Origin: Bacteroidota bacterium
GTDB taxonomy: Bacteria; Bacteroidota; Bacteroidia; JAHEXY01
DNA: 64,000 bases
Assembly (NCBI GenBank): GCA_023251875.1
Contig: JAHEXY010000001.1
Coordinates: forward strand, 620,001-684,000
Direction of reading: 5' to 3'
The notes below the pieces were generated by a model. The model was not told where the DNA came from. It saw nothing but the letters and a program-made list of their open reading frames with translations, and did no database searches. The position numbers were made by a program, and so were the translations under genes. Shown here piece after piece: positions 1 to 64,000 of the stretch (its first letter is position 1; each line of letters starts with the position of its first letter).

Positions 1-318
1 AATTTGCATTTCCAATTGTTTCTTTTTTAAATACAATTGAACACTATCAATATATCCAATAAAAGTTCCTGCGTTTAATGTTTGCCCTTCTGCAATATCA
101 AATTGCTTTATGGTACCTGAAGTTTCAGCCGAAATAATGGTTTCATCAGCCTCAAATGTTCCTGATGCATCAAATTGATTATTGTTATTATTGCAGGAAA
201 TTAAGAAGGTGCTTAATAATATTGCTGCTAGCTTATAGCTATTGGCTGGTAGCTGTTGGCTGATAGCTGTTAGCTGATAGCTAAGGTGTTTTTTAGAATT
301 TGATGTGAAGTATCTCAT
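1..318 (-). CDS. HlyD-family efflux adaptor (membrane fusion protein), N-terminal part
   Basis: The reading frame opens with ATG at 318 and runs off the left edge, so only about 106 N-terminal residues are visible. After a long polar N-region there is a hydrophobic stretch ending in a lipobox-like LISC, followed by a biotinyl-lipoyl-like segment (ETSGTIKQFDIAEGQTLNAG) typical of HlyD/RND periplasmic adaptors. Such adaptors bridge an inner-membrane pump to a TolC channel. It lies downstream of a TolC-like gene and a TetR gene in the same direction, which supports an efflux operon; the pump itself would be beyond the window. The N-region is encoded by a short-period repeat (about 228-292), so the true start could be later. 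Confidence 0.75.
   Translation of the reverse strand, partial: MRYFTSNSKKHLSYQLTAISQQLPANSYKLAAILLSTFLISCNNNNNQFDASGTFEADETIISAETSGTIKQFDIAEGQTLNAGTFIGYIDSVQLYLKKKQLEMQI
228..292. repeat. AGCTATCAGC-type short-period imperfect repeat
   Basis: The stretch is built of repeated AGCT units spaced about 8-10 bases (AGCTGTTGGCTGATAGCT and AGCTGTTAGCTGATAGCT are adjacent). It lies inside the N-terminal coding region of the HlyD-like gene and is translated as a Q/L/S-rich peptide there. Similar AGCTGAYAGCT strings are, from memory, dispersed in many Bacteroidota genomes. No function is evident. Confidence 0.6.
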
Positions 319-384
319 AAATAATTTATAATTAAATTTTTTTATTTTTTACTAACAACTAATAACGAAAAACCAACAACCAAT

Positions 385-1749
385 TTAATTTCCTGCTGTA
401 AATTGATAATTGTATTGCGCCATTAATAATTGCATTTCATGAAGCAAGCGATTTTGTTTGGCTTGGTCTTCGGCATTTACTTCTCTTAAATAATCATTGG
501 CAGTAATAATTCCATTTTCAAGTTGAATATTTGAAGTGTTTTTTACAGAAGTTCTGAGTGCAATAATTTCATCATCTGTTTTTATAAGTTCACTTAATTT
601 ATCTATTTCAGCATTTTGTTGCTTTAAAGTAATATTGGTGTTTAATAAAAAAGTTTCTTTTTGAACGTCTAATAATTCGTCAGTAAGTGAAATAATCTGC
701 ACATCTTTTTTAAGAGAATAATAAGTAGATAAATTCCAATTGAATCTTAGTCCTGTTATGTAGTATGATTTCCATTCCTTCGACAGCATGTTTAAGGGAG
801 AAGGTTGTCCATAACCTCCTTGAAAAAATAAACTCAATTTGGGAATGCTTTTGGTAACCAATAATTTCTTTTGAATACCGTAGCTATTTCTTTGAAGTTC
901 TATTGCTGCTAATTCATGCCTATTAATACCACTCGATAGTTTAGGCATACCGGGTTTTTGTAATGTTGTATTTTCTGTTAATGTTTGATTAATAAAGAGG
1001 CTAAGCATATCAAGATAGGCTTTACGGGACGCATTTAATTCAATACTCCTTTCATTTGCTTTAAGGTATTCTGCCTTCATTTTATCAAGTGAGCTGTGAA
1101 ATTCAACACCATTTTTAATAGCGGCATTTATTTTATCAATAACCACTTGAATATCTTTTTTGAACAATTCATTTTGTGCCGATTGTTCTTCTATTAAGAG
1201 CGCTCCAAAAAATAATTGATTGATTCTATCTTTTAGTTTGTATAAATCAGCTTCTAAATTTTCTTGTTGAATGCTTGAATTGGTGTTTTGTAATTTCTTT
1301 TGTTGGGCTACCGTTATAATATCCGTTAAGGATTGATTGATTTCTCCATAAACTTTATACTGATCTTTAGGCAATGGAGTAAAAGTAAAACCAGGAATAG
1401 TAATGGGTATTGAAGTAACGTCTGATTGGTAAGTAGCTTGCCCGTTTAAGCTTACTTGTGGCCAAACTCCTTTAGAAATATTATCGATAGAAAAATCATT
1501 GCTTTTTTGAATCAATTCCATTTGTTTGGCCATGGGATAATTTTTTTCAGCCAAACTGTAACACTCTTCAATTGAAAGAGAAGTGTTTTGAGAATACAAA
1601 TTGATGTAAATTAAAAATAAACCGACTGAAAGTATTCCGAATTTAAGGACAGGTCTAAAAATTGTATTTTTTTGTTTCCTCTCCCTTAATCCCTCTCTAA
1701 GAGAGGGACACAGATTGTAATTTTTAGACCTGCCCTTAATTTTAAACAT
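385..1749 (-). CDS. TolC-like outer membrane efflux channel
   Basis: The product is an outer membrane efflux protein of the TolC family. After a hydrophobic signal segment ending LYSQ it shows the usual opening (SLSIEECYSLAEKNYP) and long heptad-rich helices that would form the periplasmic barrel. I prefer the ATG at 1749 because the upstream ATG at 1791 overlaps the TetR gene; without the extra residues the length is about 454 aa, normal for the family. The N-region is odd: a dispersed repeat (1645-1738) is inserted in frame and encodes roughly 30 charged residues, including CPSLREGLRER, before the hydrophobic core. The gene follows the TetR gene and precedes the HlyD-like gene. Confidence 0.85.
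   Translation of the reverse strand: MFKIKGRSKNYNLCPSLREGLRERKQKNTIFRPVLKFGILSVGLFLIYINLYSQNTSLSIEECYSLAEKNYPMAKQMELIQKSNDFSIDNISKGVWPQVSLNGQATYQSDVTSIPITIPGFTFTPLPKDQYKVYGEINQSLTDIITVAQQKKLQNTNSSIQQENLEADLYKLKDRINQLFFGALLIEEQSAQNELFKKDIQVVIDKINAAIKNGVEFHSSLDKMKAEYLKANERSIELNASRKAYLDMLSLFINQTLTENTTLQKPGMPKLSSGINRHELAAIELQRNSYGIQKKLLVTKSIPKLSLFFQGGYGQPSPLNMLSKEWKSYYITGLRFNWNLSTYYSLKKDVQIISLTDELLDVQKETFLLNTNITLKQQNAEIDKLSELIKTDDEIIALRTSVKNTSNIQLENGIITANDYLREVNAEDQAKQNRLLHEMQLLMAQYNYQFTAGN
1645..1738 (-). repeat. Dispersed palindromic repeat, copy A (inside tolC-like gene)
   Basis: The ends form an imperfect inverted repeat (AAGGACAGGTCTAAAAATT on the left, AATTTTTAGACCTGCCCTT on the right). 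Inside is a small hairpin, TCCCTCTC-TAAGAGAGGGA read on either strand, followed on the minus strand by TTAAGGGAGAGG. Four other copies occur in the window at 15614, 17661, 53331 and 58190. This copy is the only one lying inside an apparent coding frame. It has no transposase and is MITE-like in structure. Confidence 0.85.
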
Positions 1750-1760
1750 AAAGTTTATCT

Positions 1761-2372
1761 TTATTTTGATTGTATAATAGCATTCATCCATTTAGGGATC
1801 AAAGTTTTTCTTTCTTCCATTAATGCATTAAACTGTAATTGATTTATTTTGCCCACATTTTTTAACATGGGGCTTACTATAAATGGAAATACCGTTAAGC
1901 CCATCATGCTTACCATTACATGAAAGGGCTCAATAGATTTGCTTTTTGATTGCAATACTTTATTTAATTGTTTCATGAAATAAGATTTTGCTAATTCATC
2001 TCGCAATCCTATTTTCATAAACTGATCGGGGTTATTTCTAATCTCATTTAAAATAAAAAGAGGAATGTCCGGCTGTTGGATTAGTAAATCAATATAACTG
2101 CTAATAAAAGATTCAAATTTTTCTTCAAGGCTGGTATTTTTATCATTGATTACCGGTACAATGCCTTGTTTAAAAAATTGTAAATGTTCCATCATAATGA
2201 TCTGAAACAATTTTTCTTTACTTCTAAAGTAATAATTTAACAAGGCGAGATTAATGTCGGCTTCTTTAGCAATATCACGCGTTTTAGTAGCTACATAGCC
2301 CTTTTGCATGAATAACTTTCGAGCAGCGGTTTTTATTTTTTCTTCTGTAGAACTGTTTTTCAATTGCTTCAA
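1761..2372 (-). CDS. TetR-family transcriptional regulator
   Basis: The 203-residue protein starts with a TetR DNA-binding domain: helix EKIKTAARKLFMQKGYVAT followed by TRDIAKEADINLALLNYYF, then a helical ligand-binding domain. TetR proteins are usually ligand-released repressors of efflux genes. It is the first gene of the minus-strand efflux set and directly precedes the TolC-like gene, so it probably controls that operon. The length is normal for the family. The inducer cannot be told from sequence. Confidence 0.88.
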   Translation of the reverse strand: MKQLKNSSTEEKIKTAARKLFMQKGYVATKTRDIAKEADINLALLNYYFRSKEKLFQIIMMEHLQFFKQGIVPVINDKNTSLEEKFESFISSYIDLLIQQPDIPLFILNEIRNNPDQFMKIGLRDELAKSYFMKQLNKVLQSKSKSIEPFHVMVSMMGLTVFPFIVSPMLKNVGKINQLQFNALMEERKTLIPKWMNAIIQSK

Positions 2373-2453
2373 AAAAATATTTATGAAGCAAAATTATGAA
2401 TTTATTTTGTATTTAAACAAGTATTTTAAACAAATGATTAAAATTGATATCTC

Positions 2454-4544
2454 TTAACTAATCCTACTCCAATTAATTTTTCTTTCACCTAGTGTAGATA
2501 AGTGCTCTTGCATGTTAGCATGTTTAGGATGTTGAAGCAGGGGATCAGTTTCGAGTATTTCTGAAGCATATTGGCGAGCAAGATGTAAAATTTGAACATC
2601 CTTAACCAAATCAGCAATCTTAAGATCTAAAATTCCACTTTGTTGTGTGCCTGCAATATCTCCGGGGCCTCGCAATTTTAAATCAACTTCTGCAATTTCA
2701 AAGCCATCATTGGTGCGCACCATGGTTTCCATTCTTACTTTTGATTCGGCAGATAATTTATAAGAAGTCATGAGCACACAATACGATTCGTATTCACCAC
2801 GCCCAACACGGCCTCGCAACTGATGCAATTGTGATAAGCCAAAACGTTCCGCACTTTCAATAATCATGATACTTGCATTGGGAACATTTACACCTACTTC
2901 AATTACGGTAGTAGCAACCATAATATTTGTTTCTCCTTTAATGAAACGTTGCATTTCAAAATCTTTATCTGCAGCTTTCATTCTGCCGTGCACAACACTT
3001 ACTTTGTATTCAGGTAAAGGAAATTCACGAAAAATAGTTTCATAACCTTGCATGAGGTTTTGGTAATCTAAAGCTTCTGATTCTTCAATAAGTGGGTAAA
3101 CAATATAAACTTGTCTCCCTTGTTTAATTTGTTCTTTCATAAAGCCATTCATTCTTAATCGGCTCGATTCAAATGAATGAATGGTTTTAATGGGTTTACG
3201 GCCTGGTGGCAGTTCATCAATGATAGAAACATCAAGATCTCCATACAATGTCATGGCAAGTGTACGCGGTATAGGTGTGGCTGTCATTACGAGCATGTGG
3301 GGTGGAGTGGTATTTTTTTTCCACATTTTAGCGCGTTGCGCCACACCAAAACGATGTTGTTCATCAATAACGGTTAAACCAATATTATGAAACTGTACGG
3401 TATCTTCAAGCAATGCATGTGTGCCAATAAGAATATGCATTTGTCCGTTGGCAATGGCTTCGTGTATTTTAATTCTCTCTTTCTTTTTTGTTGAACCGGT
3501 AAGCAAACCAACATTCAAATTTAATTTTGCAAGCATGGGAGCAATATTTTCCCAATGTTGTGTGGCAAGAATTTCGGTGGGGGCCATTAAACTTGCTTGG
3601 TAACCATTATCAATGGCAATAAGCATAATTAATAAGGCAACCATTGTTTTTCCACAGCCTACATCACCTTGTAACAAGCGATTCATTTGCTTGCCCGATC
3701 CCATATCAGCCCGAATTTCTTTTATTACTTTTTTTTGCGCATTGGTTAATTGAAAGGGCAAATGTTTTTGATAATATTCATTAAAATAAAATCCAACGGT
3801 TGAAAAATTAAATCCTACAATATTTTTTTTTCTGTGTATTTTTTGTCTTAGAATTTTTAGCTGTAAAAAGAATAGTTCTTCAAATTTGAGCCGGTATTGA
3901 GCTTTCGTGAACTGCTGAGCATTTTCCGGAATGTGAATATAATGTAAGGCATCTTCTCTTTTAGGAAAACCGAGTTTTTCAATAATGTCATTTGAAAGTG
4001 TTTCTCGTATTCCTCCAGTGGTGTTTTGTAAAGCGAGTTTTACCATTCTTGAAATGGTTTTACTATCAATGCCTCTGTTTTTTAATTTTTCGGTTGCATG
4101 GTAAAGTGCTTTAAAGCCTATTGGCTGGGTAGTGGTAGAAACATTTTCAATTTCAGGATGGGCAATATTGTATTTACCATTAAAAATGCTTGGCTTACCT
4201 AAAATGATTACTTCCATTTCAGGTTTTAAACTTTCTTGAATCCATTTTGCTCCCTGAAACCAAACCAAATCAATTATCCCACTTTCATCTTGAAATTTTG
4301 CAACGAGTCTTTTGCCTTGCTTTTGGCCTAACATTTCAAAAGAAATTATTTTTCCTTTCAGTTGTACATATTGTAAATCTGGCGTAATTTCTTTAATGCT
4401 ATAAATTTTAGTACGATCGATGTAACGATAAGGATAAAAACTAAGCAGATCGTTAACGGTAAAAATATTCAAATCTTTTTTTAGCATTTCTGCCCTTTGT
4501 GGGCCAACGCCTTTGAGGTATTCTATGGGAGTTTGAAGTTCCAA
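2454..4544 (-). CDS. recG: ATP-dependent DNA helicase RecG
   Basis: The 696-residue protein has the full RecG layout: an N-terminal wedge/OB domain (TPIEYLKGVGPQRAEML at the start), Walker A GDVGCGKT near residue 293, the RecG-type motif II DEQHRFG near residue 395, and the C-terminal helicase half with the LRGRVGRG motif. RecG remodels stalled replication forks and branch-migrates Holliday junctions in the cytoplasm. The length matches the family. It stands alone between the TetR gene and the stress protein gene, with no operon partner visible. Confidence 0.97.
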   Translation of the reverse strand: MELQTPIEYLKGVGPQRAEMLKKDLNIFTVNDLLSFYPYRYIDRTKIYSIKEITPDLQYVQLKGKIISFEMLGQKQGKRLVAKFQDESGIIDLVWFQGAKWIQESLKPEMEVIILGKPSIFNGKYNIAHPEIENVSTTTQPIGFKALYHATEKLKNRGIDSKTISRMVKLALQNTTGGIRETLSNDIIEKLGFPKREDALHYIHIPENAQQFTKAQYRLKFEELFFLQLKILRQKIHRKKNIVGFNFSTVGFYFNEYYQKHLPFQLTNAQKKVIKEIRADMGSGKQMNRLLQGDVGCGKTMVALLIMLIAIDNGYQASLMAPTEILATQHWENIAPMLAKLNLNVGLLTGSTKKKERIKIHEAIANGQMHILIGTHALLEDTVQFHNIGLTVIDEQHRFGVAQRAKMWKKNTTPPHMLVMTATPIPRTLAMTLYGDLDVSIIDELPPGRKPIKTIHSFESSRLRMNGFMKEQIKQGRQVYIVYPLIEESEALDYQNLMQGYETIFREFPLPEYKVSVVHGRMKAADKDFEMQRFIKGETNIMVATTVIEVGVNVPNASIMIIESAERFGLSQLHQLRGRVGRGEYESYCVLMTSYKLSAESKVRMETMVRTNDGFEIAEVDLKLRGPGDIAGTQQSGILDLKIADLVKDVQILHLARQYASEILETDPLLQHPKHANMQEHLSTLGERKINWSRIS

Positions 4545-4585
4545 ATTTATGTTTTAACTTTTAGATTGAGATTCTATAAATTATT

Positions 4586-4776
4586 AACCACATAGGAACA
4601 TAGAATAGAATTAATTTAATGATTTAAAATAAGGCGCTTTGCTCTACATAGATTCAAATTCAGGAACCCCTTTCTTCTATGGTTAAAAATTTATTTTTCT
4701 ATGCTTAAATCTTATGCTATAAATTACTATGCTTACAAAAATCCATTTCTTTTTTATTCTATGTATCTATGTGGTT
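4586..4776. repeat. MITE-like element with AACCACATAG terminal inverted repeats
   Basis: The left end AACCACATAGGAACATAGAA (4586-4605) is matched by its reverse complement near the right end, which closes with CTATGTATCTATGTGGTT (about 4759-4776). The inner 150 bases are AT-rich with several more CTATG/CATAG words and no coding frame. It fills most of the gap between recG and the universal stress protein gene. Non-coding elements with this kind of end are, from memory, dispersed in Bacteroidota genomes. I see only one copy here. Confidence 0.7.
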
Positions 4777-4807
4777 TAAAAAATCGTGCAATTCATGTTT
4801 AAACTTT

Positions 4808-5656
4808 CTAAAAACTATTGAAACTATTTTCAGGATTCACACACATAACCGGAACCGAAAACGGATTCATAATTATTTTTTGCATATACTGAATGAGAAA
4901 AAAATCACTAAGTCCTTTTGCTTGGTTAGAGATAATCATAATCAAATTAGCTCCAACTCCATTAGAGTATTCAATTGTTTGGCCTGCAAATGTTTCTTTT
5001 CCTGTTATAGCTTGCTTAATGGTATAATTTATATTTTCATTTTGTAATTCTTTAGCAATGTTCTCTACATTTTGTTGTATAAGTTCTTGCACAGCATGAT
5101 TGGGTCGGGTATTGTTAAACAGATAAACTGTAGATTGGTATTTTTTTGCCAATAAAATAAGCCATTTTTGGAGGCTAGTTATTTCAGTACTAAAATCAAC
5201 TGGAATAATTATTTTTCTGTAGCCATTTTCAGGCATGCTTTTTTGAACTACAATAAATGGAATATTAGAACCCGATATAACTCTTACAACATTGCTTCCA
5301 ATAAATTGTTGAATACCCTTGGAACCATGCGTTCCCATAATAATAAGTATGGCTTCTACTTCTTTTTCGAAAACTCCAATATCAGTAAATATATTACCAT
5401 GTTTTACCAAATAATTAATTTTTATTTGATGCTCTTCGTGTAATTTCTTTACTACCTCATGCAATTTGTTTTTAATTTCTTGTTCGTATTGTGTTTGTTT
5501 ATGTTCGTCTCTCTTTTCAATTGCTAGTTGTGGAGCATGTATAATATGTAATAGTGTAACTTGGCGACCCATATTTTTGCCAAGTCTTATTGCATGATGC
5601 AAAGCATAGTCTGCAATTTCGGTAAAATCATAAAGTACAAGAATGTTATTTTGCAT
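4808..5656 (-). CDS. Two-domain universal stress protein (UspA family)
   Basis: The 282-residue protein has two tandem Usp folds. The first (about 1-140) carries the nucleotide-binding signature MGTHGSKGIQQFIGSNVVRVI, so it probably binds ATP. The second (about 145-275) begins KIIIPVDFS but lacks a clean glycine signature, so it may not bind nucleotide. Universal stress proteins act in the cytoplasm during starvation, anaerobiosis and other stress. The gene is monocistronic. No operator of the TGAT-N4-ATCA type was seen upstream. Confidence 0.9.
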   Translation of the reverse strand: MQNNILVLYDFTEIADYALHHAIRLGKNMGRQVTLLHIIHAPQLAIEKRDEHKQTQYEQEIKNKLHEVVKKLHEEHQIKINYLVKHGNIFTDIGVFEKEVEAILIIMGTHGSKGIQQFIGSNVVRVISGSNIPFIVVQKSMPENGYRKIIIPVDFSTEITSLQKWLILLAKKYQSTVYLFNNTRPNHAVQELIQQNVENIAKELQNENINYTIKQAITGKETFAGQTIEYSNGVGANLIMIISNQAKGLSDFFLIQYMQKIIMNPFSVPVMCVNPENSFNSF

Positions 5657-5809
5657 GCAGAGATTGCTTTATTAAACAAACCTACATGATTTTTTTAAAA
5701 TCAACAACAAGAGAGGAATTACACTTATTTAATCTTTATAATAGGAAGATGCTGAAACAAGTTCAACATGAACTTTACTTAAGAATTTTAAATGGATACT
5801 TTTGTAATC

Positions 5810-6499
5810 TTAAGCAGCAGAAATGCCGGAGAACAAAAACTTATTGGGAGCTATAATGTTTTCTCTTATAGCATACATGACTAAACCGGCAGTATTATTA
5901 ACATTCAGTTTGGCCATTATATTTTTACGGTGGGTGTTTACTGTATGAATACTTAAACAAAGTTGATCAGCAACTTGTTTAGCTGCATAACCTTCGGCTA
6001 CCAGCCTTACTATTTCAATTTCTCGATCTGATAATCGAATAGGATCGCAATTTACTTTTGAAATTACAGCATCAATATTGCTTTCATTACTGCCGCTTAA
6101 AAGCAATTCAATAATTTTTCCACAAAAGAATTTCTCGCCTTTAGCTGAAAAGTTAATGGCATCAATAATTTCTTGTCGGTCGCATTCAAAAAGTATATGG
6201 CTAAAAACACCTTTATGCAAAGCGGATGCAATAAGCCCTCTGTTATGCATGGGCGTTAATGCTAAAATACGTGTTTGAGGTAAAAAACTTAGTTTAATGG
6301 CCAGTTTATCAAATTGTACATCCGGATTGGTATAATCAAGAATAATAATATGAGGCTGAAGGTTTAATAATTCTTTGTGAAAATTTTTAGCATTGGTAAT
6401 TTCTCCAACCAAATTGAAACCGGGCACAGATTTAATAATGGCTTTCAATCCTTCTTTTATAAGGAAATTGTTTTCAGCAATATATATGTCAATTTGCAT
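5810..6499 (-). CDS. NarL/LuxR-type response regulator with degenerate receiver
   Basis: The 229-residue protein joins an N-terminal receiver domain (about 1-120) to a C-terminal LuxR helix-turn-helix (LSDREIEIVRLVAEGYAAKQ and SIHTVNTHRKNIMAKL, about 157-215). The phosphorylatable aspartate is D55 in IIILDYTNPD, and T82 is in place. However the acidic pocket is E9/N10 instead of two Asp, and the usual KP/KD lysine position reads FECD (E105), so signalling may differ from classical phosphorylation. No histidine kinase gene is adjacent. A perfect TGAT-N4-ATCA palindrome lies about 77 bases upstream, suggesting FNR-type control. Confidence 0.88.
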   Translation of the reverse strand: MQIDIYIAENNFLIKEGLKAIIKSVPGFNLVGEITNAKNFHKELLNLQPHIIILDYTNPDVQFDKLAIKLSFLPQTRILALTPMHNRGLIASALHKGVFSHILFECDRQEIIDAINFSAKGEKFFCGKIIELLLSGSNESNIDAVISKVNCDPIRLSDREIEIVRLVAEGYAAKQVADQLCLSIHTVNTHRKNIMAKLNVNNTAGLVMYAIRENIIAPNKFLFSGISAA

Positions 6500-6568
6500 T
6501 AATTCTTATTTAGAGAGATTATAAATAACAAATATAGGGATTACTTTGTGAATTATAAAAATGTAGGG

Positions 6569-6584
6569 AATGATCTTTATCATT
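6569..6584. promoter_or_regulatory. FNR-like operator AATGAT-CTTT-ATCATT
   Basis: This is a perfect 6+6 palindrome with a 4-base spacer. Its centre is about 77 bases upstream of the response regulator start (6499), and it overlaps the last codon of ribonuclease Z. The TGAT half-site is the core of the FNR/CRP-type site. Confidence 0.7.
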
Positions 6585-7494
6585 AGAATGGAATTCGTTT
6601 TCCATCAGCAGCTATTTGAGTATTTTCAAATACAGGACAAGCTTCTTGCAAAAATTCATCAAAGGAGGCATAGCGTGAAGAAAAATGACCAATTACCAAT
6701 TGTTTCACATTAGCCATTTTAGCAATATTGGCAGCTTGTGCAGCTGTTGTATGATACGTTTGTTTGGCTAATTCACTAAGGTTAGAAAGAAAAGTAGCTT
6801 CATGATAGAGAAGGTCTACATTTTTAATTTGTTCAATAATGGATTCTTTATAAATAGTATCGGAGCAAAATGCATAAGATTTTGGCTTAGGGGGCTCAAT
6901 GGTAAGTTCTTTGTTTGAAATAAATTTTCCATCAGTACTTAAAAAATCAGCTCCGGCTTTTATATTGGCTACTTCTTTAAGAGGGATTTGATATTGCTGA
7001 ATTTTTTCTCGAATGATATTTCTTTGCTTGGATTTTTCTCTAAAAATAAAGCCACAACAATGAACACGATGTTTAAGGATAATGGTTTCAACGGTATAGC
7101 GCCTGTCATCTACTATCACTTTTGATTGATCGTATGATAAAGGTGTAAACTCAATTTTATAGCCAATATAATGATCGGCTAGTTTCATTTGAAAATCGAG
7201 TAATTCCTTTAATTGTGGTGGTCCGTATATGTATAATGGATTTTTTCTACCTAAAAGATTAAGTGTGGAAATTAATCCAATAAGCCCAAAATAATGATCG
7301 CCATGCAAATGAGAAATAAAAATATGGTTTATTCTTGTAAAGCGAAGCTTGTACCGTTTCAATTGTATTTGTGTACCTTCTCCACAATCAATTAAAAAGA
7401 ATTTTTCTCCAAAATTTAAAAAATGTGCAGTTGGATTTCGGTTAGCAGTGGGTACTGCTGAGCCGCTTCCAAGAATAGTAAGTTCAAAGTTCAA
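6583..7494 (-). CDS. rnz: Ribonuclease Z (tRNA 3' processing endonuclease)
   Basis: The 303-residue metallo-beta-lactamase-fold protein has the zinc motif HLHGDH (H62, H64, D66, H67), an opening LTILGSGSAVPT typical of RNase Z, and later metal ligands in FCSDT and IGHFSSRY. It cuts the 3' trailer of tRNA precursors in the cytoplasm. Length and domain order are normal. It is transcribed away from the response regulator's operator and has no obvious operon partner. Confidence 0.95.
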   Translation of the reverse strand: MNFELTILGSGSAVPTANRNPTAHFLNFGEKFFLIDCGEGTQIQLKRYKLRFTRINHIFISHLHGDHYFGLIGLISTLNLLGRKNPLYIYGPPQLKELLDFQMKLADHYIGYKIEFTPLSYDQSKVIVDDRRYTVETIILKHRVHCCGFIFREKSKQRNIIREKIQQYQIPLKEVANIKAGADFLSTDGKFISNKELTIEPPKPKSYAFCSDTIYKESIIEQIKNVDLLYHEATFLSNLSELAKQTYHTTAAQAANIAKMANVKQLVIGHFSSRYASFDEFLQEACPVFENTQIAADGKRIPF

Positions 7495-7536
7495 GGTTCC
7501 AAATTTGGATTTAATTTTCGTATTTGACTAGATTAA

Positions 7537-8310
7537 CTAATTGAGATAAATTTTTCCGGATGCAAGATTCTTATCATCATGCATTGAATAAAATACAATA
7601 CCGTGAATGGTTTTAGGTAATTGAAATAAATTAGAGCCTTTCATTGCTTCAATATCTATAGCATAAACTTTTTGCCCGAGTGCATCATATAAATCAAAAG
7701 TATACTTGCTTTTTTGAGGAGAGAAGAATTCTATTTTATTTTGATAAAAAGAAGTTATGTGCAATGCTTCCTCATTAACTGTATTGATTCCATTTGAGCT
7801 AGGGCGTACATACAGTTGATATCCTGAGGCAGGATAGGGAAAAGATTGAGCTCCTAAACCATAATCAGAAAGATCTATTCCTACAGTTAAATTAACAGTT
7901 AAATCATAGGTTTGATTACTCATGGATTGGTTGGGAGTTCCGGTAATAACCAAACATCCTGTTTCTCCTGTAGCATACACGCAATTGGTATTACTGCATT
8001 GGTAAGATAAAGTAGAGGGCAAGCCATCAATACCGTCAACTGTGAAAGAACTTACATTTACCGGTACAACCAGTGAGAAAGGAAATCCAAAATCAGCAAT
8101 ATCAATTGAGGTGTCTTTTGGAACAATAACGGTAAGGGTTTGGCTGTATGATTTATTTACTACAGCATCATCTATGCCGGTAGTGGCATCAGGCCAAATG
8201 CCGGGTATGGCTAATAAAGAATAGATGAAATCAGGATTGCATTGTGAATAAACGGTATTAAGTGAACAACAAAGAAAAATAATCGATGATAAATGTTTTA
8301 AATTCTTCAT
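7537..8310 (-). CDS. Secreted protein with T9SS type A sorting domain (paralogue 1)
   Basis: The 257-residue protein has an N-terminal Sec signal ending VYSQ, a beta-rich middle with paired cysteines, and a C-terminal segment (FELYDALGQK-like: FDLYDALGQKVYAID, ending ASGKIYLN) that looks like a type IX secretion sorting domain. It is paralogous to the next gene (8449-9171): both share DAxVNxxYxQT, VIPKDT and GLPS followed by a cysteine cluster and ITGTP/LIGTP. The cargo would be exported through the outer membrane. Its function is unknown. Confidence 0.8.
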   Translation of the reverse strand: MKNLKHLSSIIFLCCSLNTVYSQCNPDFIYSLLAIPGIWPDATTGIDDAVVNKSYSQTLTVIVPKDTSIDIADFGFPFSLVVPVNVSSFTVDGIDGLPSTLSYQCSNTNCVYATGETGCLVITGTPNQSMSNQTYDLTVNLTVGIDLSDYGLGAQSFPYPASGYQLYVRPSSNGINTVNEEALHITSFYQNKIEFFSPQKSKYTFDLYDALGQKVYAIDIEAMKGSNLFQLPKTIHGIVFYSMHDDKNLASGKIYLN

Positions 8311-8388
8311 AAAATTAGGGTTGTTGATTTTTTCTAATATCCTTTTAAAGACAAAGGAGCAATTGAAAAATGGTTTAGAATTAGTTAT

Positions 8389-8427
8389 AAAAAAACCTGT
8401 TTACTTTATTAATTCAGTAAACAGGTT
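8389..8427 (-). terminator. Rho-independent terminator
   Basis: A perfect 12-bp stem (AACCTGTTTACT at 8394-8405 paired with AGTAAACAGGTT at 8416-8427) with a 10-base loop is followed, reading the minus strand, by a run of seven T. It lies 22 bases after the stop of the 8449-9171 gene and would end that transcript before the next paralogue. Confidence 0.88.
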
Positions 8428-8448
8428 TTCAAAGTTTTATTTTTTAGA

Positions 8449-9171
8449 TTAGTTAATTACAACTCTTCTCGAAATCTTTTGATTTCCATTAGACAAACAT
8501 AAAATATAGATACCTTGACGTAAATTGGCAAGGCTTACATCAGTTGAATTAATGCCCGCTTTGGCTTCAATTTTTTTATTGAACATTAAATTGCCTAACA
8601 TATTATAAACTTCAAATGATAATGTTGACGGATTAGCAGAATAAAACTGAACTTCATTTTTATTGTTGTTGCCAAGTACCATAATATTTGTAAATGCTAA
8701 AGAAGCTGGGTTGTTTGTTATAGCATCAATATTAGTAACATTATTCACTGTTAAAGTATATTGAGTTATAGTTCCAGGAAATGTACCAGCCCCAGTAATA
8801 ACGGTTCTATAATATACTTTAATAGGATAACTACCGGTTGTTGTAGGAGTGCCTATTAATTCAATACAATTATTTGAGTTGCCTGGAAATGTACAATTTG
8901 AAGGATTGCATGAAGATGTAATACCGGAAGGTAATCCAGTAACAGAATCAATATAAACTTTAGAGATAGTCCATTTTACGTTAAACATTAAAGTGTCTTT
9001 AGGAATTACAACTTGTACAGTTTGATCATAAGCTACATTTACAGTAGCATCAGATAAACTTGAAGGATAATAGCCACTTGAGGTATATGAATTATCGATT
9101 GTACACTGTGCACCAGCGTTTATGCTTAGTGCAATTGTAATAATTGCTGCAGAAAGTATGTGTTTGATCAT
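8449..9171 (-). CDS. Secreted protein with T9SS type A sorting domain (paralogue 2)
   Basis: The 240-residue protein starts with a Sec signal ending NAGAQ, has an Ig-like beta-rich middle with a CNPSNCTFPG cysteine cluster, and ends in a clear type A sorting domain (FEVYNMLGNLMFNKKIEA then LRQGIYILCLSNG). It is the paralogue of the neighbour downstream, so the pair probably arose by tandem duplication. A terminator directly follows it. The function is unknown; a surface-exposed role is inferred from the sorting domain. Confidence 0.82.
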   Translation of the reverse strand: MIKHILSAAIITIALSINAGAQCTIDNSYTSSGYYPSSLSDATVNVAYDQTVQVVIPKDTLMFNVKWTISKVYIDSVTGLPSGITSSCNPSNCTFPGNSNNCIELIGTPTTTGSYPIKVYYRTVITGAGTFPGTITQYTLTVNNVTNIDAITNNPASLAFTNIMVLGNNNKNEVQFYSANPSTLSFEVYNMLGNLMFNKKIEAKAGINSTDVSLANLRQGIYILCLSNGNQKISRRVVIN

Positions 9172-9290
9172 AGGTCTGTTTTTGGTTTAATAGTTCAATA
9201 ATATAGAAAATACTCTTTAAATGCAAAGTAACAGACAAAAATTTTATATTTTGGGGCTTTTAATATGGTTTAACATAAATCAAATTTCTT

Positions 9291-9815
9291 ATGCTTTCAA
9301 AATCGATTGAAAAAGCTTTAAATAATCAAATCACACTTGAAGCCTATGCTTCATTTTATTATTTATCTATGGCATCATGGTGTGATACGCAGGGCTATGT
9401 GGGCACTTCAAAGTTTTTATATTCACATGCCGATGAAGAAAAGATGCACATGCTAAAGATATTTCATTTTATAAATGATTCGGGATCCCATGCATTAACG
9501 CCAAGCATTAAAGAAGTTCCTCATCAGTTTAAATCCTTAAAGTATTTGTTTCAGGATGTGTTAAAACATGAACAATTGGTTTCAAAATCGATAAACCAAT
9601 TGGTTGGACTTTGTTTGCAGGAAAAGGATTATTCTACTTATAATTTTTTACAGTGGTATGTTTCTGAACAACATGAAGAAGAAAAATTAATCAAAACTAT
9701 TCTTGATAAGATTAAATTAATTGGAGAAACCCAACCCGGCATGTATATGATTGATAAAGAAATTGAAGGCATGATTGGAACCGGAGTGGATACCGGTATT
9801 TCAAATCCTGCTTAA
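9291..9815 (+). CDS. Ferritin (iron storage)
   Basis: The 174-residue four-helix protein has the ferroxidase pattern of prokaryotic ferritins: E17 (LEAYASFYYL), the HADEEKMH motif near residues 46-53, the later glutamate in KHEQ, and EQHEEEKL near 126-133. It would store iron in the cytoplasm and protect against Fenton chemistry. Its length equals FtnA. It is alone on the plus strand between two minus-strand genes, with yidC converging 16 bases downstream. No FNR-like palindrome was found in its upstream gap. Confidence 0.93.
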   Translation: MLSKSIEKALNNQITLEAYASFYYLSMASWCDTQGYVGTSKFLYSHADEEKMHMLKIFHFINDSGSHALTPSIKEVPHQFKSLKYLFQDVLKHEQLVSKSINQLVGLCLQEKDYSTYNFLQWYVSEQHEEEKLIKTILDKIKLIGETQPGMYMIDKEIEGMIGTGVDTGISNPA

Positions 9816-9831
9816 AATTAAACTTACAACC

Positions 9832-11727
9832 TTACTTAGGCAACTTCATTCCTCTTTGCTTGGCCATTTCTTCTAATCTTTTTTGAAAAGAAGATTTTTT
9901 CTGAGTGGAAGATTTTTTTCTGTACGCTTCAATTTTTGCAAGTAAAGCTTTTTCATCAATAAATTTACGCATAATTAATTGTTGGCCTATAGTAATAAGG
10001 TTAGCTAAAAAATAGTAATAGCTCAATGCAGAAGACATATTGTTTAATATTCCCAAGAAAATAATTGGCATGATGTACATCATCCATTGCATTTGTTTCA
10101 TTTGAGGATTACTGCCCATTTGGTCTTTATTCATTAACATAGTTCCAAATGTTGTTAATGTCATGAGTATGGCAAATAAGCTTATGTGATTTCCATAAAC
10201 CGAACTAAGAATAGGAATATCATTACTCCAACTAAAAATGGAATCGTAACTAGAAAGATCACTTGCCCATAAAAAACTCTTTTGACGAAGTTCAATAGAA
10301 GATGGAAAGAAATTTAACAAAGCCATTAAAATAGGTAGCTGAAGTAACATCGGCAAGCATCCTCCCAAAGCGCTTACTCCAGCCTGACTCATAATGGTTT
10401 GTTTTTCTTGATAGCTTTTTAACATGTCTTCTTGTTTGCCTGCATATTTTTTATCAATTACATCTAGTTCCGGTTTTATAACTTTCATTTTGGCTCCAGA
10501 TAAATACGCTTTATAGGTAAGCGGAAATAATAATGTTTTAAGAACAAGTGTTAAAATTAAAATGATAATGCCATAGCTTGCTATATATTTTCCAAAGAAA
10601 TTAAAAAGAGGAATTACAATCCATTTATTGATATAAGAAATAAAATTCCATCCCAAATAAATTTGATTTTCTAATCCAATGTTATAATCTTTTAAGTCTT
10701 GATAATTATTGGGCCCAAAATACATTTGCATAGGAAAAGAGCTTTGAGCTGTTCTTGGATCATAAGGTATAATAATATTGGCAGTCATTTGCTTTACATA
10801 ATTTTCTGAAGCTATATCTGTTTGAGTTTTAACAGTTGCTGCATCAAATTCTTTAGCAGAAGCAATAAGTACACAAGAGAAAAAATCATGTTTAAATGAA
10901 ATCCATTTTAAGGGAGTTGTTAATTTTTGATCTTTATCGCTTGTTTTTGTTAAATAATCAACATCGTCTGTGGCGTATTTATAGTAAACAGTACTTTCAT
11001 TTCTTTCGTTTTTAAGATTCTTTTCTGAGCGAGGTGCATTAACTGCCCAATCGAGCATAAAATAGTTGGTATTGGCATTAATAATATTTTGCATGCCAAC
11101 CGTATTAATATTGGTGTTGAGCATGTAACTATTGCCGTGCAAAGTGTACTGGTATTCGATATACTGATTTTCTCCCGCATACAAACGCATAGCTATTGTT
11201 GAAGAATCATTATTGGCAACTGTTACAGATGTATTGGTAGGTGTAAAAAATAATTGATCGGTATTGATATTTTTATTTTGCGCAAAAAAGTTTAATCTAA
11301 ATGCAGATGAATCTCCTTTAAATAAAACCAAAGGCATAGAATCATAAGTTTTGTATTTTTTTAATTCAACAGAATAAACACGACCACCTTTATTGGATAG
11401 CGTAACTTTTATTAATTCATTTTCGAGAGTGGTAAACTGTTCTGTTCCTTTTGCTGCATTTGCAAAAATGCCTAACTCGTCAATTAGTTTTTTATTGGCT
11501 GAAGAATCTGTTTGAGCAGCAACAGTACTTACCGAAGCTTGCGCTACATGACTAGTATCGTTTGACAATATTATAGTAGTTGAATCAGAAGCATGAACTA
11601 ATGCTAAAGAGTCTTGGTATTGTTTATCAAATACAGCTTTTTCGCTTGCTTGTTTTGATTGGTAAAATGTGAAACCGAAAATAATGAGTCCGATTAGTAT
11701 AAAACCGATGATGGAATTACGATCCAT
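9832..11727 (-). CDS. yidC: Membrane protein insertase YidC
   Basis: The 631-residue protein has an N-terminal transmembrane helix (IIGFILIGLIIFGF), a large periplasmic beta domain, and the conserved C-terminal insertase core with five hydrophobic helices (from about residue 360), followed by a basic tail. It inserts and folds inner-membrane proteins together with or apart from SecYEG. The size is typical of Bacteroidota YidC. It is divergent from the cytochrome c/nosZ operon with about 200 bases between. Confidence 0.96.
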   Translation of the reverse strand: MDRNSIIGFILIGLIIFGFTFYQSKQASEKAVFDKQYQDSLALVHASDSTTIILSNDTSHVAQASVSTVAAQTDSSANKKLIDELGIFANAAKGTEQFTTLENELIKVTLSNKGGRVYSVELKKYKTYDSMPLVLFKGDSSAFRLNFFAQNKNINTDQLFFTPTNTSVTVANNDSSTIAMRLYAGENQYIEYQYTLHGNSYMLNTNINTVGMQNIINANTNYFMLDWAVNAPRSEKNLKNERNESTVYYKYATDDVDYLTKTSDKDQKLTTPLKWISFKHDFFSCVLIASAKEFDAATVKTQTDIASENYVKQMTANIIIPYDPRTAQSSFPMQMYFGPNNYQDLKDYNIGLENQIYLGWNFISYINKWIVIPLFNFFGKYIASYGIIILILTLVLKTLLFPLTYKAYLSGAKMKVIKPELDVIDKKYAGKQEDMLKSYQEKQTIMSQAGVSALGGCLPMLLQLPILMALLNFFPSSIELRQKSFLWASDLSSYDSIFSWSNDIPILSSVYGNHISLFAILMTLTTFGTMLMNKDQMGSNPQMKQMQWMMYIMPIIFLGILNNMSSALSYYYFLANLITIGQQLIMRKFIDEKALLAKIEAYRKKSSTQKKSSFQKRLEEMAKQRGMKLPK

Positions 11728-11830
11728 ATATATTATTGTTTTTGTTTGTTATTAGTTGTTAGGGCAACAACAAATTTGGCTGCAAAGATACTAATAAATC
11801 ACAATAGATAAAGCATCATTAAAAGAGAAT

Positions 11831-11844
11831 ATGACTTCTGTCAT
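11831..11844. promoter_or_regulatory. FNR-like operator ATGAC-TTCT-GTCAT
   Basis: This perfect palindrome lies about 94 bases upstream of the cytochrome c gene that starts the nos operon. It is the TGAC/GTCA version of the half-site seen at other respiratory genes in the window. Confidence 0.65.
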
Positions 11845-11931
11845 CACAAAACATAATGGGCGTCATTTCTCATGTTTTATATCCCCATTACATTTGATAT
11901 ATAAAACAAACCATATTTAAAATTTATCATC

Positions 11932-12450
11932 ATGAAAATTCATCTAAACCTTAAAGAAAAAGCAGTTTCAATAAGTGTAATTGTAAGCTTGCTTGTTGTT
12001 TTCTATAGTTGTTCAAATAGTAGCAGTACTGAAAATACTTCTACTTCAGGAACTACAGAATCATCTGCAAGTTCCACTTCTGCAAGTAATACAGAAGCCG
12101 CACCTGCTGATCCTATGACTGATAAAGGAATCGGTCCCATTACTTCTTCAATTGAAATTGCAGCATTAGATAATGCATTAGCAGATAAAGGTAAAGGCAT
12201 ATTTGAAGCCAAATGCAGTGCTTGTCATAAAATTGAAAAAAGAGTTGTTGGGCCTGCATTGGGAGGGGTAACTAAAAGGCGTACACCGGAGTGGGTAATG
12301 AATATGATTCTTAATCCAAATGAAATGACAGCAAATGATCCTATTGCAAAAGATTTACTTGCTAATTATGCTGCTCAAATGGCCAATCAAAATTTAACAC
12401 AAGATGAAGCAAGGGCTGTACTTGAGTTTTTTAGATCAAATGACAAATAA
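11932..12450 (+). CDS. Lipid-anchored c-type cytochrome of the nos operon
   Basis: The 172-residue protein has a lipoprotein signal (LLVVFYSCSNS, lipobox cysteine in FYSC), a Ser/Thr/Ala-rich linker of about 45 residues, and a single class I cytochrome c domain with the heme motif CSACHK and a methionine-bearing C-terminal part (AAQMANQNLT). It would sit on the periplasmic side of a membrane and pass electrons, most likely to NosZ, whose gene starts 28 bases downstream. Its heme domain is paralogous to the cytochrome at 58890-59564. Lack of a nosR gene here makes it a good candidate for the electron donor. Confidence 0.88.
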   Translation: MKIHLNLKEKAVSISVIVSLLVVFYSCSNSSSTENTSTSGTTESSASSTSASNTEAAPADPMTDKGIGPITSSIEIAALDNALADKGKGIFEAKCSACHKIEKRVVGPALGGVTKRRTPEWVMNMILNPNEMTANDPIAKDLLANYAAQMANQNLTQDEARAVLEFFRSNDK

Positions 12451-12478
12451 GTTTTTAACTAACCTAAATTTATATTTT

Positions 12479-14476
12479 ATGAATGTTTCATATTTCTGCA
12501 AAAGATTTTCTCAGGAAATGCTTTTAGCTATTGTATTAACAACACTACTTTTTAGCGGTTGTAAAAATGGAGGCAAAGGATCTTCTTCTCCTATGGCCAT
12601 GAGTGATGATGCAGCATCAAAAGTATATGTTGCTCCAGGTAAGTATGATGATTATTATATGTTTACTTCTGGTGGATTTAGTGGGCAAGTTGGCGTTTAT
12701 GGTTTGCCTTCGGGTCGTTTGTTAAAAGTACTTCCTGTTTTTTCTCAAAATCCTGAAAATGGTTATGGCTATAGTGAAGAAACAAAGCCTATGTTAATGA
12801 CGTCTCATGGATTTGTGCCTTGGGGCGATGCCCACCATCCATCTCTATCTAAAACAGATGGAAATGCAGATGGTCGTTGGTTATTTATAAATGAAAACAA
12901 TACACCACGTATTGCGCGTTTAGATTTAAAAACTTTTACTACCTCTGATATTATTGAAATACCAAATAGTAGCGGTAATCACCCTTCGCCTTTTTGTACT
13001 GAAAATACAGAATATGTAATTGCAGGCACAAGATTTAGTGTTCCCGCTCCAAACAAAGATGTTCCTATTTCTTCTTACAAAGAAAATTTTAAAGGAATGA
13101 TTTCATTAGTAAAAGTTGATCAAGGTAACGGACATATGAGTTTGGCTTGCCAAATTATTACCCCTCCATTTGATTATGATAAAAATCATGCAGGGAAGGG
13201 TGTTTCAAGAGATTGGACATTTTTTACTTGCTATAATTCAGAGCAAGCCCATACTATGCTTGAAGCCAATGCCAGCCAAAATGATAAAGATTTTATTATG
13301 GCTGTTAATTGGCGAAAAGCAGAAGAATATTTAAAAGCAGGTAAGGCAAAAGAAATGAATACACCTTACTATCATAATTATATGAATGAAAGTACACAGT
13401 CGGCTGTATCTGAAGTACTGAAAAGTGAAATGGTATTGGATCCTAAAGATTGTCCGGGAATGCTATATTATATGCCATGTCCAAAATCTCCACATGGTGT
13501 TGATGTTAGTCCAACCGGTGAATACATTTGTGCTTCCGGAAAATTAGCTTCCTTAATTCCTGTTTATTCTTTTGATAAAATGCAAAAAGCAATTGAAGCA
13601 AAAGCATTTGATGGAGAAATAGATGGTATTCCTGTTTTAAAATATGATGCAGTTATTGCAGGCGAAGTTCAAAAACCAGGACTTGGTCCTTTGCATACAG
13701 AATTTGACGATAAAGGCTATGCATATACATCTATGTTTATTTCATCTGAAATTGTAAAATGGAAATTAGGTACATGGGAAATTGTTGATAGAATTCCTAC
13801 TTATTATGCAATTGGTCACTTAATGGTTCCTGGAGGTGATAGTAAAAATCCTTATGGAAAATATGTTGTTGCTTTGAATAAAATTACAAAAGACAGGTAT
13901 CTCCCTACAGGTCCTGAATTAACACAAGCTGCACAGTTAATAGATATTTCTGGAGATAAAATGAAAATGTTACTCGACTTTCCAACCATTGGTGAGCCAC
14001 ATTATGCACAAGCTATAGCTGCAGATATGCTTACAAAAAATAATGTTAAGTATTATAAAATAGAAGATAATCATCACCCTTATGTTTGTAAATCTGAAAA
14101 AGATACAAGGGTTGAAAGAAAGGGAAATGAAGTACATATTTATATGACATGTATTCGTTCTCACTTTGCGCCTGACAATATTGAGGGCGTTAAAGTTGGC
14201 GATGTAGTTTACTTTCATATTACAAATCTTGAACAAGATTGGGATGTACCGCATGGATTTGCTGTTGAAGGCAACAATAACTCTGAATTATTAATTATGC
14301 CCGGAGAAACAAGAACTTTAAAATGGGAGCCAAAAGATATTGGCATAATTCCATTCTATTGCACCGATTTTTGTTCTGCACTTCATCAAGAAATGCAAGG
14401 TTATATTAGGGTTTCAGATAAAAATGCCAATACACCAATTAAATTTAGCTTAAATGAAGATGACAGTCAAAAGTAA
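12479..14476 (+). CDS. nosZ: Nitrous oxide reductase, clade II
   Basis: The enzyme reduces N2O to N2 in the periplasm. The N-terminal beta-propeller carries histidine motifs for the CuZ centre (DAHHPSLS, SPHGVDVSP, GPLHTEFD, IGHLMVPGG, GEPHYAQAI). The C-terminal cupredoxin domain carries the CuA ligands (VPHGF and CTDFCSALHQEMQGY). I start at the ATG at 12479, giving 665 aa: the leader then reads as a Sec/lipoprotein signal ending LLFSGC, with no twin arginine, which is the clade II (atypical) pattern. The longer frame from 12404 would overlap the cytochrome gene. It is the second gene of the operon. nirK/nirS and nor genes are not in the window. Confidence 0.97.
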   Translation: MNVSYFCKRFSQEMLLAIVLTTLLFSGCKNGGKGSSSPMAMSDDAASKVYVAPGKYDDYYMFTSGGFSGQVGVYGLPSGRLLKVLPVFSQNPENGYGYSEETKPMLMTSHGFVPWGDAHHPSLSKTDGNADGRWLFINENNTPRIARLDLKTFTTSDIIEIPNSSGNHPSPFCTENTEYVIAGTRFSVPAPNKDVPISSYKENFKGMISLVKVDQGNGHMSLACQIITPPFDYDKNHAGKGVSRDWTFFTCYNSEQAHTMLEANASQNDKDFIMAVNWRKAEEYLKAGKAKEMNTPYYHNYMNESTQSAVSEVLKSEMVLDPKDCPGMLYYMPCPKSPHGVDVSPTGEYICASGKLASLIPVYSFDKMQKAIEAKAFDGEIDGIPVLKYDAVIAGEVQKPGLGPLHTEFDDKGYAYTSMFISSEIVKWKLGTWEIVDRIPTYYAIGHLMVPGGDSKNPYGKYVVALNKITKDRYLPTGPELTQAAQLIDISGDKMKMLLDFPTIGEPHYAQAIAADMLTKNNVKYYKIEDNHHPYVCKSEKDTRVERKGNEVHIYMTCIRSHFAPDNIEGVKVGDVVYFHITNLEQDWDVPHGFAVEGNNNSELLIMPGETRTLKWEPKDIGIIPFYCTDFCSALHQEMQGYIRVSDKNANTPIKFSLNEDDSQK

Positions 14477-14484
14477 ATGAGGGT

Positions 14485-14537
14485 TTGTTAATGAAAAGGT
14501 AGAATACAGCAATGTGTTCTGCCTTTTCTATTAACAA
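14485..14537 (+). promoter_or_regulatory. Strong intercistronic hairpin after nosZ
   Basis: About 20 bases on each side pair (TTGTTAA / TTAACAA outer stem, GAAAAGG / CCTTTTC inner stem, then AGAA / TTCT) around a 12-base loop with one bulge. No T-run follows directly, so it looks more like an mRNA-stabilising or attenuating element between nosZ and the next gene than a simple terminator. Confidence 0.65.
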
Positions 14538-14557
14538 GAAATTTTAAAATTAATAAG

Positions 14558-15595
14558 ATGAAAAAAATATCGACCATATTAATTGCCATTGCTTCACTTG
14601 CGCTTATTGTAAATTATTTTGTACCCATGTGGAGCATAAGCCTTGATGCGCCTCAGTATCCTGAAGGTTTAGGTTTTTTAATTTGGTTAAATAAAATGAC
14701 AGGTGATTTGCATACTGTTAATGGACTTAACCATTACATTGGCATGAAATTAATAGAACCTGATTCAATACCTGAATTAAAATGGATGCCGTATTTAGTA
14801 GGTATAATAATTGGATTGGGATTTTTAGTGGTGTTAGCGAGAAAAAAATGGTTGCTTTATACTTGGACTTTTTTATTTCTTGCTCTCTGTGTTGTTGGTT
14901 GTATAGATTTTTATTTATGGGAATATGATTATGGCCATAATTTAAATCCTCATGCAGCCATAATTGTTCCTGGAATGACCTACCAGCCACCATTAATTGG
15001 AGATAAGCAATTGCTTAATTTCACTGCTCATTCATATCCTGATATTGGCGGCATGGCAATTATTATAGCTGCATTAATAGCCTTTCTTGTAAGTGTTTTT
15101 GAGCTAAAATTATCGTTTAAAAAAGTAAGTTCAAGCTATTCTTCGTTTTCTGCAAATGCTATTTCTGGCATGCTAATTACTATAACGTTTTTATCATCAT
15201 GTAGTAATCATGAAGAGCCTATTAATTATGGAAACGAACAATGCACAAGTTGTAAAATGACCATTGCTGATAATCGTTTTGGAGCAGAAATAATTACCAA
15301 AAAAGGAAAAGTATTTAAGTTTGATTCAATAGAATGTATGTTGGCTTTTATGAATAAAAGTTCAATAGAGGCAAATGATATAGAAAAATATTTGATTACC
15401 GATTATTCCGCAACACAATCATTAGTTGATGCTTCTACCGCTTGTTACTTGACATGCAATGAAATTTCAAGTCCAATGGGTGCTAATTTAGCCGGATTTA
15501 AAGAAAAAGAAGAAGCAAATAAATTTCAATCACAAAAAGGGGGGGAAATATTATCTTGGAATGAAGTTAAACAAGAAATAAGCATACAGAAATAA
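14558..15595 (+). CDS. nosL: Fusion of a nos-operon membrane protein with copper chaperone NosL
   Basis: Residues 1-about 195 hold four hydrophobic segments (around 7-27, 78-96, 101-120, 163-185) and a GLNHYIGMK motif; this matches, from memory, the unnamed membrane protein (NosB-like) that follows nosZ in clade II operons. Residues about 200-345 are a NosL domain: a second hydrophobic stretch with lipobox-like FLSSCSN, then the copper-binding CTSCKMTI and the FDSIECMLAFM motif. NosL delivers copper for NosZ maturation. In most genomes the two parts are separate genes, so this is a fusion or a lost stop. The gene lies between nosZ and nosD. Confidence 0.85.
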   Translation: MKKISTILIAIASLALIVNYFVPMWSISLDAPQYPEGLGFLIWLNKMTGDLHTVNGLNHYIGMKLIEPDSIPELKWMPYLVGIIIGLGFLVVLARKKWLLYTWTFLFLALCVVGCIDFYLWEYDYGHNLNPHAAIIVPGMTYQPPLIGDKQLLNFTAHSYPDIGGMAIIIAALIAFLVSVFELKLSFKKVSSSYSSFSANAISGMLITITFLSSCSNHEEPINYGNEQCTSCKMTIADNRFGAEIITKKGKVFKFDSIECMLAFMNKSSIEANDIEKYLITDYSATQSLVDASTACYLTCNEISSPMGANLAGFKEKEEANKFQSQKGGEILSWNEVKQEISIQK

Positions 15596-15613
15596 ATACT
15601 TAATGCATGTTGC

Positions 15614-15705
15614 TTAAGGGAGTTCTAAAAATTACAATTTTTGTCCCTCTCTTTGAGAGGGATTAAGGGAGAGGAAAAAAAAATAATTTTTAGAACTCTC
15701 CTTAA
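15614..15705 (+). repeat. Dispersed palindromic repeat, copy B
   Basis: The ends TTAAGGGAGTTCTAAAAATT and AATTTTTAGAACTCTCCTTAA are near-perfect inverted repeats. The core is TCCCTCTC-TTTGAGAGGGA followed by TTAAGGGAGAGG. It fills the gap between the nosL fusion and nosD. Confidence 0.88.
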
Positions 15706-15722
15706 CCTATACAATCTCTATT

Positions 15723-16961
15723 GTGGTAAAAAATATCCTGTTTTTCATTTCTATTTTCATTTTTTCAATTACTGCACAATATGCCAGTACCATTTTTGTT
15801 TCTCCAAATGGAAAAAATAATTCTATTGCCAAAGCCATCCAAATGGCTCAATCTAGAGATAAAATTGTAATTAAGCCCGGCAAATATTTTGAAAATGCTA
15901 TTGTAATTGATAAACCTCTTGATATAGAAGGAGAGCTCTATCCTATTCTTGACGGGAACAATAAAGAAGGTGTTTTTATTGTAAAATCTGATAGTGTAAC
16001 AATTAAAGGTTTGCAAATTCAAAATATAGGAATGAGCCAAATTGATGACAGGGCAGGCATAAAATTTTTTAGTGTAAAAAATTGTCTGGTCGAAAATAAT
16101 AAATTGATCAATACCTGTTTTGGAATTTACTTTGCAAGATCAAGTGATTGTGTAATACGCAATAATTTTGTGCAAGGTTTTGCAACAAGAGAAACAGAAA
16201 CCGGAAATGCCATTCATCTATTTAAGTGTACTAATTTTTTAATTGAAAACAATACTGTTTCCGGACACAGAGATGGTATCTATTTTGAATTTGTTGAAAA
16301 CACAAAAGTTTGTGGAAATACAAGTTTTAAACAAATTAGATATGGTATGCATTTTATGTTTTCGCACGAAAACGAATATTCTAAAAATAAATTTTTTAAC
16401 AATGGTGCCGGTGTAGCCGTAATGTATTCGCATCACATATACATGCACGAAAATGAATTTACCGATAATTGGAGCCCTGTTTCAAATGGTTTGTTGCTAA
16501 AAGATATTAAAGACAGTAAAATTGAAAATAATTTTATTGATAGAAATACCATTGGCTTATTTGCTGAAGGCTGCTTGCGATTAGAAGTAAAGCATAACCG
16601 ATTTTCTAAAAATGGTTGGGCATTAAAAGTTTTAGGAGACTGTTATGATAATAATTTTACCGACAATAATTTTATCTCCAATACCTTTGAAGTAGTTACC
16701 AATGCTACTGTAAGCAATAATATATTTGAACATAATTATTGGACAGAATATAGTGGTTATGATTTAAATAACGATGGTATTGGCGATGTGCCTCACAGTC
16801 CCGTTAAATTGTATACCTATTTAATAGAAAGAGTACCTGAAAGTATTGTACTTTTAAGAAGTTTATTTATCGATTTATTAAATTTAGCAGAGAAAGTTGC
16901 ACCTGTAATAACACCTGAATCGTTAGAAGATCATAAACCGGCAATGAAAGCAATTAAATGA
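15723..16961 (+). CDS. nosD: NosD, periplasmic copper-site maturation protein
   Basis: The 412-residue protein has a Sec signal (FFISIFIFSITAQYAS) and a long right-handed parallel beta-helix with repeated N-rich turns (IENNTVSG, IENNFIDRN, and similar) of the NosD/CASH type. With NosF and NosY it forms the ABC system needed to build the CuZ centre of NosZ. The start is GTG at 15723; no upstream ATG fits. The stop overlaps the nosF start by four bases, indicating coupling. Length is normal for the family. Confidence 0.93.
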   Translation: MVKNILFFISIFIFSITAQYASTIFVSPNGKNNSIAKAIQMAQSRDKIVIKPGKYFENAIVIDKPLDIEGELYPILDGNNKEGVFIVKSDSVTIKGLQIQNIGMSQIDDRAGIKFFSVKNCLVENNKLINTCFGIYFARSSDCVIRNNFVQGFATRETETGNAIHLFKCTNFLIENNTVSGHRDGIYFEFVENTKVCGNTSFKQIRYGMHFMFSHENEYSKNKFFNNGAGVAVMYSHHIYMHENEFTDNWSPVSNGLLLKDIKDSKIENNFIDRNTIGLFAEGCLRLEVKHNRFSKNGWALKVLGDCYDNNFTDNNFISNTFEVVTNATVSNNIFEHNYWTEYSGYDLNNDGIGDVPHSPVKLYTYLIERVPESIVLLRSLFIDLLNLAEKVAPVITPESLEDHKPAMKAIK

Positions 16962-17662
16962 TAAAATTTACAGACATACATAAATCGTTCGGGAAATTAC
17001 AAGTTCTCAAAGGCGTTTCTTTTGACATTCAAAAGGGGCAGTGCATGGCAATTTTAGGCCCTAATGGTTCCGGTAAATCAACTTTAATAAAATCTATTTT
17101 AGGTTTGGTAATTCCTGATAAAGGAGAAATTTTTATTGATGAAAATAATATTATTGGCCAATCTGATTATAGAAATGAAATTGGCTATTTGCCTCAAATA
17201 ACAAAACTGCCTGAAAATATTTCAGTAATTGAATTGTTAAAAATGATTCAAGATATTAGAAAAACTACAGGAAATATAGATGAATTGGTTACCTACTTTG
17301 GCATTGCTAATTATTTAAATAAAACATTAAAAACTTTATCAGGAGGTACGCGCCAAAAAGTAAATGTGATTTTATCTTTAATGTTTAATGCATCACTTTA
17401 TATTTTTGATGAACCTACTGTTGGCCTAGATCCTATTTCATGCGTAAAATTTAAACAAAGAGTATTGCAAGAAAAACAAAATGGCAAAACCGTAATTCTT
17501 ACTACCCATATTTTATCAGAAGTAGAAGAATTAGCCGATCAAATTGTATTTATTATGGATGGGCAAATTTATTATCATGGTTCACCTGATCAATTAAAAA
17601 ATAATTATCAAGAAAATACATTAGAAAAAGCCATTGCAAAAATGCTGGAAACTTATAAATAG
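16958..17662 (+). CDS. nosF: NosF, ABC transporter ATPase for NosZ maturation
   Basis: The 234-residue protein has Walker A GPNGSGKST (about 34-42), signature LSGGTRQK, Walker B LYIFDEPTVGLDP and the H-loop THILSE. It energises the NosDFY complex in copper-site assembly. The start codon overlaps the nosD stop (ATGA). A dispersed repeat begins at its stop codon. Confidence 0.94.
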   Translation: MIKFTDIHKSFGKLQVLKGVSFDIQKGQCMAILGPNGSGKSTLIKSILGLVIPDKGEIFIDENNIIGQSDYRNEIGYLPQITKLPENISVIELLKMIQDIRKTTGNIDELVTYFGIANYLNKTLKTLSGGTRQKVNVILSLMFNASLYIFDEPTVGLDPISCVKFKQRVLQEKQNGKTVILTTHILSEVEELADQIVFIMDGQIYYHGSPDQLKNNYQENTLEKAIAKMLETYK

Positions 17663-17737
17663 TTTAAAATTGTCCATTAATGTCCCTCTTTGTGAGAGGG
17701 ATTAAGGGAGAGGAGATAAATAAAACAATTTTAAACT
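17661..17737 (+). repeat. Dispersed palindromic repeat, copy C (shortest)
   Basis: The ends AGTTTAAAATTGT and ACAATTTTAAACT are inverted repeats; the core is TGTCCCTCTT-TGTGAGAGGGATTAAGGGAGAGG-like. It starts on the nosF stop codon and ends 20 bases before the nosY start, so it separates two genes whose products work in one complex. Confidence 0.82.
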
Positions 17738-17757
17738 ACTCGTTTAATATAAAATGT

Positions 17758-18540
17758 ATGCTAAAAATTTTCAAATATAGTTTTTACGATCTTTTAAGAA
17801 GCCGATGGCTACTCATGTATTTTTTATTTTTTCTTGCTACCACTTTTGCTTTGCTTTATTTGTCGAGTGATATTTCAAAAGGCATTGTAAGTTTAATGAA
17901 TATCATTATAGCCATTATTCCTGTTATCAGTATCATTTTTGGAGTAATGTATTATTATAATTCTCGCGAATTTATCGATTTGTTATTATCGCAACCTATA
18001 AAACGTAAATCTGTTTTTTTAGGTCAGTTTTTAGGATTATCTCTTTCTCTTGCCTTGAGTTTTGTATTGGGAATGATCATTCCATTTGCTGTGTACGGTA
18101 TTTTTACTTCATCTGAAATATGGAATTTTTCATCGCTTTTATTTATTGGCGTAATACTCACCCTTATTTTTGTTTCACTAGCCTATTTAATTTCTATTTT
18201 AAATGACGATAAAATAAAAGGCTTTGGAATAGCCATTCTCGTTTGGATTCTTTTTTCGGTAATATATGATGGCGCCTTACTTTTATTTTTTGTTTCGTTT
18301 AGTGATTACCCACTTCAAAAATTTGCCATTGTATTAACGGTATTAAATCCGGTTGATTTGGCCAGGGTAATGGTTTTATTAAAATTGGATGTGTCAGCAT
18401 TAATGGGTTATACAGGCGCTGTATTTAATCAATTTTTTGGTACTACATGGGGAATGTTCATTTCTTCATTCTCACTTTTATTATGGATTTTTATTCCCCT
18501 CTTTTCTTTTTTGAGAATTATAAAGAAAAAAGATTTTTAA
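17758..18540 (+). CDS. nosY: NosY, membrane permease for NosZ maturation
   Basis: The 260-residue protein has six hydrophobic segments and the ABC-2 permease pattern (RSRWLLMYFLFF near the start, FIDLLLSQPIKRKSVFLGQ in the middle). It is the membrane partner of NosF/NosD. I use the ATG at 17758; a longer frame from 17680 only adds repeat-derived residues. It is the last nos gene; the flavoenzyme operon begins shortly after. Confidence 0.92.
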   Translation: MLKIFKYSFYDLLRSRWLLMYFLFFLATTFALLYLSSDISKGIVSLMNIIIAIIPVISIIFGVMYYYNSREFIDLLLSQPIKRKSVFLGQFLGLSLSLALSFVLGMIIPFAVYGIFTSSEIWNFSSLLFIGVILTLIFVSLAYLISILNDDKIKGFGIAILVWILFSVIYDGALLLFFVSFSDYPLQKFAIVLTVLNPVDLARVMVLLKLDVSALMGYTGAVFNQFFGTTWGMFISSFSLLLWIFIPLFSFLRIIKKKDF

Positions 18541-18553
18541 TCTTTAAAATTTA

Positions 18554-18567
18554 TTGACGCTCATCAT
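18554..18567. promoter_or_regulatory. FNR-like operator TTGAC-GCTC-ATCAT (imperfect)
   Basis: One half is TGAC and the other ATCA, so the palindrome has one mismatch. Its centre is about 55 bases upstream of the ATG at 18616, the same spacing as the site at 25021, which suggests the flavoenzyme operon has its own anaerobic promoter. Confidence 0.4.
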
Positions 18568-18615
18568 ACTTTTACTAAAATATTGGGTTTAACTTCCTTG
18601 ATTAGTAATTTTTTT

Positions 18616-20010
18616 ATGCCTGATTATAATAAATATTCTTTCGTTGTTAAACTGTGGGCAGCAGTATTTTTGTTTGTAGGTATCTTATTTCTTCTTACTC
18701 CAAACATCCTTGAAGTTTTATTAAATAACATAGCTGTATTACTAGGTTTGAATGGCAATATTTCTTTTCAAATAAATAATATTTGGTATGTTCTTTCTTT
18801 GTCTTTAATGGTTACGCTTACCATTGTTGCAGCCTTGAGTGCCGAATATCCACAACATAAATTTCTTTTCAATGCACTTGTTATTGCAAAAATTACAAGT
18901 GTAATAGGATTTGTTTTTTTTGCATATAGCTATGGAGGCGCATGGTTAATTTGTTCCTTTGCAGATTTTATAGTAGCACTATCGTTGTGTGTGGTATATC
19001 CAAAAGAAAAAAAATCTGTTTTTTTATCTGGTTTTGCAAGACAAAAATTCCCCCCCAATCCTTTTTATGAAATATGGTTTGGTAAAATTGATCTTGAACC
19101 CGACAAAGCATTTTGGTTTAGATATACCATATTAAATGGAAAAGTTAAAGAAGCCAGTACTTGGGCAATTTTATTTAACAATAAAGAATTACAAACAGGT
19201 AAAGAAACATACCCATTAGAAACATTGAGTAGTGCCAATGAAAATATTTTGCCCGATGAAACCAACATCAATCGTTTTAGACATGCTTCAGAGGTTTTTC
19301 ATCTTGGCAAACAACATTTAGATGAGTCAAATGCCATTGGCTATGCGGGTAATATTGCATGGGATTTAAAATTTAAAGATAGCCAACACCGATTTGAGCA
19401 CGTTCCTCCATTAGTTAAGTTTTCGAGACTTGCTAAAAGCATATACAATGCCTGTTTTTTAGATCTAAAATTTTCAGGAGGCATTACAACAGAAAAAGAA
19501 AAAATAATATTTGAAAATAAACCCGGAATGATAGGCCATATTTATGGCAAAAAAAGTGCACATGCATGGGCATGGGCGCATTGTAATAATTTCGACCATG
19601 TAAAAGATGTTATTTTTGAAGGCTTGTCGGCTAAAATTGAAATAGCAGGCAAAGTTACACCGCCACTTACCTCTTTTATTCTCATTAGAAACAATGAAAG
19701 AATAACTTTTTCTTCTACGCTCCACTTGTTTAAAAATAAATCAGATTTTACAGATGGCAAATGGGAATTTGAAGCAAAAAATAAAACGTATACACTAATA
19801 GGCACTGCAATTGCCGCAGGTAAAATAGCCCTAGTTGAATACACAGATACCGATGGGTCAAATTTATGGTGTAACAATAGTAAAGTAGCTGGTTTAAAAT
19901 TATCCTTAAAAAATAATAGTACCGGAAAACAAGAAATATTTGAATCGAAAAATACAACAGCATTTGAAACTGTAAATCGCCTTAAGCCCCCAAAGGCAAT
20001 AGATCTTTAA
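18616..20010 (+). CDS. Membrane protein with C-terminal beta-rich domain, tentatively tocopherol-cyclase/CrtC-like
   Basis: The first 130 residues contain four hydrophobic helices. The rest (about 145-464) is a soluble beta-rich domain with many Trp/Phe residues and motifs such as FWFRYTILNG, IAWDLKF, GMIGHIYGKKSAHAWAWAHC and TDGSNLWC. This pattern recalls the tocopherol cyclase/hydroxyneurosporene synthase fold, but I am not certain. It is the first gene of a tight run of flavoenzyme genes, with the next gene three bases downstream. I chose the ATG at 18616; a TTG at 18583 would add 11 residues. Function is unknown. Confidence 0.6.
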   Translation: MPDYNKYSFVVKLWAAVFLFVGILFLLTPNILEVLLNNIAVLLGLNGNISFQINNIWYVLSLSLMVTLTIVAALSAEYPQHKFLFNALVIAKITSVIGFVFFAYSYGGAWLICSFADFIVALSLCVVYPKEKKSVFLSGFARQKFPPNPFYEIWFGKIDLEPDKAFWFRYTILNGKVKEASTWAILFNNKELQTGKETYPLETLSSANENILPDETNINRFRHASEVFHLGKQHLDESNAIGYAGNIAWDLKFKDSQHRFEHVPPLVKFSRLAKSIYNACFLDLKFSGGITTEKEKIIFENKPGMIGHIYGKKSAHAWAWAHCNNFDHVKDVIFEGLSAKIEIAGKVTPPLTSFILIRNNERITFSSTLHLFKNKSDFTDGKWEFEAKNKTYTLIGTAIAAGKIALVEYTDTDGSNLWCNNSKVAGLKLSLKNNSTGKQEIFESKNTTAFETVNRLKPPKAIDL

Positions 20011-20013
20011 TTT

Positions 20014-21834
20014 ATGGGCTATAAACTTGGTGAGCGATGGTTAATGTATTCGGGTGTTTCTCAGCCTGAACTCAGTAAAAAATATGCTGCAGCGATAGCT
20101 CGTGCAAAAAGATATCCCTTTCCGCATAAAATTTTATTTTTTATTTTATTAAAATTTGCAAATTATTTTGGTGCATTAATTCTTATAAATAAAATACAAT
20201 TTACATCATCATTAAATAACAATGATTTTGAAATATTTGTAGTTAAGTTAAAAGAACATCCATATCCATATTTAAGAATTGCTGGATTATTGCTATGGCA
20301 ACCTTTTATTGAGGTGGTAAAAAATGATGTTGCAATTGAAAAAGATGTAATAAGTATCCATCCTTTATTAAATCAAATTAATAAGCCATCATCAAATAAA
20401 TTATATGAAGAAGCAGATTTTGTAATTATTGGTTCGGGTGCAGGTGGCGCTCCGGTTGCGTACGAGTTAAGCAAGAAAGGCCTGAAAGTAATCATTGTTG
20501 AAAAAGGTGATATTGTACTTCCGGGAACTACTTCCGAAATTCTTGAAAAACATTATATAGGTCAAGCATTAACAGTTTCTACAACCGGTTCTACTGTATT
20601 GGTAATGGCAGGTTCTGCAGCCGGTGGAACAACTCCAATTAATTCTGGTACTTGTTTAAAACCGCTTCAACATTGTTTACATAATTGGGATAAAGAATTA
20701 AATACTTCGTTTTCAAAAGGAGAATTAGATGTTTATTTAAATAAAGTAGAACAACACTTACACATTTGTAAACCGCATGAAAGCTTACTTAGCAGATCTG
20801 CTATTTTATTTGAAAAAGGTTTAGAAAAATTAAAGAGGCCCGGTGCTTTTATTTTACCGCGCAATGCGGAAAATTGTATTGGTAGCGGGCGATGTTGTTT
20901 TGGATGTCCTGTTATGGCTAAGCAAAGTACAGATATTGCATATTTGCCCAAAGCAATTCAACATGGAGCGCAACTTTGGCTCAATACAGAAGCTGTGCAA
21001 ATAAAAGAAAGTGTTGATGCTGTAATAATAAAAACAAAATCGAAAACCCAAAACAAATTAATTAAAGCGAAACATTTAATTATATCAGCAGGCGCTATAT
21101 TAACTCCCGGCCTTATTGTAAAAAATCATTTAGGCGCAAATAGAAATAAAGTGGGTAAGCATTTAAAAATTCATCCTGCCAGTAAAGTGTTTGCATATTT
21201 CCCTGATTATGATTTAAGCGGTACTGGAATTCCACAATGTATAGGTTACCATCCTCCGGAAATTCCACGTGTTACTTTAGAAGCTATCCATACTCCTGAA
21301 AGTATTATTGGGCCAATTATTTCTGCAGCAGGCAAAAAATTTAATTGGTGGATGAATAATGCTTCGCATCTAGCCAGTTTCGGATTAATGATTCAAGATA
21401 GAGGACAGGGAAGCGTAAAAGAATTTCTTGATTTACCTTGGATAAAATATACACTTCATAAAGACGATACTACAGACTTTGTAAAAGGATTGAAAATTAT
21501 TGCCGAAGCATTTTTTGCAGCAGGAGCACAAAAAGTTTTAATGCCTTTTGTAGGCCATCATCAAAAAGAATATGCTAGTGCAGAAGAATTAAATAATATT
21601 ATTCCTGAAAAAATAAAACCTACAGATTTAATCATAAGTGGCTTTCATCCTCAAGGCACTGCAGGCATGGGTCGTGTAGTAGATACTAATCTTAAATTGA
21701 TTGGCTCTAATAAAATTTATGTGTGCGATGCATCTGTATTGCCTGATTCTCCCGGAGTAAATCCTCAACTTACTATTATGGCTTTATCACTGAGGCTGGC
21801 TGATCATTTAATAAATACAATTAATAAAAATTGA
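20014..21834 (+). CDS. GMC-family FAD oxidoreductase with N-terminal extension (fatty-alcohol-oxidase-like)
   Basis: The 606-residue protein has an N-terminal helical extension of about 130 residues resembling the part preceding the catalytic domain in long-chain alcohol oxidases, then the FAD-binding motif VIIGSGAGGAPVAYEL, a cysteine-rich insertion CIGSGRCCFGCPVMAK (about 288-303), and the C-terminal GMC signature (GFHPQGTAGMG, VNPQLTIMALSLRLADHL). GMC enzymes oxidise alcohols or sugars using FAD. The substrate is unknown; long-chain alcohols or sterol-like lipids are plausible from context. It is coupled to the next gene (TGA directly followed by ATG). Confidence 0.85.
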   Translation: MGYKLGERWLMYSGVSQPELSKKYAAAIARAKRYPFPHKILFFILLKFANYFGALILINKIQFTSSLNNNDFEIFVVKLKEHPYPYLRIAGLLLWQPFIEVVKNDVAIEKDVISIHPLLNQINKPSSNKLYEEADFVIIGSGAGGAPVAYELSKKGLKVIIVEKGDIVLPGTTSEILEKHYIGQALTVSTTGSTVLVMAGSAAGGTTPINSGTCLKPLQHCLHNWDKELNTSFSKGELDVYLNKVEQHLHICKPHESLLSRSAILFEKGLEKLKRPGAFILPRNAENCIGSGRCCFGCPVMAKQSTDIAYLPKAIQHGAQLWLNTEAVQIKESVDAVIIKTKSKTQNKLIKAKHLIISAGAILTPGLIVKNHLGANRNKVGKHLKIHPASKVFAYFPDYDLSGTGIPQCIGYHPPEIPRVTLEAIHTPESIIGPIISAAGKKFNWWMNNASHLASFGLMIQDRGQGSVKEFLDLPWIKYTLHKDDTTDFVKGLKIIAEAFFAAGAQKVLMPFVGHHQKEYASAEELNNIIPEKIKPTDLIISGFHPQGTAGMGRVVDTNLKLIGSNKIYVCDASVLPDSPGVNPQLTIMALSLRLADHLINTINKN

Positions 21835-23469
21835 ATGGAGTTTAATTCAACCAATAATTATAATAATAAAATTCTTGAAACCTTTCCTCAAATAGGTTGG
21901 ATCAATCATGCTTCTCCAATTACCGAACTATCTTTACTTTCAAATAAATTAAACAGCAAATGGATAGGATGTAAAAGAGATGATCTAATTCGTTCTTTAC
22001 ATGGTGGAACGAAAGTTAGAAAACTTGATTTTATTTTAGCTAATAATTTATTTACACAATCAAACAACTGGACTTCAGTTGGCGCAATTGGTTCAGGGCA
22101 TCTTGCAACTTGTGCAGTAGCTGCTCATTCTCTTAATAAAAATTTTTCTCCACATATTTTTTGGAAGCCGGTTTCTGAAGGTGTTATTACCAATCTTTCT
22201 TATACTGCTGCTCATTCAAAAAAAATTTATTACTACAATTCAAGAACGCGCCTCGTTGTTTTAAAACCTGGCATTTTTTTTACAGATATTTTAAATGATT
22301 GTGCTATTATTCAACCCGGGGCTTCTTGTTCTTACGGAATGTTAGGTATTATCAATGCAGCTTTTGAACTCGCTCAGCAAATTCAATCTGGCGAAAGTGT
22401 TTTTCCCGCTCGCATTTATGTTCCTTTAGGAACAGGTGGTTTAGCCGCAGGCTTATCTGTTGGTTTGGCAATGGCCGGTATAAAAACTGAAATACATGCC
22501 GTTGCTGTAGTTGAAAAAATGTTATCTAGCCAATGGCGACTCAATAGCTTAAAAAGTGCTTTACAAAATATGCTCATTAAAAATAAAGTAATTTCAAAAG
22601 CAATTCAGCCGCTACCTGTTTATATTAATTATAAATTTATTGGTAAGGGCTATGCACATGTAACCCATGAATCTCTTTCTGCTGTTCATTTATTTAAAGA
22701 AGAAGATGTTTTTCTTGAACCCGTTTATTCAGGTAAAGCAGCTGCAGCCATGTTACATGATATTAAAAATGGTTATAAAGAACCTACATTGTTCTGGGTG
22801 AGTGTTCGAAAACCATTGCCCATTCTATCTGAAGAATTATGGAAAGATAAATTACCTTATGCATTAAAAAAACAATTAGAAAGAGAGTCAATAATTACCA
22901 ATGGAATTTCGAGAAGAAATTTACTCTTTGCATTATTAGGAACAGGAATTGTTGCATCCGGAATAATTATTAATAGAAGCACAGGATATCCAAATTCTAA
23001 TTGCCATTATAAAATTTTATCAAGCACTGAGGCATACATACTCAAACAGTCATTTACTGTTATTTTGCCTTCTTCAATAATTGAAAATGAAGAATTGCTA
23101 AATAAAATAGTAATGAATATTGATGCCTATTTATATACACTTCCTGAAAATTTACAAGCAGATATTCACATGATGCTTACAGCCATTGAGCAAATTACTT
23201 TTCTTGGTTTTAATCTTAATCGTTTTAGTGATTTGAATAATGAAGCTAAAAATGAATACCTGATAAAATTAAATACAATGGGCGGTTTGTTGAGGCAAGC
23301 TTATAAAGGCCTACGCGATATATGTTTTTTAGGATATTATCAAATGAACCAAAGTTGGCATGAATTACAATACAATGGACCAATTGTGCAAGATGGATTT
23401 AGAGCGCCAGATAATAAATATGGAAATTTAATTGCCAAAGAAAATGCATATCCTAAAAGTAAAATTTAA
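21835..23469 (+). CDS. Fusion: PLP-dependent D-cysteine desulfhydrase/ACC-deaminase-like domain + membrane helix + GMC small-subunit-like domain
   Basis: Residues 1 to about 340 look like the PLP fold-type II family of ACC deaminase and D-cysteine desulfhydrase, with the Schiff-base lysine K60 in HGGTKVRKLDF and the phosphate loop GTGGLAAGL. At 359-382 there is SRRNLLFALLGTGIVASGIII, a Tat-like or anchor helix in the middle of the protein. The remaining 160 residues resemble the gluconate-2-dehydrogenase subunit 3 type small subunit of GMC dehydrogenases (LRQAYKGLRDICFLGYYQ near the end). An N-in, C-out topology would keep the PLP domain in the cytoplasm. The gene abuts both GMC neighbours without gap. 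Confidence 0.72.
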   Translation: MEFNSTNNYNNKILETFPQIGWINHASPITELSLLSNKLNSKWIGCKRDDLIRSLHGGTKVRKLDFILANNLFTQSNNWTSVGAIGSGHLATCAVAAHSLNKNFSPHIFWKPVSEGVITNLSYTAAHSKKIYYYNSRTRLVVLKPGIFFTDILNDCAIIQPGASCSYGMLGIINAAFELAQQIQSGESVFPARIYVPLGTGGLAAGLSVGLAMAGIKTEIHAVAVVEKMLSSQWRLNSLKSALQNMLIKNKVISKAIQPLPVYINYKFIGKGYAHVTHESLSAVHLFKEEDVFLEPVYSGKAAAAMLHDIKNGYKEPTLFWVSVRKPLPILSEELWKDKLPYALKKQLERESIITNGISRRNLLFALLGTGIVASGIIINRSTGYPNSNCHYKILSSTEAYILKQSFTVILPSSIIENEELLNKIVMNIDAYLYTLPENLQADIHMMLTAIEQITFLGFNLNRFSDLNNEAKNEYLIKLNTMGGLLRQAYKGLRDICFLGYYQMNQSWHELQYNGPIVQDGFRAPDNKYGNLIAKENAYPKSKI

Positions 23470-24999
23470 ATGATATTTGACGCTACAACATTTTCTACAC
23501 CATTAAAATTTAAAACCGAGCTCTGTGTTGTAGGTTCCGGTGCAGGTGGATCAATGGTCGCTATGCAAGCTGCAGGAGCCGGCATGAAGGTTTTGGTGCT
23601 TGAAGCCGGATCATTTATTACTCCGGATAAAATGAATCAACGTGAAGAAAAAATGTTTCCCCAACTTTTTTGGGATTCGGGTGGCAGAACTTCTGTAGAT
23701 AGAAAAGTGAAAATTTATCAAGGAAAAGGAATTGGTGGTTCTACTTTGCACAATATTAATTTATGTAAACGCATACCCGAATCAATCTTAAAAAATTGGA
23801 TTAGAACTAACCAACTAGAGCATTTATCACTTGATAGATGGAATGAATTATATCAAAAAGTTGAGCAAATGCTTAGTGTTTCTGTCATTGAAAACAACCT
23901 GCTTAATAAACATAATCAATTATTAAAAAACGGATGTGAGAAATTAGGATGGAAAGGAGGTATGCTAAAACACAATAGAACTGGCTGTCTGCAGAGCGGA
24001 TTTTGTGAACTAGGCTGTTCTTTTGATGCCAAAAATAATGCTTGTAAAATTATTGTACCACAAGCGGTGCAGTCGGGTGCTGAATTTATTACGCATTGCC
24101 AAGTCAGTAAAATAATTCATGAAAATGGAAGAGTAATTGGATTAGAAGGATTTGTTATTGACCCAATAACTTCTAAGCCTATTAATAAAATAGAAGTAGA
24201 AGCTAAGCAGATTTGTTTGTCGGCTTCAGCAACTGCAACTGCTGCAATAATTTTACGATCTGATATTCCATTTCCTGATAATTCAGTTGGAAAAACATTA
24301 CACCTTCATCCCGGTATTGCATTAGCAGGCGATTTTGAAGAAAATATTTCTGCATGGAAAGGTATCCCTCAATCGTATGAATGTACAGAGTTTTTAGATT
24401 TTGATAATTCGTTGCCTAATTCTGATAAAGCTTCCAGAATATGGATCATCACTGCTTTTGCCCATCCAATGGGTGCTGCAACAACGCTGCCGGGTCATGG
24501 CAATAAGCACTATGAATTAATGAAGCGCTATCCTAATCTTGCTGTTTTTTCAGCTATGCTGCACGATGAGAGTAAAGGAGAAATTAATCCAACCGGTGAT
24601 TTAAATTTCAGTATAGATTATAACTTAAATAAAAAAGATAAAACTGAATTAAGAAATGGATTAATCACATGTGCAAATTTAATGTTTGCAGCCGGAGCAA
24701 AAAAAATAATAGTTCCTTCAAATCCAATAGTTGAAATAGAAAATGAAAATGACATTTTAAAATATTTACAAATCGATTTTGACAATTTAAATATTGATAT
24801 AACTGCTGTTCATCCTATGGGTTCTATTCCGATGGGAGATGACACAAAAAAATTTGCAGTTGCTTCAAATGGAAAATATTTACATCTTGATGGTTTATGG
24901 ATTGCAGATGGTTCGCTGTTTCCAACTTCTATTGGTGTTCCGCCTCAGCTTTCGATATATTCAATGGGTTTGCATGTAGGTGAACATATAGTTGCCTAG
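23470..24999 (+). CDS. GMC-family FAD oxidoreductase
   Basis: The 509-residue flavoenzyme has the FAD motif CVVGSGAGGSMVAMQAA at residues 18-34, the second GMC signature GKGIGGSTLHNINLC, a cysteine-rich insertion CLQSGFCELGCSFDAKN (about 172-188), and the C-terminal VHPMGSIPMG and VPPQLSIYSMG segments. It is probably the catalytic partner of the small-subunit domain encoded directly upstream (stop and start adjacent). The substrate cannot be read from sequence. Confidence 0.85.
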   Translation: MIFDATTFSTPLKFKTELCVVGSGAGGSMVAMQAAGAGMKVLVLEAGSFITPDKMNQREEKMFPQLFWDSGGRTSVDRKVKIYQGKGIGGSTLHNINLCKRIPESILKNWIRTNQLEHLSLDRWNELYQKVEQMLSVSVIENNLLNKHNQLLKNGCEKLGWKGGMLKHNRTGCLQSGFCELGCSFDAKNNACKIIVPQAVQSGAEFITHCQVSKIIHENGRVIGLEGFVIDPITSKPINKIEVEAKQICLSASATATAAIILRSDIPFPDNSVGKTLHLHPGIALAGDFEENISAWKGIPQSYECTEFLDFDNSLPNSDKASRIWIITAFAHPMGAATTLPGHGNKHYELMKRYPNLAVFSAMLHDESKGEINPTGDLNFSIDYNLNKKDKTELRNGLITCANLMFAAGAKKIIVPSNPIVEIENENDILKYLQIDFDNLNIDITAVHPMGSIPMGDDTKKFAVASNGKYLHLDGLWIADGSLFPTSIGVPPQLSIYSMGLHVGEHIVA

Positions 25000-25020
25000 C
25001 TTTTCTATTCTTTATTTTTA

Positions 25021-25034
25021 ATGACACCCATCAT
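25021..25034. promoter_or_regulatory. FNR-like operator ATGAC-ACCC-ATCAT (imperfect)
   Basis: The half-sites are TGAC and ATCA, one mismatch from a palindrome. It sits in the only sizeable gap of the flavoenzyme operon, centred about 54 bases upstream of the gene at 25082, so it could drive an internal promoter. Confidence 0.4.
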
Positions 25035-25081
25035 ATTTTATTCTCTCTAAAAATTGCAATTTGATCTTCAAAAATTTGTGA

Positions 25082-26710
25082 ATGAATAAAATATACGATT
25101 ATCTGGTAATAGGATCTGGTTTTGGAGGTTCTGTATCGGCCATGCGATTGGCAGAGAAAGGCTATTCTGTAAAAGTAATTGAGAAAGGAAAAAAATATGA
25201 AAACACAGATTTTCCTTCTTCCAACAAAAAAATTTCAAAATACTTCTGGTTTCCTAAATTAAAATGTTTTGGATTTTTAAACCTTTCTTTTTTTAAGCAA
25301 GCATTTATTTTGAGCGGTGTTGGTGTTGGTGGCGGAAGCCTTGTGTATGCTAATACGCATCTTATTCCTAAAGATGCTTATTTTAAAAATGCTGCTTGGG
25401 CAAAATTTAAAGATTGGAAAAAAATACTTTTGCCATTTTATGATAAAGCCCGTTTTATGTTAGGCACAACTCATAATAAAGTTTATGGGCCTGCAGATGA
25501 TATATTAAGGGAAGTAGCTAAAGATATGGGTCGCGAAAAGTATATGGAAGGCGTAGATGTGGGCATCTATTTTGGTGATGAAGATAAAAAAGTTGATCCC
25601 TATTTTAATGGATTGGGTCCTTTAAGAAATGGTTGTAAAAATTGTGGGGGTTGTATGGTGGGCTGTAAGTACAATGCCAAAAATACGTTGGATAAAAATT
25701 ATTTATTTTTTGCTCAAAAATATGGAGCCGAAATTGAAGCCGAACAACAAGTAGAGAGAATTGATTTTGATTCAAGTTCAAAATTATATTATATACAAAC
25801 CTATTCAAGCAATTCATTAATTATAAAAAAAAGAAAAACATATATTTCAAGAGGCCTTATTATTTCTGGTGGTGTTTTGGGTACTTTAGAATTATTGTTT
25901 AAACAAAAATATCAGTATAAAACACTGCCTAATCTATCAGATCGTTTGGGAGATAATTTACGTACCAATTCAGAAATGTTGTGTGCGGTAACATCAAATC
26001 AAAAATTAAATCATGGTATTGCTATTTCTTCCGGTTTTAGTCCTGATGATAATACCCATGTCGAAATTGTAAAATATCCTGACGGTTCAGGATTAATGAA
26101 AGTATTTGCAACTATTGCAGCAAGGCCATCTAAAACATTTCATAGATCTTTGGTGTTGTTAAAAAATATTATTCAAAAACCTGGCAATGTTTTAAAACTC
26201 TTGTTTACTAAAGATTGGGCTAAGCATACTATTATATTTTTGGTAATGCAAAATATTGATAATGCTATGAAAATGCGTTTTAAAAATGGTTTGTTTAAGC
26301 GATTGGTGATTGAAAACGACCAATCCAATAAGGTTCCTTCTTTTATTGAAGTAGGGCAGCAGGTTATGGAAAGGTATTCTCAAAAAGTAAATGGGATAGC
26401 TCAAAATGCTGTTACAGAAATTTTATTCGATATAGCTTCAACAGCTCATATATTAGGGGGAGCTCCAATGGGATCAACTATAGACGAAGGTTTAATAAAC
26501 GATAAGTTTGAAGTGTTTGGTTACCCCAATATGTATGTACTTGATGGTTCTATGGTGCAAGGTAATTTAGGTGTTAATCCAAGCCTTACTATTACTGCAT
26601 TGAGTGAATATGCAATGTCTCTAATACATGAAAAAAAAGGAAATACCAACCAATATTTAGATGAACAATTAAAACAAAGTATTGAAAATGCAGCATCATT
26701 ATACAAATGA
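25082..26710 (+). CDS. GMC-family oxidoreductase, cholesterol-oxidase-like
   Basis: The 542-residue protein starts with the FAD motif YLVIGSGFGGSVSAMRL, has the GVGVGGGSLVYANTHL signature, a cysteine-rich insertion CKNCGGCMVGCKYNAKNT (about 184-201), and the C-terminal AHILGGAPMG and VNPSLTITALSEYAM motifs. This is the pattern of the cholesterol-oxidase-like branch of GMC enzymes, many of which act on lipids other than sterols. It overlaps the next gene by 23 bases. The third GMC enzyme in this operon. Confidence 0.85.
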   Translation: MNKIYDYLVIGSGFGGSVSAMRLAEKGYSVKVIEKGKKYENTDFPSSNKKISKYFWFPKLKCFGFLNLSFFKQAFILSGVGVGGGSLVYANTHLIPKDAYFKNAAWAKFKDWKKILLPFYDKARFMLGTTHNKVYGPADDILREVAKDMGREKYMEGVDVGIYFGDEDKKVDPYFNGLGPLRNGCKNCGGCMVGCKYNAKNTLDKNYLFFAQKYGAEIEAEQQVERIDFDSSSKLYYIQTYSSNSLIIKKRKTYISRGLIISGGVLGTLELLFKQKYQYKTLPNLSDRLGDNLRTNSEMLCAVTSNQKLNHGIAISSGFSPDDNTHVEIVKYPDGSGLMKVFATIAARPSKTFHRSLVLLKNIIQKPGNVLKLLFTKDWAKHTIIFLVMQNIDNAMKMRFKNGLFKRLVIENDQSNKVPSFIEVGQQVMERYSQKVNGIAQNAVTEILFDIASTAHILGGAPMGSTIDEGLINDKFEVFGYPNMYVLDGSMVQGNLGVNPSLTITALSEYAMSLIHEKKGNTNQYLDEQLKQSIENAASLYK

Positions 26711-28397
26711 TAGTAAACAAACTTGGTGGAAATGGGGAAATCCTGAAAAATCATTTCATTTAAAAAATGATTTCCCCAAATTAGCTGTTTTTCTTGAAGA
26801 AAAGTGGAATAAAAAATTAAATGAAGATTTTTATTTACCCGATAGAATTACACAACTAAATTCTTCATCTTATTCAATTGACGAATGGAAACAAATATTT
26901 CCAAATTTAAGGCCCGACCAAATTTCAATTGCTAGTGAAGATAGAATACAATATGCATTAGGGAAAAGTTATAGAAATTCATTACAAATTCTCACAAATG
27001 AAAAAATTATAGCTCCTGATGTAATTGTATTTCCTGAACACACAAATGAAGTAGCCTATATTTTAGAACAAGCGAATCATCATAAAATAAATATTACTAC
27101 ATACAGTGGAGGTACAAATGTAACGGGCGCTTTAGATATTGAAAATCCCCTTATAACATGTTGTGTAAATATGAAAAAGATGAATCAACTTTTACATATT
27201 GACACTGTTTCTCAAACTGCAACATTTCAAGCAGGCATTTATGGACCTGCACTTGAAGAAATATTAAATAATAGAGGATATACACTTGGTCATTTTCCTC
27301 AATCATTTGAATTTTCAACTTTAGGCGGATGGTTGGCAACTCGTTCTGCCGGACAAGAATCTGGTTTATATGGTAAGATTGAAGATATGGTTTTAGGCTT
27401 AAAAGTTGCAACGCCCAATGGTATCGTTGAGCAATTTAGTTTCCCTCGTCATGCAAGTGGTATTGATGTTTTTCAACTTTTTATTGGTTCAGAAGGAACA
27501 TTGGGCATTATTACTGAAGCCAAAATGAAAACACATCCATTACCCAAATCAAAAAAATGGGTAGTGGGAATTTTTAAATCATATGAAGATGGTGCCGATG
27601 CGTTACGGCAAATGATTCAATCTGGTATTCATCCCTCAATCTCTCGACTTTCTGATGTTCAGGAAACAAAAATGCTTTCATTGCTGAGTAAAGAAGAAAG
27701 CAAAGGGTTCGCAAAAATTTCAAAAAAAATAATGAAGTTGTATTTGAAAAATACAGGATATCGTGAGCCTTGTTTATTAATGATGCAATTTTCCATTAAA
27801 AACTATGCTGATGAAATAGCCTCAAGAGTGGCAAAAGAATTTATAAAAGCTAAAAACGGTTTTAATTTACCTTCAGCTTCTGCCTCTAATTGGCATAAAA
27901 ATCGTTTTGCTTTGCCCTATATGCGCGAAACCCTTATTCAAAATAGAATTCTCATTGATATGTTTGAAACCGTTACCTATTGGAATAATTTAATTCCATT
28001 GTATCATCAGGTAAAAGATTCTTTAAAAAACAATACAGATTATTTTGATAAAGGAGGAATAATTTTTTGTCATATTTCTCACATATATGAAACAGGTGCT
28101 TCTCTTTATTTTACCCTGATGGCTCCTCAGCAAAAAGATGATGAAATTTTGCAATGGGAAAATATCAAATCGATAATATCCAATACTATTATTAAACAAG
28201 GTGGAGCAATAAGCCACCATCACGGAGTTGGAAAAGACCATCGCAAATGGTATCTGCAACAATTATCTCCAAAAACAAAAAAATTATTAAATGCCATTAA
28301 AGCAGAACTTGATCCAAATAATATTATGAATTCAGGAAAATTATTTGAGCCAAGCATTAAAGATGCACAACTACATTCTTTATATCCTATTGTTTAA
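26688..28397 (+). CDS. FAD-linked oxidase of the alkyl-dihydroxyacetonephosphate synthase type
   Basis: The roughly 569-residue protein matches the AGPS family: N-terminal TWWKWGNPEKSF, FAD (PCMH) loop TYSGGTNVTGAL, GHFPQSFEFSTLGGWLATR, MGSEGTLG-like FIGSEGTLGIITEA, arginine in SISRLSDVQ, tyrosine in YETGASLYF, and the catalytic ISHHHGVGKDHRKW near 507-520. AGPS exchanges the acyl chain of acyl-DHAP for a fatty alcohol, making the ether bond of ether lipids. The next gene makes DHAP from glycerol-3-phosphate, and a lipid kinase follows. Some D-lactate/glycolate oxidases share the fold but lack the HHH motif, so AGPS-like activity is the best guess. The ATG at 26688 is preferred to the TTG six bases earlier. 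Confidence 0.8.
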   Translation: MQHHYTNDSKQTWWKWGNPEKSFHLKNDFPKLAVFLEEKWNKKLNEDFYLPDRITQLNSSSYSIDEWKQIFPNLRPDQISIASEDRIQYALGKSYRNSLQILTNEKIIAPDVIVFPEHTNEVAYILEQANHHKINITTYSGGTNVTGALDIENPLITCCVNMKKMNQLLHIDTVSQTATFQAGIYGPALEEILNNRGYTLGHFPQSFEFSTLGGWLATRSAGQESGLYGKIEDMVLGLKVATPNGIVEQFSFPRHASGIDVFQLFIGSEGTLGIITEAKMKTHPLPKSKKWVVGIFKSYEDGADALRQMIQSGIHPSISRLSDVQETKMLSLLSKEESKGFAKISKKIMKLYLKNTGYREPCLLMMQFSIKNYADEIASRVAKEFIKAKNGFNLPSASASNWHKNRFALPYMRETLIQNRILIDMFETVTYWNNLIPLYHQVKDSLKNNTDYFDKGGIIFCHISHIYETGASLYFTLMAPQQKDDEILQWENIKSIISNTIIKQGGAISHHHGVGKDHRKWYLQQLSPKTKKLLNAIKAELDPNNIMNSGKLFEPSIKDAQLHSLYPIV

Positions 28398-28399
28398 GT

Positions 28400-29980
28400 A
28401 TGCATAGAAAAAATAATTTATCGGAAATTGAAAATAATGAATATGATATTGTAATTATTGGCGGTGGTATTACCGGGGCAGGTATTTTGTGGCAGGTAAG
28501 CAAGTATAATTACAAATGTTTGTTAATTGAAAAAGGAGATTTTGCGAGTGGCACCAGTAGTAAATCAGCAAAGCTAATACATGGCGGTTTAAGATATTTA
28601 CAATATGGGCAGTTCGGTTTGGTTAAAGAAGCTATTCAAGAAAGAAATTATTTATTATTGAATTTTCCGCATTTGGTTAAACCATTAGAATTTCTATTTC
28701 CTGTTTATTCCTTTAAATGGAAATATCGTATTGGGATGGCTATATATCAATTCTTTAATAAAGGAAGATATACGCCTGCTTATTCGTATTTAAATTTTGA
28801 ACAAACTAAAAAACTAATTCCAGAAATTAATACAAATGGATTAAAAGGCACTTTCTCTTATTACGATGCTGTAACAAACGATGCCAGACTTTGTAATGAA
28901 ATAATAATGATTGCTACCCAACAAGAAGATAGTAAAGCATTAAACTATTGTGAACTTGTAGATATAGAAAAAAATGAAAATCACATAACATTAAAATGTT
29001 TAGATCATATTAAATCTAAATCTATCAATATAAAAACAAAATTTATTGTAAATGCCGGTGGGGCATGGGTGGATAATATTTTAAGTGTTATCAATAAAAA
29101 AATAACTACTAAAATTTGTGCACCAGCAAAAGGAGTACATATTGTTTTATCGGCAAATAAAATTCCAATTAAACAGGCCGTTCTTTTTTCTTCGTATGCC
29201 AATGATAAACGCATGTTATATGCTATTCCTTGGGAAAACAATAGTGTTATTGTTGGTTCAACAGATACGCCATTTAAGGGGAATATTAATGCTCCACAAA
29301 TTATAAAAGATGATGTAAATTATATTTTAAATGCACTCTCTCATTTTGTTCCTCTATTAAAAATAAATAAAAGTGATATCATTAGTCAGTTTGTGGGAAT
29401 AAGACCATTAATACATGACGGAAAATCATCAAAAGACAGCTCTAGAGATTATCGTATTTGGTGGGAAAATGAAAGCCTATTAAATATTACAGGAGGTAAA
29501 TTGACAAGTTTTCACTCTATGGCAAAAGAGCTGTTAGGGGAATTATTAAAAAAATATCCAAAAGAAATAAGAAATAAGAAAAAACGAAATATTGATGATA
29601 ATTGTTTTAATAATGTAAGCAAGGAAATCATAAATAGTTTGCAAGATAAATATGGTGAGCATTATTCTGATGTGCTTAATATAATTGAAGAAGATAGAAA
29701 TAATATAATGCCGATTCACTCTGATATAAATGTTTTATTAGCAGAAATAAAATATTTCATACGATTTCAAAATTGTTATCATTTAGATGATTTGCTTACA
29801 AGACGATTTTCCCTGACTTATGTTCTAAAACAATATGATAATTATCAATTAATAATTAAAAAATTTGCATTGATAATGAAATCTGAATGTAATTGGACGG
29901 AACAAGAATATTTGAATGAATATAATACATTCATTTTGCAAATTGAAAATGGAACAACAATAGAAAATGTTTTAGCCTAA
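28400..29980 (+). CDS. glpD: FAD-dependent glycerol-3-phosphate dehydrogenase (GlpD type)
   Basis: The 526-residue protein has the FAD motif IVIIGGGITGAGILWQV, the GlpD signature SGTSSKSAKLIHGGLRYLQ (substrate and FAD contacts) and later GSTDTPFKG and ITGGKLTSFHSMA. It oxidises sn-glycerol-3-phosphate to dihydroxyacetone phosphate at the membrane, passing electrons to quinone. Here it lies two bases after the AGPS-like gene, which would use a DHAP ester, so DHAP supply for lipid synthesis is a likely role beside respiration. Length is normal. Confidence 0.92.
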   Translation: MHRKNNLSEIENNEYDIVIIGGGITGAGILWQVSKYNYKCLLIEKGDFASGTSSKSAKLIHGGLRYLQYGQFGLVKEAIQERNYLLLNFPHLVKPLEFLFPVYSFKWKYRIGMAIYQFFNKGRYTPAYSYLNFEQTKKLIPEINTNGLKGTFSYYDAVTNDARLCNEIIMIATQQEDSKALNYCELVDIEKNENHITLKCLDHIKSKSINIKTKFIVNAGGAWVDNILSVINKKITTKICAPAKGVHIVLSANKIPIKQAVLFSSYANDKRMLYAIPWENNSVIVGSTDTPFKGNINAPQIIKDDVNYILNALSHFVPLLKINKSDIISQFVGIRPLIHDGKSSKDSSRDYRIWWENESLLNITGGKLTSFHSMAKELLGELLKKYPKEIRNKKKRNIDDNCFNNVSKEIINSLQDKYGEHYSDVLNIIEEDRNNIMPIHSDINVLLAEIKYFIRFQNCYHLDDLLTRRFSLTYVLKQYDNYQLIIKKFALIMKSECNWTEQEYLNEYNTFILQIENGTTIENVLA

Positions 29981-29990
29981 AATATTTATA

Positions 29991-30908
29991 ATGGCAATTG
30001 TATCTTTTATAATAAATGGAAAACTTAAAAATAAAGAAAAAGTAAAGCTTAGCTTATTAAATTCCTTACATGCATTAAATCATACCTCTTATTTTTTTGA
30101 AACAACATCAAAAGAAAATGCCATTAGCCTGGTAAAAAATGTACTTGAAAACAATAGTGATTATTTGATTACTGTTGGTGGAGATGGTTCATTAAATGAA
30201 GTTGTAAATGGATATATGAAATATATTTATCCAGTAAAGCACAAAGTTGTTTTAGGGCTATTACCTGCAGGTACAGGAAATGATTTTGCTAAAACACTGG
30301 AGATAGATAATAGTATTCAACTGCTAGTGGAAAGAATTAATAAAAAAAATCATGTGAGCATAGATGTTGGAGAAGTAAAATATACAGGCTTAGATAAAAA
30401 AGTTTCTAATAGATTTTTTATTAATATAACTGATATTGGTATTGGTGGAATTGTAAGTAAAAAGTTATCAGAAAGTAGTAGAATTCTTGGCCCTGATTTA
30501 ACATATATAAAAGCAATTATTCAATCATTTTTATCTTATAAACCTGTTACCATAACTTTAAAATCTGATGTCATTCAATGGAAAGGTAATGCCATGAGTA
30601 TTTGTTTGGCAAACGGAAAATATTTTGGGAGTGGAATGTGCATTGCTCCGCAAGCCAGTATTAATGATGGTAAAATGCAGTTAGTGATTTTAGGCAAGGT
30701 AAGTATGTTTGATTATTTAAAAAATCTTTCAAAAATTAAAAATGGAGAGATTATAAATCATCCCGAAGTGCATTATGCTTCTATAAGTTCATGTGAAATT
30801 GATGCAAAAGAATATTCTTGTCCCATTGATATGGATGGAGAGTTCATTGGTTATGCTCCACTATCTTTAATTATTCATCAAAAAAAGATTGAGTTTTTGA
30901 GTAATTGA
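29991..30908 (+). CDS. Diacylglycerol-kinase-family lipid kinase (YegS/DgkB type)
   Basis: The 305-residue protein has the kinase motif TVGGDGSLNEVVNGY (about 61-75) and GLLPAGTGNDFAKTL (about 90-104) and a C-terminal beta domain with DGEFIGYAPL. The family phosphorylates diacylglycerol, alkylacylglycerol or sphingoid lipids at the membrane using ATP. It ends the flavoenzyme/lipid operon and is followed by a convergent glycosyltransferase after 13 bases. The lipid substrate is unknown. Confidence 0.9.
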   Translation: MAIVSFIINGKLKNKEKVKLSLLNSLHALNHTSYFFETTSKENAISLVKNVLENNSDYLITVGGDGSLNEVVNGYMKYIYPVKHKVVLGLLPAGTGNDFAKTLEIDNSIQLLVERINKKNHVSIDVGEVKYTGLDKKVSNRFFINITDIGIGGIVSKKLSESSRILGPDLTYIKAIIQSFLSYKPVTITLKSDVIQWKGNAMSICLANGKYFGSGMCIAPQASINDGKMQLVILGKVSMFDYLKNLSKIKNGEIINHPEVHYASISSCEIDAKEYSCPIDMDGEFIGYAPLSLIIHQKKIEFLSN

Positions 30909-30921
30909 ATTTGATTTAAAT

Positions 30922-31809
30922 TTATTTCAAGTATTGAGCTTCAAAATAAATAGCCCTTGAAGGGTTATTTACAAAAGTATTATTACTTGCATTTTGGTAG
31001 TTGGCCATACTTATTTTATCATATAAATTTTCTTTATTCATAAAATATTTATGCTTTACAAAAAAATAAATCAAACCCCTTAAATGCTCAAAAGTTAATT
31101 TTGAGAAGAAATGTTTTTTTGTTAATCGTTGCTCAAAATGCAAGATATTTACGTATGGATAATAAATTATCTTCCATCCATTAAACCATAGTCTAAGGCA
31201 AAAATCAATGTCTTCTGCGCCATAAAAAATATTTTCATCCAGCAAGCCAATTTTGTTTATTGTTGTTTTTCTAATTACTTGACAAGCCCCCACAGCATAA
31301 TCAATTTCAATATGCGTATTAACTTTATTGAGATGATAAAAATTTTGATTTGAATATTTTTCTGCAAATTTTAAATTTATTCTCCTGCATAATTTAGAAT
31401 ATAGTGTAGGAAACTTTCTTCCGCTTTCATGTATTTCACCCTTTTCAGATACTAATTGGGGAGCACAAAGCCCTATTTCATGATTCATTTCCATAAAATA
31501 AATGAGTTCTGAAATTGAACCTGAATTAAGAATAGTATCTATATCTAAAATTATCAGATATTCTCCTTTTGAAATTCTAATTCCCTGATTTCTTGCAAAA
31601 GCAACACCTTTGTTTTTTGTATTTTGAATTAGAGTAATTTCAAGTGAGGATGATTTTATTACGTTAATAGAGTCATCGCTTGAACCATTATCAATTACTA
31701 TTATCTCATATTCATAAGGCAATATACTTTTTGGTATTGATCTTAAACATGCTTGAATATATTTTTCAGAGTTCCATGTTAGAATTATAAATGATGCAAA
31801 TGGTTTCAT
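30922..31809 (-). CDS. Family 2 glycosyltransferase
   Basis: The 295-residue enzyme has the GT-A opening FIILTWNSEKYIQACL and IIVIDNGSSDDS, the metal-binding region LDIDT (LIILDIDTILN), and the acceptor-side motif FYGAEDIDFCLRLW. It probably transfers a sugar to a surface polysaccharide or glycolipid. It starts one base after the radical SAM gene stop, so the two are in one minus-strand unit under a TGAT-N4-ATCA site. The sugar and acceptor cannot be told. Confidence 0.87.
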   Translation of the reverse strand: MKPFASFIILTWNSEKYIQACLRSIPKSILPYEYEIIVIDNGSSDDSINVIKSSSLEITLIQNTKNKGVAFARNQGIRISKGEYLIILDIDTILNSGSISELIYFMEMNHEIGLCAPQLVSEKGEIHESGRKFPTLYSKLCRRINLKFAEKYSNQNFYHLNKVNTHIEIDYAVGACQVIRKTTINKIGLLDENIFYGAEDIDFCLRLWFNGWKIIYYPYVNILHFEQRLTKKHFFSKLTFEHLRGLIYFFVKHKYFMNKENLYDKISMANYQNASNNTFVNNPSRAIYFEAQYLK

Positions 31810-33246
31810 TTATCCTACTAGTTTGCGTTTGATTGCAATTGCCGCCACCTTAAAATCTTTTTTAGACGAAATATTTTTCAAATGTTTTTTTATCAAATAA
31901 GGTTGTGTAAAGAATTTTAAATTGTTATAAAAAATAGCTCTTTCTAATTCTTTATTTGAAATATGAGGATAATTTACAACAGCTTTCTTTTGAATGTCCG
32001 TTGGCGCGTAATCTCCATTGACAAGCCATCCATTTTGTTTACACAATTTGTAGAATTCTGTTCCGGGAAATGGCGTGGCTAAACTAAACATAACCTGATC
32101 AATTTTTAGTTGCTTTATTTTTTGATAGGTAGCTTTTATTGTTTCTTTTGTTTCAAAAGGGGCAGCGCCTAATAGTATATTTAACTTTACGGGTACATTG
32201 TGTTTTTTAAGAAGTATAATAGCATCTTCTGCCTGTTTTACAGTCAATCCTTTTTGTATGTAATCGAGTATTTTTTGATCAAATGATTCTATCCCTAAAT
32301 CAACATATTGGCAATTTGATTTACTTAATACTTTTGCAATATTTTCAGTAATGGAATCCGCTCTTGTTTGGCATCCCCAAACAAAATTATATTGAATCAA
32401 TCCTTCGCAAATTTTTCTTGTTCTCTCTTCTCCCCAAATAAAATTATCATCCATAAAACTTATGCCTTTATAACCTTGTTCATGCAGCAGTTTAAATTCA
32501 GCTAAAATATTGTTTATGCTTCGTTTGCTTACCGGTGGTTTTTTATCATTAAATTTTTTAAACTCTAATTCTCTTGCAAAGGATAATGATGTTGGAACAC
32601 AATAAATACATTTATAAGGGCAGTTTCTTGAAGTAATAACAGCTGTATAAGGAGATACATGAAGTTTAGGATTGTGATAATAATTTTTATTAATTAAATG
32701 CCTTGCCGGAAATGGAATCTCGTCTATATTTTCTATTAGATCGCGATTACTATTATTTATTATTGTATTTTCTTTTTTAAAACTAATGCCTTTTATCTGC
32801 TCTAATGCAATTTTATTTTCTAATGCATTTATAAGTTCTTTAGCAGTAATTTCCGGTTCTCCTCTCACAACAAAAGTGAAATCATCAACAACAAATTTAT
32901 TCGGATTAAAGGTTGGGGCAGGCCCCATAAAAATTACATAAGAACTAGAACGGATGTGTCTTATTAATTGTTGCCCTAATAAATCATTTTGTATTCCCAA
33001 ATTAACCGACCAAATACAATACGTTTCGCTATTATCGTTTTCTAAAAATGATTCAAGATTATTTTTACGCCAATTTTTTTCAATACAATCGATATACTTT
33101 ACTTCATGTTTGTTTTGTTCTAATAGTGCAGCCACACTTAATTCAAAAATGTTAACCATTGGATATAACATGTATGTGCAACCTGAAGAACGCTCTGTGG
33201 GTTTTGACTTATCTAAAACGGGAGGAACAACGAATGTGATTTTCAT
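31810..33246 (-). CDS. B12-binding-domain radical SAM protein
   Basis: The 478-residue protein has an N-terminal cobalamin-binding-like domain (about 1-140) and a radical SAM domain with the cluster motif CPYKCIYC (about 209-216), followed by MDDNF and DLGIESF segments of the class B methylase-like group. Such enzymes often methylate unactivated carbons or remodel lipids and natural products, but the substrate here is unknown. It is co-transcribed with a glycosyltransferase. A perfect FNR-like operator is centred 43 bases upstream of its start, consistent with an oxygen-sensitive enzyme made under anaerobiosis. Confidence 0.85.
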   Translation of the reverse strand: MKITFVVPPVLDKSKPTERSSGCTYMLYPMVNIFELSVAALLEQNKHEVKYIDCIEKNWRKNNLESFLENDNSETYCIWSVNLGIQNDLLGQQLIRHIRSSSYVIFMGPAPTFNPNKFVVDDFTFVVRGEPEITAKELINALENKIALEQIKGISFKKENTIINNSNRDLIENIDEIPFPARHLINKNYYHNPKLHVSPYTAVITSRNCPYKCIYCVPTSLSFARELEFKKFNDKKPPVSKRSINNILAEFKLLHEQGYKGISFMDDNFIWGEERTRKICEGLIQYNFVWGCQTRADSITENIAKVLSKSNCQYVDLGIESFDQKILDYIQKGLTVKQAEDAIILLKKHNVPVKLNILLGAAPFETKETIKATYQKIKQLKIDQVMFSLATPFPGTEFYKLCKQNGWLVNGDYAPTDIQKKAVVNYPHISNKELERAIFYNNLKFFTQPYLIKKHLKNISSKKDFKVAAIAIKRKLVG

Positions 33247-33281
33247 AAATCACAAAATTGCTAATATAGAGTGTTAAATTC

Positions 33282-33297
33282 AATGATGCGTATCATA
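33282..33297. promoter_or_regulatory. FNR-like operator AATGAT-GCGT-ATCATA
   Basis: TGAT and ATCA half-sites with a 4-base spacer, centred about 43 bases upstream of the radical SAM gene. If it works as a class II site the transcript would start very close to the ATG. Confidence 0.62.
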
Positions 33298-33313
33298 GAA
33301 TCTATTTCAATTA

Positions 33314-33745
33314 TTAATGAATGCTGAGGTTTTTCTCCCACACAATTTTTTTCCCAAACCCCATTGTATTGTCAGTCATCTTTACAAATTTAAGTTCAAT
33401 AATCCATAATTCACCTTTCATGGCTAATGCAAATGGATATTGTATATAATAATTTGTTTGTGCTTGCGCGAGGGTAAGTAAAGTGGGTTGAATAAATTTT
33501 CCTTGAAATTGAATTCCTTTCATCTTACTTATGTCGGAATAATGCGCAACAATAGTACCTGATACATTTTCATTGGCAAGCCCTTCTTTAATATGCTTTG
33601 TATGATGTGATGATTTAAAAATTAAATAATTATTTTCTCGATCAAATGAATAAAAACAGGTGGCACTATAAGGTATATTGTTACTACATGTTGATATAGT
33701 TAATATATTTTGTTCTTTAATAAAAGTCGATATGTGTGAATCCAT
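33314..33745 (-). CDS. Pyridoxamine 5'-phosphate oxidase-like FMN-binding protein
   Basis: The 143-residue protein has the split-barrel pattern of the PNPOx-like family: ILTISTCSNNIPYSATCFYSFD at the start, then a SSHHTKHIKEG segment that would contact FMN phosphate, and VSGTIVAHYSD. It is short and lacks the C-terminal PNPOx dimer region, so pyridoxine oxidation is unlikely; heme, flavin or F420-like chemistry is possible. A near-palindromic operator is centred about 58 bases upstream. Confidence 0.75.
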   Translation of the reverse strand: MDSHISTFIKEQNILTISTCSNNIPYSATCFYSFDRENNYLIFKSSHHTKHIKEGLANENVSGTIVAHYSDISKMKGIQFQGKFIQPTLLTLAQAQTNYYIQYPFALAMKGELWIIELKFVKMTDNTMGFGKKIVWEKNLSIH

Positions 33746-33796
33746 AAAATAAGTTTAACTACATCATAAAAGAATGACTTAATGTTCTATAATTAC

Positions 33797-33810
33797 ATGA
33801 TGTTGGTCAT
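33797..33810. promoter_or_regulatory. FNR-like operator ATGAT-GTTG-GTCAT (one mismatch)
   Basis: The two half-sites are TGAT and GTCA. It lies about 58 bases upstream of the PNPOx-like gene and about 63 bases upstream of the divergent T9SS gene, so it could serve either. Confidence 0.5.
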
Positions 33811-33866
33811 AGCAAAATACTGTTATCTATCATACTTTGCTCATGGATATTTGTATCATGTGCTTA

Positions 33867-36065
33867 ATGATAAAAACTATAATTTTCGCTTTTCTTTTTT
33901 TCTTTTTTTCTAATCTATATTCTCAACAAAATTTTATCAGATGGGATTCAATTGTAGTGACGTCTTCTGGAGATACGCTTCAAAATGCTTTTGCCGGAGG
34001 TCTTAATTTTCCACAATTTTCTACTATTGATGTTGATGGAAATGGTATACAAGATTTATTTGTTTTTGATAGGAGTGGTAATATGCCATTGGTTTTTTTA
34101 TATGATGAAAATAATGTAGATGGAACAGATTATATATATGCACCAATCTACGATACCCTTTTTCCCAAAATGGAAGGCTGGACGCTCTTGGTAGATTGTA
34201 ATAATGACGGACAGAAAGATATTTTTACTTCTACTTCAAACGGAGGTATTGCTGTATATAGAAATGATATGGCATTGTATTCAAAATTAATTTTTACAAA
34301 AACTTCAGCTCTTTTAAAAGATACTACCCAATCGTTTATTTACGTGAGCCCTTGGGATGTGCCAGCCATTTGTGATGTAGATAATGATGGAGATATAGAT
34401 ATATTAACTTTTAACATTGGAGGGTCAACGATAGAATACTATAAAAATATTTCCGTTGAAACTTATGGACTTCCTGATTCATTAATTTTTGAACTGGCAG
34501 ATGCTTGTTGGGGAAAATTTGAAGAAGCGTTTGGTAATTGCGATCTCTATTTGAATAAATCATGTAAAACTGCTGTTTCAGATACGCAATTTTTTTATAA
34601 TGATAGACATGCAGGTTCTACAGAACTTGCTATTGATTTAGATGGTGATCGTGATAAAGATTTTTTAGTGGGCGATTTAATTTGCGATAATATTAGTATG
34701 CTTACCAATGGGGGCGATAGCTCAAGTGCATATATGTCTGCAGTTGATACACAGTTTCCGGATAATTATCCTGTAAATATTCCTCAATTTCCTGCAATAT
34801 TTTCTTTGGATGTTAATCATGATGGTTTAGATGATTTAGTTGCCGCCCCTAATGCCATTAATATTTCGGAGAATTATACAGGTGTTTGGTATTATAAAAA
34901 TACAGGTACAAGTTCTATTCCTAATTACGCATTTTCTACATCTTCATTTTTACAAAATGAAATGATAGAAGTAGGAGAGGGGGCTAATATTTCTTTTTTT
35001 GATATTAATGCTGATAGTTTGCTCGATTTAATAATTGGTAATTATGGCTACCATCAAACTTCTGCTACATACACATCAGAGCTTTCTTGTTATGAAAATG
35101 TAGGAACAAAAAATATTCCGGTATATAAGCTTATCACTCGCGATTATGCAAGTATTGCATCAATGCAATTTTTAAACGTATACCCAACATTTGGAGATAT
35201 TGATGATGATGGAGATGATGATATGATTATTGGTGAATCAAACGGAAATATTCATCTCTACACTAATTCTTCTGGCATTGGCAAAACAGCAAATTTTGCA
35301 CTTAGCAATCCTATGTATCAAAATATTGATGTTGGACAATATAGCACGCCTCAGCTTATTGATGTTAATAGAGATCAATTACTCGATTTACTTATTGGAG
35401 AAAGAAATGGAAACATTAATTATTACCAGAATACAGGAACTACTACCAATGCTATTTTTACTTTAGTTTCAGATTCATTTGGTGGTGTTAATGTTTGCAA
35501 AGCCGGAGAGGTTTCGGGTTATAGTGTTCCTTGCTTAACAGAAATTGATAGTGTTGGAAATTATACTTTACTGGTAGGCACTGAAAGTGGATACATTTAT
35601 CAATACCAAAATATTGAAAATAATTTAGAAGGCATTTTTTCTTTAGTTGATACTATGTATCAAAATATTTGGGAGGGTGCTAGAAGTTGCATCGCAATTG
35701 CCGATCTCAATAATGACACCACATTAGATTTAGGTATTGGTAATTATCGTGGAGGGGTAACATTGTATAAAAATTTGCGAGAACAAGATTCAGTTCCTAT
35801 TGTTAACGATTCTTCTTTGTTTGTATCTATCTATCCTAATCCGGCTGCCGGTAAAGTAAATATTAAGATTACAGGAAATAAAAATAATTTTAAAACCATA
35901 CAAGTTTCATTTGTAAATGCAATGGGCCAATTGGTATATCAAAATATATTTACAGCTAATTATTTAATACCTATCGATGTTTCAAAATTTTCTTCGGGAG
36001 TATATGAAGTAGAATTAAAATCTGAAACGTATAAGATAAATCAGAAAGTAATGATTATGAAATAA
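33867..36065 (+). CDS. Large secreted FG-GAP/VCBS-repeat protein with T9SS type A sorting domain
   Basis: The protein (about 732 aa from the ATG at 33867) has a Sec signal ending NLYSQ and many FG-GAP/VCBS-like repeats with calcium-type loops (DVDGNGIQDLFVFD, DVDNDGDIDILTF, DIDDDGDDDMIIG, DVNRDQLLDLLIG), a beta-propeller architecture. The end (VSIYPNPAAGKVNIKI, then FSSGVYEVELKSE) is a type A sorting domain. It would be exported and attached to the cell surface, perhaps as an adhesin. An ATG at 33837 would only add ten residues. The next gene starts one base after its stop. Confidence 0.87.
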   Translation: MIKTIIFAFLFFFFSNLYSQQNFIRWDSIVVTSSGDTLQNAFAGGLNFPQFSTIDVDGNGIQDLFVFDRSGNMPLVFLYDENNVDGTDYIYAPIYDTLFPKMEGWTLLVDCNNDGQKDIFTSTSNGGIAVYRNDMALYSKLIFTKTSALLKDTTQSFIYVSPWDVPAICDVDNDGDIDILTFNIGGSTIEYYKNISVETYGLPDSLIFELADACWGKFEEAFGNCDLYLNKSCKTAVSDTQFFYNDRHAGSTELAIDLDGDRDKDFLVGDLICDNISMLTNGGDSSSAYMSAVDTQFPDNYPVNIPQFPAIFSLDVNHDGLDDLVAAPNAINISENYTGVWYYKNTGTSSIPNYAFSTSSFLQNEMIEVGEGANISFFDINADSLLDLIIGNYGYHQTSATYTSELSCYENVGTKNIPVYKLITRDYASIASMQFLNVYPTFGDIDDDGDDDMIIGESNGNIHLYTNSSGIGKTANFALSNPMYQNIDVGQYSTPQLIDVNRDQLLDLLIGERNGNINYYQNTGTTTNAIFTLVSDSFGGVNVCKAGEVSGYSVPCLTEIDSVGNYTLLVGTESGYIYQYQNIENNLEGIFSLVDTMYQNIWEGARSCIAIADLNNDTTLDLGIGNYRGGVTLYKNLREQDSVPIVNDSSLFVSIYPNPAAGKVNIKITGNKNNFKTIQVSFVNAMGQLVYQNIFTANYLIPIDVSKFSSGVYEVELKSETYKINQKVMIMK

Positions 36066-36066
36066 A

Positions 36067-37887
36067 ATGAAATTGTATCGAAAAAATATAATATTTGTAT
36101 GTCTGCTTATTTTTTATCATAATACTTTTTCACAATCAATAGGCAATGGAAAAGATGGCTCTCCTAATATTTCCGGCATCATCAATCAATATACTTCACT
36201 TACAAAAAATGCGTATCGATGCAATTATAAAATAAATGTAAAAGACAATACTTTGTTTAATAATGGCGATTTGATTTTAGTAATTCAAATGCAAGGAGCT
36301 GAAATTGATAATACCAATACTTCTGCTTATGGTTCAATTATTAATTACAATAGCGCAGGTAAATATGAATATGCCATTGTAGATAGTGTTTTTGATAATG
36401 ATGTTTTACAATTAAAATTCCCCTTGTTAAATACCTATTCAGTTGATGGAAAAACTCAAATTGTTAGGGTTCCACAATATAAGAATCCAACAATAACTGA
36501 TTTGCTTACTTGTGCTGAATGGAATGGAGAAACAGGAGGTATACTTGCCTTAGATGTTATAGGAACGCTTACACTTAAATCGAATATTTCTGCTAATGGC
36601 AAGGGATTTAGAGGAGGTAAAGTGATTAAAGGTCATCATTTTTTTGCTTATTCACATGACTATGTAGCAGAATCATATAATCCCGATTGGTTTAGTTTAA
36701 AAGGAGAAGGCATTGCTGAATATGGCATTTTTCCATACACCTCTGGTCGTGGATCACCTGCAAATGGCGGTGGTGGCGGGAATATACATACATCGGGCGG
36801 TGGTGGTGGTGCTAATTATGGCGAAGGTGGTAATGGTGGATGGGGCTATCCGGTTGATACTTTAGGAAATGAAATTGATGTGCAAGGTTTAGGTGGAAAA
36901 ATTTTAAATTATGATTTTTCAGAAAATAGAATTTTTATGGGCGGTGGGGGAGGAGCAGGTCACGAACATTTTGGCAATGGAACAGATGGAGCAATTGGTG
37001 GTGGTATTGTAATTATTTCTGCAGATACTATTATCGGGAATTCAAATGCTATTTGGGCTAATGGAAATGGTTCAGCTGCTTCAGGCGGATATGGTGATGG
37101 CACAGGTGGCGCAGGTGCAGGAGGTACAGTATTGCTTAACGTAAATCAATTTGATGATTCTTTAGCAATTTATGTAAATGGAGGAAACGGAGGAAGCTCA
37201 ATTTTAAAAGGATTTGGCCCTGGAGGAGGTGGAGGAGGTGGTGTTTGTTTATTAGCGAAATCTATAAAACCGGATAATTTATCAGTTCAAGTTCTAGGTG
37301 GTGTAGGTGGATTAGCAGGTGGTAACTATTACGGAGCTGATTCAGGAAACAATGGAAATGTTTTATACAACACTAAAATTCCATTTAACAATTATTACGC
37401 AGGCGTGAGAGCTGCATTTAATTTTAGTCCGGATATACTTACCAATTATAATACTACTATAGCATTTACAAATAATAGTACAGGGGCTAGCAATTATTAT
37501 TGGAGTTTTGGCGATGAAAAAACTGCTGTTGAAGAAAATACTTCACATACATACTCATTAGGAAATTATTCTATAACATTAATTGCAAGTGATTCTTTAT
37601 GTTCCGATACAGTGGTATCTACTATAAATTATAAAATTATTTCTAATACAATTTCTCCAAATGGAGATGGCTTTAATGATGAATTTATTTTCCCTGTATC
37701 TGATAATGAAAGTGCTGATGTGCAAATATTTTCTCGTTGGGGATCTTCATTATATAAAACAAGTGGAACCAGTATTAAATGGAATGCCATGTATAATGGA
37801 AAGTTAGTAGAAAATGGAGTGTATTATTATACTGTGTTTATAAATAACAATATAACTTACAAAGGTTTTATTGAAGTAGTGCATTAA
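36067..37887 (+). CDS. Glycine-rich secreted protein with PKD domain and T9SS type B (gliding motility) sorting domain
   Basis: The 606-residue protein has a Sec signal ending TFSQ, a middle part with several glycine-rich blocks (about 225-430), a PKD-like domain (FTNNSTGASNYYWSFGDE, about 467-525), and a C-terminal CHU_C/type B sorting domain (ISPNGDGFNDEF, then VQIFSRWGSSLY and NGVYYYTVFINN). Type B cargo is often cell-surface bound and related to gliding or adhesion. It is co-transcribed with the preceding VCBS-repeat protein. The exact role is unknown. Confidence 0.87.
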   Translation: MKLYRKNIIFVCLLIFYHNTFSQSIGNGKDGSPNISGIINQYTSLTKNAYRCNYKINVKDNTLFNNGDLILVIQMQGAEIDNTNTSAYGSIINYNSAGKYEYAIVDSVFDNDVLQLKFPLLNTYSVDGKTQIVRVPQYKNPTITDLLTCAEWNGETGGILALDVIGTLTLKSNISANGKGFRGGKVIKGHHFFAYSHDYVAESYNPDWFSLKGEGIAEYGIFPYTSGRGSPANGGGGGNIHTSGGGGGANYGEGGNGGWGYPVDTLGNEIDVQGLGGKILNYDFSENRIFMGGGGGAGHEHFGNGTDGAIGGGIVIISADTIIGNSNAIWANGNGSAASGGYGDGTGGAGAGGTVLLNVNQFDDSLAIYVNGGNGGSSILKGFGPGGGGGGGVCLLAKSIKPDNLSVQVLGGVGGLAGGNYYGADSGNNGNVLYNTKIPFNNYYAGVRAAFNFSPDILTNYNTTIAFTNNSTGASNYYWSFGDEKTAVEENTSHTYSLGNYSITLIASDSLCSDTVVSTINYKIISNTISPNGDGFNDEFIFPVSDNESADVQIFSRWGSSLYKTSGTSIKWNAMYNGKLVENGVYYYTVFINNNITYKGFIEVVH

Positions 37888-37936
37888 AAAAATATATTTA
37901 TGAGTTCTATTATGCTATAATAGGCATATTTTTTTT
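37886..37936. terminator. Bidirectional terminator between convergent genes
   Basis: A 7-bp stem CTATTAT-GCT-ATAATAG (37907-37923) is flanked by an A-run on the left (37886-37892) and a T-run on the right (37929-37936), so it can end transcription from both sides. The last codons of the minus-strand gene overlap it. Confidence 0.55.
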
Positions 37937-38757
37937 ACCAGTTTTTTATTTCCAATAGAAAAATCAATTAAATAAATTCCGTTCTTTAGTATTGGCAAAT
38001 TTATTGATAAACTTTTTTGATTGTTTTCAAATATTAAATTCTGAGAATAGATTTTTTGTCCTGCCATATTTTCAATCTCACAATATGCATTTGAATTATG
38101 AAAGAAATTATATTCTATTAGTAAAGTTGTTGAAGAATTGAAATAGATATTTTTTATTTGCAATTCATTTAAATTTATTGGATTTATTCCGGCAGTATTT
38201 TCTTCAATTACTAAAGAATCTGTATAGATGCTATCTCCTGCAGAAGTCATGTCATTATTGGATGCTACAAATGCAGCATAAACAATTACTTTTCCAGATC
38301 CTGCTGTTGGCGCTGTCCATTCATACATCCAATCATGCATGCCTACATTTGTGTTCCCGGATGCTGTGTGTGTAACGTATTGTTTATCTCCCGAAATGTA
38401 TGCTTGGGTGAGTGTGCTAATCATATTTACACTTCCCGCTCCATTTCCGTTTTGTAATAAAGCAACTGTTTCAAATCCTACTTTTGTAATTCCATTTTGA
38501 TAAATGTAAGGCATGAGTGTATAGGTGGTTCCGGGTACATAACCTTTACTTAAATCGTCCATTGAGGTAAGTATCAGAGAAGCTTTCCCTTTATTTATGC
38601 CTCCTGTATGACATAGTGAATTTGTACTGCAGCTGGTTTCTCCGGGCGCATTAGTGCTTTCTAATGGAGCCCCACTTGTATAGGATAATGTTTGATTATT
38701 ATTGCTTGCAATAATAATCAATAGCAAAACAAATCCAATAATCAATAATCGCCTCAT
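37915..38757 (-). CDS. Secreted choice-of-anchor V (Reeler-like) protein with T9SS sorting domain
   Basis: After the signal (MRRLLIIGFVLLLIII) the mature part opens SYTSGAPLESTNAPGETSC and a CHTGG motif, the pattern of Bacteroidota choice-of-anchor V domains, where a CxxCH heme-like motif is usual. Here it reads CSTNSLCH, with five residues between the cysteines, so heme c attachment is doubtful. The last 90 residues form a type A sorting domain (ENMAGQKIYSQNL, LKNGIYLIDFSIGNKK). The frame could also start at 38781, overlapping the ribonucleotide reductase stop. Confidence 0.72.
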   Translation of the reverse strand: MRRLLIIGFVLLLIIIASNNNQTLSYTSGAPLESTNAPGETSCSTNSLCHTGGINKGKASLILTSMDDLSKGYVPGTTYTLMPYIYQNGITKVGFETVALLQNGNGAGSVNMISTLTQAYISGDKQYVTHTASGNTNVGMHDWMYEWTAPTAGSGKVIVYAAFVASNNDMTSAGDSIYTDSLVIEENTAGINPINLNELQIKNIYFNSSTTLLIEYNFFHNSNAYCEIENMAGQKIYSQNLIFENNQKSLSINLPILKNGIYLIDFSIGNKKLVKKICLL

Positions 38758-38771
38758 AGGATGAAAAAATA

Positions 38772-41345
38772 TTATCCGCATTTAGAAGCGCCACAACTTT
38801 TACATTTTAAACAACCTTCTTCATAAATTAAACCATTAGGATCTCCGCAATCGCTACATTTTCTATCAACCGCTACTGTGCCATCAGGAATATATTTCTT
38901 TAACGCTCTTTCAACACCCGTTTTCCATGTATTAATATTATCGCTGTATAAATTTAAATTTTCAATTAAGTCAATAACATTAGGAAGTGGCATACCATGC
39001 CTTAATACCCCTGAAATTAATTTGGCATAGTTCCAATATTCTTTGTTAAAGGATCGAGATAATCCTTCAATGGTAGTTCGATATCCTTCTTTATCCATGT
39101 ACTGAAAATCATATCTCGATTTTTCATCTTCTGTTCTATTTTTAATTACCCATCCTTTTTCTATCCAATTAGGTAAAATAAATGCATCTTCAGCTCTACC
39201 TGTAAATACTTCATAGGGTTTTCCGTTTAATAAACCCACAACAGCAATCCATTTTTCATTTTGATTTTGGAAACGAAGAATATCTGCTTCTAATGTTTTT
39301 GGTCTTGATGGAGCAGTTGTTTCTATAATATCATTTTTGTTTGTTGTTTTATTTTGATCATCAGCAACGAGCACACCTGTTCGAGATCCGTCTCTATATA
39401 CTGTAATGCCTTTTAATCCATGTTTCCATGCTTCTAAATAAATTTTTCCAACTTGTTCTTCACTCACATCGCTGGCAAGATTAATAGTTGAACTGATAGA
39501 ATGTGTAACATATTTTTGAATGACAGATTGCATTTCAATTCTTTTTTTCCAATCTATTTCTGATGCCGTTGATCCCCAATAAGGGCTTTGCACTATATCT
39601 GTTTTTTTTGTTACGTCCATCCATTGTTTGAGTTTAGGATGGTATACAGTAAATTCTTGCCAAGCATCTCCCATGGCATCAACAAAATCTGCTTTGGCTT
39701 TTTTATCTAAATGTGTAATTCTTCTTCTTCGTTTGTATGAAAGCATGAATACAGGCTCTATACCTGATGATGATTGTGCTAGTATGCTCAATGTGCCTGT
39801 GGGCGCAACTGTACTTATGGAAATATTTCTTCTTCCAAATTTCATCATGCGTTGGTAAACATAAGGCATATTTTTCTTCAACATTTCATTAAATTCCGAA
39901 AGGTGTTCATATTTTGGATCAAAGCCTTCAAATTTTCCTCTTTCAATCGCCATATCAATTGAGCTGTCAAATTCTGCTTCGCATTTGGCACGCATAATAT
40001 TTTCTACTTCATGCAGTGCTTCTTTAGAATCAAATTTATAGCCTAAAGCGGCCATTGTATCTCCAAGAGCTGTAAATCCTAAGCCGGTTCTTCTTCCTTT
40101 TTTCCCTGAATTGTATAATAATTTCCAGGTTTCGGCTTCAACTTTTTTAATGTAATCAGGTTCGCTGTCGCTTTCAATTTTAGCCATTATTTTTTCAATG
40201 GCTTCTAATTCCAAATCAACTAAGTCATCCATTAATCGTTGCGATTCATAAGCTGTTTGATAAAATTGTGTGTAATTAAATTTAGCTTCGGTAGTAAAAG
40301 GTTTTTCAACAAAGTTGTATAAATTAATGGCTATTAATCTGCAGCTATCTCCTCCCTGCATGGCTATTTCTGAACAGGGGTTGGTTGAGATGTTTTTATA
40401 TTCAGGATATACCGATGATGTAGAATAAAGATGTTGCCTGTCCCAAAAAATAATACCCGGCTCAGCGGTATTGTGTGCACATTTTACAATTAAATTCCAT
40501 AGGTCGGTAGCTTTAATTACTTTGGTGTATTTTGGTTTTTTTGCATCAATAGGCCAACGCAAAGTATAGTCTGAATTTTTTTCAACAGCTTTCATAAACT
40601 CATCCGAAACTCTAACAGAAATATTAGCTCCGGTAACTTTACTTAAATCTTGTTTAACGGTAATAAATTGTTCAATATCCGGATGGGCAATATCCATGGT
40701 AATCATTAGTGCACCTCGTCTTCCATTTTGTGCCACTTCTCGGGTTGTGTTCGAAAATCTTTCCATAAAAGAAACGGCTCCGGTTGTGCTTCCTGCTGCA
40801 TTTGAAACATGCATGCCCGATGGCCTTAAACTGGAAATGTCAATGCCAACTCCACATCTTCTTTTAAATAATTGCGCTAATTGCTGATCAGTATAAAAAA
40901 TACCTCCGTACGAATCATAAATTTCGGGTAATACAATGCAATTGGATAATGATGCTTTCACGTAGGGATTACCAAGTGAAGCCATGATGCTTCCCTGAGG
41001 AATCACGTATTTAAAATTTTTGAAATAGTCATAAATTTTACCTTCACTTAAAGGAGTTCTTTTTCTGCCATACTCTGATAAATTTTTAGAATTTACAATT
41101 GTATTAGCATTCGACTTATATTTTTTTTCAATTCTTGCAAACTCTTTTGCCATGCGCAAATGCATATCATCAGGAGATTGCTCAACTAAATTTCCTTCTT
41201 TGTCATGCATGGCATATTTATTCAACCATGTTGTTGCAGCCAGTTCATCGCCATTAAAATATTGAATACACATTTTTAGCGCTTCACTATAAGTGAACTT
41301 TACCTTATTGGTTTGTTTTTTGTTAGGCATTTCGATGGTTTGCAT
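38772..41345 (-). CDS. nrdJ: Adenosylcobalamin-dependent ribonucleotide reductase (class II)
   Basis: The 857-residue enzyme has the class II core: the N-terminal SLSNCIVLPEIYDSYGG region, the active-site loop NPCSEIAMQGGDSC (about 342-355), GLGFTALGDTMAALG, and APTGTLSILAQSSSG. The C-terminus carries a zinc-ribbon-like tail CSDCGDPNGLIYEEGCLKC that carries reducing equivalents to the active site. It makes deoxynucleotides with or without oxygen, useful for a facultative anaerobe. No cobalamin riboswitch is seen in the 24-base gap upstream, and the FNR-like gene precedes it, so it may be co-transcribed. The ATG at 41330 is an alternative start. Confidence 0.95.
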   Translation of the reverse strand: MQTIEMPNKKQTNKVKFTYSEALKMCIQYFNGDELAATTWLNKYAMHDKEGNLVEQSPDDMHLRMAKEFARIEKKYKSNANTIVNSKNLSEYGRKRTPLSEGKIYDYFKNFKYVIPQGSIMASLGNPYVKASLSNCIVLPEIYDSYGGIFYTDQQLAQLFKRRCGVGIDISSLRPSGMHVSNAAGSTTGAVSFMERFSNTTREVAQNGRRGALMITMDIAHPDIEQFITVKQDLSKVTGANISVRVSDEFMKAVEKNSDYTLRWPIDAKKPKYTKVIKATDLWNLIVKCAHNTAEPGIIFWDRQHLYSTSSVYPEYKNISTNPCSEIAMQGGDSCRLIAINLYNFVEKPFTTEAKFNYTQFYQTAYESQRLMDDLVDLELEAIEKIMAKIESDSEPDYIKKVEAETWKLLYNSGKKGRRTGLGFTALGDTMAALGYKFDSKEALHEVENIMRAKCEAEFDSSIDMAIERGKFEGFDPKYEHLSEFNEMLKKNMPYVYQRMMKFGRRNISISTVAPTGTLSILAQSSSGIEPVFMLSYKRRRRITHLDKKAKADFVDAMGDAWQEFTVYHPKLKQWMDVTKKTDIVQSPYWGSTASEIDWKKRIEMQSVIQKYVTHSISSTINLASDVSEEQVGKIYLEAWKHGLKGITVYRDGSRTGVLVADDQNKTTNKNDIIETTAPSRPKTLEADILRFQNQNEKWIAVVGLLNGKPYEVFTGRAEDAFILPNWIEKGWVIKNRTEDEKSRYDFQYMDKEGYRTTIEGLSRSFNKEYWNYAKLISGVLRHGMPLPNVIDLIENLNLYSDNINTWKTGVERALKKYIPDGTVAVDRKCSDCGDPNGLIYEEGCLKCKSCGASKCG

Positions 41346-41369
41346 AGTTATCTATTTTATAAGTAAATA

Positions 41370-42095
41370 TTAATCTCCAATATTTGCAATTTGTTTTAAG
41401 GTTTTTATATCCTTTAATTTTATTTTTTTTCCTTGCAATTCAATTAACCCTGATTTATTAAATTCCGACAATATTCGTATTGTAGTTTCTGTGGTAGTGC
41501 CGGATAAACTGCCTATATCTTCTCGTGTTAAAATGGTATTGATGGTTTGGTTGTCGGTATCAAATCCAAAAAAATCTTTTAGGTATAATAATGTTTCAGA
41601 CACTCGTTCACGCGCATGTTTCTGCGCCATATTGATAACCATTTGTTCTGCAATTTTTAAATCGGCCGATAAATGCTTGATCATGTGTAAAGCCAATTTA
41701 TTATTTTCTGACAATAGGCTTATAAAAATATTTTTTGGAAAGAAACAAGCAACAGTATCTTCAATAGCTGTTGCAGTAGCGTTGTAGGGCTCATCTCCCA
41801 ACATAGAGCGGTATCCCATGGCACTGCTTTTTTTGGCAAGTCTTACAATTTGTTCTTTTCCGTCATTACCAAGTTTATGAATTTTTACTTTACCTGAATG
41901 AATGCAATAAAATCCGTGTGGTTGATTGCCTTCATAAAAAATTACTTGCCCCTTTTTATAAGTGCTGTACGTTTTATGTTGAGATAAAGTCTCAAGTTCT
42001 GTTTTATTTAAAACCCCAAAAACAGATTGTGTAACGGAGTCGCATTTATCGCAACCGCCTACACTTATTTTGCAGCGATGTTCAGTTGTTGTCAT
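41370..42095 (-). CDS. FNR-like Crp-family transcriptional regulator
   Basis: The 241-residue protein has an N-terminal cysteine patch (C8, C15, C18), a cyclic-nucleotide-binding beta-roll (about 28-140) with C117 in DTVACFFP, and a C-terminal winged helix-turn-helix (LTREDIGSLSGTTTETTIRIL, about 187-207). E. coli FNR holds its 4Fe-4S cluster with three N-terminal cysteines and C122, and C122 aligns with C117 here by eye. In the recognition helix the Glu and Arg of FNR (ETISR) are kept as ETTIR, which fits a TGA/TCA core. So an oxygen- or NO-sensing regulator of the operators in this window is a sound inference. A site lies between it and the divergent decarboxylase gene, suggesting autoregulation. 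Confidence 0.88.
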   Translation of the reverse strand: MTTTEHRCKISVGGCDKCDSVTQSVFGVLNKTELETLSQHKTYSTYKKGQVIFYEGNQPHGFYCIHSGKVKIHKLGNDGKEQIVRLAKKSSAMGYRSMLGDEPYNATATAIEDTVACFFPKNIFISLLSENNKLALHMIKHLSADLKIAEQMVINMAQKHARERVSETLLYLKDFFGFDTDNQTINTILTREDIGSLSGTTTETTIRILSEFNKSGLIELQGKKIKLKDIKTLKQIANIGD

Positions 42096-42161
42096 ATAAT
42101 TTTTTGTATCTAAAATAGATACACCTATTTACAATACTACTGTTAAATGTCAGCCAAAAGT

Positions 42162-42175
42162 ATGATAGTAGTCAT
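42162..42175. promoter_or_regulatory. FNR-like operator ATGAT-AGTA-GTCAT (one mismatch)
   Basis: TGAT and GTCA half-sites with a 4-base spacer lie between the divergent FNR-like gene (centre 73 bases away) and the PLP decarboxylase gene (58 bases away). The position fits autoregulation and shared control. Confidence 0.6.
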
Positions 42176-42226
42176 GTTCTAACGTGTGTTTTACATATAC
42201 TTTTCAACAAGTTTTAAACAGCTTTT

Positions 42227-43468
42227 ATGTATTGGAAAAAACTCAACCATGATGAAATTAAATCTACCATTTTTAAAGCATTGGCAGAAAATGTTAATTA
42301 TAGAGAAAAGCCCATATTAGGCATTCCTGGAACGTATTTAGATACAGAAGAATTTTATGATGATGCCCCTTTTTTAAAAGATGCGCCCTATATGTCAGCC
42401 ATGATTGCAAATCCTAATCATATTGGTTGTCATACGTTGGGAGATGAAAGTTTGTCAATTTTTAAAGGTACTCAGCAAATAGAAATTGATTTAATAAAAA
42501 TTTGTGCCGAAGAAATTTTTAAGGGAAATAAAAATGAGCAAGATGGTTATGTTGCACCCGGTGGTACAGAAGCCAATATTCAAGCCATGTGGATTTACAG
42601 GAATTATTTTATTAAAGAATGTGCTGCAAAACTAAATGAAATTGCAATTGTATATTCTCAAGATAGTCATTACTCAATGCCTAAGGGAGCTAATTTATTG
42701 GGATTACATTCTATTATTTTAAATGTAGATGAAAATTTGAGAGAGATTATTTTATCTGATTTAGAAAATAAAATAAATAATGCATCTAAAGGTGGAATAA
42801 AATATTTTATTGTAATAGCTAATTTATCAACTACCATGTTTGGTTCTGTTGATGATGTAAATGTATTAGGTGGATTTTTCGAGAATAAAAATTTACATTT
42901 TAAGATTCATGTTGATGCCGCATTTGGGGGTTTTATATATCCATTTAATAATCCCCAAAGCTTATTTTCTTTCCAAAATAAATACATTACCTCTTTTACT
43001 GTTGATGCGCATAAGATGCTTCAAACCCCTTATGGAACCGGAATTTTTTTAATTCGTAAAGGGTATATGAATTATGTGAAAACCGAAGAAGCGCAATATA
43101 TTCCCGGTAAAGATTATACTTTATGTGGTAGCCGCTCCGGGGCAAATGCCATTTCAATATGGATGATTTTAAGAATACATGGTTCAGATGGATGGAAAGC
43201 AAAAATGTCAATGCTCAACGATCATACTTCCGGTATTTGCAATAAATTAAAAGAAATGAATATTGAATTTTTTAGAAACCATTATTTAAATATTATAGCT
43301 ATAAAGAGTAAATATATTTCAGAAAAGTTGGCAAATAAATATTACTTGGTTGCTGATTCTTATGAGCATAAACCAAAATGGTTTAAGATAGTTGTAATGC
43401 CTCATGTTAAAAAAGGAGCTATCGATCAGTTTTTATCTGAACTAAAAATGGAGCAAAATAATTTATAA
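42227..43468 (+). CDS. PLP-dependent group II amino acid decarboxylase family protein
   Basis: The 413-residue protein has the group II decarboxylase pattern: GGTEANIQAMW (PLP phosphate side), IHVDAAFGGFIYP (Asp to PLP nitrogen) and SFTVDAHKMLQTPYGTGIF with the Schiff-base lysine. The family includes glutamate, aspartate, tyrosine and histidine decarboxylases and MfnA; the substrate is not clear. It is transcribed away from the FNR-like gene across a shared operator, which hints at an anaerobic or acid-stress role. Its end overlaps modC by six bases in the convergent direction. Confidence 0.83.
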   Translation: MYWKKLNHDEIKSTIFKALAENVNYREKPILGIPGTYLDTEEFYDDAPFLKDAPYMSAMIANPNHIGCHTLGDESLSIFKGTQQIEIDLIKICAEEIFKGNKNEQDGYVAPGGTEANIQAMWIYRNYFIKECAAKLNEIAIVYSQDSHYSMPKGANLLGLHSIILNVDENLREIILSDLENKINNASKGGIKYFIVIANLSTTMFGSVDDVNVLGGFFENKNLHFKIHVDAAFGGFIYPFNNPQSLFSFQNKYITSFTVDAHKMLQTPYGTGIFLIRKGYMNYVKTEEAQYIPGKDYTLCGSRSGANAISIWMILRIHGSDGWKAKMSMLNDHTSGICNKLKEMNIEFFRNHYLNIIAIKSKYISEKLANKYYLVADSYEHKPKWFKIVVMPHVKKGAIDQFLSELKMEQNNL

Positions 43469-44335
43469 TTTATTAATTGTAGCTTGGTATGATTGCAATG
43501 AGATACTTATTTTATCGCCAAGCCTAAGTTCTTTTACTTCATTTTCAGACTTGCTAATCTCGGTAATGGTTTTTCCAATTAAAATTGAAATTATGCAGTT
43601 ACTACCCATTTTTTTTATTTCTAAAATTTCAGCTATTACCTCAATGTTTTCACTTGTTTTTTTGTTTGTAAATACTTCTTGTGGACTTCCTTCTTTTATT
43701 ATTTTTCCATTTTCAATTACTAAAACCGTATCTGCCATTTTGTATATTTCGGAAATATCATGGCTTACCAGAATAGTTGTAAGATTTAATTGTTGGTGAA
43801 TTTTAAGAATATAATCTTGTATTTTACTACGCCTAGCATTATCTAAAGCTGCAAATGGTTCGTCAAGCAATAAAATTTCTGCTTGTTGTACTAAGCTTCT
43901 TGCTAAGGCTACTCTTTGTTTCTGGCCACCAGAAAGGATATTAATATCTTGATGTTGTAATTGACTTAGTTCCATTAGCTCTAATAATTCTTCAATAATT
44001 TTCTCATTATGTTTTTGGGGCAATGCATATAATAAGTTTTCCCTTACAGTCATGTTTGGAAAAAGAGCATAGTGTTGAAACACGAATCCAATGTTTCTTT
44101 TTTGAGGAATAACATTAATTTTATTTTCAATATCAAGCCATACATGATTATCTGTTTTTATATATCCTAAATCGGGTTTATCTAAGCCTGATAAAATTCG
44201 AAGCAAAGTTGTTTTTCCAGATCCTGATGGCCCGTATAATGCGATAAATTCTCCCTTTTTAATTTCAAGATCTACATCAAGCATTATTTTTCCTGTTGCA
44301 GCATTTAATTCTTTGCTTGTTTTAAATGTGATCAT
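43463..44335 (-). CDS. modC: Molybdate ABC transporter ATPase ModC
   Basis: The 290-residue protein has Walker A GPSGSGKTT, signature LSGGQKQRVALAR, Walker B ILLLDEPFAALD, and a C-terminal TOBE-like domain (about 225-290, IIAEILEIKKMGSNCIISIL) found in molybdate ATPases. It energises import of molybdate or tungstate. It overlaps the modB gene by four bases and ends convergently with the decarboxylase gene. The neighbourhood of molybdenum cofactor genes fixes molybdate as the probable substrate. Confidence 0.93.
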   Translation of the reverse strand: MITFKTSKELNAATGKIMLDVDLEIKKGEFIALYGPSGSGKTTLLRILSGLDKPDLGYIKTDNHVWLDIENKINVIPQKRNIGFVFQHYALFPNMTVRENLLYALPQKHNEKIIEELLELMELSQLQHQDINILSGGQKQRVALARSLVQQAEILLLDEPFAALDNARRSKIQDYILKIHQQLNLTTILVSHDISEIYKMADTVLVIENGKIIKEGSPQEVFTNKKTSENIEVIAEILEIKKMGSNCIISILIGKTITEISKSENEVKELRLGDKISISLQSYQATINKL

Positions 44336-45012
44336 TGCAATAAATTTTCATTATTAGAACGATGATTGAAAATATACACGCTAAGTAAAATAAGAAATGA
44401 AAATGTTAATAATATTATAGAATATATATTGGCATTATGGTAATTCATCGATTGTACTTCGTCATAAATGGCTATCGAAACCACTCTTGTTTTATTAGGG
44501 ATATTTCCACCTACCATTAATACAACTCCAAATTCTCCTATAGTATGCGCAAATGTCAATACAATTCCTGTAAATAGGGATGCTCTCATATTGGGAAGCA
44601 AAATCTTTAAAAGTGTTGTTATTTTACTTTTTCCTAAAATATACGAAGCTTCAATTAATGATTTGTTAATTGATTTAAATCCGGTTTGTAATGGGTGAAC
44701 CATAAAGGGTAGGCTATATAGAACAGATGAAATGAGCAATCCTTGAAAAGTAAATACAAACTGAGTGTTGAAATAATGCTTGCAAAATTTGCCAAATGCA
44801 TTTTCGGGGCTAAAAGCAAGTAAGAGATAAAATCCCAAAACAGAAGGGGGCAATACTAATGGCAAGCTAACAATTGTTTCAATTACTGCTTTAAATTTAA
44901 ATTGAGTGTAGGCAAGCCAATAGGCAAACGGAATGCTTATTAATAATAAAATAATGGTAGTTAATAAGGCAAGTTTAAATGTTAGAAATAAAGGATCTAA
45001 ATCAATCATCAA
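44332..45012 (-). CDS. modB: Molybdate ABC transporter permease ModB
   Basis: The 226-residue protein has about six hydrophobic segments and the permease motif EASYILGKSKITTLLKILLP in the EAA loop, plus the family hallmark FAHTIGEFGVVLMVGGNIP. It forms the membrane channel of the molybdate importer. It sits between modA (three bases upstream) and modC (four-base overlap). Confidence 0.94.
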   Translation of the reverse strand: MMIDLDPLFLTFKLALLTTIILLLISIPFAYWLAYTQFKFKAVIETIVSLPLVLPPSVLGFYLLLAFSPENAFGKFCKHYFNTQFVFTFQGLLISSVLYSLPFMVHPLQTGFKSINKSLIEASYILGKSKITTLLKILLPNMRASLFTGIVLTFAHTIGEFGVVLMVGGNIPNKTRVVSIAIYDEVQSMNYHNANIYSIILLTFSFLILLSVYIFNHRSNNENLLQ

Positions 45013-45015
45013 ATA

Positions 45016-45786
45016 TTATTTATTTTGTTTAAATCCATAGTACGCTAAAATATTTTTTGCGATATCTGATAAAATAAATTCGGAAAATGTTTTTGCTTGA
45101 TTATTTCCATTGGCATGTTTTAAAATTACAAAGCCCTGTATTAATTGCGAATAACTTTCTTCCGGAATAATGTAATAGTAGCCTCCCCTATTTTTCATGT
45201 TGGGAGCAAGGGCAAGTGATAAAGCAATAATCCCAATATCAGCAGCTCCACTAGTAATAAATTGAGCCGCTTGAGAAACATTTTCTCCAAAAACTAATTT
45301 GTCTTTTATTTTTTGAAAAACATTGTAATATACCATGCTTTCTTGGGCTCTTTTTCCGTAGGGGGCATGATTGGGATTGGCAATAGAAATGGTGTTGATA
45401 TTTGAATTTAAAAGACAATTCATTTTTTCTTTTTTAGGGTCTGTTTTTTTACTCCATATTACAATTTGTCCAATACCATAAGCCTGAGTTTTTGAAATAG
45501 CAAAATGATTTTCTTCTAACTTTTTGGGGTAGTCAATATCTGCTGAAAAAAATAGATCAAAAGGAGCGCCATTAGAAATTTGTTCAAAAAAATTAGCTGA
45601 TGAACCGTAGCTTACAGTTATTTTTGTATTCTGATTGGTTTTTGAATAAACACTAATAATAGAGTCAAGCGCAAATTTTAAATCGGAAGCAGCTGCAATA
45701 TTTAATACTGATTGTGCCGAAATATGAATATGGACTATTAAAGAAATATAAACGCAAAGATAAACTGCAGTATAAGTTTTTTTCAT
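45016..45786 (-). CDS. modA: Molybdate-binding periplasmic protein ModA
   Basis: The product (about 256 aa from the ATG at 45786) has a signal peptide ending ISAQS and the ModA pattern LNIAAASDLKFALDSI, SYGSSANFFEQISNGAPFDLFFSAD and YGKRAQESM. It binds molybdate or tungstate in the periplasm for ModBC. A frame from 45801 would add five residues. It is divergent from moeA with about 60 bases between and no FNR-like site there. Confidence 0.92.
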   Translation of the reverse strand: MKKTYTAVYLCVYISLIVHIHISAQSVLNIAAASDLKFALDSIISVYSKTNQNTKITVSYGSSANFFEQISNGAPFDLFFSADIDYPKKLEENHFAISKTQAYGIGQIVIWSKKTDPKKEKMNCLLNSNINTISIANPNHAPYGKRAQESMVYYNVFQKIKDKLVFGENVSQAAQFITSGAADIGIIALSLALAPNMKNRGGYYYIIPEESYSQLIQGFVILKHANGNNQAKTFSEFILSDIAKNILAYYGFKQNK

Positions 45787-45845
45787 ATTACAAAAGTACA
45801 ATTAAAAATAAATCCTAAATATGTTTTACATTTGGTTTTGATAAA

Positions 45846-47045
45846 ATGACAAATATATTACGTATGATTTCTGTTCAACAAGCTCAACAACTAATACTAG
45901 AAAATTCAACTATTTTAGCCGAAAAAGAAATGCCCATCCATTTGGCATTACGAATGGTATTATCTCGAGATGTTATTGCCCCCATCAATTTACCTCCCTT
46001 TAACCAATCGGCAATGGACGGCTACGCCATAAAATTTAAAGATCGAAAAAGTAAACTTAAAGTAGTTGGAGAAGTAGCTGCAGGAGCTGTTTTAAATTCT
46101 TCAATTGGTAATGAACAAGCTATCAGAATTTTTACAGGTGCTGCTGTACCTAACGATTTTGATACAGTTGTTATGCAAGAAAAAGTTATTATAGATAATG
46201 ATATTATTAGTATAAATGATGATTTGCTAAAATTAGGGGCAAACGTGAGAAAAATTGGCGATCAAACAAAAATTAATACTGTTGTTCTTAATAAGGGATT
46301 TGAATTAAATGCTGCGTCTATTGGGTTTTTAAGCTCTTTAGGCATAGCAAATGTTTTTGTTTACAACAAACCCATAATTTCTATTGTTGTTACCGGAAAT
46401 GAACTTGTAAAACCGGGAGAGGTATTGCCTGATGGGCAAATATATGAATCAAACTCAAATACATTAATAGCAGCATTACAGTCTATTTCGCTTTCTGCCT
46501 TTTCAATTAATCATTGTATTGATAATGAAAATTTAATTTATGATACTATTTTATCTCAACTAAAAAACGCAAATGTATTATTACTTACAGGAGGTATTTC
46601 TGTTGGCGATTATGATTTTGTTGGTTCAGCTTTAAAGAAAATAGGAGTTGAAAATATATTTTATAAAATAAAACAGAAACCCGGTAAACCGCTTTATTTT
46701 GGAAAGCATGGCAATACATTAATTTTTGCCCTGCCAGGTAATCCCGCATCTGTATTAACTTGTTTTTATGAGTATGTTTATATTGCTTTAAAAAAAATGC
46801 AAGGAAATACTGATTTGTATTTAGAAAAAATAAATTTACCATCATTAAATACTTTTTCAAAAAAATCTGGCTTATCTAATTTCTTAAAGGCACAAATGAA
46901 AGATGGAAAAGTGAATATTTTAGAAGGCCAAGAATCTTACATATTGCAATCATTTGCATTTGCCAATGCACTTGTTTATCTCCCTGAAGAAAAAGAAACT
47001 GTAGCAATAGATGAAATGATTGAAGTACATAAATTACCATTTTGA
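45846..47045 (+). CDS. moeA: Molybdopterin molybdenumtransferase MoeA
   Basis: The 399-residue protein has the MoeA landmarks: MISVQQAQQLILEN at the start, PPFNQSAMDGYAIK, IFTGAAVPNDFDTVVMQE, LTGGISVGDYDFV (the MoeA/MogA-like GG(S/T)SxGD motif) and FALPGNPAS. It inserts molybdenum into adenylylated molybdopterin in the cytoplasm. The ATG at 45864 would give the more usual family start. It is divergent from the modABC operon. Confidence 0.95.
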   Translation: MTNILRMISVQQAQQLILENSTILAEKEMPIHLALRMVLSRDVIAPINLPPFNQSAMDGYAIKFKDRKSKLKVVGEVAAGAVLNSSIGNEQAIRIFTGAAVPNDFDTVVMQEKVIIDNDIISINDDLLKLGANVRKIGDQTKINTVVLNKGFELNAASIGFLSSLGIANVFVYNKPIISIVVTGNELVKPGEVLPDGQIYESNSNTLIAALQSISLSAFSINHCIDNENLIYDTILSQLKNANVLLLTGGISVGDYDFVGSALKKIGVENIFYKIKQKPGKPLYFGKHGNTLIFALPGNPASVLTCFYEYVYIALKKMQGNTDLYLEKINLPSLNTFSKKSGLSNFLKAQMKDGKVNILEGQESYILQSFAFANALVYLPEEKETVAIDEMIEVHKLPF

Positions 47046-47076
47046 ATTTCAAAACTAAGCATAAACATAAAATAGT

Positions 47077-47090
47077 GTGATCAGAATCAT
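47077..47090. promoter_or_regulatory. FNR-like operator GTGAT-CAGA-ATCAT
   Basis: A TGAT-N4-ATCA palindrome centred about 63 bases upstream of the outer-membrane porin gene. Confidence 0.62.
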
Positions 47091-47146
47091 TTTCTTGTAA
47101 AATACTTCTGATCAATTTTGCTAACATAATTTTAAAACACAATGCT

Positions 47147-48433
47147 ATGCAAAAAATATATTCATCTTCAAAACTGTGTTTATTAATAGTATTAAGCACA
47201 CTTTCATTAAAAGCACAATTTGTAATCAATGGCGAGTTTAGGCCAAGATTTGAATACCGTCATGGCTATCAAACAATGGCCGATTCGGGTGCAAGTGCCG
47301 GTGTGTTTATTAACCAACGTACGCGTTTAAATATTGGGTATACTTTTCAAAAACTAAAAACATACATTTCCATTCAAGATGTGAGAACATGGGGCAGTCA
47401 ATCTCAACAAAACACTACCGATGGCTTAATGTCAATTCATGAAGCTTGGGCTGAGTATAATTTCACAAAAATGTTTTCTGTTAAAGCAGGTCGTATGGAG
47501 GTGGTGTATGACGATCAGCGTATGTTTGGTAATTCAGATTGGACACAACAAGGCCGAAGTCAAGACATGCTTTTATTAAAGTTTAATGACAGTACTTTTA
47601 CTGCTCATGCCGGTTTTGCATTTAACCAAGACAAAGACCAATCGAGCACTACACTGTACAGTATTAGTAGTAACTATAAAGCATTACAATATGTATGGCT
47701 CAATAAAAAATTAAAATCTTTATTGGCCAGTTTTATTTTTGTAAATGTAGGCATGCAATCACCCATTACATCTTATTCTCTCAGATGCAGCCAAACTTTT
47801 GGAACCCATCTCGAATTAAAAAAAGGCGCACTTGCTTTAATAGCTAAAGGCTATTATCAAATGGGAAATAATTCAAGCATGAAAAAGATTTCAGCTTATT
47901 TGGCAGGTGTTGAAGCCAATTATAATTTATCATCGGGTTTAAATTTTGGTGCCGGATTAGAAATGCTAAGTGGCCAAAGCCAAACAGATACTGCCTCAAG
48001 CTATACTGATGTAGCGCACAACTTTACAACATTATATGGAACAGGTCATAAATTTAATGGCTATATGGATTATTTTTATGCAGGCAGTTCAAGTGGTACT
48101 GCAGGTTTACAGGATATCTATTTTCGTGTGAAATTTAAAAAAGAAAAATATTTTGCTTCTATAGATCCTCATATATTTTTAACTGCTTCCGACATTTTAG
48201 ATAAAACAGCATTTGCTTCTTCCGGAAAATATACCGCTATGAGTGGTATGTTGGGTACTGAATTAGATTTTACAATTGGTTATACACTTCAAAAAAATGT
48301 TTCCCTACAAGCGGGCTATTCTCAAATGTTTGCTACATCAACAATGGAAGCCATAAAAACAGGGGATAAAGATGCCCTAAATAATTGGGCGTATCTCATG
48401 CTCATTATTAAGCCGGAGTTTTTAAAACAATAA
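47147..48433 (+). CDS. Outer membrane beta-barrel porin (alginate-export-like)
   Basis: The 428-residue protein has a signal peptide ending LKAQ, then a long run of alternating amphipathic strands with aromatic girdles (FVINGEFRPRFEYRHGY, VFINQRTRLNIGYTF, VRTWGSQSQ, EAWAEYNFTKMFSVKAGRME) and ends in a C-terminal Phe-rich strand. The N-terminal part recalls the alginate export/OprE-like barrel family. In this position, just ahead of the molybdoenzyme operon and with its own FNR-like site, a role in nitrate or nitrite passage across the outer membrane is an inference only. Confidence 0.78.
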   Translation: MQKIYSSSKLCLLIVLSTLSLKAQFVINGEFRPRFEYRHGYQTMADSGASAGVFINQRTRLNIGYTFQKLKTYISIQDVRTWGSQSQQNTTDGLMSIHEAWAEYNFTKMFSVKAGRMEVVYDDQRMFGNSDWTQQGRSQDMLLLKFNDSTFTAHAGFAFNQDKDQSSTTLYSISSNYKALQYVWLNKKLKSLLASFIFVNVGMQSPITSYSLRCSQTFGTHLELKKGALALIAKGYYQMGNNSSMKKISAYLAGVEANYNLSSGLNFGAGLEMLSGQSQTDTASSYTDVAHNFTTLYGTGHKFNGYMDYFYAGSSSGTAGLQDIYFRVKFKKEKYFASIDPHIFLTASDILDKTAFASSGKYTAMSGMLGTELDFTIGYTLQKNVSLQAGYSQMFATSTMEAIKTGDKDALNNWAYLMLIIKPEFLKQ

Positions 48434-48451
48434 AGCTTTCTAAAATTTATC

Positions 48452-48475
48452 TTTCTCCCGTCTATTGGGGAGAAA
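48452..48475. repeat. Hairpin TTTCTCCC/GGGAGAAA after the porin gene
   Basis: An 8-bp perfect stem with an 8-base loop lies about 19 bases after the porin stop. No T-run follows, so termination is uncertain. The sequence resembles the CTCTCC/GGAGAG core of the dispersed repeats but lacks their ends. Confidence 0.4.
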
Positions 48476-48485
48476 TTAGTGAGAC

Positions 48486-48497
48486 TGATAATAATCA
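48486..48497. promoter_or_regulatory. FNR-like operator TGAT-AATA-ATCA
   Basis: A perfect 4+4 palindrome centred about 104 bases upstream of the molybdoenzyme catalytic gene. The distance implies a 5' leader of about 60 bases if it acts near -41. Confidence 0.55.
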
Positions 48498-48595
48498 CCT
48501 ATTAATCATGTTCAAAATCATATTTATTTTTTGAAATGAATATAATCTTTACAGCAGTAAAATAAAATATTCTCGTACAAACTAAATTTATTTTT

Positions 48596-51500
48596 ATGGC
48601 AAACGACAGGAGAAGTTTCTTAAAAAATATTACGCTTACGGGAGCAGGTGCATTTGCACTTTCTCAAATGAATTTGGATGGCTTCAATAAAGCATTTGCA
48701 TATTTTGAACCCATGGATATTAAAAATCCATTAGCTGCATATCCAGATAGAGAGTGGGAAAAAGTGTATAGAGATTTATGGAAATACGATAGTGAATTTT
48801 CATTTCTCTGCGCACCTAATGATACGCATAATTGCCTTTTAACAGCACATGTAAAAAACAATACTATTGTTAGAATTGCTCCTAGTTATGGATTTTCAAA
48901 GGCAGGTGATCTGCAAGGCAATACCGCATCTGCCAGATGGGAGCCTAGATGTTGTCAAAAAGGTTTGGCTTTGTCGAGGCGTTTTTATGGTGATAGGCGC
49001 ATTAAATATCCTGTAATTCGCGAAGGTTATTTGCAATGGATTAAAGATGGTTTCCCAAGAGAAAAAAATGGACGCATTCCGCTTAAATATGTGCAAAGAG
49101 GTAAAGAGGCTTTTGTTAAAATTTCTTGGGATGAAATTTTTCAATATGCCGCAAAAGCTTATGTAAATATTGCTACAACTTATACCGGAAAAGAAGGCTC
49201 AAAATTATTAGAAGAACAAGGTTATGATAAAGAAATGGTTGAAGCCACACACGGACAAGGTGTACAAACTTTAAAATTCAGAGGCGGAATGGCTGCTTTA
49301 GGTGTTACCAGAATTTTTGCCATGAATCGTTTAGCAAATTCATTTGCACTTCTAGATTCTAAGATCAGAGGCGTTGGGCCCGATGAAGCGCATGGCGCCC
49401 GTGGTTGGGATAGTTATGCATGGCATACCGATCTTCCTCCCGGGCATCCAATGGTTACCGGCCAACAAACAGTCGATTTTGATTTGTCTTGTGTTGAATA
49501 CTCTAACAATATTATTGTTTGGGGTATGAATTGGATTACTACCAAAATGCCCGATGCGCATTGGTTAACCGAAGCGCGCTTAAAAGGCGCAAAAGTTACG
49601 GTTATAGCTTGTGAATACAGTGCTACCTCAAATAAAGCAGATAATGTTTTAATTGTTCGCCCTGGAGTAACGCCTGCATTGGCTTTGGGTTTTGCAAATG
49701 TTATCATTAATGAAAAATTATATGATGCTGAATACATATCTAAATATACCGATATGCCATTCTTAGTTAGAATGGATACACAGCAATTTTTAAAACCTAA
49801 CGAAGTAGATAAAGAATATAAATTAAAAGATTTAACGGGATATATTAAAGTAATGAAAACGGGTGAAAAGCCTGATCCTAGCTTTAAGCAACCGAATCAA
49901 TACGTAACAGAAGAGCTGCGTAATGAGTGGGGAGATTTTATGATTTGGGATAGCAAAAAAAATGCAGCTACTCCAATTTGCAGAGACGATTATGGAAAAA
50001 CAATGGTTGATAATGGTTTTTCTCCTGTTTTGGAAGGTTCTTTTAAAGTAAAATTAGCTGATGGAAAAGAAATAGAAGTAAGACCTGTTTTCGATTTAAT
50101 TAAAAAATATGTAGTTGAAAATTTCGATCCCCAAACGGTAGAAGAAATGACATGGGCTCCTAAAGACGGCATTCTTTCTATTGCCAGAGATATTGCTAAA
50201 AATAGTGGTAGCACATTATTTTGCATGGGCATGGGGCCAAATCAGATGTTCAATAATGATTTAAAAGATAGAACAGTATTGCTGCTTGCTGCCCTTACAA
50301 AAAATATTGGTCGTGTAGGAGGTAATGTGGGTAGTTTTGCAGGAAATTACCGAGCTGCATTTTTCTCCGGTATTCCATCTTATATTCTCGAAAATCCATT
50401 TAACATTCAAATGGATCCTACACAACCATCTGAGATAAAAAAATATTTCTCTTATGAATCTGCTCACTATTTTAATAGTGGTGATAAGATTTTAAAAATG
50501 GGCGACAATGTAATTACAGGTAAAACGCACATGCCTACGCCTACAAAATCTATTCTAGTTTCGAACGGAAATTCATTGTTGGGTAATTCAAAAGGGCATT
50601 ATGAAAATTTAATAAATGTTTATCCTAAGATTGAGTTGATTGGGGTTTGCGATTGGTGGTGGACAGCTTCTTGCGAAAATGCAGATATTGTTTTCCCTGT
50701 CGATTCGTGGGGAGAATTTAAATCTCCTGATGCAACCATGTCTGTTACCAATCCATTCCTTTATATTTATCCAAGAACTCCAATGCAAAGAATTTTTGAT
50801 ACCAAAGGCGACATAGAGGTTGTTGCAGGTATTGCAAAAGCATTAGGAACTGAAACCGGTGATAATAGATTTGTTGACTACTTTAAATTTTCTCATGAAG
50901 GCAAGCCCGAAGTTTATTTACAGCGTGTGTTTAATGCATCCCCAACCACTAAAGGATTTAAAGTAGAAGAATTAGAGGCCAATGCTCAAAAAGGAATTCC
51001 TGCATTGCTCATGTCACGTACTTATCCAAAATATGTGGGCTACGAACAAACCGAAGAAAATAAACAATGGTATACCAAAACAGGTAGAATGGAATTTTTT
51101 AGGGATGAAAAAGAATTTAAAGCTGCCGGGGAAACCATTCCTATTCATAGAGAACCTATTGATTCTACTTTTTACGAACCCAATGTAATTGTTAGTAAAT
51201 CTCATCCTTCAATTAATCCAACTACTCCCGATCAATATGGAGTTTCAAAAGATAATTTGTCAACCGATGTTCGCCAAGGAAGAAATGTAGTAAAACCTTG
51301 GACAGAATTAAAACTTACCACGCATCCATTAACAAAACAAGACAGTAAGTTTAAGTTTATTTTCCACACGCCTAAATACAGGCATGGCGCGCATACAACC
51401 CCTGTGGATACAGATATTCTTGCAGTATGGTTTGGTCCTTACGGAGATATTCACCGTACAGATAAACGTATGCCTTATGTAACGGAAATGTATATTGATA

Positions 51501-52075
51501 TTAATCCTCTTGATGCAAAAGAATTGGGTTTAGAAGATGGAGATTATTGTTATGTAGATGCAGATCCACAAGATCGCCCATTTAGAGGATGGCAAGATAA
51601 TAAAGACAGCGAAGAATATAAGCTTGCGCGATTAATGGTTCGTGTGCGCTATTACCCGGGCACACCAAGAGGTGTAACACGTATGTGGCACAATGCTTAT
51701 GGCGCAACATTTGGTTCAATTAGAGGCGCAAAAATTAATCCAACCGGTTTAGCAAAAAATCCATTAACCAATTACCAAGCCATGTTCCGTTTTGGTTCTC
51801 ACCAAAGTTGTACGAGAGGATGGTTAAAACCTACTTGGATGACTGATTCATTGGTACGTAAAAATCATTTCGGTCAACAAATTGCAAAAGGTTTTGAATT
51901 AGATGTGCATGGCGCAACGGGTGCTCCGCGTGAGTCGTTTGTAAAAATTGAATTTGCTGAAAAAGGTGGATTAAATGGAGAAGGAAATTGGCGACCAACC
52001 GATTTAAAAATCAGGCCTACTTACGAAAGCGATGATTTTAAAAAATTTATGCAAGGAGGATTTGTAAAAGTATAA
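48596..52075 (+). CDS. Periplasmic molybdenum oxidoreductase catalytic subunit, NarG/NxrA-like (DMSO reductase type II family)
   Basis: The 1159-residue protein begins with a Tat signal (DRRSFLKNITLTGAGAFA), so the active site faces the periplasm. The Fe-S region has C72, D76, H78, C80 and C120 where NarG has His, Cys, Cys, Cys, so cluster FS0 has a changed ligand set. The molybdenum-ligand region reads GQQTVDFD (D294/D296). By memory the NPLAAYPDREWEKVYRD start, length and QTxDxD motif resemble nitrite oxidoreductase NxrA and periplasmic Nar enzymes more than the 900-aa chlorate, selenate or ethylbenzene enzymes. Either nitrate reduction or nitrite oxidation fits; the nosZ context favours nitrate reduction. 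Four genes for its partners follow directly. Confidence 0.85.
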   Translation: MANDRRSFLKNITLTGAGAFALSQMNLDGFNKAFAYFEPMDIKNPLAAYPDREWEKVYRDLWKYDSEFSFLCAPNDTHNCLLTAHVKNNTIVRIAPSYGFSKAGDLQGNTASARWEPRCCQKGLALSRRFYGDRRIKYPVIREGYLQWIKDGFPREKNGRIPLKYVQRGKEAFVKISWDEIFQYAAKAYVNIATTYTGKEGSKLLEEQGYDKEMVEATHGQGVQTLKFRGGMAALGVTRIFAMNRLANSFALLDSKIRGVGPDEAHGARGWDSYAWHTDLPPGHPMVTGQQTVDFDLSCVEYSNNIIVWGMNWITTKMPDAHWLTEARLKGAKVTVIACEYSATSNKADNVLIVRPGVTPALALGFANVIINEKLYDAEYISKYTDMPFLVRMDTQQFLKPNEVDKEYKLKDLTGYIKVMKTGEKPDPSFKQPNQYVTEELRNEWGDFMIWDSKKNAATPICRDDYGKTMVDNGFSPVLEGSFKVKLADGKEIEVRPVFDLIKKYVVENFDPQTVEEMTWAPKDGILSIARDIAKNSGSTLFCMGMGPNQMFNNDLKDRTVLLLAALTKNIGRVGGNVGSFAGNYRAAFFSGIPSYILENPFNIQMDPTQPSEIKKYFSYESAHYFNSGDKILKMGDNVITGKTHMPTPTKSILVSNGNSLLGNSKGHYENLINVYPKIELIGVCDWWWTASCENADIVFPVDSWGEFKSPDATMSVTNPFLYIYPRTPMQRIFDTKGDIEVVAGIAKALGTETGDNRFVDYFKFSHEGKPEVYLQRVFNASPTTKGFKVEELEANAQKGIPALLMSRTYPKYVGYEQTEENKQWYTKTGRMEFFRDEKEFKAAGETIPIHREPIDSTFYEPNVIVSKSHPSINPTTPDQYGVSKDNLSTDVRQGRNVVKPWTELKLTTHPLTKQDSKFKFIFHTPKYRHGAHTTPVDTDILAVWFGPYGDIHRTDKRMPYVTEMYIDINPLDAKELGLEDGDYCYVDADPQDRPFRGWQDNKDSEEYKLARLMVRVRYYPGTPRGVTRMWHNAYGATFGSIRGAKINPTGLAKNPLTNYQAMFRFGSHQSCTRGWLKPTWMTDSLVRKNHFGQQIAKGFELDVHGATGAPRESFVKIEFAEKGGLNGEGNWRPTDLKIRPTYESDDFKKFMQGGFVKV

Positions 52076-52093
52076 TTACAATTCCAAACTTAA

Positions 52094-52112
52094 CCTCTCC
52101 CCTTGGGAGAGG
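52094..52112. repeat. Hairpin CCTCTCCC-CTT-GGGAGAGG between alpha and beta subunit genes
   Basis: A perfect 8-bp stem with a 3-base loop, followed by AGTAAGGTGAGG, in the gap between the two subunit genes. It is related to the core of the dispersed repeat family but lacks the outer inverted repeats. Confidence 0.6.
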
Positions 52113-52171
52113 AGTAAGGTGAGGGCATAAAAAAAGATTAAATAAAAATTATTTACTAAAAATATTGATCT

Positions 52172-53305
52172 ATGGCACAAGTAAAAAATTGGCACTTAAA
52201 TCGCGAAATGAAATATCCTTATGCTGATAACAGGCCTAAGAAACAAATAGCCTATATTTTTGATACCAATAAATGTATCGCTTGTCAAACTTGTACTGTG
52301 GCTTGCAAAACCACATGGACATCGGGCAAAGGACAAGAATATATGTTTTGGAATAATGTTGAAACCAAACCCTATGGCAGCTATCCAACGCAATGGGATG
52401 TAAATCTTTTAAAACAATTAGACGGTCAAGAATGGGATAAAACTACCGGAACATATAAAGGAAAAACCATTTTTGAAGCAGCTGAAAAAGGAGAGAATGT
52501 AAAAGGATGGCATCCTACTGATAGAGATTATGCCTACCCCAATTTAGGTGAAGATGAATGTTCGGGTAACGTAAATAAAGGTGCGTTTTTTTCAGGCATA
52601 CATGATGTGTGGATGTTTTATTTGGCAAGAATTTGTAACCATTGTACCTATCCGGGTTGTGTAGCAGCTTGCCCTAGAAAAGCCATTTATAAACGACCGG
52701 AAGATGGCATTGTTTTAATTGATGAATCTCGTTGTAGAGGATATAAAGAGTGCGTGAAAGCTTGCCCGTATAAAAAAACATTTTTTAATGAGGTAACGCG
52801 CATTTCTGAAAAATGTATAGGATGTTATCCTCTTATTGAAAAAGGAGAACAGCCGAGATGTGTTCAAACTTGTATTGGTAAAATTCGTATGCAAGGTTTT
52901 TTAAGCAAGCCCGAAGAAGCCAGAGCAGATAATCCAATTGATCAAATTGTGCACATTAAAAAAGTGGCATTGCCGCTTTATCCTCAATACGGAACGGAAC
53001 CTAATGTATACTACATTCCTCCTGTTCATGTGCCAAAAGAATTTTTACATCAGTTGTTTGGCCCAGGTGTTGACAAGGCAATTGAAACGTATAAAAACAT
53101 CAAAAACGATAAAGATTTATTAGGCGCATTTTTACTTTTTGGCAATACTCCAAAAATCACACATTCATATAAAACAGATGGAGAATTTACAATGGGTTTT
53201 GATGAAAAAGGAGAAGTAACCACTAAAGTTCCATTAACAGAGCCTGTTTTTGTTCGTCCATTTAAAAATGAAACAACAGGAGCCAATCATCATAATATTC
53301 CGTAA
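52172..53305 (+). CDS. Iron-sulfur (beta) subunit of the molybdoenzyme, NarH/NxrB-like
   Basis: The 377-residue protein has four Fe-S motifs: C35-x2-C-x2-C-x3-C (CIACQTCTVACK), CNHCTYPGCVAACP, CRGYKECVKACP, and CIGCYPLIEKGEQPRCVQTC. In the third motif the fourth cysteine position is Tyr, as expected for a 3Fe-4S cluster in the type II family (NarH has Trp). It has no signal peptide and would be carried out with the Tat-exported alpha subunit. It transfers electrons between the heme-b subunit and the catalytic subunit. Confidence 0.92.
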   Translation: MAQVKNWHLNREMKYPYADNRPKKQIAYIFDTNKCIACQTCTVACKTTWTSGKGQEYMFWNNVETKPYGSYPTQWDVNLLKQLDGQEWDKTTGTYKGKTIFEAAEKGENVKGWHPTDRDYAYPNLGEDECSGNVNKGAFFSGIHDVWMFYLARICNHCTYPGCVAACPRKAIYKRPEDGIVLIDESRCRGYKECVKACPYKKTFFNEVTRISEKCIGCYPLIEKGEQPRCVQTCIGKIRMQGFLSKPEEARADNPIDQIVHIKKVALPLYPQYGTEPNVYYIPPVHVPKEFLHQLFGPGVDKAIETYKNIKNDKDLLGAFLLFGNTPKITHSYKTDGEFTMGFDEKGEVTTKVPLTEPVFVRPFKNETTGANHHNIP

Positions 53306-53330
53306 AGTTATGGAGATAAAAATTAGTTAT

Positions 53331-53420
53331 GGGCAGTTCTTAAAATTACAATTTGTGTCCCTCTCATGGAGAGGGATTAAGGGAGAGGGAACTAAAAAAT
53401 ATAATTTTTAGAACTGCCCT
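53331..53420 (+). repeat. Dispersed palindromic repeat, copy D
   Basis: Ends GGGCAGTTCTTAAAATT and AATTTTTAGAACTGCCC are inverted repeats; the core is TCCCTCTC-ATGGAGAGGGA followed by TTAAGGGAGAGG. It lies between the beta and gamma subunit genes. Confidence 0.88.
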
Positions 53421-53462
53421 TATGGTATTGAAAGTAAAATTTAATTCTAATACACATTCAAA

Positions 53463-54341
53463 ATGAAAAAAATAATTCTTCTAAGTTTAGCAATAACAAC
53501 AAGTATTTTGTTGCATGCTCAAAATGGTGTTCCCATTACCTCTGTTAAAGTTTCCGGTATTCCGGCTCGAGATGCCAAAAGTGATATTTGGAATAATGCA
53601 CAAGTATCTGTGATACCTGTGATGCCTCAAAATGTAACCAATCCGCAATTACTAAAAGCTTCAGTTGCTAACGTAAAAGTAAAAAGTATTAATGATGGTA
53701 ATAAAATTGCATTTTTAATTGAATGGACAGATTCAACAAGAGATGCTACTGTTGATGTAGACAAATTTAGTGATCAGGTTGCTTTGCAATTGCCATTAAA
53801 TCCTGATACGGTTCCGAATTTTATGATGGGACAAAAAAAAGGCAGAGTACACATTATTCATTGGAAAGCTGTTTGGCAAGATGATATTGAAAAAGGATTT
53901 CAAGATGTAAAAACGGCTCATCCTAATTATTGGGCAGATATTTATTATTTCCAAGAAAAAAATGCGGATGGAACTACAACAGCAGCAAAAGATGCAACGG
54001 TTGATCAATTTAAATCTAAAGAAGCTAAAAATTATATGGCAGGTGCTTATGCCGGAAATCCCATGTCAATTTTCGATCGTAAAGAACCCGTTGAAGAAAC
54101 CTTGGCCGAAGGCTATGGAACACTTACAACACAGGAAAAACAAGATGCTACAGCTTGGGGTGTTTGGGAAAACAATACATGGAAAGTAATTATTGTTCGT
54201 TCATTGGTTTCTACAGATCCACTTGATGCGCCACTAGTAAAGAATACACAAATTTGTTTTGCAGTATGGAATGGAACATTTAAAAATGTTGGAGCTAAAA
54301 AACATTACAGCATGTGGAATGATTTAATTATTGCCAAATAA
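53463..54341 (+). CDS. Heme-b-binding gamma subunit (ethylbenzene dehydrogenase gamma-like)
   Basis: The 292-residue protein has a Sec signal ending LLHAQ and the beta-sandwich pattern of the type II gamma subunit (SVKVSGIPARDAKSDIWNN, VKSINDGNKIAFLIEWTDST, FMMGQKKGRVHIIHWKA, VIIVRSLVS). Family members bind one heme b through Met and Lys and pass electrons from the beta subunit to a soluble or membrane cytochrome. Unlike NarI it has no membrane helices, so the enzyme is soluble and needs a cytochrome c partner. The cytochrome at 58890 is a candidate. Confidence 0.85.
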   Translation: MKKIILLSLAITTSILLHAQNGVPITSVKVSGIPARDAKSDIWNNAQVSVIPVMPQNVTNPQLLKASVANVKVKSINDGNKIAFLIEWTDSTRDATVDVDKFSDQVALQLPLNPDTVPNFMMGQKKGRVHIIHWKAVWQDDIEKGFQDVKTAHPNYWADIYYFQEKNADGTTTAAKDATVDQFKSKEAKNYMAGAYAGNPMSIFDRKEPVEETLAEGYGTLTTQEKQDATAWGVWENNTWKVIIVRSLVSTDPLDAPLVKNTQICFAVWNGTFKNVGAKKHYSMWNDLIIAK

Positions 54342-54361
54342 ATAATTTTAAAATCAAAAAA

Positions 54362-54955
54362 ATGACAACTAAAAATCTTGTTAAAGCCGATTTGTACAGA
54401 ATAATTTCAAGAGGATTATCTTATCCAATAGAAGAAAATATCGGATTGATTAAAAACAGTATTACTGAACTTATTACTAGTAATACTATTGAAACTGATT
54501 TGCAAAATATTTTAAATTCCATATATCAATATGCCGATCTTAAAGAATTGCAACTTATTTTTTCTCGTTCTTTAATGAAAGGCACTCCTCCTACTACCGA
54601 AAGTTATTGTACTCAAAACGCAAATTCATTTAGTGATGTTGCTGCATTTTACAGTGCCTTTGGCATGAAAGCAAAAACAGGTGATGCGCCTGATGCTATA
54701 ACGTATGAAACGGAATTTCTTTCTTTGCTTCTTGTAAAATATGAAATAGCAAAAGATGCAGAACAAAAAGAAATTACGCATGCTGCTTATATAAAATTTT
54801 TAGATGAACATTTTAATGCATTCTCAGAAAAATATCTCGAAAAATTAAAACAAGCAGATTTGCATGAATATTATAATGCGATGGCAGATTTATTAGCATA
54901 TTTAGCTACTGAAGAAAAAGAATTGCTTAGTAATTTTAAAACAATAAATGTATGA
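54362..54955 (+). CDS. TorD/DmsD-type chaperone for the molybdoenzyme
   Basis: The 197-residue all-helical protein resembles the TorD/NarJ redox-enzyme chaperones ([18 protein letters not shown] at the start, [18 protein letters not shown] and [12 protein letters not shown] in the middle, [17 protein letters not shown] near the end). It would bind the Tat signal of the catalytic subunit and hold it until the cofactor is inserted. Its stop overlaps the tatA start. Confidence 0.83.
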
Positions 54956-55149
54956 TAACTTTTAATACTGTAATTTGCGGAATGTTTGGCCTTGGTGCCG
55001 GTGAAATTGCTTTAATTGGTGGTGTTCTTTTATTTTTATTTGGAGGAACTAAAATTCCTCAATTGATGAAAGGTTTAGGACAAGGCATGAATGAATATAA
55101 AAAAGCTGTTACCGGAATAAATGAAGCCAAAGAAGAATTAAAGAAATAA
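54952..55149 (+). CDS. tatA: Twin-arginine translocase subunit TatA/E
   Basis: The 65-residue protein has one membrane helix ([16 protein letters not shown]), the hinge [22 protein letters not shown] and an amphipathic tail, the complete TatA pattern. It forms the pore for folded Tat substrates such as the catalytic subunit encoded four genes upstream. The first ATG overlaps the chaperone stop (ATGA); an ATG at 54982 (MFGLGAGE) is also possible. tatC is not in the window. Confidence 0.92.
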
Positions 55150-55158
55150 GTTTACAAG

Positions 55159-56142
55159 ATGCTCATAGATAGTTTTGGCAGGGTACACGATTATTTGAGA
55201 ATTTCACTTTTAGATAGGTGTAATTTCAGATGCACTTATTGCATGCCGCACGATTTACCTAAAGGTAGTTTTGCCTATGCCAAAAGAATGAGTGCCGAAG
55301 AAATTGATTTCATCTCTTCTGTTTTTGTAAACCTTGGAATTAAAAAAATTCGATTAACAGGAGGCGAGCCTTTAATACGTAAAGATGTAGATGCTATTTT
55401 ACTTTCTTTGTCAAAATATCCAATAGAATTAGCTTTAACTACTAATGGCTCTTTACTGCACAAGCATATTGATATTCTAAAACAAGCAGGAATTAAATCA
55501 GTTAATGTGAGCCTTGATTCTTTAGATCCGGAGAAGTTTTATGCAATTACTAAACGAAATGAATTTCATAAAGTATTAGCCAATATTCATCTTTTGCTTC
55601 ATGAAGGTTTTAAAGTAAAATTAAATGCGGTAGTATTGGCAAATGAAAATGAAAACGAAATTTTAAATTTTGTTCAACTAACAAGAGATTGGCCATTGCA
55701 TGTTCGTTTTATTGAATTTATGCCTTTTGATGGAAATAGCTGGAATCAAAATCAAGTGGTGTCTCATAAAAAAATTGTTGATCTCATTCAACACCATTAC
55801 GAAGTAAATAAAATTGAAGATGCTGTGCATGATACCGCAAAAAAATATAAAGTGCCCGGTTATGAAGGTAGCTTTGCTGTAATCAGCACCATTAGTGAGC
55901 CTTTTTGTGGAGACTGCAACAGATTGCGATTAACATCAGATGGAAAACTAAAAAATTGTTTATTCTCCAAAGAAGAAGTAGACTTGTTAAGCCCTTTAAG
56001 AAAAGGCGAAGATATAATTCCATTAATTGAGTCATGTGTGATAGCTAAGAAAGCTGAACGTGGCGGGCAATTTAATTTCGAAAATAAAATTTTACAACCT
56101 CAAACAATTAAAAACAGAAGCATGATTGCCATTGGCGGTTAA
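55159..56142 (+). CDS. moaA: GTP 3',8-cyclase MoaA
   Basis: The 327-residue radical SAM enzyme has the first cluster motif CNFRCTYC (about 21-28), the GGEP motif (LTGGEPLIR), the C-terminal cluster motif [18 protein letters not shown] and the C-terminal double glycine (IAIGG). It performs the first step of molybdenum cofactor synthesis. It ends the plus-strand operon; its stop overlaps the convergent moaC-mogA stop by four bases. Length is normal. Confidence 0.97.
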
Positions 56143-57050
56143 TCATGACTTGCGCCCTTTATAATTCTAAAAATATGCAATACAAAAGGGAATAGTGCAT
56201 CCATTGATTCTTGAGCTCCTCTGGTTGAGCCAGGTAATGTAAAAATGAGTGTTTTTCCTTTTAATCCTGCCACACCTCTCGATAGCATTGAAAATGGAGT
56301 ACGATTTTGTCCATAGTTTCTTGCTGCTTCCATTATTCCGGGAATTTCAACATCTAACATTGGTTTTACAGCTTCTGGAGAAACATCTCTTGGAGAGAGG
56401 CCTGTTCCTCCCGTAATAATTATCAAATCAATATTTGCATTACAATAAACATTTATTTTTTCTTGTATTACATTCACTTCATCGGGTATAATAACATAAT
56501 CTCCAATTGCCACATTGCATTTTTCTAATTTTGCAATAATAGCTTTACCGGCCTTATCTTCTTTTTTACCTGCCGAAATAGAATCGGAACAAACAATTAC
56601 TGCTGCTTTTAAATCTTTCCTAAACTTATCAGTATAGTCAGATTTTCCACCTTTTTTCTCTAATAATTTAATTGATGTAATTTCAATACCTTTATCAATT
56701 GGTTTCAACATATCATACATGGTTAAAGCTACAACAGAAGCTCCATGCATAGCTTCCACTTCAACACCTGTTTTATAGATGGTATCTACTTCAACTCTAA
56801 TAGAAATTTCTAAACCATATATTTCATAACTAACAGCAGTATACTCTATAGGTAATGGATGGCAATCAGGTATTACATCTGAAGTTTTTTTTACAGCAAA
56901 AAGTCCTGCAGTTTTTGCCATTTCAAATACATCTCCCTTAGGTACTTTTTTATTTATTATAGCATTTATTGTTTCCGCAGAACTAACCTTTACAATTGCC
57001 TGGGCAATTGCTTTGCGACATGATATTGTTTTTTGTGTTATATCTACCAT
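56139..57050 (-). CDS. Bifunctional MoaC-MogA/MoaB fusion
   Basis: From the ATG at 57050 (MVDITQKT) the protein has about 303 residues. The first 150 are MoaC (cyclic pyranopterin monophosphate synthase: [41 protein letters not shown]). The rest, after SDYTDKFRK, is MogA/MoaB ([30 protein letters not shown]), which adenylylates molybdopterin. Fusions of the two are known in Bacteroidota. The 57083 start would overlap the upstream gene. It is in one unit with moaE-GNAT and moaD. Confidence 0.92.
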
Positions 57051-57054
57051 CTTT

Positions 57055-57936
57055 TTATTTAGTAAGAATAAAAACTTTTTCACTATGGCATTTAGAATGG
57101 CATTGTTCTATTTTAGTTTCTAGTTGAAAAGGAATTTCATTAGTATTGAAAAATCCTAATTTTTGGAAAAATAAAGGAATAACAGTAGCTAAATAAATCT
57201 TTTTTGAAGTTTGATTCATTAATTGACTAACTATTTTTTTTCCTATTCCATTTTTTCTGTATGATCCAACAACACCAATAGTGCTTATTTCATCAAAATC
57301 AGTATGATGCTTTAATCTTCCAAATCCGATCAATTCTCCATTTAATTTTGCTGTAATAAAATCTTTATGAGATAAATCTTCTGTATCAAGTTTAAATTTA
57401 TTTGCGAGCTCCTTAATTTTATCTAAATCATCCAATATTGAATTTTGATAGCTGACTTTAAGATCAGTATTGGTTTTCCATTGATGCGAATGATCTTCAA
57501 AAATTTCCTTCCCCCAAATGGGAACATTTGATTTTATTTTTTCTACTATTTCACGACAGGCTGTAAAAGCATCGTTACGGTGTTTTGACGATACAAAAAC
57601 AAACAAACAAATTTCTCCTGCCTTTACTTTTCCTAAGCTATGGTAAATATGCATGCAAGTTAAGTCATATTTTCTAAAAGCCTCTTCGCGTATGTTGTGA
57701 AATTCTTGCTCTGCCGTTTCATGGTAAGATGTATATTCTATTGCTGCAACAGTTTTGTCGTTTATTTTATCGGCCCTTACTTGCCCTAGAAAAATATCAT
57801 GTGCGCCAATATTGGTTTTTGCACTATGTTTGGCTATTGCATTTGCTATAAATTCAGGAGTAATAGCCCCTTCAATAAAGACTTTTTTAATTTTAGACGG
57901 TTTATTTTCGGTTGGTATATTTTTAATTTCAGACAT
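57055..57936 (-). CDS. moaE: MoaE fused to a GNAT acetyltransferase domain
   Basis: Residues about 18-155 form MoaE, the large subunit of molybdopterin synthase ([39 protein letters not shown] with K143). Residues about 160-293 form a GNAT-type N-acetyltransferase domain with the acetyl-CoA loop RKNGIGKK (227-234), VVGSY before it, and a final [10 protein letters not shown] cysteine pair (C279, C283). MoaE is normally about 140-150 residues, so this protein is twice the usual size. The frame is continuous. The GNAT substrate is unknown. Confidence 0.88.
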
Positions 57937-57956
57937 AGTTTTATTATTGAATATTC

Positions 57957-58190
57957 TTATCCACCAGAAAAAGGTGGTAATAATGCTATTTCATCTCCAT
58001 TATTAAGAATCCTGTTTGTATTATAAATCTTATTATTAATGGATACTTTGTATTTAAAAGATAAAAGCAAATTGTATTTTGAATGAATAACATTTTTTAA
58101 AGTATCAACATCTCTTACATCAGTAAGTATTTCACTTGTTGTATTGCATATTTCAGCAATTCTTCCAAAATATAAAACCTTTATACCCAT
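57957..58190 (-). CDS. moaD: MoaD, molybdopterin synthase sulfur carrier
   Basis: The 77-residue ubiquitin-like protein ends in the required diglycine (LLPPFSGG) and has the beta-grasp pattern (IKVLYFGRIAEICN). Its thiocarboxylated C-terminus gives sulfur to the MoaE partner encoded 20 bases downstream. The start codon abuts a dispersed repeat (copy E). Confidence 0.93.
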   Translation of the reverse strand: MGIKVLYFGRIAEICNTTSEILTDVRDVDTLKNVIHSKYNLLLSFKYKVSINNKIYNTNRILNNGDEIALLPPFSGG

Positions 58191-58283
58191 TGTGGTGTTC
58201 TGAAAATTACAATTTATGTCCCTCTCTTTGAGAGGGATTAAGGGAGAGGAAACAAAAAATACAATTTTTAGAACTCTCCCAAT
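58190..58283 (+). repeat. Dispersed palindromic repeat, copy E
   Basis: Ends TTGTGGTGTTCTGAAAATT and AATTTTTAGAACTCTCCCAA are imperfect inverted repeats; the core is TCCCTCTC-TTTGAGAGGGA followed by TTAAGGGAGAGG. It occupies the whole 5' region of moaD up to its start codon. Confidence 0.87.
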
Positions 58284-58318
58284 GTTTAGTTTTTACAAAA
58301 GTACAATTACAATTGTAA

Positions 58319-58900
58319 TTATTTATAATTTGAAATATAATTTAATTCAGTAGGTGTATTGACATTACTCATCAATTGAGGATGGTAAAATAATTCATTA
58401 TTAATTTCAATTTCATGTGTTGAAAGTTGCCCCAATATATTTTTCATTTTTAAGAAATTATTTTTTAGACAAGTCTTTAAAATTGGAAGACAGCTTTTGT
58501 CATAAATTGCACATAATGGTTCAATATCTCCATTATGTGCCAGTAGATTTACTTGCTTTTCCTGAGCGTGTTCAATTAAATACTTTATTAGATGAGCATT
58601 AACAAGAGGCATATCGCAACTTATAACAATATTTTTTTCACTTTTACTATTGCTTAGTGCGGTATATATTCCACCAAGCGGTCCACAATTTGGTATGCTG
58701 TCATTACAAACTTTATAACCTAGTGAAGAATACACTGCAGTATTTGCGCTAATAATAATATCCCTAACACTGGGTTTTAGTGCTTCAATAACATGTTCAA
58801 TAAATGTTTTGTTATTATAAATTAAAAAGGCCTTGTCGGTTCCCATACGAGAACTTTTACCTCCTGCTAAAATAATTCCTGTTAAAGATTTATTTTTCAC
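58319..58900 (-). CDS. mobA: Molybdenum cofactor guanylyltransferase MobA
   Basis: The 193-residue protein has the nucleotidyltransferase opening GIILAGGKSSRMGTDKAF, CGPLGGIYTAL and the metal site SCDMPLV. It adds GMP to the cofactor, giving the bis-MGD form needed by the DMSO reductase family, which fits the catalytic gene nearby. It overlaps the cytochrome c gene upstream by 11 bases, suggesting co-transcription. The pathway so far: MoaA, MoaC, MoaD/E, MogA, MoeA, MobA, complete. Confidence 0.94.
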   Translation of the reverse strand: MKNKSLTGIILAGGKSSRMGTDKAFLIYNNKTFIEHVIEALKPSVRDIIISANTAVYSSLGYKVCNDSIPNCGPLGGIYTALSNSKSEKNIVISCDMPLVNAHLIKYLIEHAQEKQVNLLAHNGDIEPLCAIYDKSCLPILKTCLKNNFLKMKNILGQLSTHEIEINNELFYHPQLMSNVNTPTELNYISNYK

Positions 58901-59564
58901 TTTTGCTAGCCAATTCTGTTGATAATGTTTTTATGATACCGGCCATAACACTGATTATTACTACCAATAAAATAGCAACTCCAAATAATAAATAGGTGGT
59001 AAATGAAGTTGAATTTACACCACTTTCTTTTACAGCTTCTGTATTATTGCTCGGTGCAACTGTATTAGACGTGTTTTCCACACTTGTTGGTGCTGTAGTG
59101 CTAGGCGCTGGAGCAACTGTAGTGGATGCACTTGAACTTGCATCGCTACTTGTGCTAGTTTGAGTAGGAGATGCTGCTGTTGTACTTTCAGTAGAAGATG
59201 TGTTAGTAGGCGCTGTTGTTGCTACCCCTCCACTTTCATTTTTAATATAAGTTAAAATTGATTTAATATCAGCGTCACTAAAATCTTGGTCGGGCATTGG
59301 TACTTCATTAAATTGGGTAAATAATTCTTGAGCTGCTTTATCTCCGGCATCAATAAGAGACTGCGATGATTTTATCCATTTTAAAAGCCATGCTTCTTTT
59401 CGTCTATCGGTTACACCTTTTAAGTCTGGGCCTACTAAACGCCCTTTGCCAATAGAATGGCATGCGGCACATGATTGTTTAAATGTAGCTGCACCATCTT
59501 GGGAAAATGCGCTAAAAGATAGAATGAATAATCCAACAGCAAGAATAATATTTTTCGAGTTCAT
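58890..59564 (-). CDS. Membrane-anchored cytochrome c with C-terminal helix
   Basis: The 224-residue protein has a Sec signal ending AFSQ, a class I heme domain with CAACHS (about 34-39), a long Ser/Thr/Ala linker, and a C-terminal membrane helix (YLLFGVAILLVVIISVMAGI, about 191-210). The heme domain parallels that of the cytochrome at 11932 (GP-LKGVTDRR versus GPALGGVTKRR), but the anchor is at the other end. It may shuttle electrons between the quinol pool side and the heme-b subunit. mobA overlaps its end. A perfect palindromic operator is centred about 90 bases upstream. Confidence 0.88.
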   Translation of the reverse strand: MNSKNIILAVGLFILSFSAFSQDGAATFKQSCAACHSIGKGRLVGPDLKGVTDRRKEAWLLKWIKSSQSLIDAGDKAAQELFTQFNEVPMPDQDFSDADIKSILTYIKNESGGVATTAPTNTSSTESTTAASPTQTSTSSDASSSASTTVAPAPSTTAPTSVENTSNTVAPSNNTEAVKESGVNSTSFTTYLLFGVAILLVVIISVMAGIIKTLSTELASKSEK

Positions 59565-59646
59565 GGAAATTATTTTTTAGTGAAACTTAATAGGTTGAAT
59601 ATATAATGATCATTTATTTTCCGAAATAATATGCATCATTTCTTGT

Positions 59647-59662
59647 AATGATAAATATCATT
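59647..59662. promoter_or_regulatory. FNR-like operator AATGAT-AAAT-ATCATT
   Basis: A perfect 6+6 palindrome in the gap between the RIC stop and the cytochrome c start (about 90 bases to the latter). Confidence 0.68.
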
Positions 59663-60405
59663 TAGGCAATTTCATTTTCTAATTCAATAGCTCTTGGAAA
59701 GAGAATATTGTTTTCAATATGAATATGCTGGTACAAATCATTTTCAAATTCTTGTAGTTTAGCATATGCTAATTTATATGTAGTACAAGCACCTGCAGGA
59801 GCTGTATAGTTATTTGATAAAGTTCTTATAGAACTCATTAACTCTCCAACATGATCGTGCTCTAATTCCATCATTTCAATAGGGTTTTGAATGGAGCCAA
59901 AATGAGGCAAATGAATTGGTTTTTCATTTTCTTTGGCTATGGCCAATTCCTTTATATAAGGGAATAGCACTTTTTCTTCTTTCATCATGTGAAGGTTAAA
60001 TTCTTCCATCACTTTAATAAAAATATTAGCAATTTCAACTACTTCAGGTTGGGTGTCACCGTGTGCTCTTTCAACTTTTTGAGTATATTCAAATATTAAT
60101 GGCATGGCTTTTACCACATATTTATGATGGGTATTTACAACGTAATCACATAAGAAATCTAAATTCCAACTGTTAAAATCTTGCGATGGCATTGAGGGTT
60201 GTTTATCTATTGCCAGTAAATCTTTTTTAAGAGCATTGAGGTCTACATTCTTGCTTTTACAAACTTGAGATAATGTTCTCTTGCCTCCACAACAAAAATC
60301 AATACCGTATTTTTTAAAAACCTCTGCTTTTCTATAATCTTTACTTACAATTTCACCTACCGTTTGATCAGTTTCTTCGTCTTTCATAAAGTATACAGTT
60401 TCCAT
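59662..60405 (-). CDS. ric: RIC iron-sulfur repair di-iron protein (ScdA/YtfE)
   Basis: The 247-residue protein has the N-terminal ScdA domain with the vicinal cysteines C38-C39 (YGIDFCCGGKRTL) and a C-terminal hemerythrin-like di-iron domain with histidines in VNTHHKY, NLHMMKEEK, LEHDHVGEL and HIHIENNILF. RIC repairs Fe-S clusters damaged by nitric oxide or oxidants. Its place beside the respiratory genes with a palindromic operator centred 80 bases upstream fits NO-linked induction. Confidence 0.94.
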   Translation of the reverse strand: METVYFMKDEETDQTVGEIVSKDYRKAEVFKKYGIDFCCGGKRTLSQVCKSKNVDLNALKKDLLAIDKQPSMPSQDFNSWNLDFLCDYVVNTHHKYVVKAMPLIFEYTQKVERAHGDTQPEVVEIANIFIKVMEEFNLHMMKEEKVLFPYIKELAIAKENEKPIHLPHFGSIQNPIEMMELEHDHVGELMSSIRTLSNNYTAPAGACTTYKLAYAKLQEFENDLYQHIHIENNILFPRAIELENEIA

Positions 60406-60478
60406 ATTTTTTAAATTTATGTTTCTTAATTATTTACAATTAATGGCTCAAAATTACGGTAGGCTTATAGAAAGAAAT

Positions 60479-60492
60479 ATGATGCTTATCAG
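60479..60492. promoter_or_regulatory. FNR-like operator ATGAT-GCTT-ATCAG
   Basis: TGAT-N4-ATCA palindrome centred about 80 bases upstream of the RIC gene, in the gap after the nadB stop. Confidence 0.62.
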
Positions 60493-60505
60493 TAAATAAC
60501 AAGAC

Positions 60506-62068
60506 TTAGATAAGGTCTATATTGAAAAATGCTCCTTTATTTTTTTTACGCTTGATAGATTGCTCAATAGTAAGTTTAGCAACAGTAGTTAGGTTGCGTA
60601 ATTCGCAGAGTTGAGGAGAAAGTATAGTGCTGTTATAAAGTACTTTTGTTTCATAATTCAAAAGCTTAATTCTTTTGCTTGCATGTTTTAAGCCTTGGTT
60701 AGATCTAACAATGCCTACAAAATCGTTCATGGTTTGCTGCACTAATTTTTTATTATGGGTAATAAATATTTTTTCTCGTGGCTCAGAAGTTCCCTCTGCA
60801 TTCCAATCCGGAATGGGTTTATTAAAATTTAATTTTGGGTAAAGATCGATTGAAGATAGGTAACAATGGTGGGCATATACAAGTGCTTCAAGCAAAGAAT
60901 TAGATGCAAGTCTGTTGGCTCCATGTAAGCCAGTATATGCACATTCTCCACAGGCATAAAGATTTTTAATATTCGTTTGTCCGTATTTATTTACTTCAAT
61001 TCCTCCACACTGGTAATGGGCTGCAGGTACAACGGGAATCATTTTTTCAAAAACATCTATTCCTATTGATTTACATTTTTCATAAATATTGGGGAAATGT
61101 TGCAAGAATTTTTTCTTGTTTAATTGCCGGCAATCGAGGTATACAAAATCATCTCCACTTATTTTTAATTCGGTGTCAATTGCGCGCGCAACAATATCAC
61201 GAGAGGCAAGCTCTTGTCGTGAATCATATTTATGCATAAATAAATTACTCGATTGTGTTTTAAGCATACCTCCAAATCCTCTTACAGCTTCTGAAATTAA
61301 AAATGAAGGACTTTCGCCCGGATGATACAATGCTGTAGGATGAAATTGTACAAATTCCATATTTTTTACTTTGGCACCTGCTCTATGAGCCATTGCAAGA
61401 CCATCGCCACTTGCAATTATTGGATTAGTTGTATTAAGATAAACTTGACCAGATCCTCCTGTTGCAAGTAAGCTTATTTTTGAGATGATTTTTATGATTT
61501 TATTATTGAGAATATTAAGCGCATAAATACCAAAACAGTTTATATTGTTTTTGTTTTTTCTTTTTAAATCTAAATGATGTTCGGTAATTAAATCAATTGC
61601 AAAGTAGTGCGAAAGAATAGTAATATTAGGCAATTGGTGAATTTTTTTCAATAAGGTTCTTTCCATTTCAAGCCCTGTACAATCTTTGTGATGAACAATT
61701 CTGTTAGCTGTATGTCCTCCTTCTTTACCAAGATTATATTTACCTGAAGTTTCTTTGTCGAATTTAGCTCCCCAATTAATTAATTCTTTAATTCTTTCAG
61801 GCCCTTCTTTAATTACAAATTCAACAACTTCTTTTTTGCATAATCCATCACCGGCTATTAAAGTATCTTTTATATGTTTCTCAAACGAATCAAATAATTG
61901 ATCTAAGGCTACTGCAACGCCCCCTTGTGCATATTTGGTGTTCGATTCACTTTCATTAGCCTTGGTGATAATTGTAATTTTTGCCTTTGGTAAATGGTTG
62001 GCTACTTTAAGCGCATAGGTTAATCCTGCAATGCCGGAACCAATAATAAGAAAATCAGTTTTAATCAT
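60506..62068 (-). CDS. nadB: L-aspartate oxidase NadB
   Basis: The 520-residue flavoenzyme has the FAD motif LIIGSGIAGLTYALKVA, TKYAQGGVAVAL, the active-site region EGGHTANRIVHHKDCTG, FVQFHPTALYHPG, and the C-terminal ACGECAYTGLHGANRLASNSLLEAL. It oxidises aspartate to iminoaspartate for NAD synthesis and can use fumarate in place of oxygen. It follows nadA with four bases between. Confidence 0.96.
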   Translation of the reverse strand: MIKTDFLIIGSGIAGLTYALKVANHLPKAKITIITKANESESNTKYAQGGVAVALDQLFDSFEKHIKDTLIAGDGLCKKEVVEFVIKEGPERIKELINWGAKFDKETSGKYNLGKEGGHTANRIVHHKDCTGLEMERTLLKKIHQLPNITILSHYFAIDLITEHHLDLKRKNKNNINCFGIYALNILNNKIIKIISKISLLATGGSGQVYLNTTNPIIASGDGLAMAHRAGAKVKNMEFVQFHPTALYHPGESPSFLISEAVRGFGGMLKTQSSNLFMHKYDSRQELASRDIVARAIDTELKISGDDFVYLDCRQLNKKKFLQHFPNIYEKCKSIGIDVFEKMIPVVPAAHYQCGGIEVNKYGQTNIKNLYACGECAYTGLHGANRLASNSLLEALVYAHHCYLSSIDLYPKLNFNKPIPDWNAEGTSEPREKIFITHNKKLVQQTMNDFVGIVRSNQGLKHASKRIKLLNYETKVLYNSTILSPQLCELRNLTTVAKLTIEQSIKRKKNKGAFFNIDLI

Positions 62069-62072
62069 GTTA

Positions 62073-63002
62073 CTAACTTAGTTCAAGCATTTTTTGTATG
62101 GGCACTATCGCTTTTTTACGAATTTCTTCATTAACTAAAATTTCAGTTTTTTCATTTTTTAAACACCAATAGAGTTTTTCTAATGTGTTTACTTTCATGT
62201 AGGCACATTCACTACAAGCGCATGTGTTATCTTGATGTGATGGTGCAGGTATTAGAATTTTACCAGGCACTTCTTTTTCCATTTGATGTAAAATGCCTGC
62301 TTCAGTAGCAATAATAAATTCTTTATTAGGAGAATTTTTTACATAATTAATTATGCCGGAAGTAGAGCCAATATAATGCGCCAGCCTTAAAATAGGTTCT
62401 TCTGATTCAGGATGGGCAATAATTTTTGCATGTGGATAATGCATGCACAGTTGGGTTAATTTTTCCAATGAAAATGCTTCGTGTACCACACAAGATCCAT
62501 CCCAAAGCAACATGTCTCTCCCTGTTTTTTTAATTAAATATTTTCCCAAATTTTTATCGGGAGCAAAAATGATTGATTTGTCTGTTGGGATTGATGCAAT
62601 AATTTTTTCTGCGTTTGAAGATGTGCAAACCAAATTGCTCATAGCTTTTATTTCGGCACTGCAATTGATGTATGTAACTACAATAAGATTTGGATGAGAA
62701 CTGATAAAACGGTTGAATAAATGTGGGGGACATGATTCGGCTAAAGAACATCCCGCTGCGAGATCCGGCAATAAAACTTTTTTTTGAGGATTTAAAATTT
62801 TAGCTGTTTCAGCCATAAAATGCACTCCGGCAAAAACAATGATATCTGCTTTGGTTTGTTGGGCTTGTTGTGATAATGCTAAACTATCTCCAACAAAATC
62901 TGCCATTTCTTGTATTTCGGGTGTTTGATAATAATGCGATAGAATAACTGCATTTTTATCTTCTTTGAGATGAAGAATTTCAGATTTTAAATCTACTTGC
63001 AT
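62073..63002 (-). CDS. nadA: Quinolinate synthase NadA
   Basis: The 309-residue protein has the NadA motifs AVILSHYYQTPEIQEMADF, the three cluster cysteines (C in DLAAGCSLAESCPPH, C in TYINCSAEIK region, C in TCACSECAYMKVN) and FAPDKNLG. It condenses iminoaspartate with DHAP using a 4Fe-4S cluster, which is oxygen- and NO-sensitive. It sits between nadB and the thioredoxin-like gene in one unit. Confidence 0.96.
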   Translation of the reverse strand: MQVDLKSEILHLKEDKNAVILSHYYQTPEIQEMADFVGDSLALSQQAQQTKADIIVFAGVHFMAETAKILNPQKKVLLPDLAAGCSLAESCPPHLFNRFISSHPNLIVVTYINCSAEIKAMSNLVCTSSNAEKIIASIPTDKSIIFAPDKNLGKYLIKKTGRDMLLWDGSCVVHEAFSLEKLTQLCMHYPHAKIIAHPESEEPILRLAHYIGSTSGIINYVKNSPNKEFIIATEAGILHQMEKEVPGKILIPAPSHQDNTCACSECAYMKVNTLEKLYWCLKNEKTEILVNEEIRKKAIVPIQKMLELS

Positions 63003-63003
63003 A

Positions 63004-63624
63004 TTAATTATTCGCTTTGTCGCGCCATTGTTTAATTATAGTGAACAACTCTTTTTGTAGAGATTCCCCTTTATCTTTTGCATACCATAAGTGGATATTT
63101 TTAACCAACTCGTCATGAGAAATTTCAGGTTGTTCTTTTTTTAAAGTATTTACTTTGTCTTGTATTGTAATTGGGCGAGGGCCCCATACACCTATTTCTT
63201 TGATGGCTTGTTCATCTATGCAAATAAGTTTAGGAATCGCTTTATTTCCATTTGTCAAGTATTCGTTCATTACATCAATATTTTCATCTCTCCATATAAA
63301 TTGTAGTGAAATATTTGGCATTTCGTCAGCTATTTTTTTTAGGATAGGAATATTTTGAGCACCATCACCGCACCATGATTCTGTAATGATAATCCACAAC
63401 CATTGATTTTTTATTTGCGATAAACCGGTTTTAATTTCTGGCAGTAGATTGGTATGCTTTTCAATTCGCTTAATACGTTGGGCATTTAGTTGTGTGGCTT
63501 CAATTCGTTCTTTTGTTTGTTCTAAGCCTGAGGTTTTTTCATTTTTGGCAAAAGAGAATACTTTATTACAATAGGTACTGTAATCAATACTAGCTTTACT
63601 AAGAATTAAGTTAATCCTTTGCAT
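63004..63624 (-). CDS. Thioredoxin-fold protein with single-cysteine WCGDG site
   Basis: The 206-residue protein has a thioredoxin fold with IITESWCGDGAQNIPILKKI near residues 98-117 and the cis-proline region AIPKLICID. The active site is CGDG, without the second cysteine of CxxC, so normal dithiol redox activity is unlikely. It is one base from nadA, so it may support NAD synthesis or cluster protection. A perfect palindromic operator is centred about 54 bases upstream. Confidence 0.83.
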   Translation of the reverse strand: MQRINLILSKASIDYSTYCNKVFSFAKNEKTSGLEQTKERIEATQLNAQRIKRIEKHTNLLPEIKTGLSQIKNQWLWIIITESWCGDGAQNIPILKKIADEMPNISLQFIWRDENIDVMNEYLTNGNKAIPKLICIDEQAIKEIGVWGPRPITIQDKVNTLKKEQPEISHDELVKNIHLWYAKDKGESLQKELFTIIKQWRDKANN

Positions 63625-63670
63625 GAGATTTAATATTTCTACAAAGGATGGTGTATTTTACAACATATTA

Positions 63671-63686
63671 AATGATATATATCATT
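63671..63686. promoter_or_regulatory. FNR-like operator AATGAT-ATAT-ATCATT
   Basis: A perfect 6+6 palindrome centred about 54 bases upstream of the thioredoxin-nadA-nadB unit. Confidence 0.68.
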
Positions 63687-63739
63687 TGATAGGCGAAGAG
63701 GGAATAAATTTTGAAGCTCCTTTTAAATAAGAATTAGGT

Positions 63740-64000
63740 CTATTTTGTTTCCAATGCAGCTTTCACAAAATCAACAAATAAAGGATGGGGTTTATCAACA
63801 GTACTTTTATATTCCGGATGAAATTGAACGCCAACAAACCAAGGATGTTTAGGCATTTCAACAATTTCAACTAATGAGCTTAAAGGATTAATACCTGTAG
63901 GAACCATACCCGCTGCTTGAAATTGATCTAAATACTTATTATTGAATTCAAAACGGTGGCGGTGGCGTTCTGTTATTTGATCTTCTTTATACAATTTATG
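63740..64000 (-). CDS. pyrG: CTP synthase, C-terminal fragment
   Basis: The frame enters from beyond the right edge and stops at 63740. The visible 86 residues are the end of the glutamine amidotransferase domain: [30 protein letters not shown] with the catalytic His and Glu, and [17 protein letters not shown] synthase makes CTP from UTP and glutamine. The start is outside the window. Confidence 0.93.

Follow-up and report, generated by a model that had tools for sequence, protein, structure and literature searches.

A nosB-nosL fusion with a conserved internal lipobox in a clade II nos operon of the Bacteroidota, a candidate polyprotein

In the window analysed here (64,000 nucleotides of contig JAHEXY010000001.1, positions 620,001 to 684,000, from a Bacteroidota bacterium, assembly GCA_023251875.1) the membrane protein NosB and the copper chaperone NosL of a clade II nos operon are encoded by a single gene, nosB-L, and we lean towards reading its product as a polyprotein that would be cut at an internal lipobox into NosB and a NosL lipoprotein. 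The sequences present one ORF, a conserved lipobox, topology signals and a repeated interchange between fused and split genes; a polyprotein is the most economical account, and fusion or fission of the genes would leave its products unchanged.

The ORF listing of the window gives nosB-L a single frame from ATG to stop at 14558-15595 on the forward strand (345 codons plus stop, 345 aa). Its product begins with the NosB domain (residues 1-185, 14558-15112), comprising four TM helices and periplasmic beta strands, and continues through a linker and hydrophobic stretch delimited by hydropathy, charges and AlphaFold (residues 186-214, 15113-15199), at the end of which stands the lipobox LSSC (residues 212-215, 15191-15202); the NosL domain (residues 216-345, 15203-15592), identified by PF05573 and by a fold match to 7og7, closes the chain. 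Hydropathy displayed four TM-like segments and a fifth hydrophobic one ending at residue 215, and PF05573 matched residues 226-341 with 73.3 bits against a cut-off of 24; together with the single 345-codon frame, these results bear out the fusion of a four-helix membrane protein with NosL that a preliminary description had proposed. The membrane protein, which that description left unnamed, is NosB by the motifs LNHYIGM (residues 57-63) and YGHN (residues 125-128) described in PMC9697520; its gene portion, coding for a four-helix membrane protein, lies directly 3' of a clade II nosZ. A Pfam match to DNA_pol3_delta2 at residues 178-280 scored 20.1 bits, under the cut-off of 27, and was not used.

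The copper motif CxxCxM reads CTSCKM in the NosL of the window (residues 229-234, 15242-15259), and across 44 fusions its second Cys and its Met were present in all 44 and its first Cys in 38. Fused NosL proteins of one family, f77 (L048, L049, L051, L059, L072 and L073), are without this first Cys and keep both CxM and the lipobox; the split NosL proteins L081 and L116 are also without it. The AlphaFold model of the window protein had a mean pLDDT of 91.4 and a pTM of 0.70, and its NosL part matched 7og7 with Z 15.8 and rmsd 2.6 over 125 residues. The gene nosB-L is the only match to PF05573 in its own genome, and the NosL half of the fusion is predicted to be one that could deliver Cu(I) to NosZ.

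The operon runs in the order cytochrome c, nosZ, nosB-L, nosD, nosF, nosY, all on the forward strand. The c-type cytochrome (11932-12450; PF00034, 41.3 bits, cut-off 21.3) has a lipobox-like N-terminus (VVFYSC) and is followed by nosZ, encoding a clade II Sec-type nitrous oxide reductase (12404-14476; TIGR04246, 950.8 bits, cut-off 625), the real start of which probably lies downstream of the listed ATG. Beyond nosB-L are nosD, with a GTG start (15723-16961; TIGR04247, 416.3 bits, cut-off 300), and two genes named from their position in the operon, nosF for an ABC ATPase (16958-17662; PF00005) and nosY for an ABC-2 type permease (17680-18540; PF12679, 43 bits, cut-off 27.2). The NosZ and NosD scores uphold the earlier assignment to a clade II nos operon. 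NosZ is lipoprotein-like too: its N-terminus in the window ends in LLFSGC, a strict lipobox test was passed by 123 of 146 NosZ N-termini and the remaining 23, judged by eye, have a Cys after the hydrophobic stretch.

Of note, the interval from nosB-L to nosD contains a palindromic element of ~92 bases (15614-15705), which has a predicted RNA fold of -37.9 kcal/mol (z -4.9) and is found in at least 40 genomic places including its own at 84% identity or more (40 of the 147 candidates scored). The element resembles a MITE or REP element, and the window has more copies of it at 1643-1739 (reverse strand), 53327-53422 and 58194-58279. A weaker copy (81%) at 17661-17732 is placed between nosF and nosY; the listed nosY ORF begins within it (window 17680-17760), and the real start of nosY is probably the later Met of MLKIFKYSF.

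The internal lipobox-like LSSCSN pointed out in the preliminary description was found in the window protein at the junction of the two domains, with Cys215 encoded at 15200-15202, and this Cys is invariant among the fusions. It was kept in every row of two fusion alignments (44/44 in the first and 70/70 in the second, window included). In the 44 fusions the column of Cys215 had an entropy of 0 bits, the other columns of the 186-228 region averaged 2.70 bits with none below 1.03, and position -1 had 1.51 bits; the linker around the Cys is poorly conserved. Junctions inspected one by one gave the same result, with the Cys in 69/69 fusions of a scan of named genomes and in 44/44 of the other set, six of them (one family) by eye.

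The fit to a lipobox core was evaluated with a PROSITE-style pattern, and the expectation was obtained by shuffling the 16 residues preceding the Cys. Among distinct fused internal sites 98 of 111 fitted (24.1 expected from shuffling), and the same pattern was fitted by only 13 of the 501 other Cys of the same ORFs; for split NosL the figure was 104 of 116 (11.9 expected). Duplicates had been removed (2 of 113 fused rows, 1 of 118 split rows), and one more split row was too short for the lipobox test. The Cys finder looks 13-20 residues before the copper motif and settled on the wrong Cys nearby in L172, L184 and L224 at least, whereas the junctions inspected one by one display the correct Cys; the fusion counts of 101/111 and 98/111 are therefore slightly low. 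Lipobox preferences of the fusions resemble those of stand-alone NosL, and poor lipoboxes do exist among them (SLNC in L042, QLSC in L038); the uncharged stretch before the Cys had a median length of 16 in fusions versus 13 in split proteins. Moreover, when the fusion profile was compared with the solved NosL 7osf_H, the hydrophobic segment and Cys of the fusions aligned with the signal peptide and lipobox of 7osf_H. PMC6530538 describes for NosL a type II signal peptidase site, a Cys that should become acylated and a likely destination in the outer membrane.

The charges of the window protein fit the positive-inside rule: counts of K+R/D+E in successive alternating segments, N-terminus first and linker last, were 2/0, 3/6, 3/0, 1/4 and 3/0, and by these counts the chain would have four helices and a fifth segment running in-to-out. 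The window linker (183-203) holds three Lys and no acid, and in 111 fusions the residues that precede the hydrophobic stretch had a median net charge of +4, with a value of zero or less in 2 of 111. NosB alone is predicted to end in the cytoplasm, and NosL therefore needs a fifth crossing, which a retained signal peptide provides. NosL could not cross the membrane if the hydrophobic stretch were lost, so evidence for processing comes only from the Cys and the residues next to it; the fifth crossing explains why the hydrophobic stretch is kept, but not the Cys or the small residue before it. In the AlphaFold model the linker region 191-220 had a pLDDT of about 55-70, with a helix at 200-211.

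A polyprotein would thus be handled as follows. The four NosB helices would insert with both ends in the cytoplasm and the basic linker would remain inside, and the short hydrophobic segment, as NosL's original signal peptide, would cross outward and bring NosL to the periplasm. Lgt would then lipidate Cys215 and LspA would cut before it, giving NosB and a normal NosL lipoprotein, and the freed lipoprotein would supply copper to NosDFY and NosZ. Lipidation, cleavage and copper hand-over are steps that we infer. The window's own genome has two LspA genes, ~3.3 kb apart (C19:260903-261451 and 264760-265302), and an LspA match was obtained in 39/40 fused and 40/40 split genomes tested (sets of 40 drawn from 44 fused and 107 split), G044 being the fused genome without one. 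Extra LspA copies were considered as a companion of the fusion and set aside, as two or more matches occurred in 3/40 fused versus 3/40 split genomes, with no link.

The preliminary description took separate genes to be the usual state; in our survey of nos operons the fusion is not rare. Among 99 genomes sampled as relatives, 37 had a match (15 fused, 22 split); in a sample of the phylum 132 of 395 genomes had one, and of the 119 examined 30 were fused and 89 split (the other 13 were not fetched and are left out of these counts). Taken without overlap, the two samples, which carry out within the Bacteroidota the survey for the same fusion that had been suggested, held 44 fused and 107 split loci. 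When named genomes were scanned with the fused alignment, 69 of the best 80 loci were fused and 11 split; these loci are the top scorers to a fused query and are biased to fusions, and they were excluded from the frequencies and the tree. The 69 fused loci fell into Bacteroidota (56), Ignavibacteriota (4), Rhodothermota (3), Verrucomicrobiota (2) and Zixibacteria (1), with three lacking a phylum. Cultured isolates that carry the fusion include Runella and Niabella (L218, L225 and L221).

To follow the two states we built a tree of NosB, a quick one with 151 rows of a short domain, which counts changes between fused and split without giving their direction. At least 23 changes were needed, below the mean of 38 obtained with shuffled labels (0 of 500 shufflings were as low as observed), and the well-supported branches, starred on the tree, force 8; because 52 of the 148 branches are weakly supported, 8 is the safe number. 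Fused and split states therefore switch often on the NosB tree, with at least 8 changes. Seven fused-only clades together accumulated 12.85 NosB changes per column (midpoint rooting) with the Cys in every row. At 9 of the 107 split loci the open NosL frame reaches back, without a shift of frame, as far as the NosB stop codon, and that one codon therefore separates the two states there. In the split loci L084, L093, L116, L129, L131, L133, L136, L137 and L138 the open NosL frame starts ~0.5-0.8 kb past the NosB stop, and something must therefore sit between NosB and NosL.

The repeated fusion can also be taken as the mark of a permanent tether, in which NosB-L would stay one chain of five transmembrane segments and keep the copper chaperone at the inner membrane, close to NosB and the partners of NosB. 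The single ORF without a usable internal start agrees with it, as do a topology that would put NosL in the periplasm and a fusion recurring many times, suggesting that NosB and NosL work close together. Nevertheless, we consider the tether unlikely, though it deserves serious weight: it leaves the kept Cys215 and its small -1 neighbour unexplained, the AlphaFold segment 200-211, modelled with low confidence, is short for a helix that spans the membrane, and the passage to the outer membrane thought to be made by NosL elsewhere (PMC6530538) would be prevented. The proposal of the preliminary description, in which the fusion ties the delivery of copper to the membrane partner, likewise fits poorly with a conserved signal peptidase II site at the join, which predicts NosL to be cut free. 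Cys215 might also be kept for some other reason, such as metal binding. Lgt substrates are recognised by a Cys with a small residue at -1, and the conserved Cys and small -1 residues of the fusions would also suit a protein that is lipidated and left uncut, where Lgt puts diacylglyceryl on Cys215 as a second anchor and LspA leaves the site intact; with LspA in 39/40 of the fused genomes tested, and with sites similar to the ones in split NosL, where cleavage is expected, this outcome appears rather improbable.

NosL might instead be translated on its own within the fused ORF, through an internal start or re-initiation, and start-like codons are not scarce: within the 31 codons before the Cys an ATG occurs in 64 of 111 fusions, and an ATG, GTG or TTG in 98 of 111. 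However, an ATG followed by K or R is found over that interval in 46/111 fusions versus 108/117 split nosL genes, and codons 183-214 of the window gene, read by eye, hold a single ATG, GTG or TTG, the ATG at 15170 (M205), from which the product would begin MLITITFLSSC without Lys or Arg and thus without a basic n-region. We regard an internal start, which had been named as a possible refutation of the fusion, as very improbable. An assembly or sequencing error joining two genes, the other possible refutation, is next to negligible, given that the joined architecture recurs in 43 further genomes and in 69/80 best loci of the second collection, at about 37-56% identity, and is already in print (PMC9697520). 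The cleaved polyprotein is thus the reading carried forward below.

The NosB half was also compared with solved structures, and 45 of the 50 best structure matches of the window model cover it: by their titles, these are claudins, TARP and other AMPA-receptor auxiliary subunits, MP20, DUOX1-DUOXA1 and a designed claudin fold, the best of the claudin-like folds having Z 11.1 and rmsd 4.5 over 151 residues. A second AlphaFold model, of the split NosB of Fodinibius halophilus (L163:6001-6621; pLDDT 94.0, pTM 0.85), returned the same claudin/TARP group by titles in its best 50 matches (best Z 11.4, rmsd 3.5 over 155). These NosB Z values are below 13, the threshold advised for helical models, and Foldseek with NosB alone reached E 2.1e-3 at best. 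Searches by sequence pointed to no relative: no claudin was matched among solved structures at E up to 1 and no other believable sequence relative was found there, no claudin Pfam family was among those matched by 62 NosB members, and no family was consistent among them (DUF4131 matched 15 of the 62, best E 0.0072). A library of viral structures gave no match at E 0.001 or better. The first extracellular loop of claudins has a signature of a conserved W and a Cys pair; in NosB W25 is invariant, and the invariant or nearly invariant alignment columns include no Cys. We take the predicted NosB to resemble the claudin/TARP fold, a resemblance too weak to claim kinship or membership. No paper joining NosB and claudin was among the literature matches listed, and the prediction would offer a first structural analogy for NosB, one with auxiliary membrane subunits and not with channels or enzymes.

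The fusion itself is already published, and the window gene is a further example of it. PMC9697520 describes NosB-L in Flavobacterium azooxidireducens and its close relatives, finds the two genes split in other flavobacteria, and refers to van Spanning 2011 and Hein 2017 for a NosB-NosL fusion in Dyadobacter fermentans. It credits the same two works with the idea that NosB acts in electron transport or in the handling of copper and with the very copper argument made in the preliminary description, and reports by citation that NosB is needed for N2O respiration in Wolinella succinogenes. The window gene agrees with the Flavobacterium NosB-L of that paper in being one gene between nosZ and nosD with the LNHYIGM and YGHN motifs; it differs in that the paper names the fusion and suggests a combined function, whereas the lipobox, its conservation and the fused/split interchange are added here. 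The word "lipoprotein" is absent from PMC9697520. The Dyadobacter fermentans fusion, as cited there, likewise unites NosB and NosL within a clade II nos cluster, in another lineage.

With stand-alone NosL (PF05573; 7og7, 7osf; PMC6530538) the window protein shares the CxM copper motif, the fold and the lipobox Cys, and CXXCXM is the motif given for clade II NosL in PMC6530538; it differs in that NosB precedes NosL in the chain, making the signal peptide internal. In the NosB-NosC2 fusion described in PMC11409646, likewise from clade II clusters, NosB is joined to a different Nos protein, a cytochrome instead of NosL. No paper on this lipobox junction was found by title or start of abstract in the non-subscription literature searched, in which no precedent for an internal signal peptidase II polyprotein was recognised either, and the useful addition here appears to be the internal lipobox with what follows from it. 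Its fusion to NosL has been cited as a clue that NosB takes part in copper handling, and would point to a durable complex of the two; should LspA cut the join, that conclusion weakens to one of co-synthesis, and a general caution would follow for the reading of gene fusions between membrane proteins and lipoproteins.

More broadly, nosB-L may represent a self-separating respiratory polyprotein, in which an internal lipoprotein signal permits genes to fuse and unfuse freely, with Lgt and LspA restoring the same two products, a generalisation on which we hold an evenly balanced view. If so, the fusion would be no sign of a lasting tether, but would make sure that NosB and NosL are produced in equal amounts and inserted together. 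A respiratory polyprotein of this kind is encoded by fbcH of Bradyrhizobium, where cytochrome b and cytochrome c1, a membrane and a periplasmic protein, are synthesised as a single chain that has an internal signal peptide where the two meet and is cut later. The fbcH product is cut by signal peptidase I, whereas the join in the window protein carries a type II lipobox, at which cleavage is predicted.

Follow-up and report, generated by a model that had tools for sequence, protein, structure and literature searches.

MoaE, the catalytic subunit of molybdopterin (MPT) synthase, inserts sulfur into the molybdenum cofactor and is known in several fused or protein-linked forms. In MoaX, a fusion of MoaD and MoaE, MoaD must be cleaved off for action (PMC4326299), and MobB-MoaE and MoaC-MoaE fusions have also been described (PMC11237513, PMC4443979). 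In Haloferax, the active-site lysine of MoaE is blocked by the Ubl SAMP1 (PMC4443979). A MoaE homologue is physically linked to GNAT-type acetyltransferases in Drosophila, where Mocs2B/dMoaE is found in the ATAC histone acetyltransferase complex, although it is the MBIP part, and not MoaE, that is needed for incorporation (PMC9228816).

Within the 64,000-nucleotide stretch of DNA analysed here (the window), which comes from a Bacteroidia genome, we observe a moaE reading frame that continues into a complete GNAT domain. The locus is composed of the following genes and domains:

55159–56142, plus strand: moaA, converging on moaC-mogA (profile searches)
56139–57050, minus strand: moaC-mogA(moaB) fusion, next gene downstream (scores over the cut-off of NCBIfam PRK03604)
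57055–57936, minus strand: moaE::gnat fusion gene, a single open reading frame of 293 aa, ATG to TAA
57058–57462, minus strand: full-length GNAT domain, residues ~159–293, of a Bacteroidia ArgA-like family (Pfam, family alignment, profile match)
57460–57468, minus strand: junction T-D-L, residues 157–159, where the MoaE relatives end and GNAT begins
57466–57894, minus strand: complete MoaE domain, residues ~15–157 (Pfam and alignment to relatives)
57957–58190, minus strand: moaD, upstream neighbour (profile searches)
58319–58900, minus strand: mobA, upstream (profile searches)

The initial annotation had described a MoaE followed in frame by a complete second domain, a GNAT, and encoded between moaD and a moaC-mogA fusion, and both statements are borne out. 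The frame contains no internal stops, and each half matches its Pfam model above the cut-off: PF02391 (MoaE) over residues 31–136 (98.9 bits versus a gathering cut-off of 23.4) and PF00583 (Acetyltransf_1) over residues 185–262 (35.4 versus 20.7 bits), with PF13508 (Acetyltransf_7) also above threshold over the GNAT half (33.6 versus 27). On the upstream side lies moaD, while the ATG of moaC-mogA, at 57050, is 4 nt past the moaE::gnat stop. The fusion gene is present as a single copy in the whole genome, on contig C11 (0.83 Mb), within an assembly of 4.8 Mb whose completeness is rated at 100%. Ten close MoaE relatives stop at the equivalent of residue ~156–159, and GNAT relatives begin where the window protein continues; the two halves are thus joined end to end with no linker. 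Codon usage, trained on the neighbouring genes, favours frame 0 throughout, including across the junction. In the predicted structure, the MoaE half has a pLDDT of about 82–95 over residues 21–150, and the GNAT half has a pLDDT below 50 from an input alignment that consisted of MoaE rows only and had no depth for GNAT.

When compared to MoaX from M. tuberculosis and D. radiodurans, the window protein is similar in that MoaE is fused to an operon neighbour. However, the partner in MoaX is MoaD, which is cleaved, whereas here it is a C-terminal enzyme whose action does not demand cleavage, and moaD is a gene of its own in the window rather than part of a MoaX-type single chain. The Haloferax MobB-MoaE fusion (cf. 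PRK14493) likewise places MoaE in a two-domain protein, but there MobB is N-terminal and there is no GNAT. The Drosophila link, which runs via the MBIP sequence in a eukaryotic complex, is a remote parallel to this arrangement.

The N-terminal half is expected to be a normal, dimeric catalytic subunit of MPT synthase that partners MoaD. The residues of the cPMP pocket and catalytic site are kept in the alignment, with E. coli R39/H103/R104/K119 corresponding to R54/H119/R120/K135. The window protein thus resembles E. coli MoaE (PF02391; 1fm0) in its complete domain, its pocket residues and its operon context, and differs from it in the added C-terminal GNAT and at the position of K126, a lysine of importance in the E. 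coli protein, which is G142 (57511–57513) here, followed by K143. A glycine occupies this position in every aligned Bacteroidia MoaE. The MoaE and MoaC-MogA sequences of two Nitrospinota genomes (L002 and L014) are 72–75% identical to those of the window, which suggests horizontal transfer of the moa cluster.

Elsewhere in the window, a molybdoenzyme operon (48596–54955) encodes an alpha subunit of 1159 aa that has a Tat-type start and is followed by genes for beta, heme-b gamma and chaperone proteins. Along its full length, the alpha subunit matches subunit A of the Kuenenia nitrite oxidoreductase (PDB 7b04, E 3e-265), and chains of the perchlorate reductase type, of ethylbenzene dehydrogenase and of nitrate reductase follow at a great distance. 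The operon probably encodes an NXR-like enzyme in Bacteroidia. By the moa cluster, we also read a gene for an ScdA/YtfE-like di-iron repair protein (59662–60405), which fits nitrogen-oxide metabolism.

The C-terminal half is a member of a small Bacteroidia family whose proteins are ~140 aa long; it matches them in length and is 31–41% identical to them. Taking as the family fingerprint those residues that are conserved in at least 85% of 44 separate members, we obtain L-D, F, F-x-R, E, G-V, R-x-x-G-x-G, I-P-x-x-F, F, P, K and C. The window GNAT keeps 20/21 of these positions, including L183, D184, F193, F205, R207, E216, G221, R227, G230, G232, P254, P269, K275 and C279, with the exception being T292 in place of a C-terminal M. 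Three features of this half are located as follows:

57289–57291, minus strand: E216, the invariant Glu (family alignment)
57241–57258, minus strand: R227-KNGI-G232, acetyl-CoA pyrophosphate loop R/Q-x-x-G-x-G/A (sequence and family alignment)
57088–57102, minus strand: C279-HSK-C283 (family alignment)

E216 stands where many GNATs carry their general base and, judging from the wider superfamily, would play that role here. The loop that was initially annotated as RKNGIG is R227–G232 and fits the R/Q-x-x-G-x-G/A pattern, while the C-terminal CxxxC pair fares less well: C279 and C283 are both present, but they do not constitute a motif. C279 is found in 44/44 separate relatives and is missing in two of the three moa-linked ones described below, while C283 is unconserved. 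The family thus gives no support for a pair of metal ligands, and we rejected a zinc or metal site on the grounds that C283 is variable and that two of the three moa-linked relatives lack the first cysteine as well.

By profile, the nearest named GNATs are the mycobacterial ArgA and ArsN2, with scores far under the curated cut-offs. The nearest PDB match is the M. tuberculosis-type amino-acid acetyltransferase ArgA (5yge/5yo2, E 1e-7), yet the GNAT half scores 32–34 bits against ArgA/PRK07922 (curated cut-off of 180), 29–31 bits against ArsN2 (cut-off of 125) and 18.5 bits against PanM/PanZ, a GNAT-like regulator (cut-off of 68), and it reaches none of the NCBIfam equivalog cut-offs. With its domain match and fingerprint, the C-terminal half is likely to be an active acetyl-CoA-dependent N-acetyltransferase.

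To our comparison of MoaE we brought 60 relatives, 395 genomes of the class and 395 of the phylum, in sets that overlap in part; the window's own order is without another genome here, and the nearest relatives are from the same class. Among the matches listed from these three sets, there is no second MoaE-GNAT fusion, and the other MoaE matches either end near residue 150–170 or extend only across stop codons. The fusion is likewise absent from plasmids, where 75 records match and none covers 80% of the query. A scan of genome contigs gave 13 close relatives, in all of which MoaE stands without GNAT, and a single weak match to an archaeal MoaE. Two candidate architectures were set aside: an apparent MoaE-MoaC-MogA triple fusion in L017/L151 (a 482-aa open frame) is given as separate genes by the ORF listing, and a match at 4–255 in genome G165 is MoaE followed by another gene, which we read as formate-THF ligase. 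No GNAT-MoaE fusion was described in the open-licence papers searched. The initial suspicion that the fusion is undescribed therefore appears correct within these listed matches, plasmids and papers, and the combination is not common but confined to this genome among the matches listed. Each domain is of a known kind; what is new, within the scope of these comparisons, is that the two are combined.

The GNAT family itself is more widespread. Counting members at E ≤ 1e-15, we find it in 37 other genomes of the class, 21 of which have no MoaE among the matches listed, and its basic reaction is therefore probably not specific to molybdenum or Moco. The family usually occurs as a separate gene, often beside slyD, with this adjacency holding for part of the family only. 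A conserved slyD-gnat pair, the neighbour being an FKBP-type prolyl isomerase, is seen in four Bacteroidia families (L076, positions 6933–7956; L119; L085; L086). In families f6, f19, f21 and f30, the separate gnat comes after a SlyD-like FKBP gene, and the same loci commonly carry a methionine-aminotransferase-like gene on the opposite strand (both names from sequence reading). The slyD-linked GNATs, such as those of L076 and L119, share the full fingerprint and the length of the window GNAT at 31–41% identity, but they are separate genes away from moa, whereas the window GNAT is part of a fusion, and no other family member was found in its genome. It does not lie beside slyD, the homologue of which is on another contig (C22). 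Apart from the moa-linked members, no moa genes were found near other family members in the neighbourhoods examined, most of which span 3.4 or 14 kb.

A second moa-linked case is found in a single genus, g144, where three genomes (G261, G730 and G731) have moaE, a separate gnat and moaC-mogA in this order, all on one strand. In G261, the operon reads modE-like, mobA, moaD, moaE, gnat, moaC-mogA and moaA (modE and mobA by sequence reading), with gaps of about 71 and 11 nt around gnat. No further copy of the family was found in any of the four genomes with a moa-linked gnat. The g144 loci (L148, L156 and L157) thus share with the window the GNAT family and its slot between moaE and moaC-mogA, but their gnat is not fused and their operon is not closely related to the window's. 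When MoaE and MoaC-MogA are concatenated, the resulting tree rejects a grouping of the window with g144 (lnL difference of 60, p-AU 0.0015), as do separate trees of MoaE (p-AU 0.042) and MoaCB (p-AU 0.0095), and we therefore discarded a common ancestry of the two moaE-moaCB segments. The signal in the GNAT tree is too weak for a decision (p-AU 0.38), and an apparent clade of the four moa-linked GNATs was discarded because it stemmed from a duplicated row. With a common origin of the operons rejected, gnat genes of this family either joined the slot on two occasions or were passed on horizontally without the rest of the operon; two separate fillings of the slot are probable. Between the more distant species of g144, GNAT is 43–46% identical and MoaE 84–89%, which indicates that GNAT is under looser constraint and evolves much faster than MoaE. 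The slot itself is permissive, as relatives carry unrelated insertions between moaE and moaC-mogA: a membrane-protein gene in L007 (4254–4770) and a gene for a four-helix-bundle-like protein in L010 (6432–6936), both read by eye.

On balance, we favour a genuine bifunctional protein derived from fused operon neighbours, in which both enzymes would be active and the GNAT would perform the reaction of its relatives. A separate gnat would first have joined the moa operon, taking a place after moaE and before moaC-mogA, and the stop and start that parted it from moaE would then have been lost to give one chain. The GNAT half would acetylate a small amine or amino acid, as its separate relatives would do, and the fusion would couple the amount and place of this activity to cofactor synthesis. 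The wide, Moco-independent occurrence of the family favours such a substrate, and its two placements beside moaE favour some tie to cofactor synthesis. Two observations count against this explanation: the repeated placement by moaE exceeds what a family-general reaction alone would predict, and the resemblance to ArgA is weak, well under the family cut-offs.

The initial annotation had proposed that acetylation is connected with cofactor synthesis, or that the GNAT is a protein-acetylating switch that acts on MPT synthase, and we regard this proposal as possible: the same GNAT family lies independently beside moaE in g144, but it is also present in many genomes without a listed MoaE match, is mostly far from moa and evolves fast in g144. 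In its specific form, the tethered GNAT would acetylate a MoaE lysine (for example, in the K135 region) or MoaD in response to acetyl-CoA, such that MPT synthesis follows carbon status, down or up. We regard this as unlikely, even with a GNAT that is tethered to the catalytic subunit, a relative beside moaE in an operon for which common origin is rejected (p-AU 0.0015), and a precedent in Haloferax, where SAMP1 modification of the active-site lysine K240 of MoaE blocks MPT synthase (PMC4443979). The family members in genomes without listed MoaE (21/37) argue against it, the divergence of GNAT relative to MoaE in g144 would be unexpected if GNAT had to recognise MoaE, and the literature searched contained no acetylated MoaE. 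That the GNAT acetylates MoaE, MoaD or cPMP itself is possible and is not the reading that we favour. In a bolder form, which we consider rather doubtful, the bacterial MPT synthase would contain its own acetyl-CoA-dependent regulator: the GNAT would acetylate MoaE, MoaD or a pterin intermediate and so adjust cofactor output to carbon status, and Bacteroidia would have arrived at this tie between MoaE and a GNAT on two occasions, independently of the fly ATAC complex.

It is similarly improbable that the fusion is functionally neutral, an unrelated gene having landed in the operon and become fused, with two unrelated jobs and no meaning to their coupling. The unrelated genes in L007 and L010 are consistent with such an event, frameshifts within syntenic blocks have been put forward as a possible source of Moa fusions (PMC11237513), and among the matches listed the fusion is confined to one genome; however, a second lineage has this GNAT family in the same slot, and with one copy per genome such a coincidence is improbable.

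Far less credible is an assembly or sequencing error that joined two separate genes: a one-base shift would put a TGA in frame directly after WKTN (codons ..AAT ACT GAT..), some MoaE relatives terminate in WKLNT-stop (L010), and a shortened GNAT could conceivably start at the TTG at residue 168, which is ~9 residues into GNAT and the sole in-frame start near the junction (ATG and GTG being absent), yet the expected GNAT start (residue ~159) has no ATG, GTG or TTG, the junction is not a homopolymer, and both halves are coding in one common frame. As no start codon lies at the point where the relatives of the GNAT half begin, an assembly-deleted stop between two separate genes is unlikely, and the moaE::gnat fusion is probably genuine rather than an artefact.

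To our knowledge, post-translational control of molybdenum cofactor synthesis is little known in bacteria. Even if there were no coupling between the two halves, the window protein would still be instructive as a gene fusion without functional meaning. With a GNAT fused to MoaE in one lineage and encoded beside moaE in another, it presents a testable case of whether acetyl-CoA may provide an input to the pathway, and it would offer a bacterial counterpart to the puzzling link between MoaE and acetyltransferases in animals.
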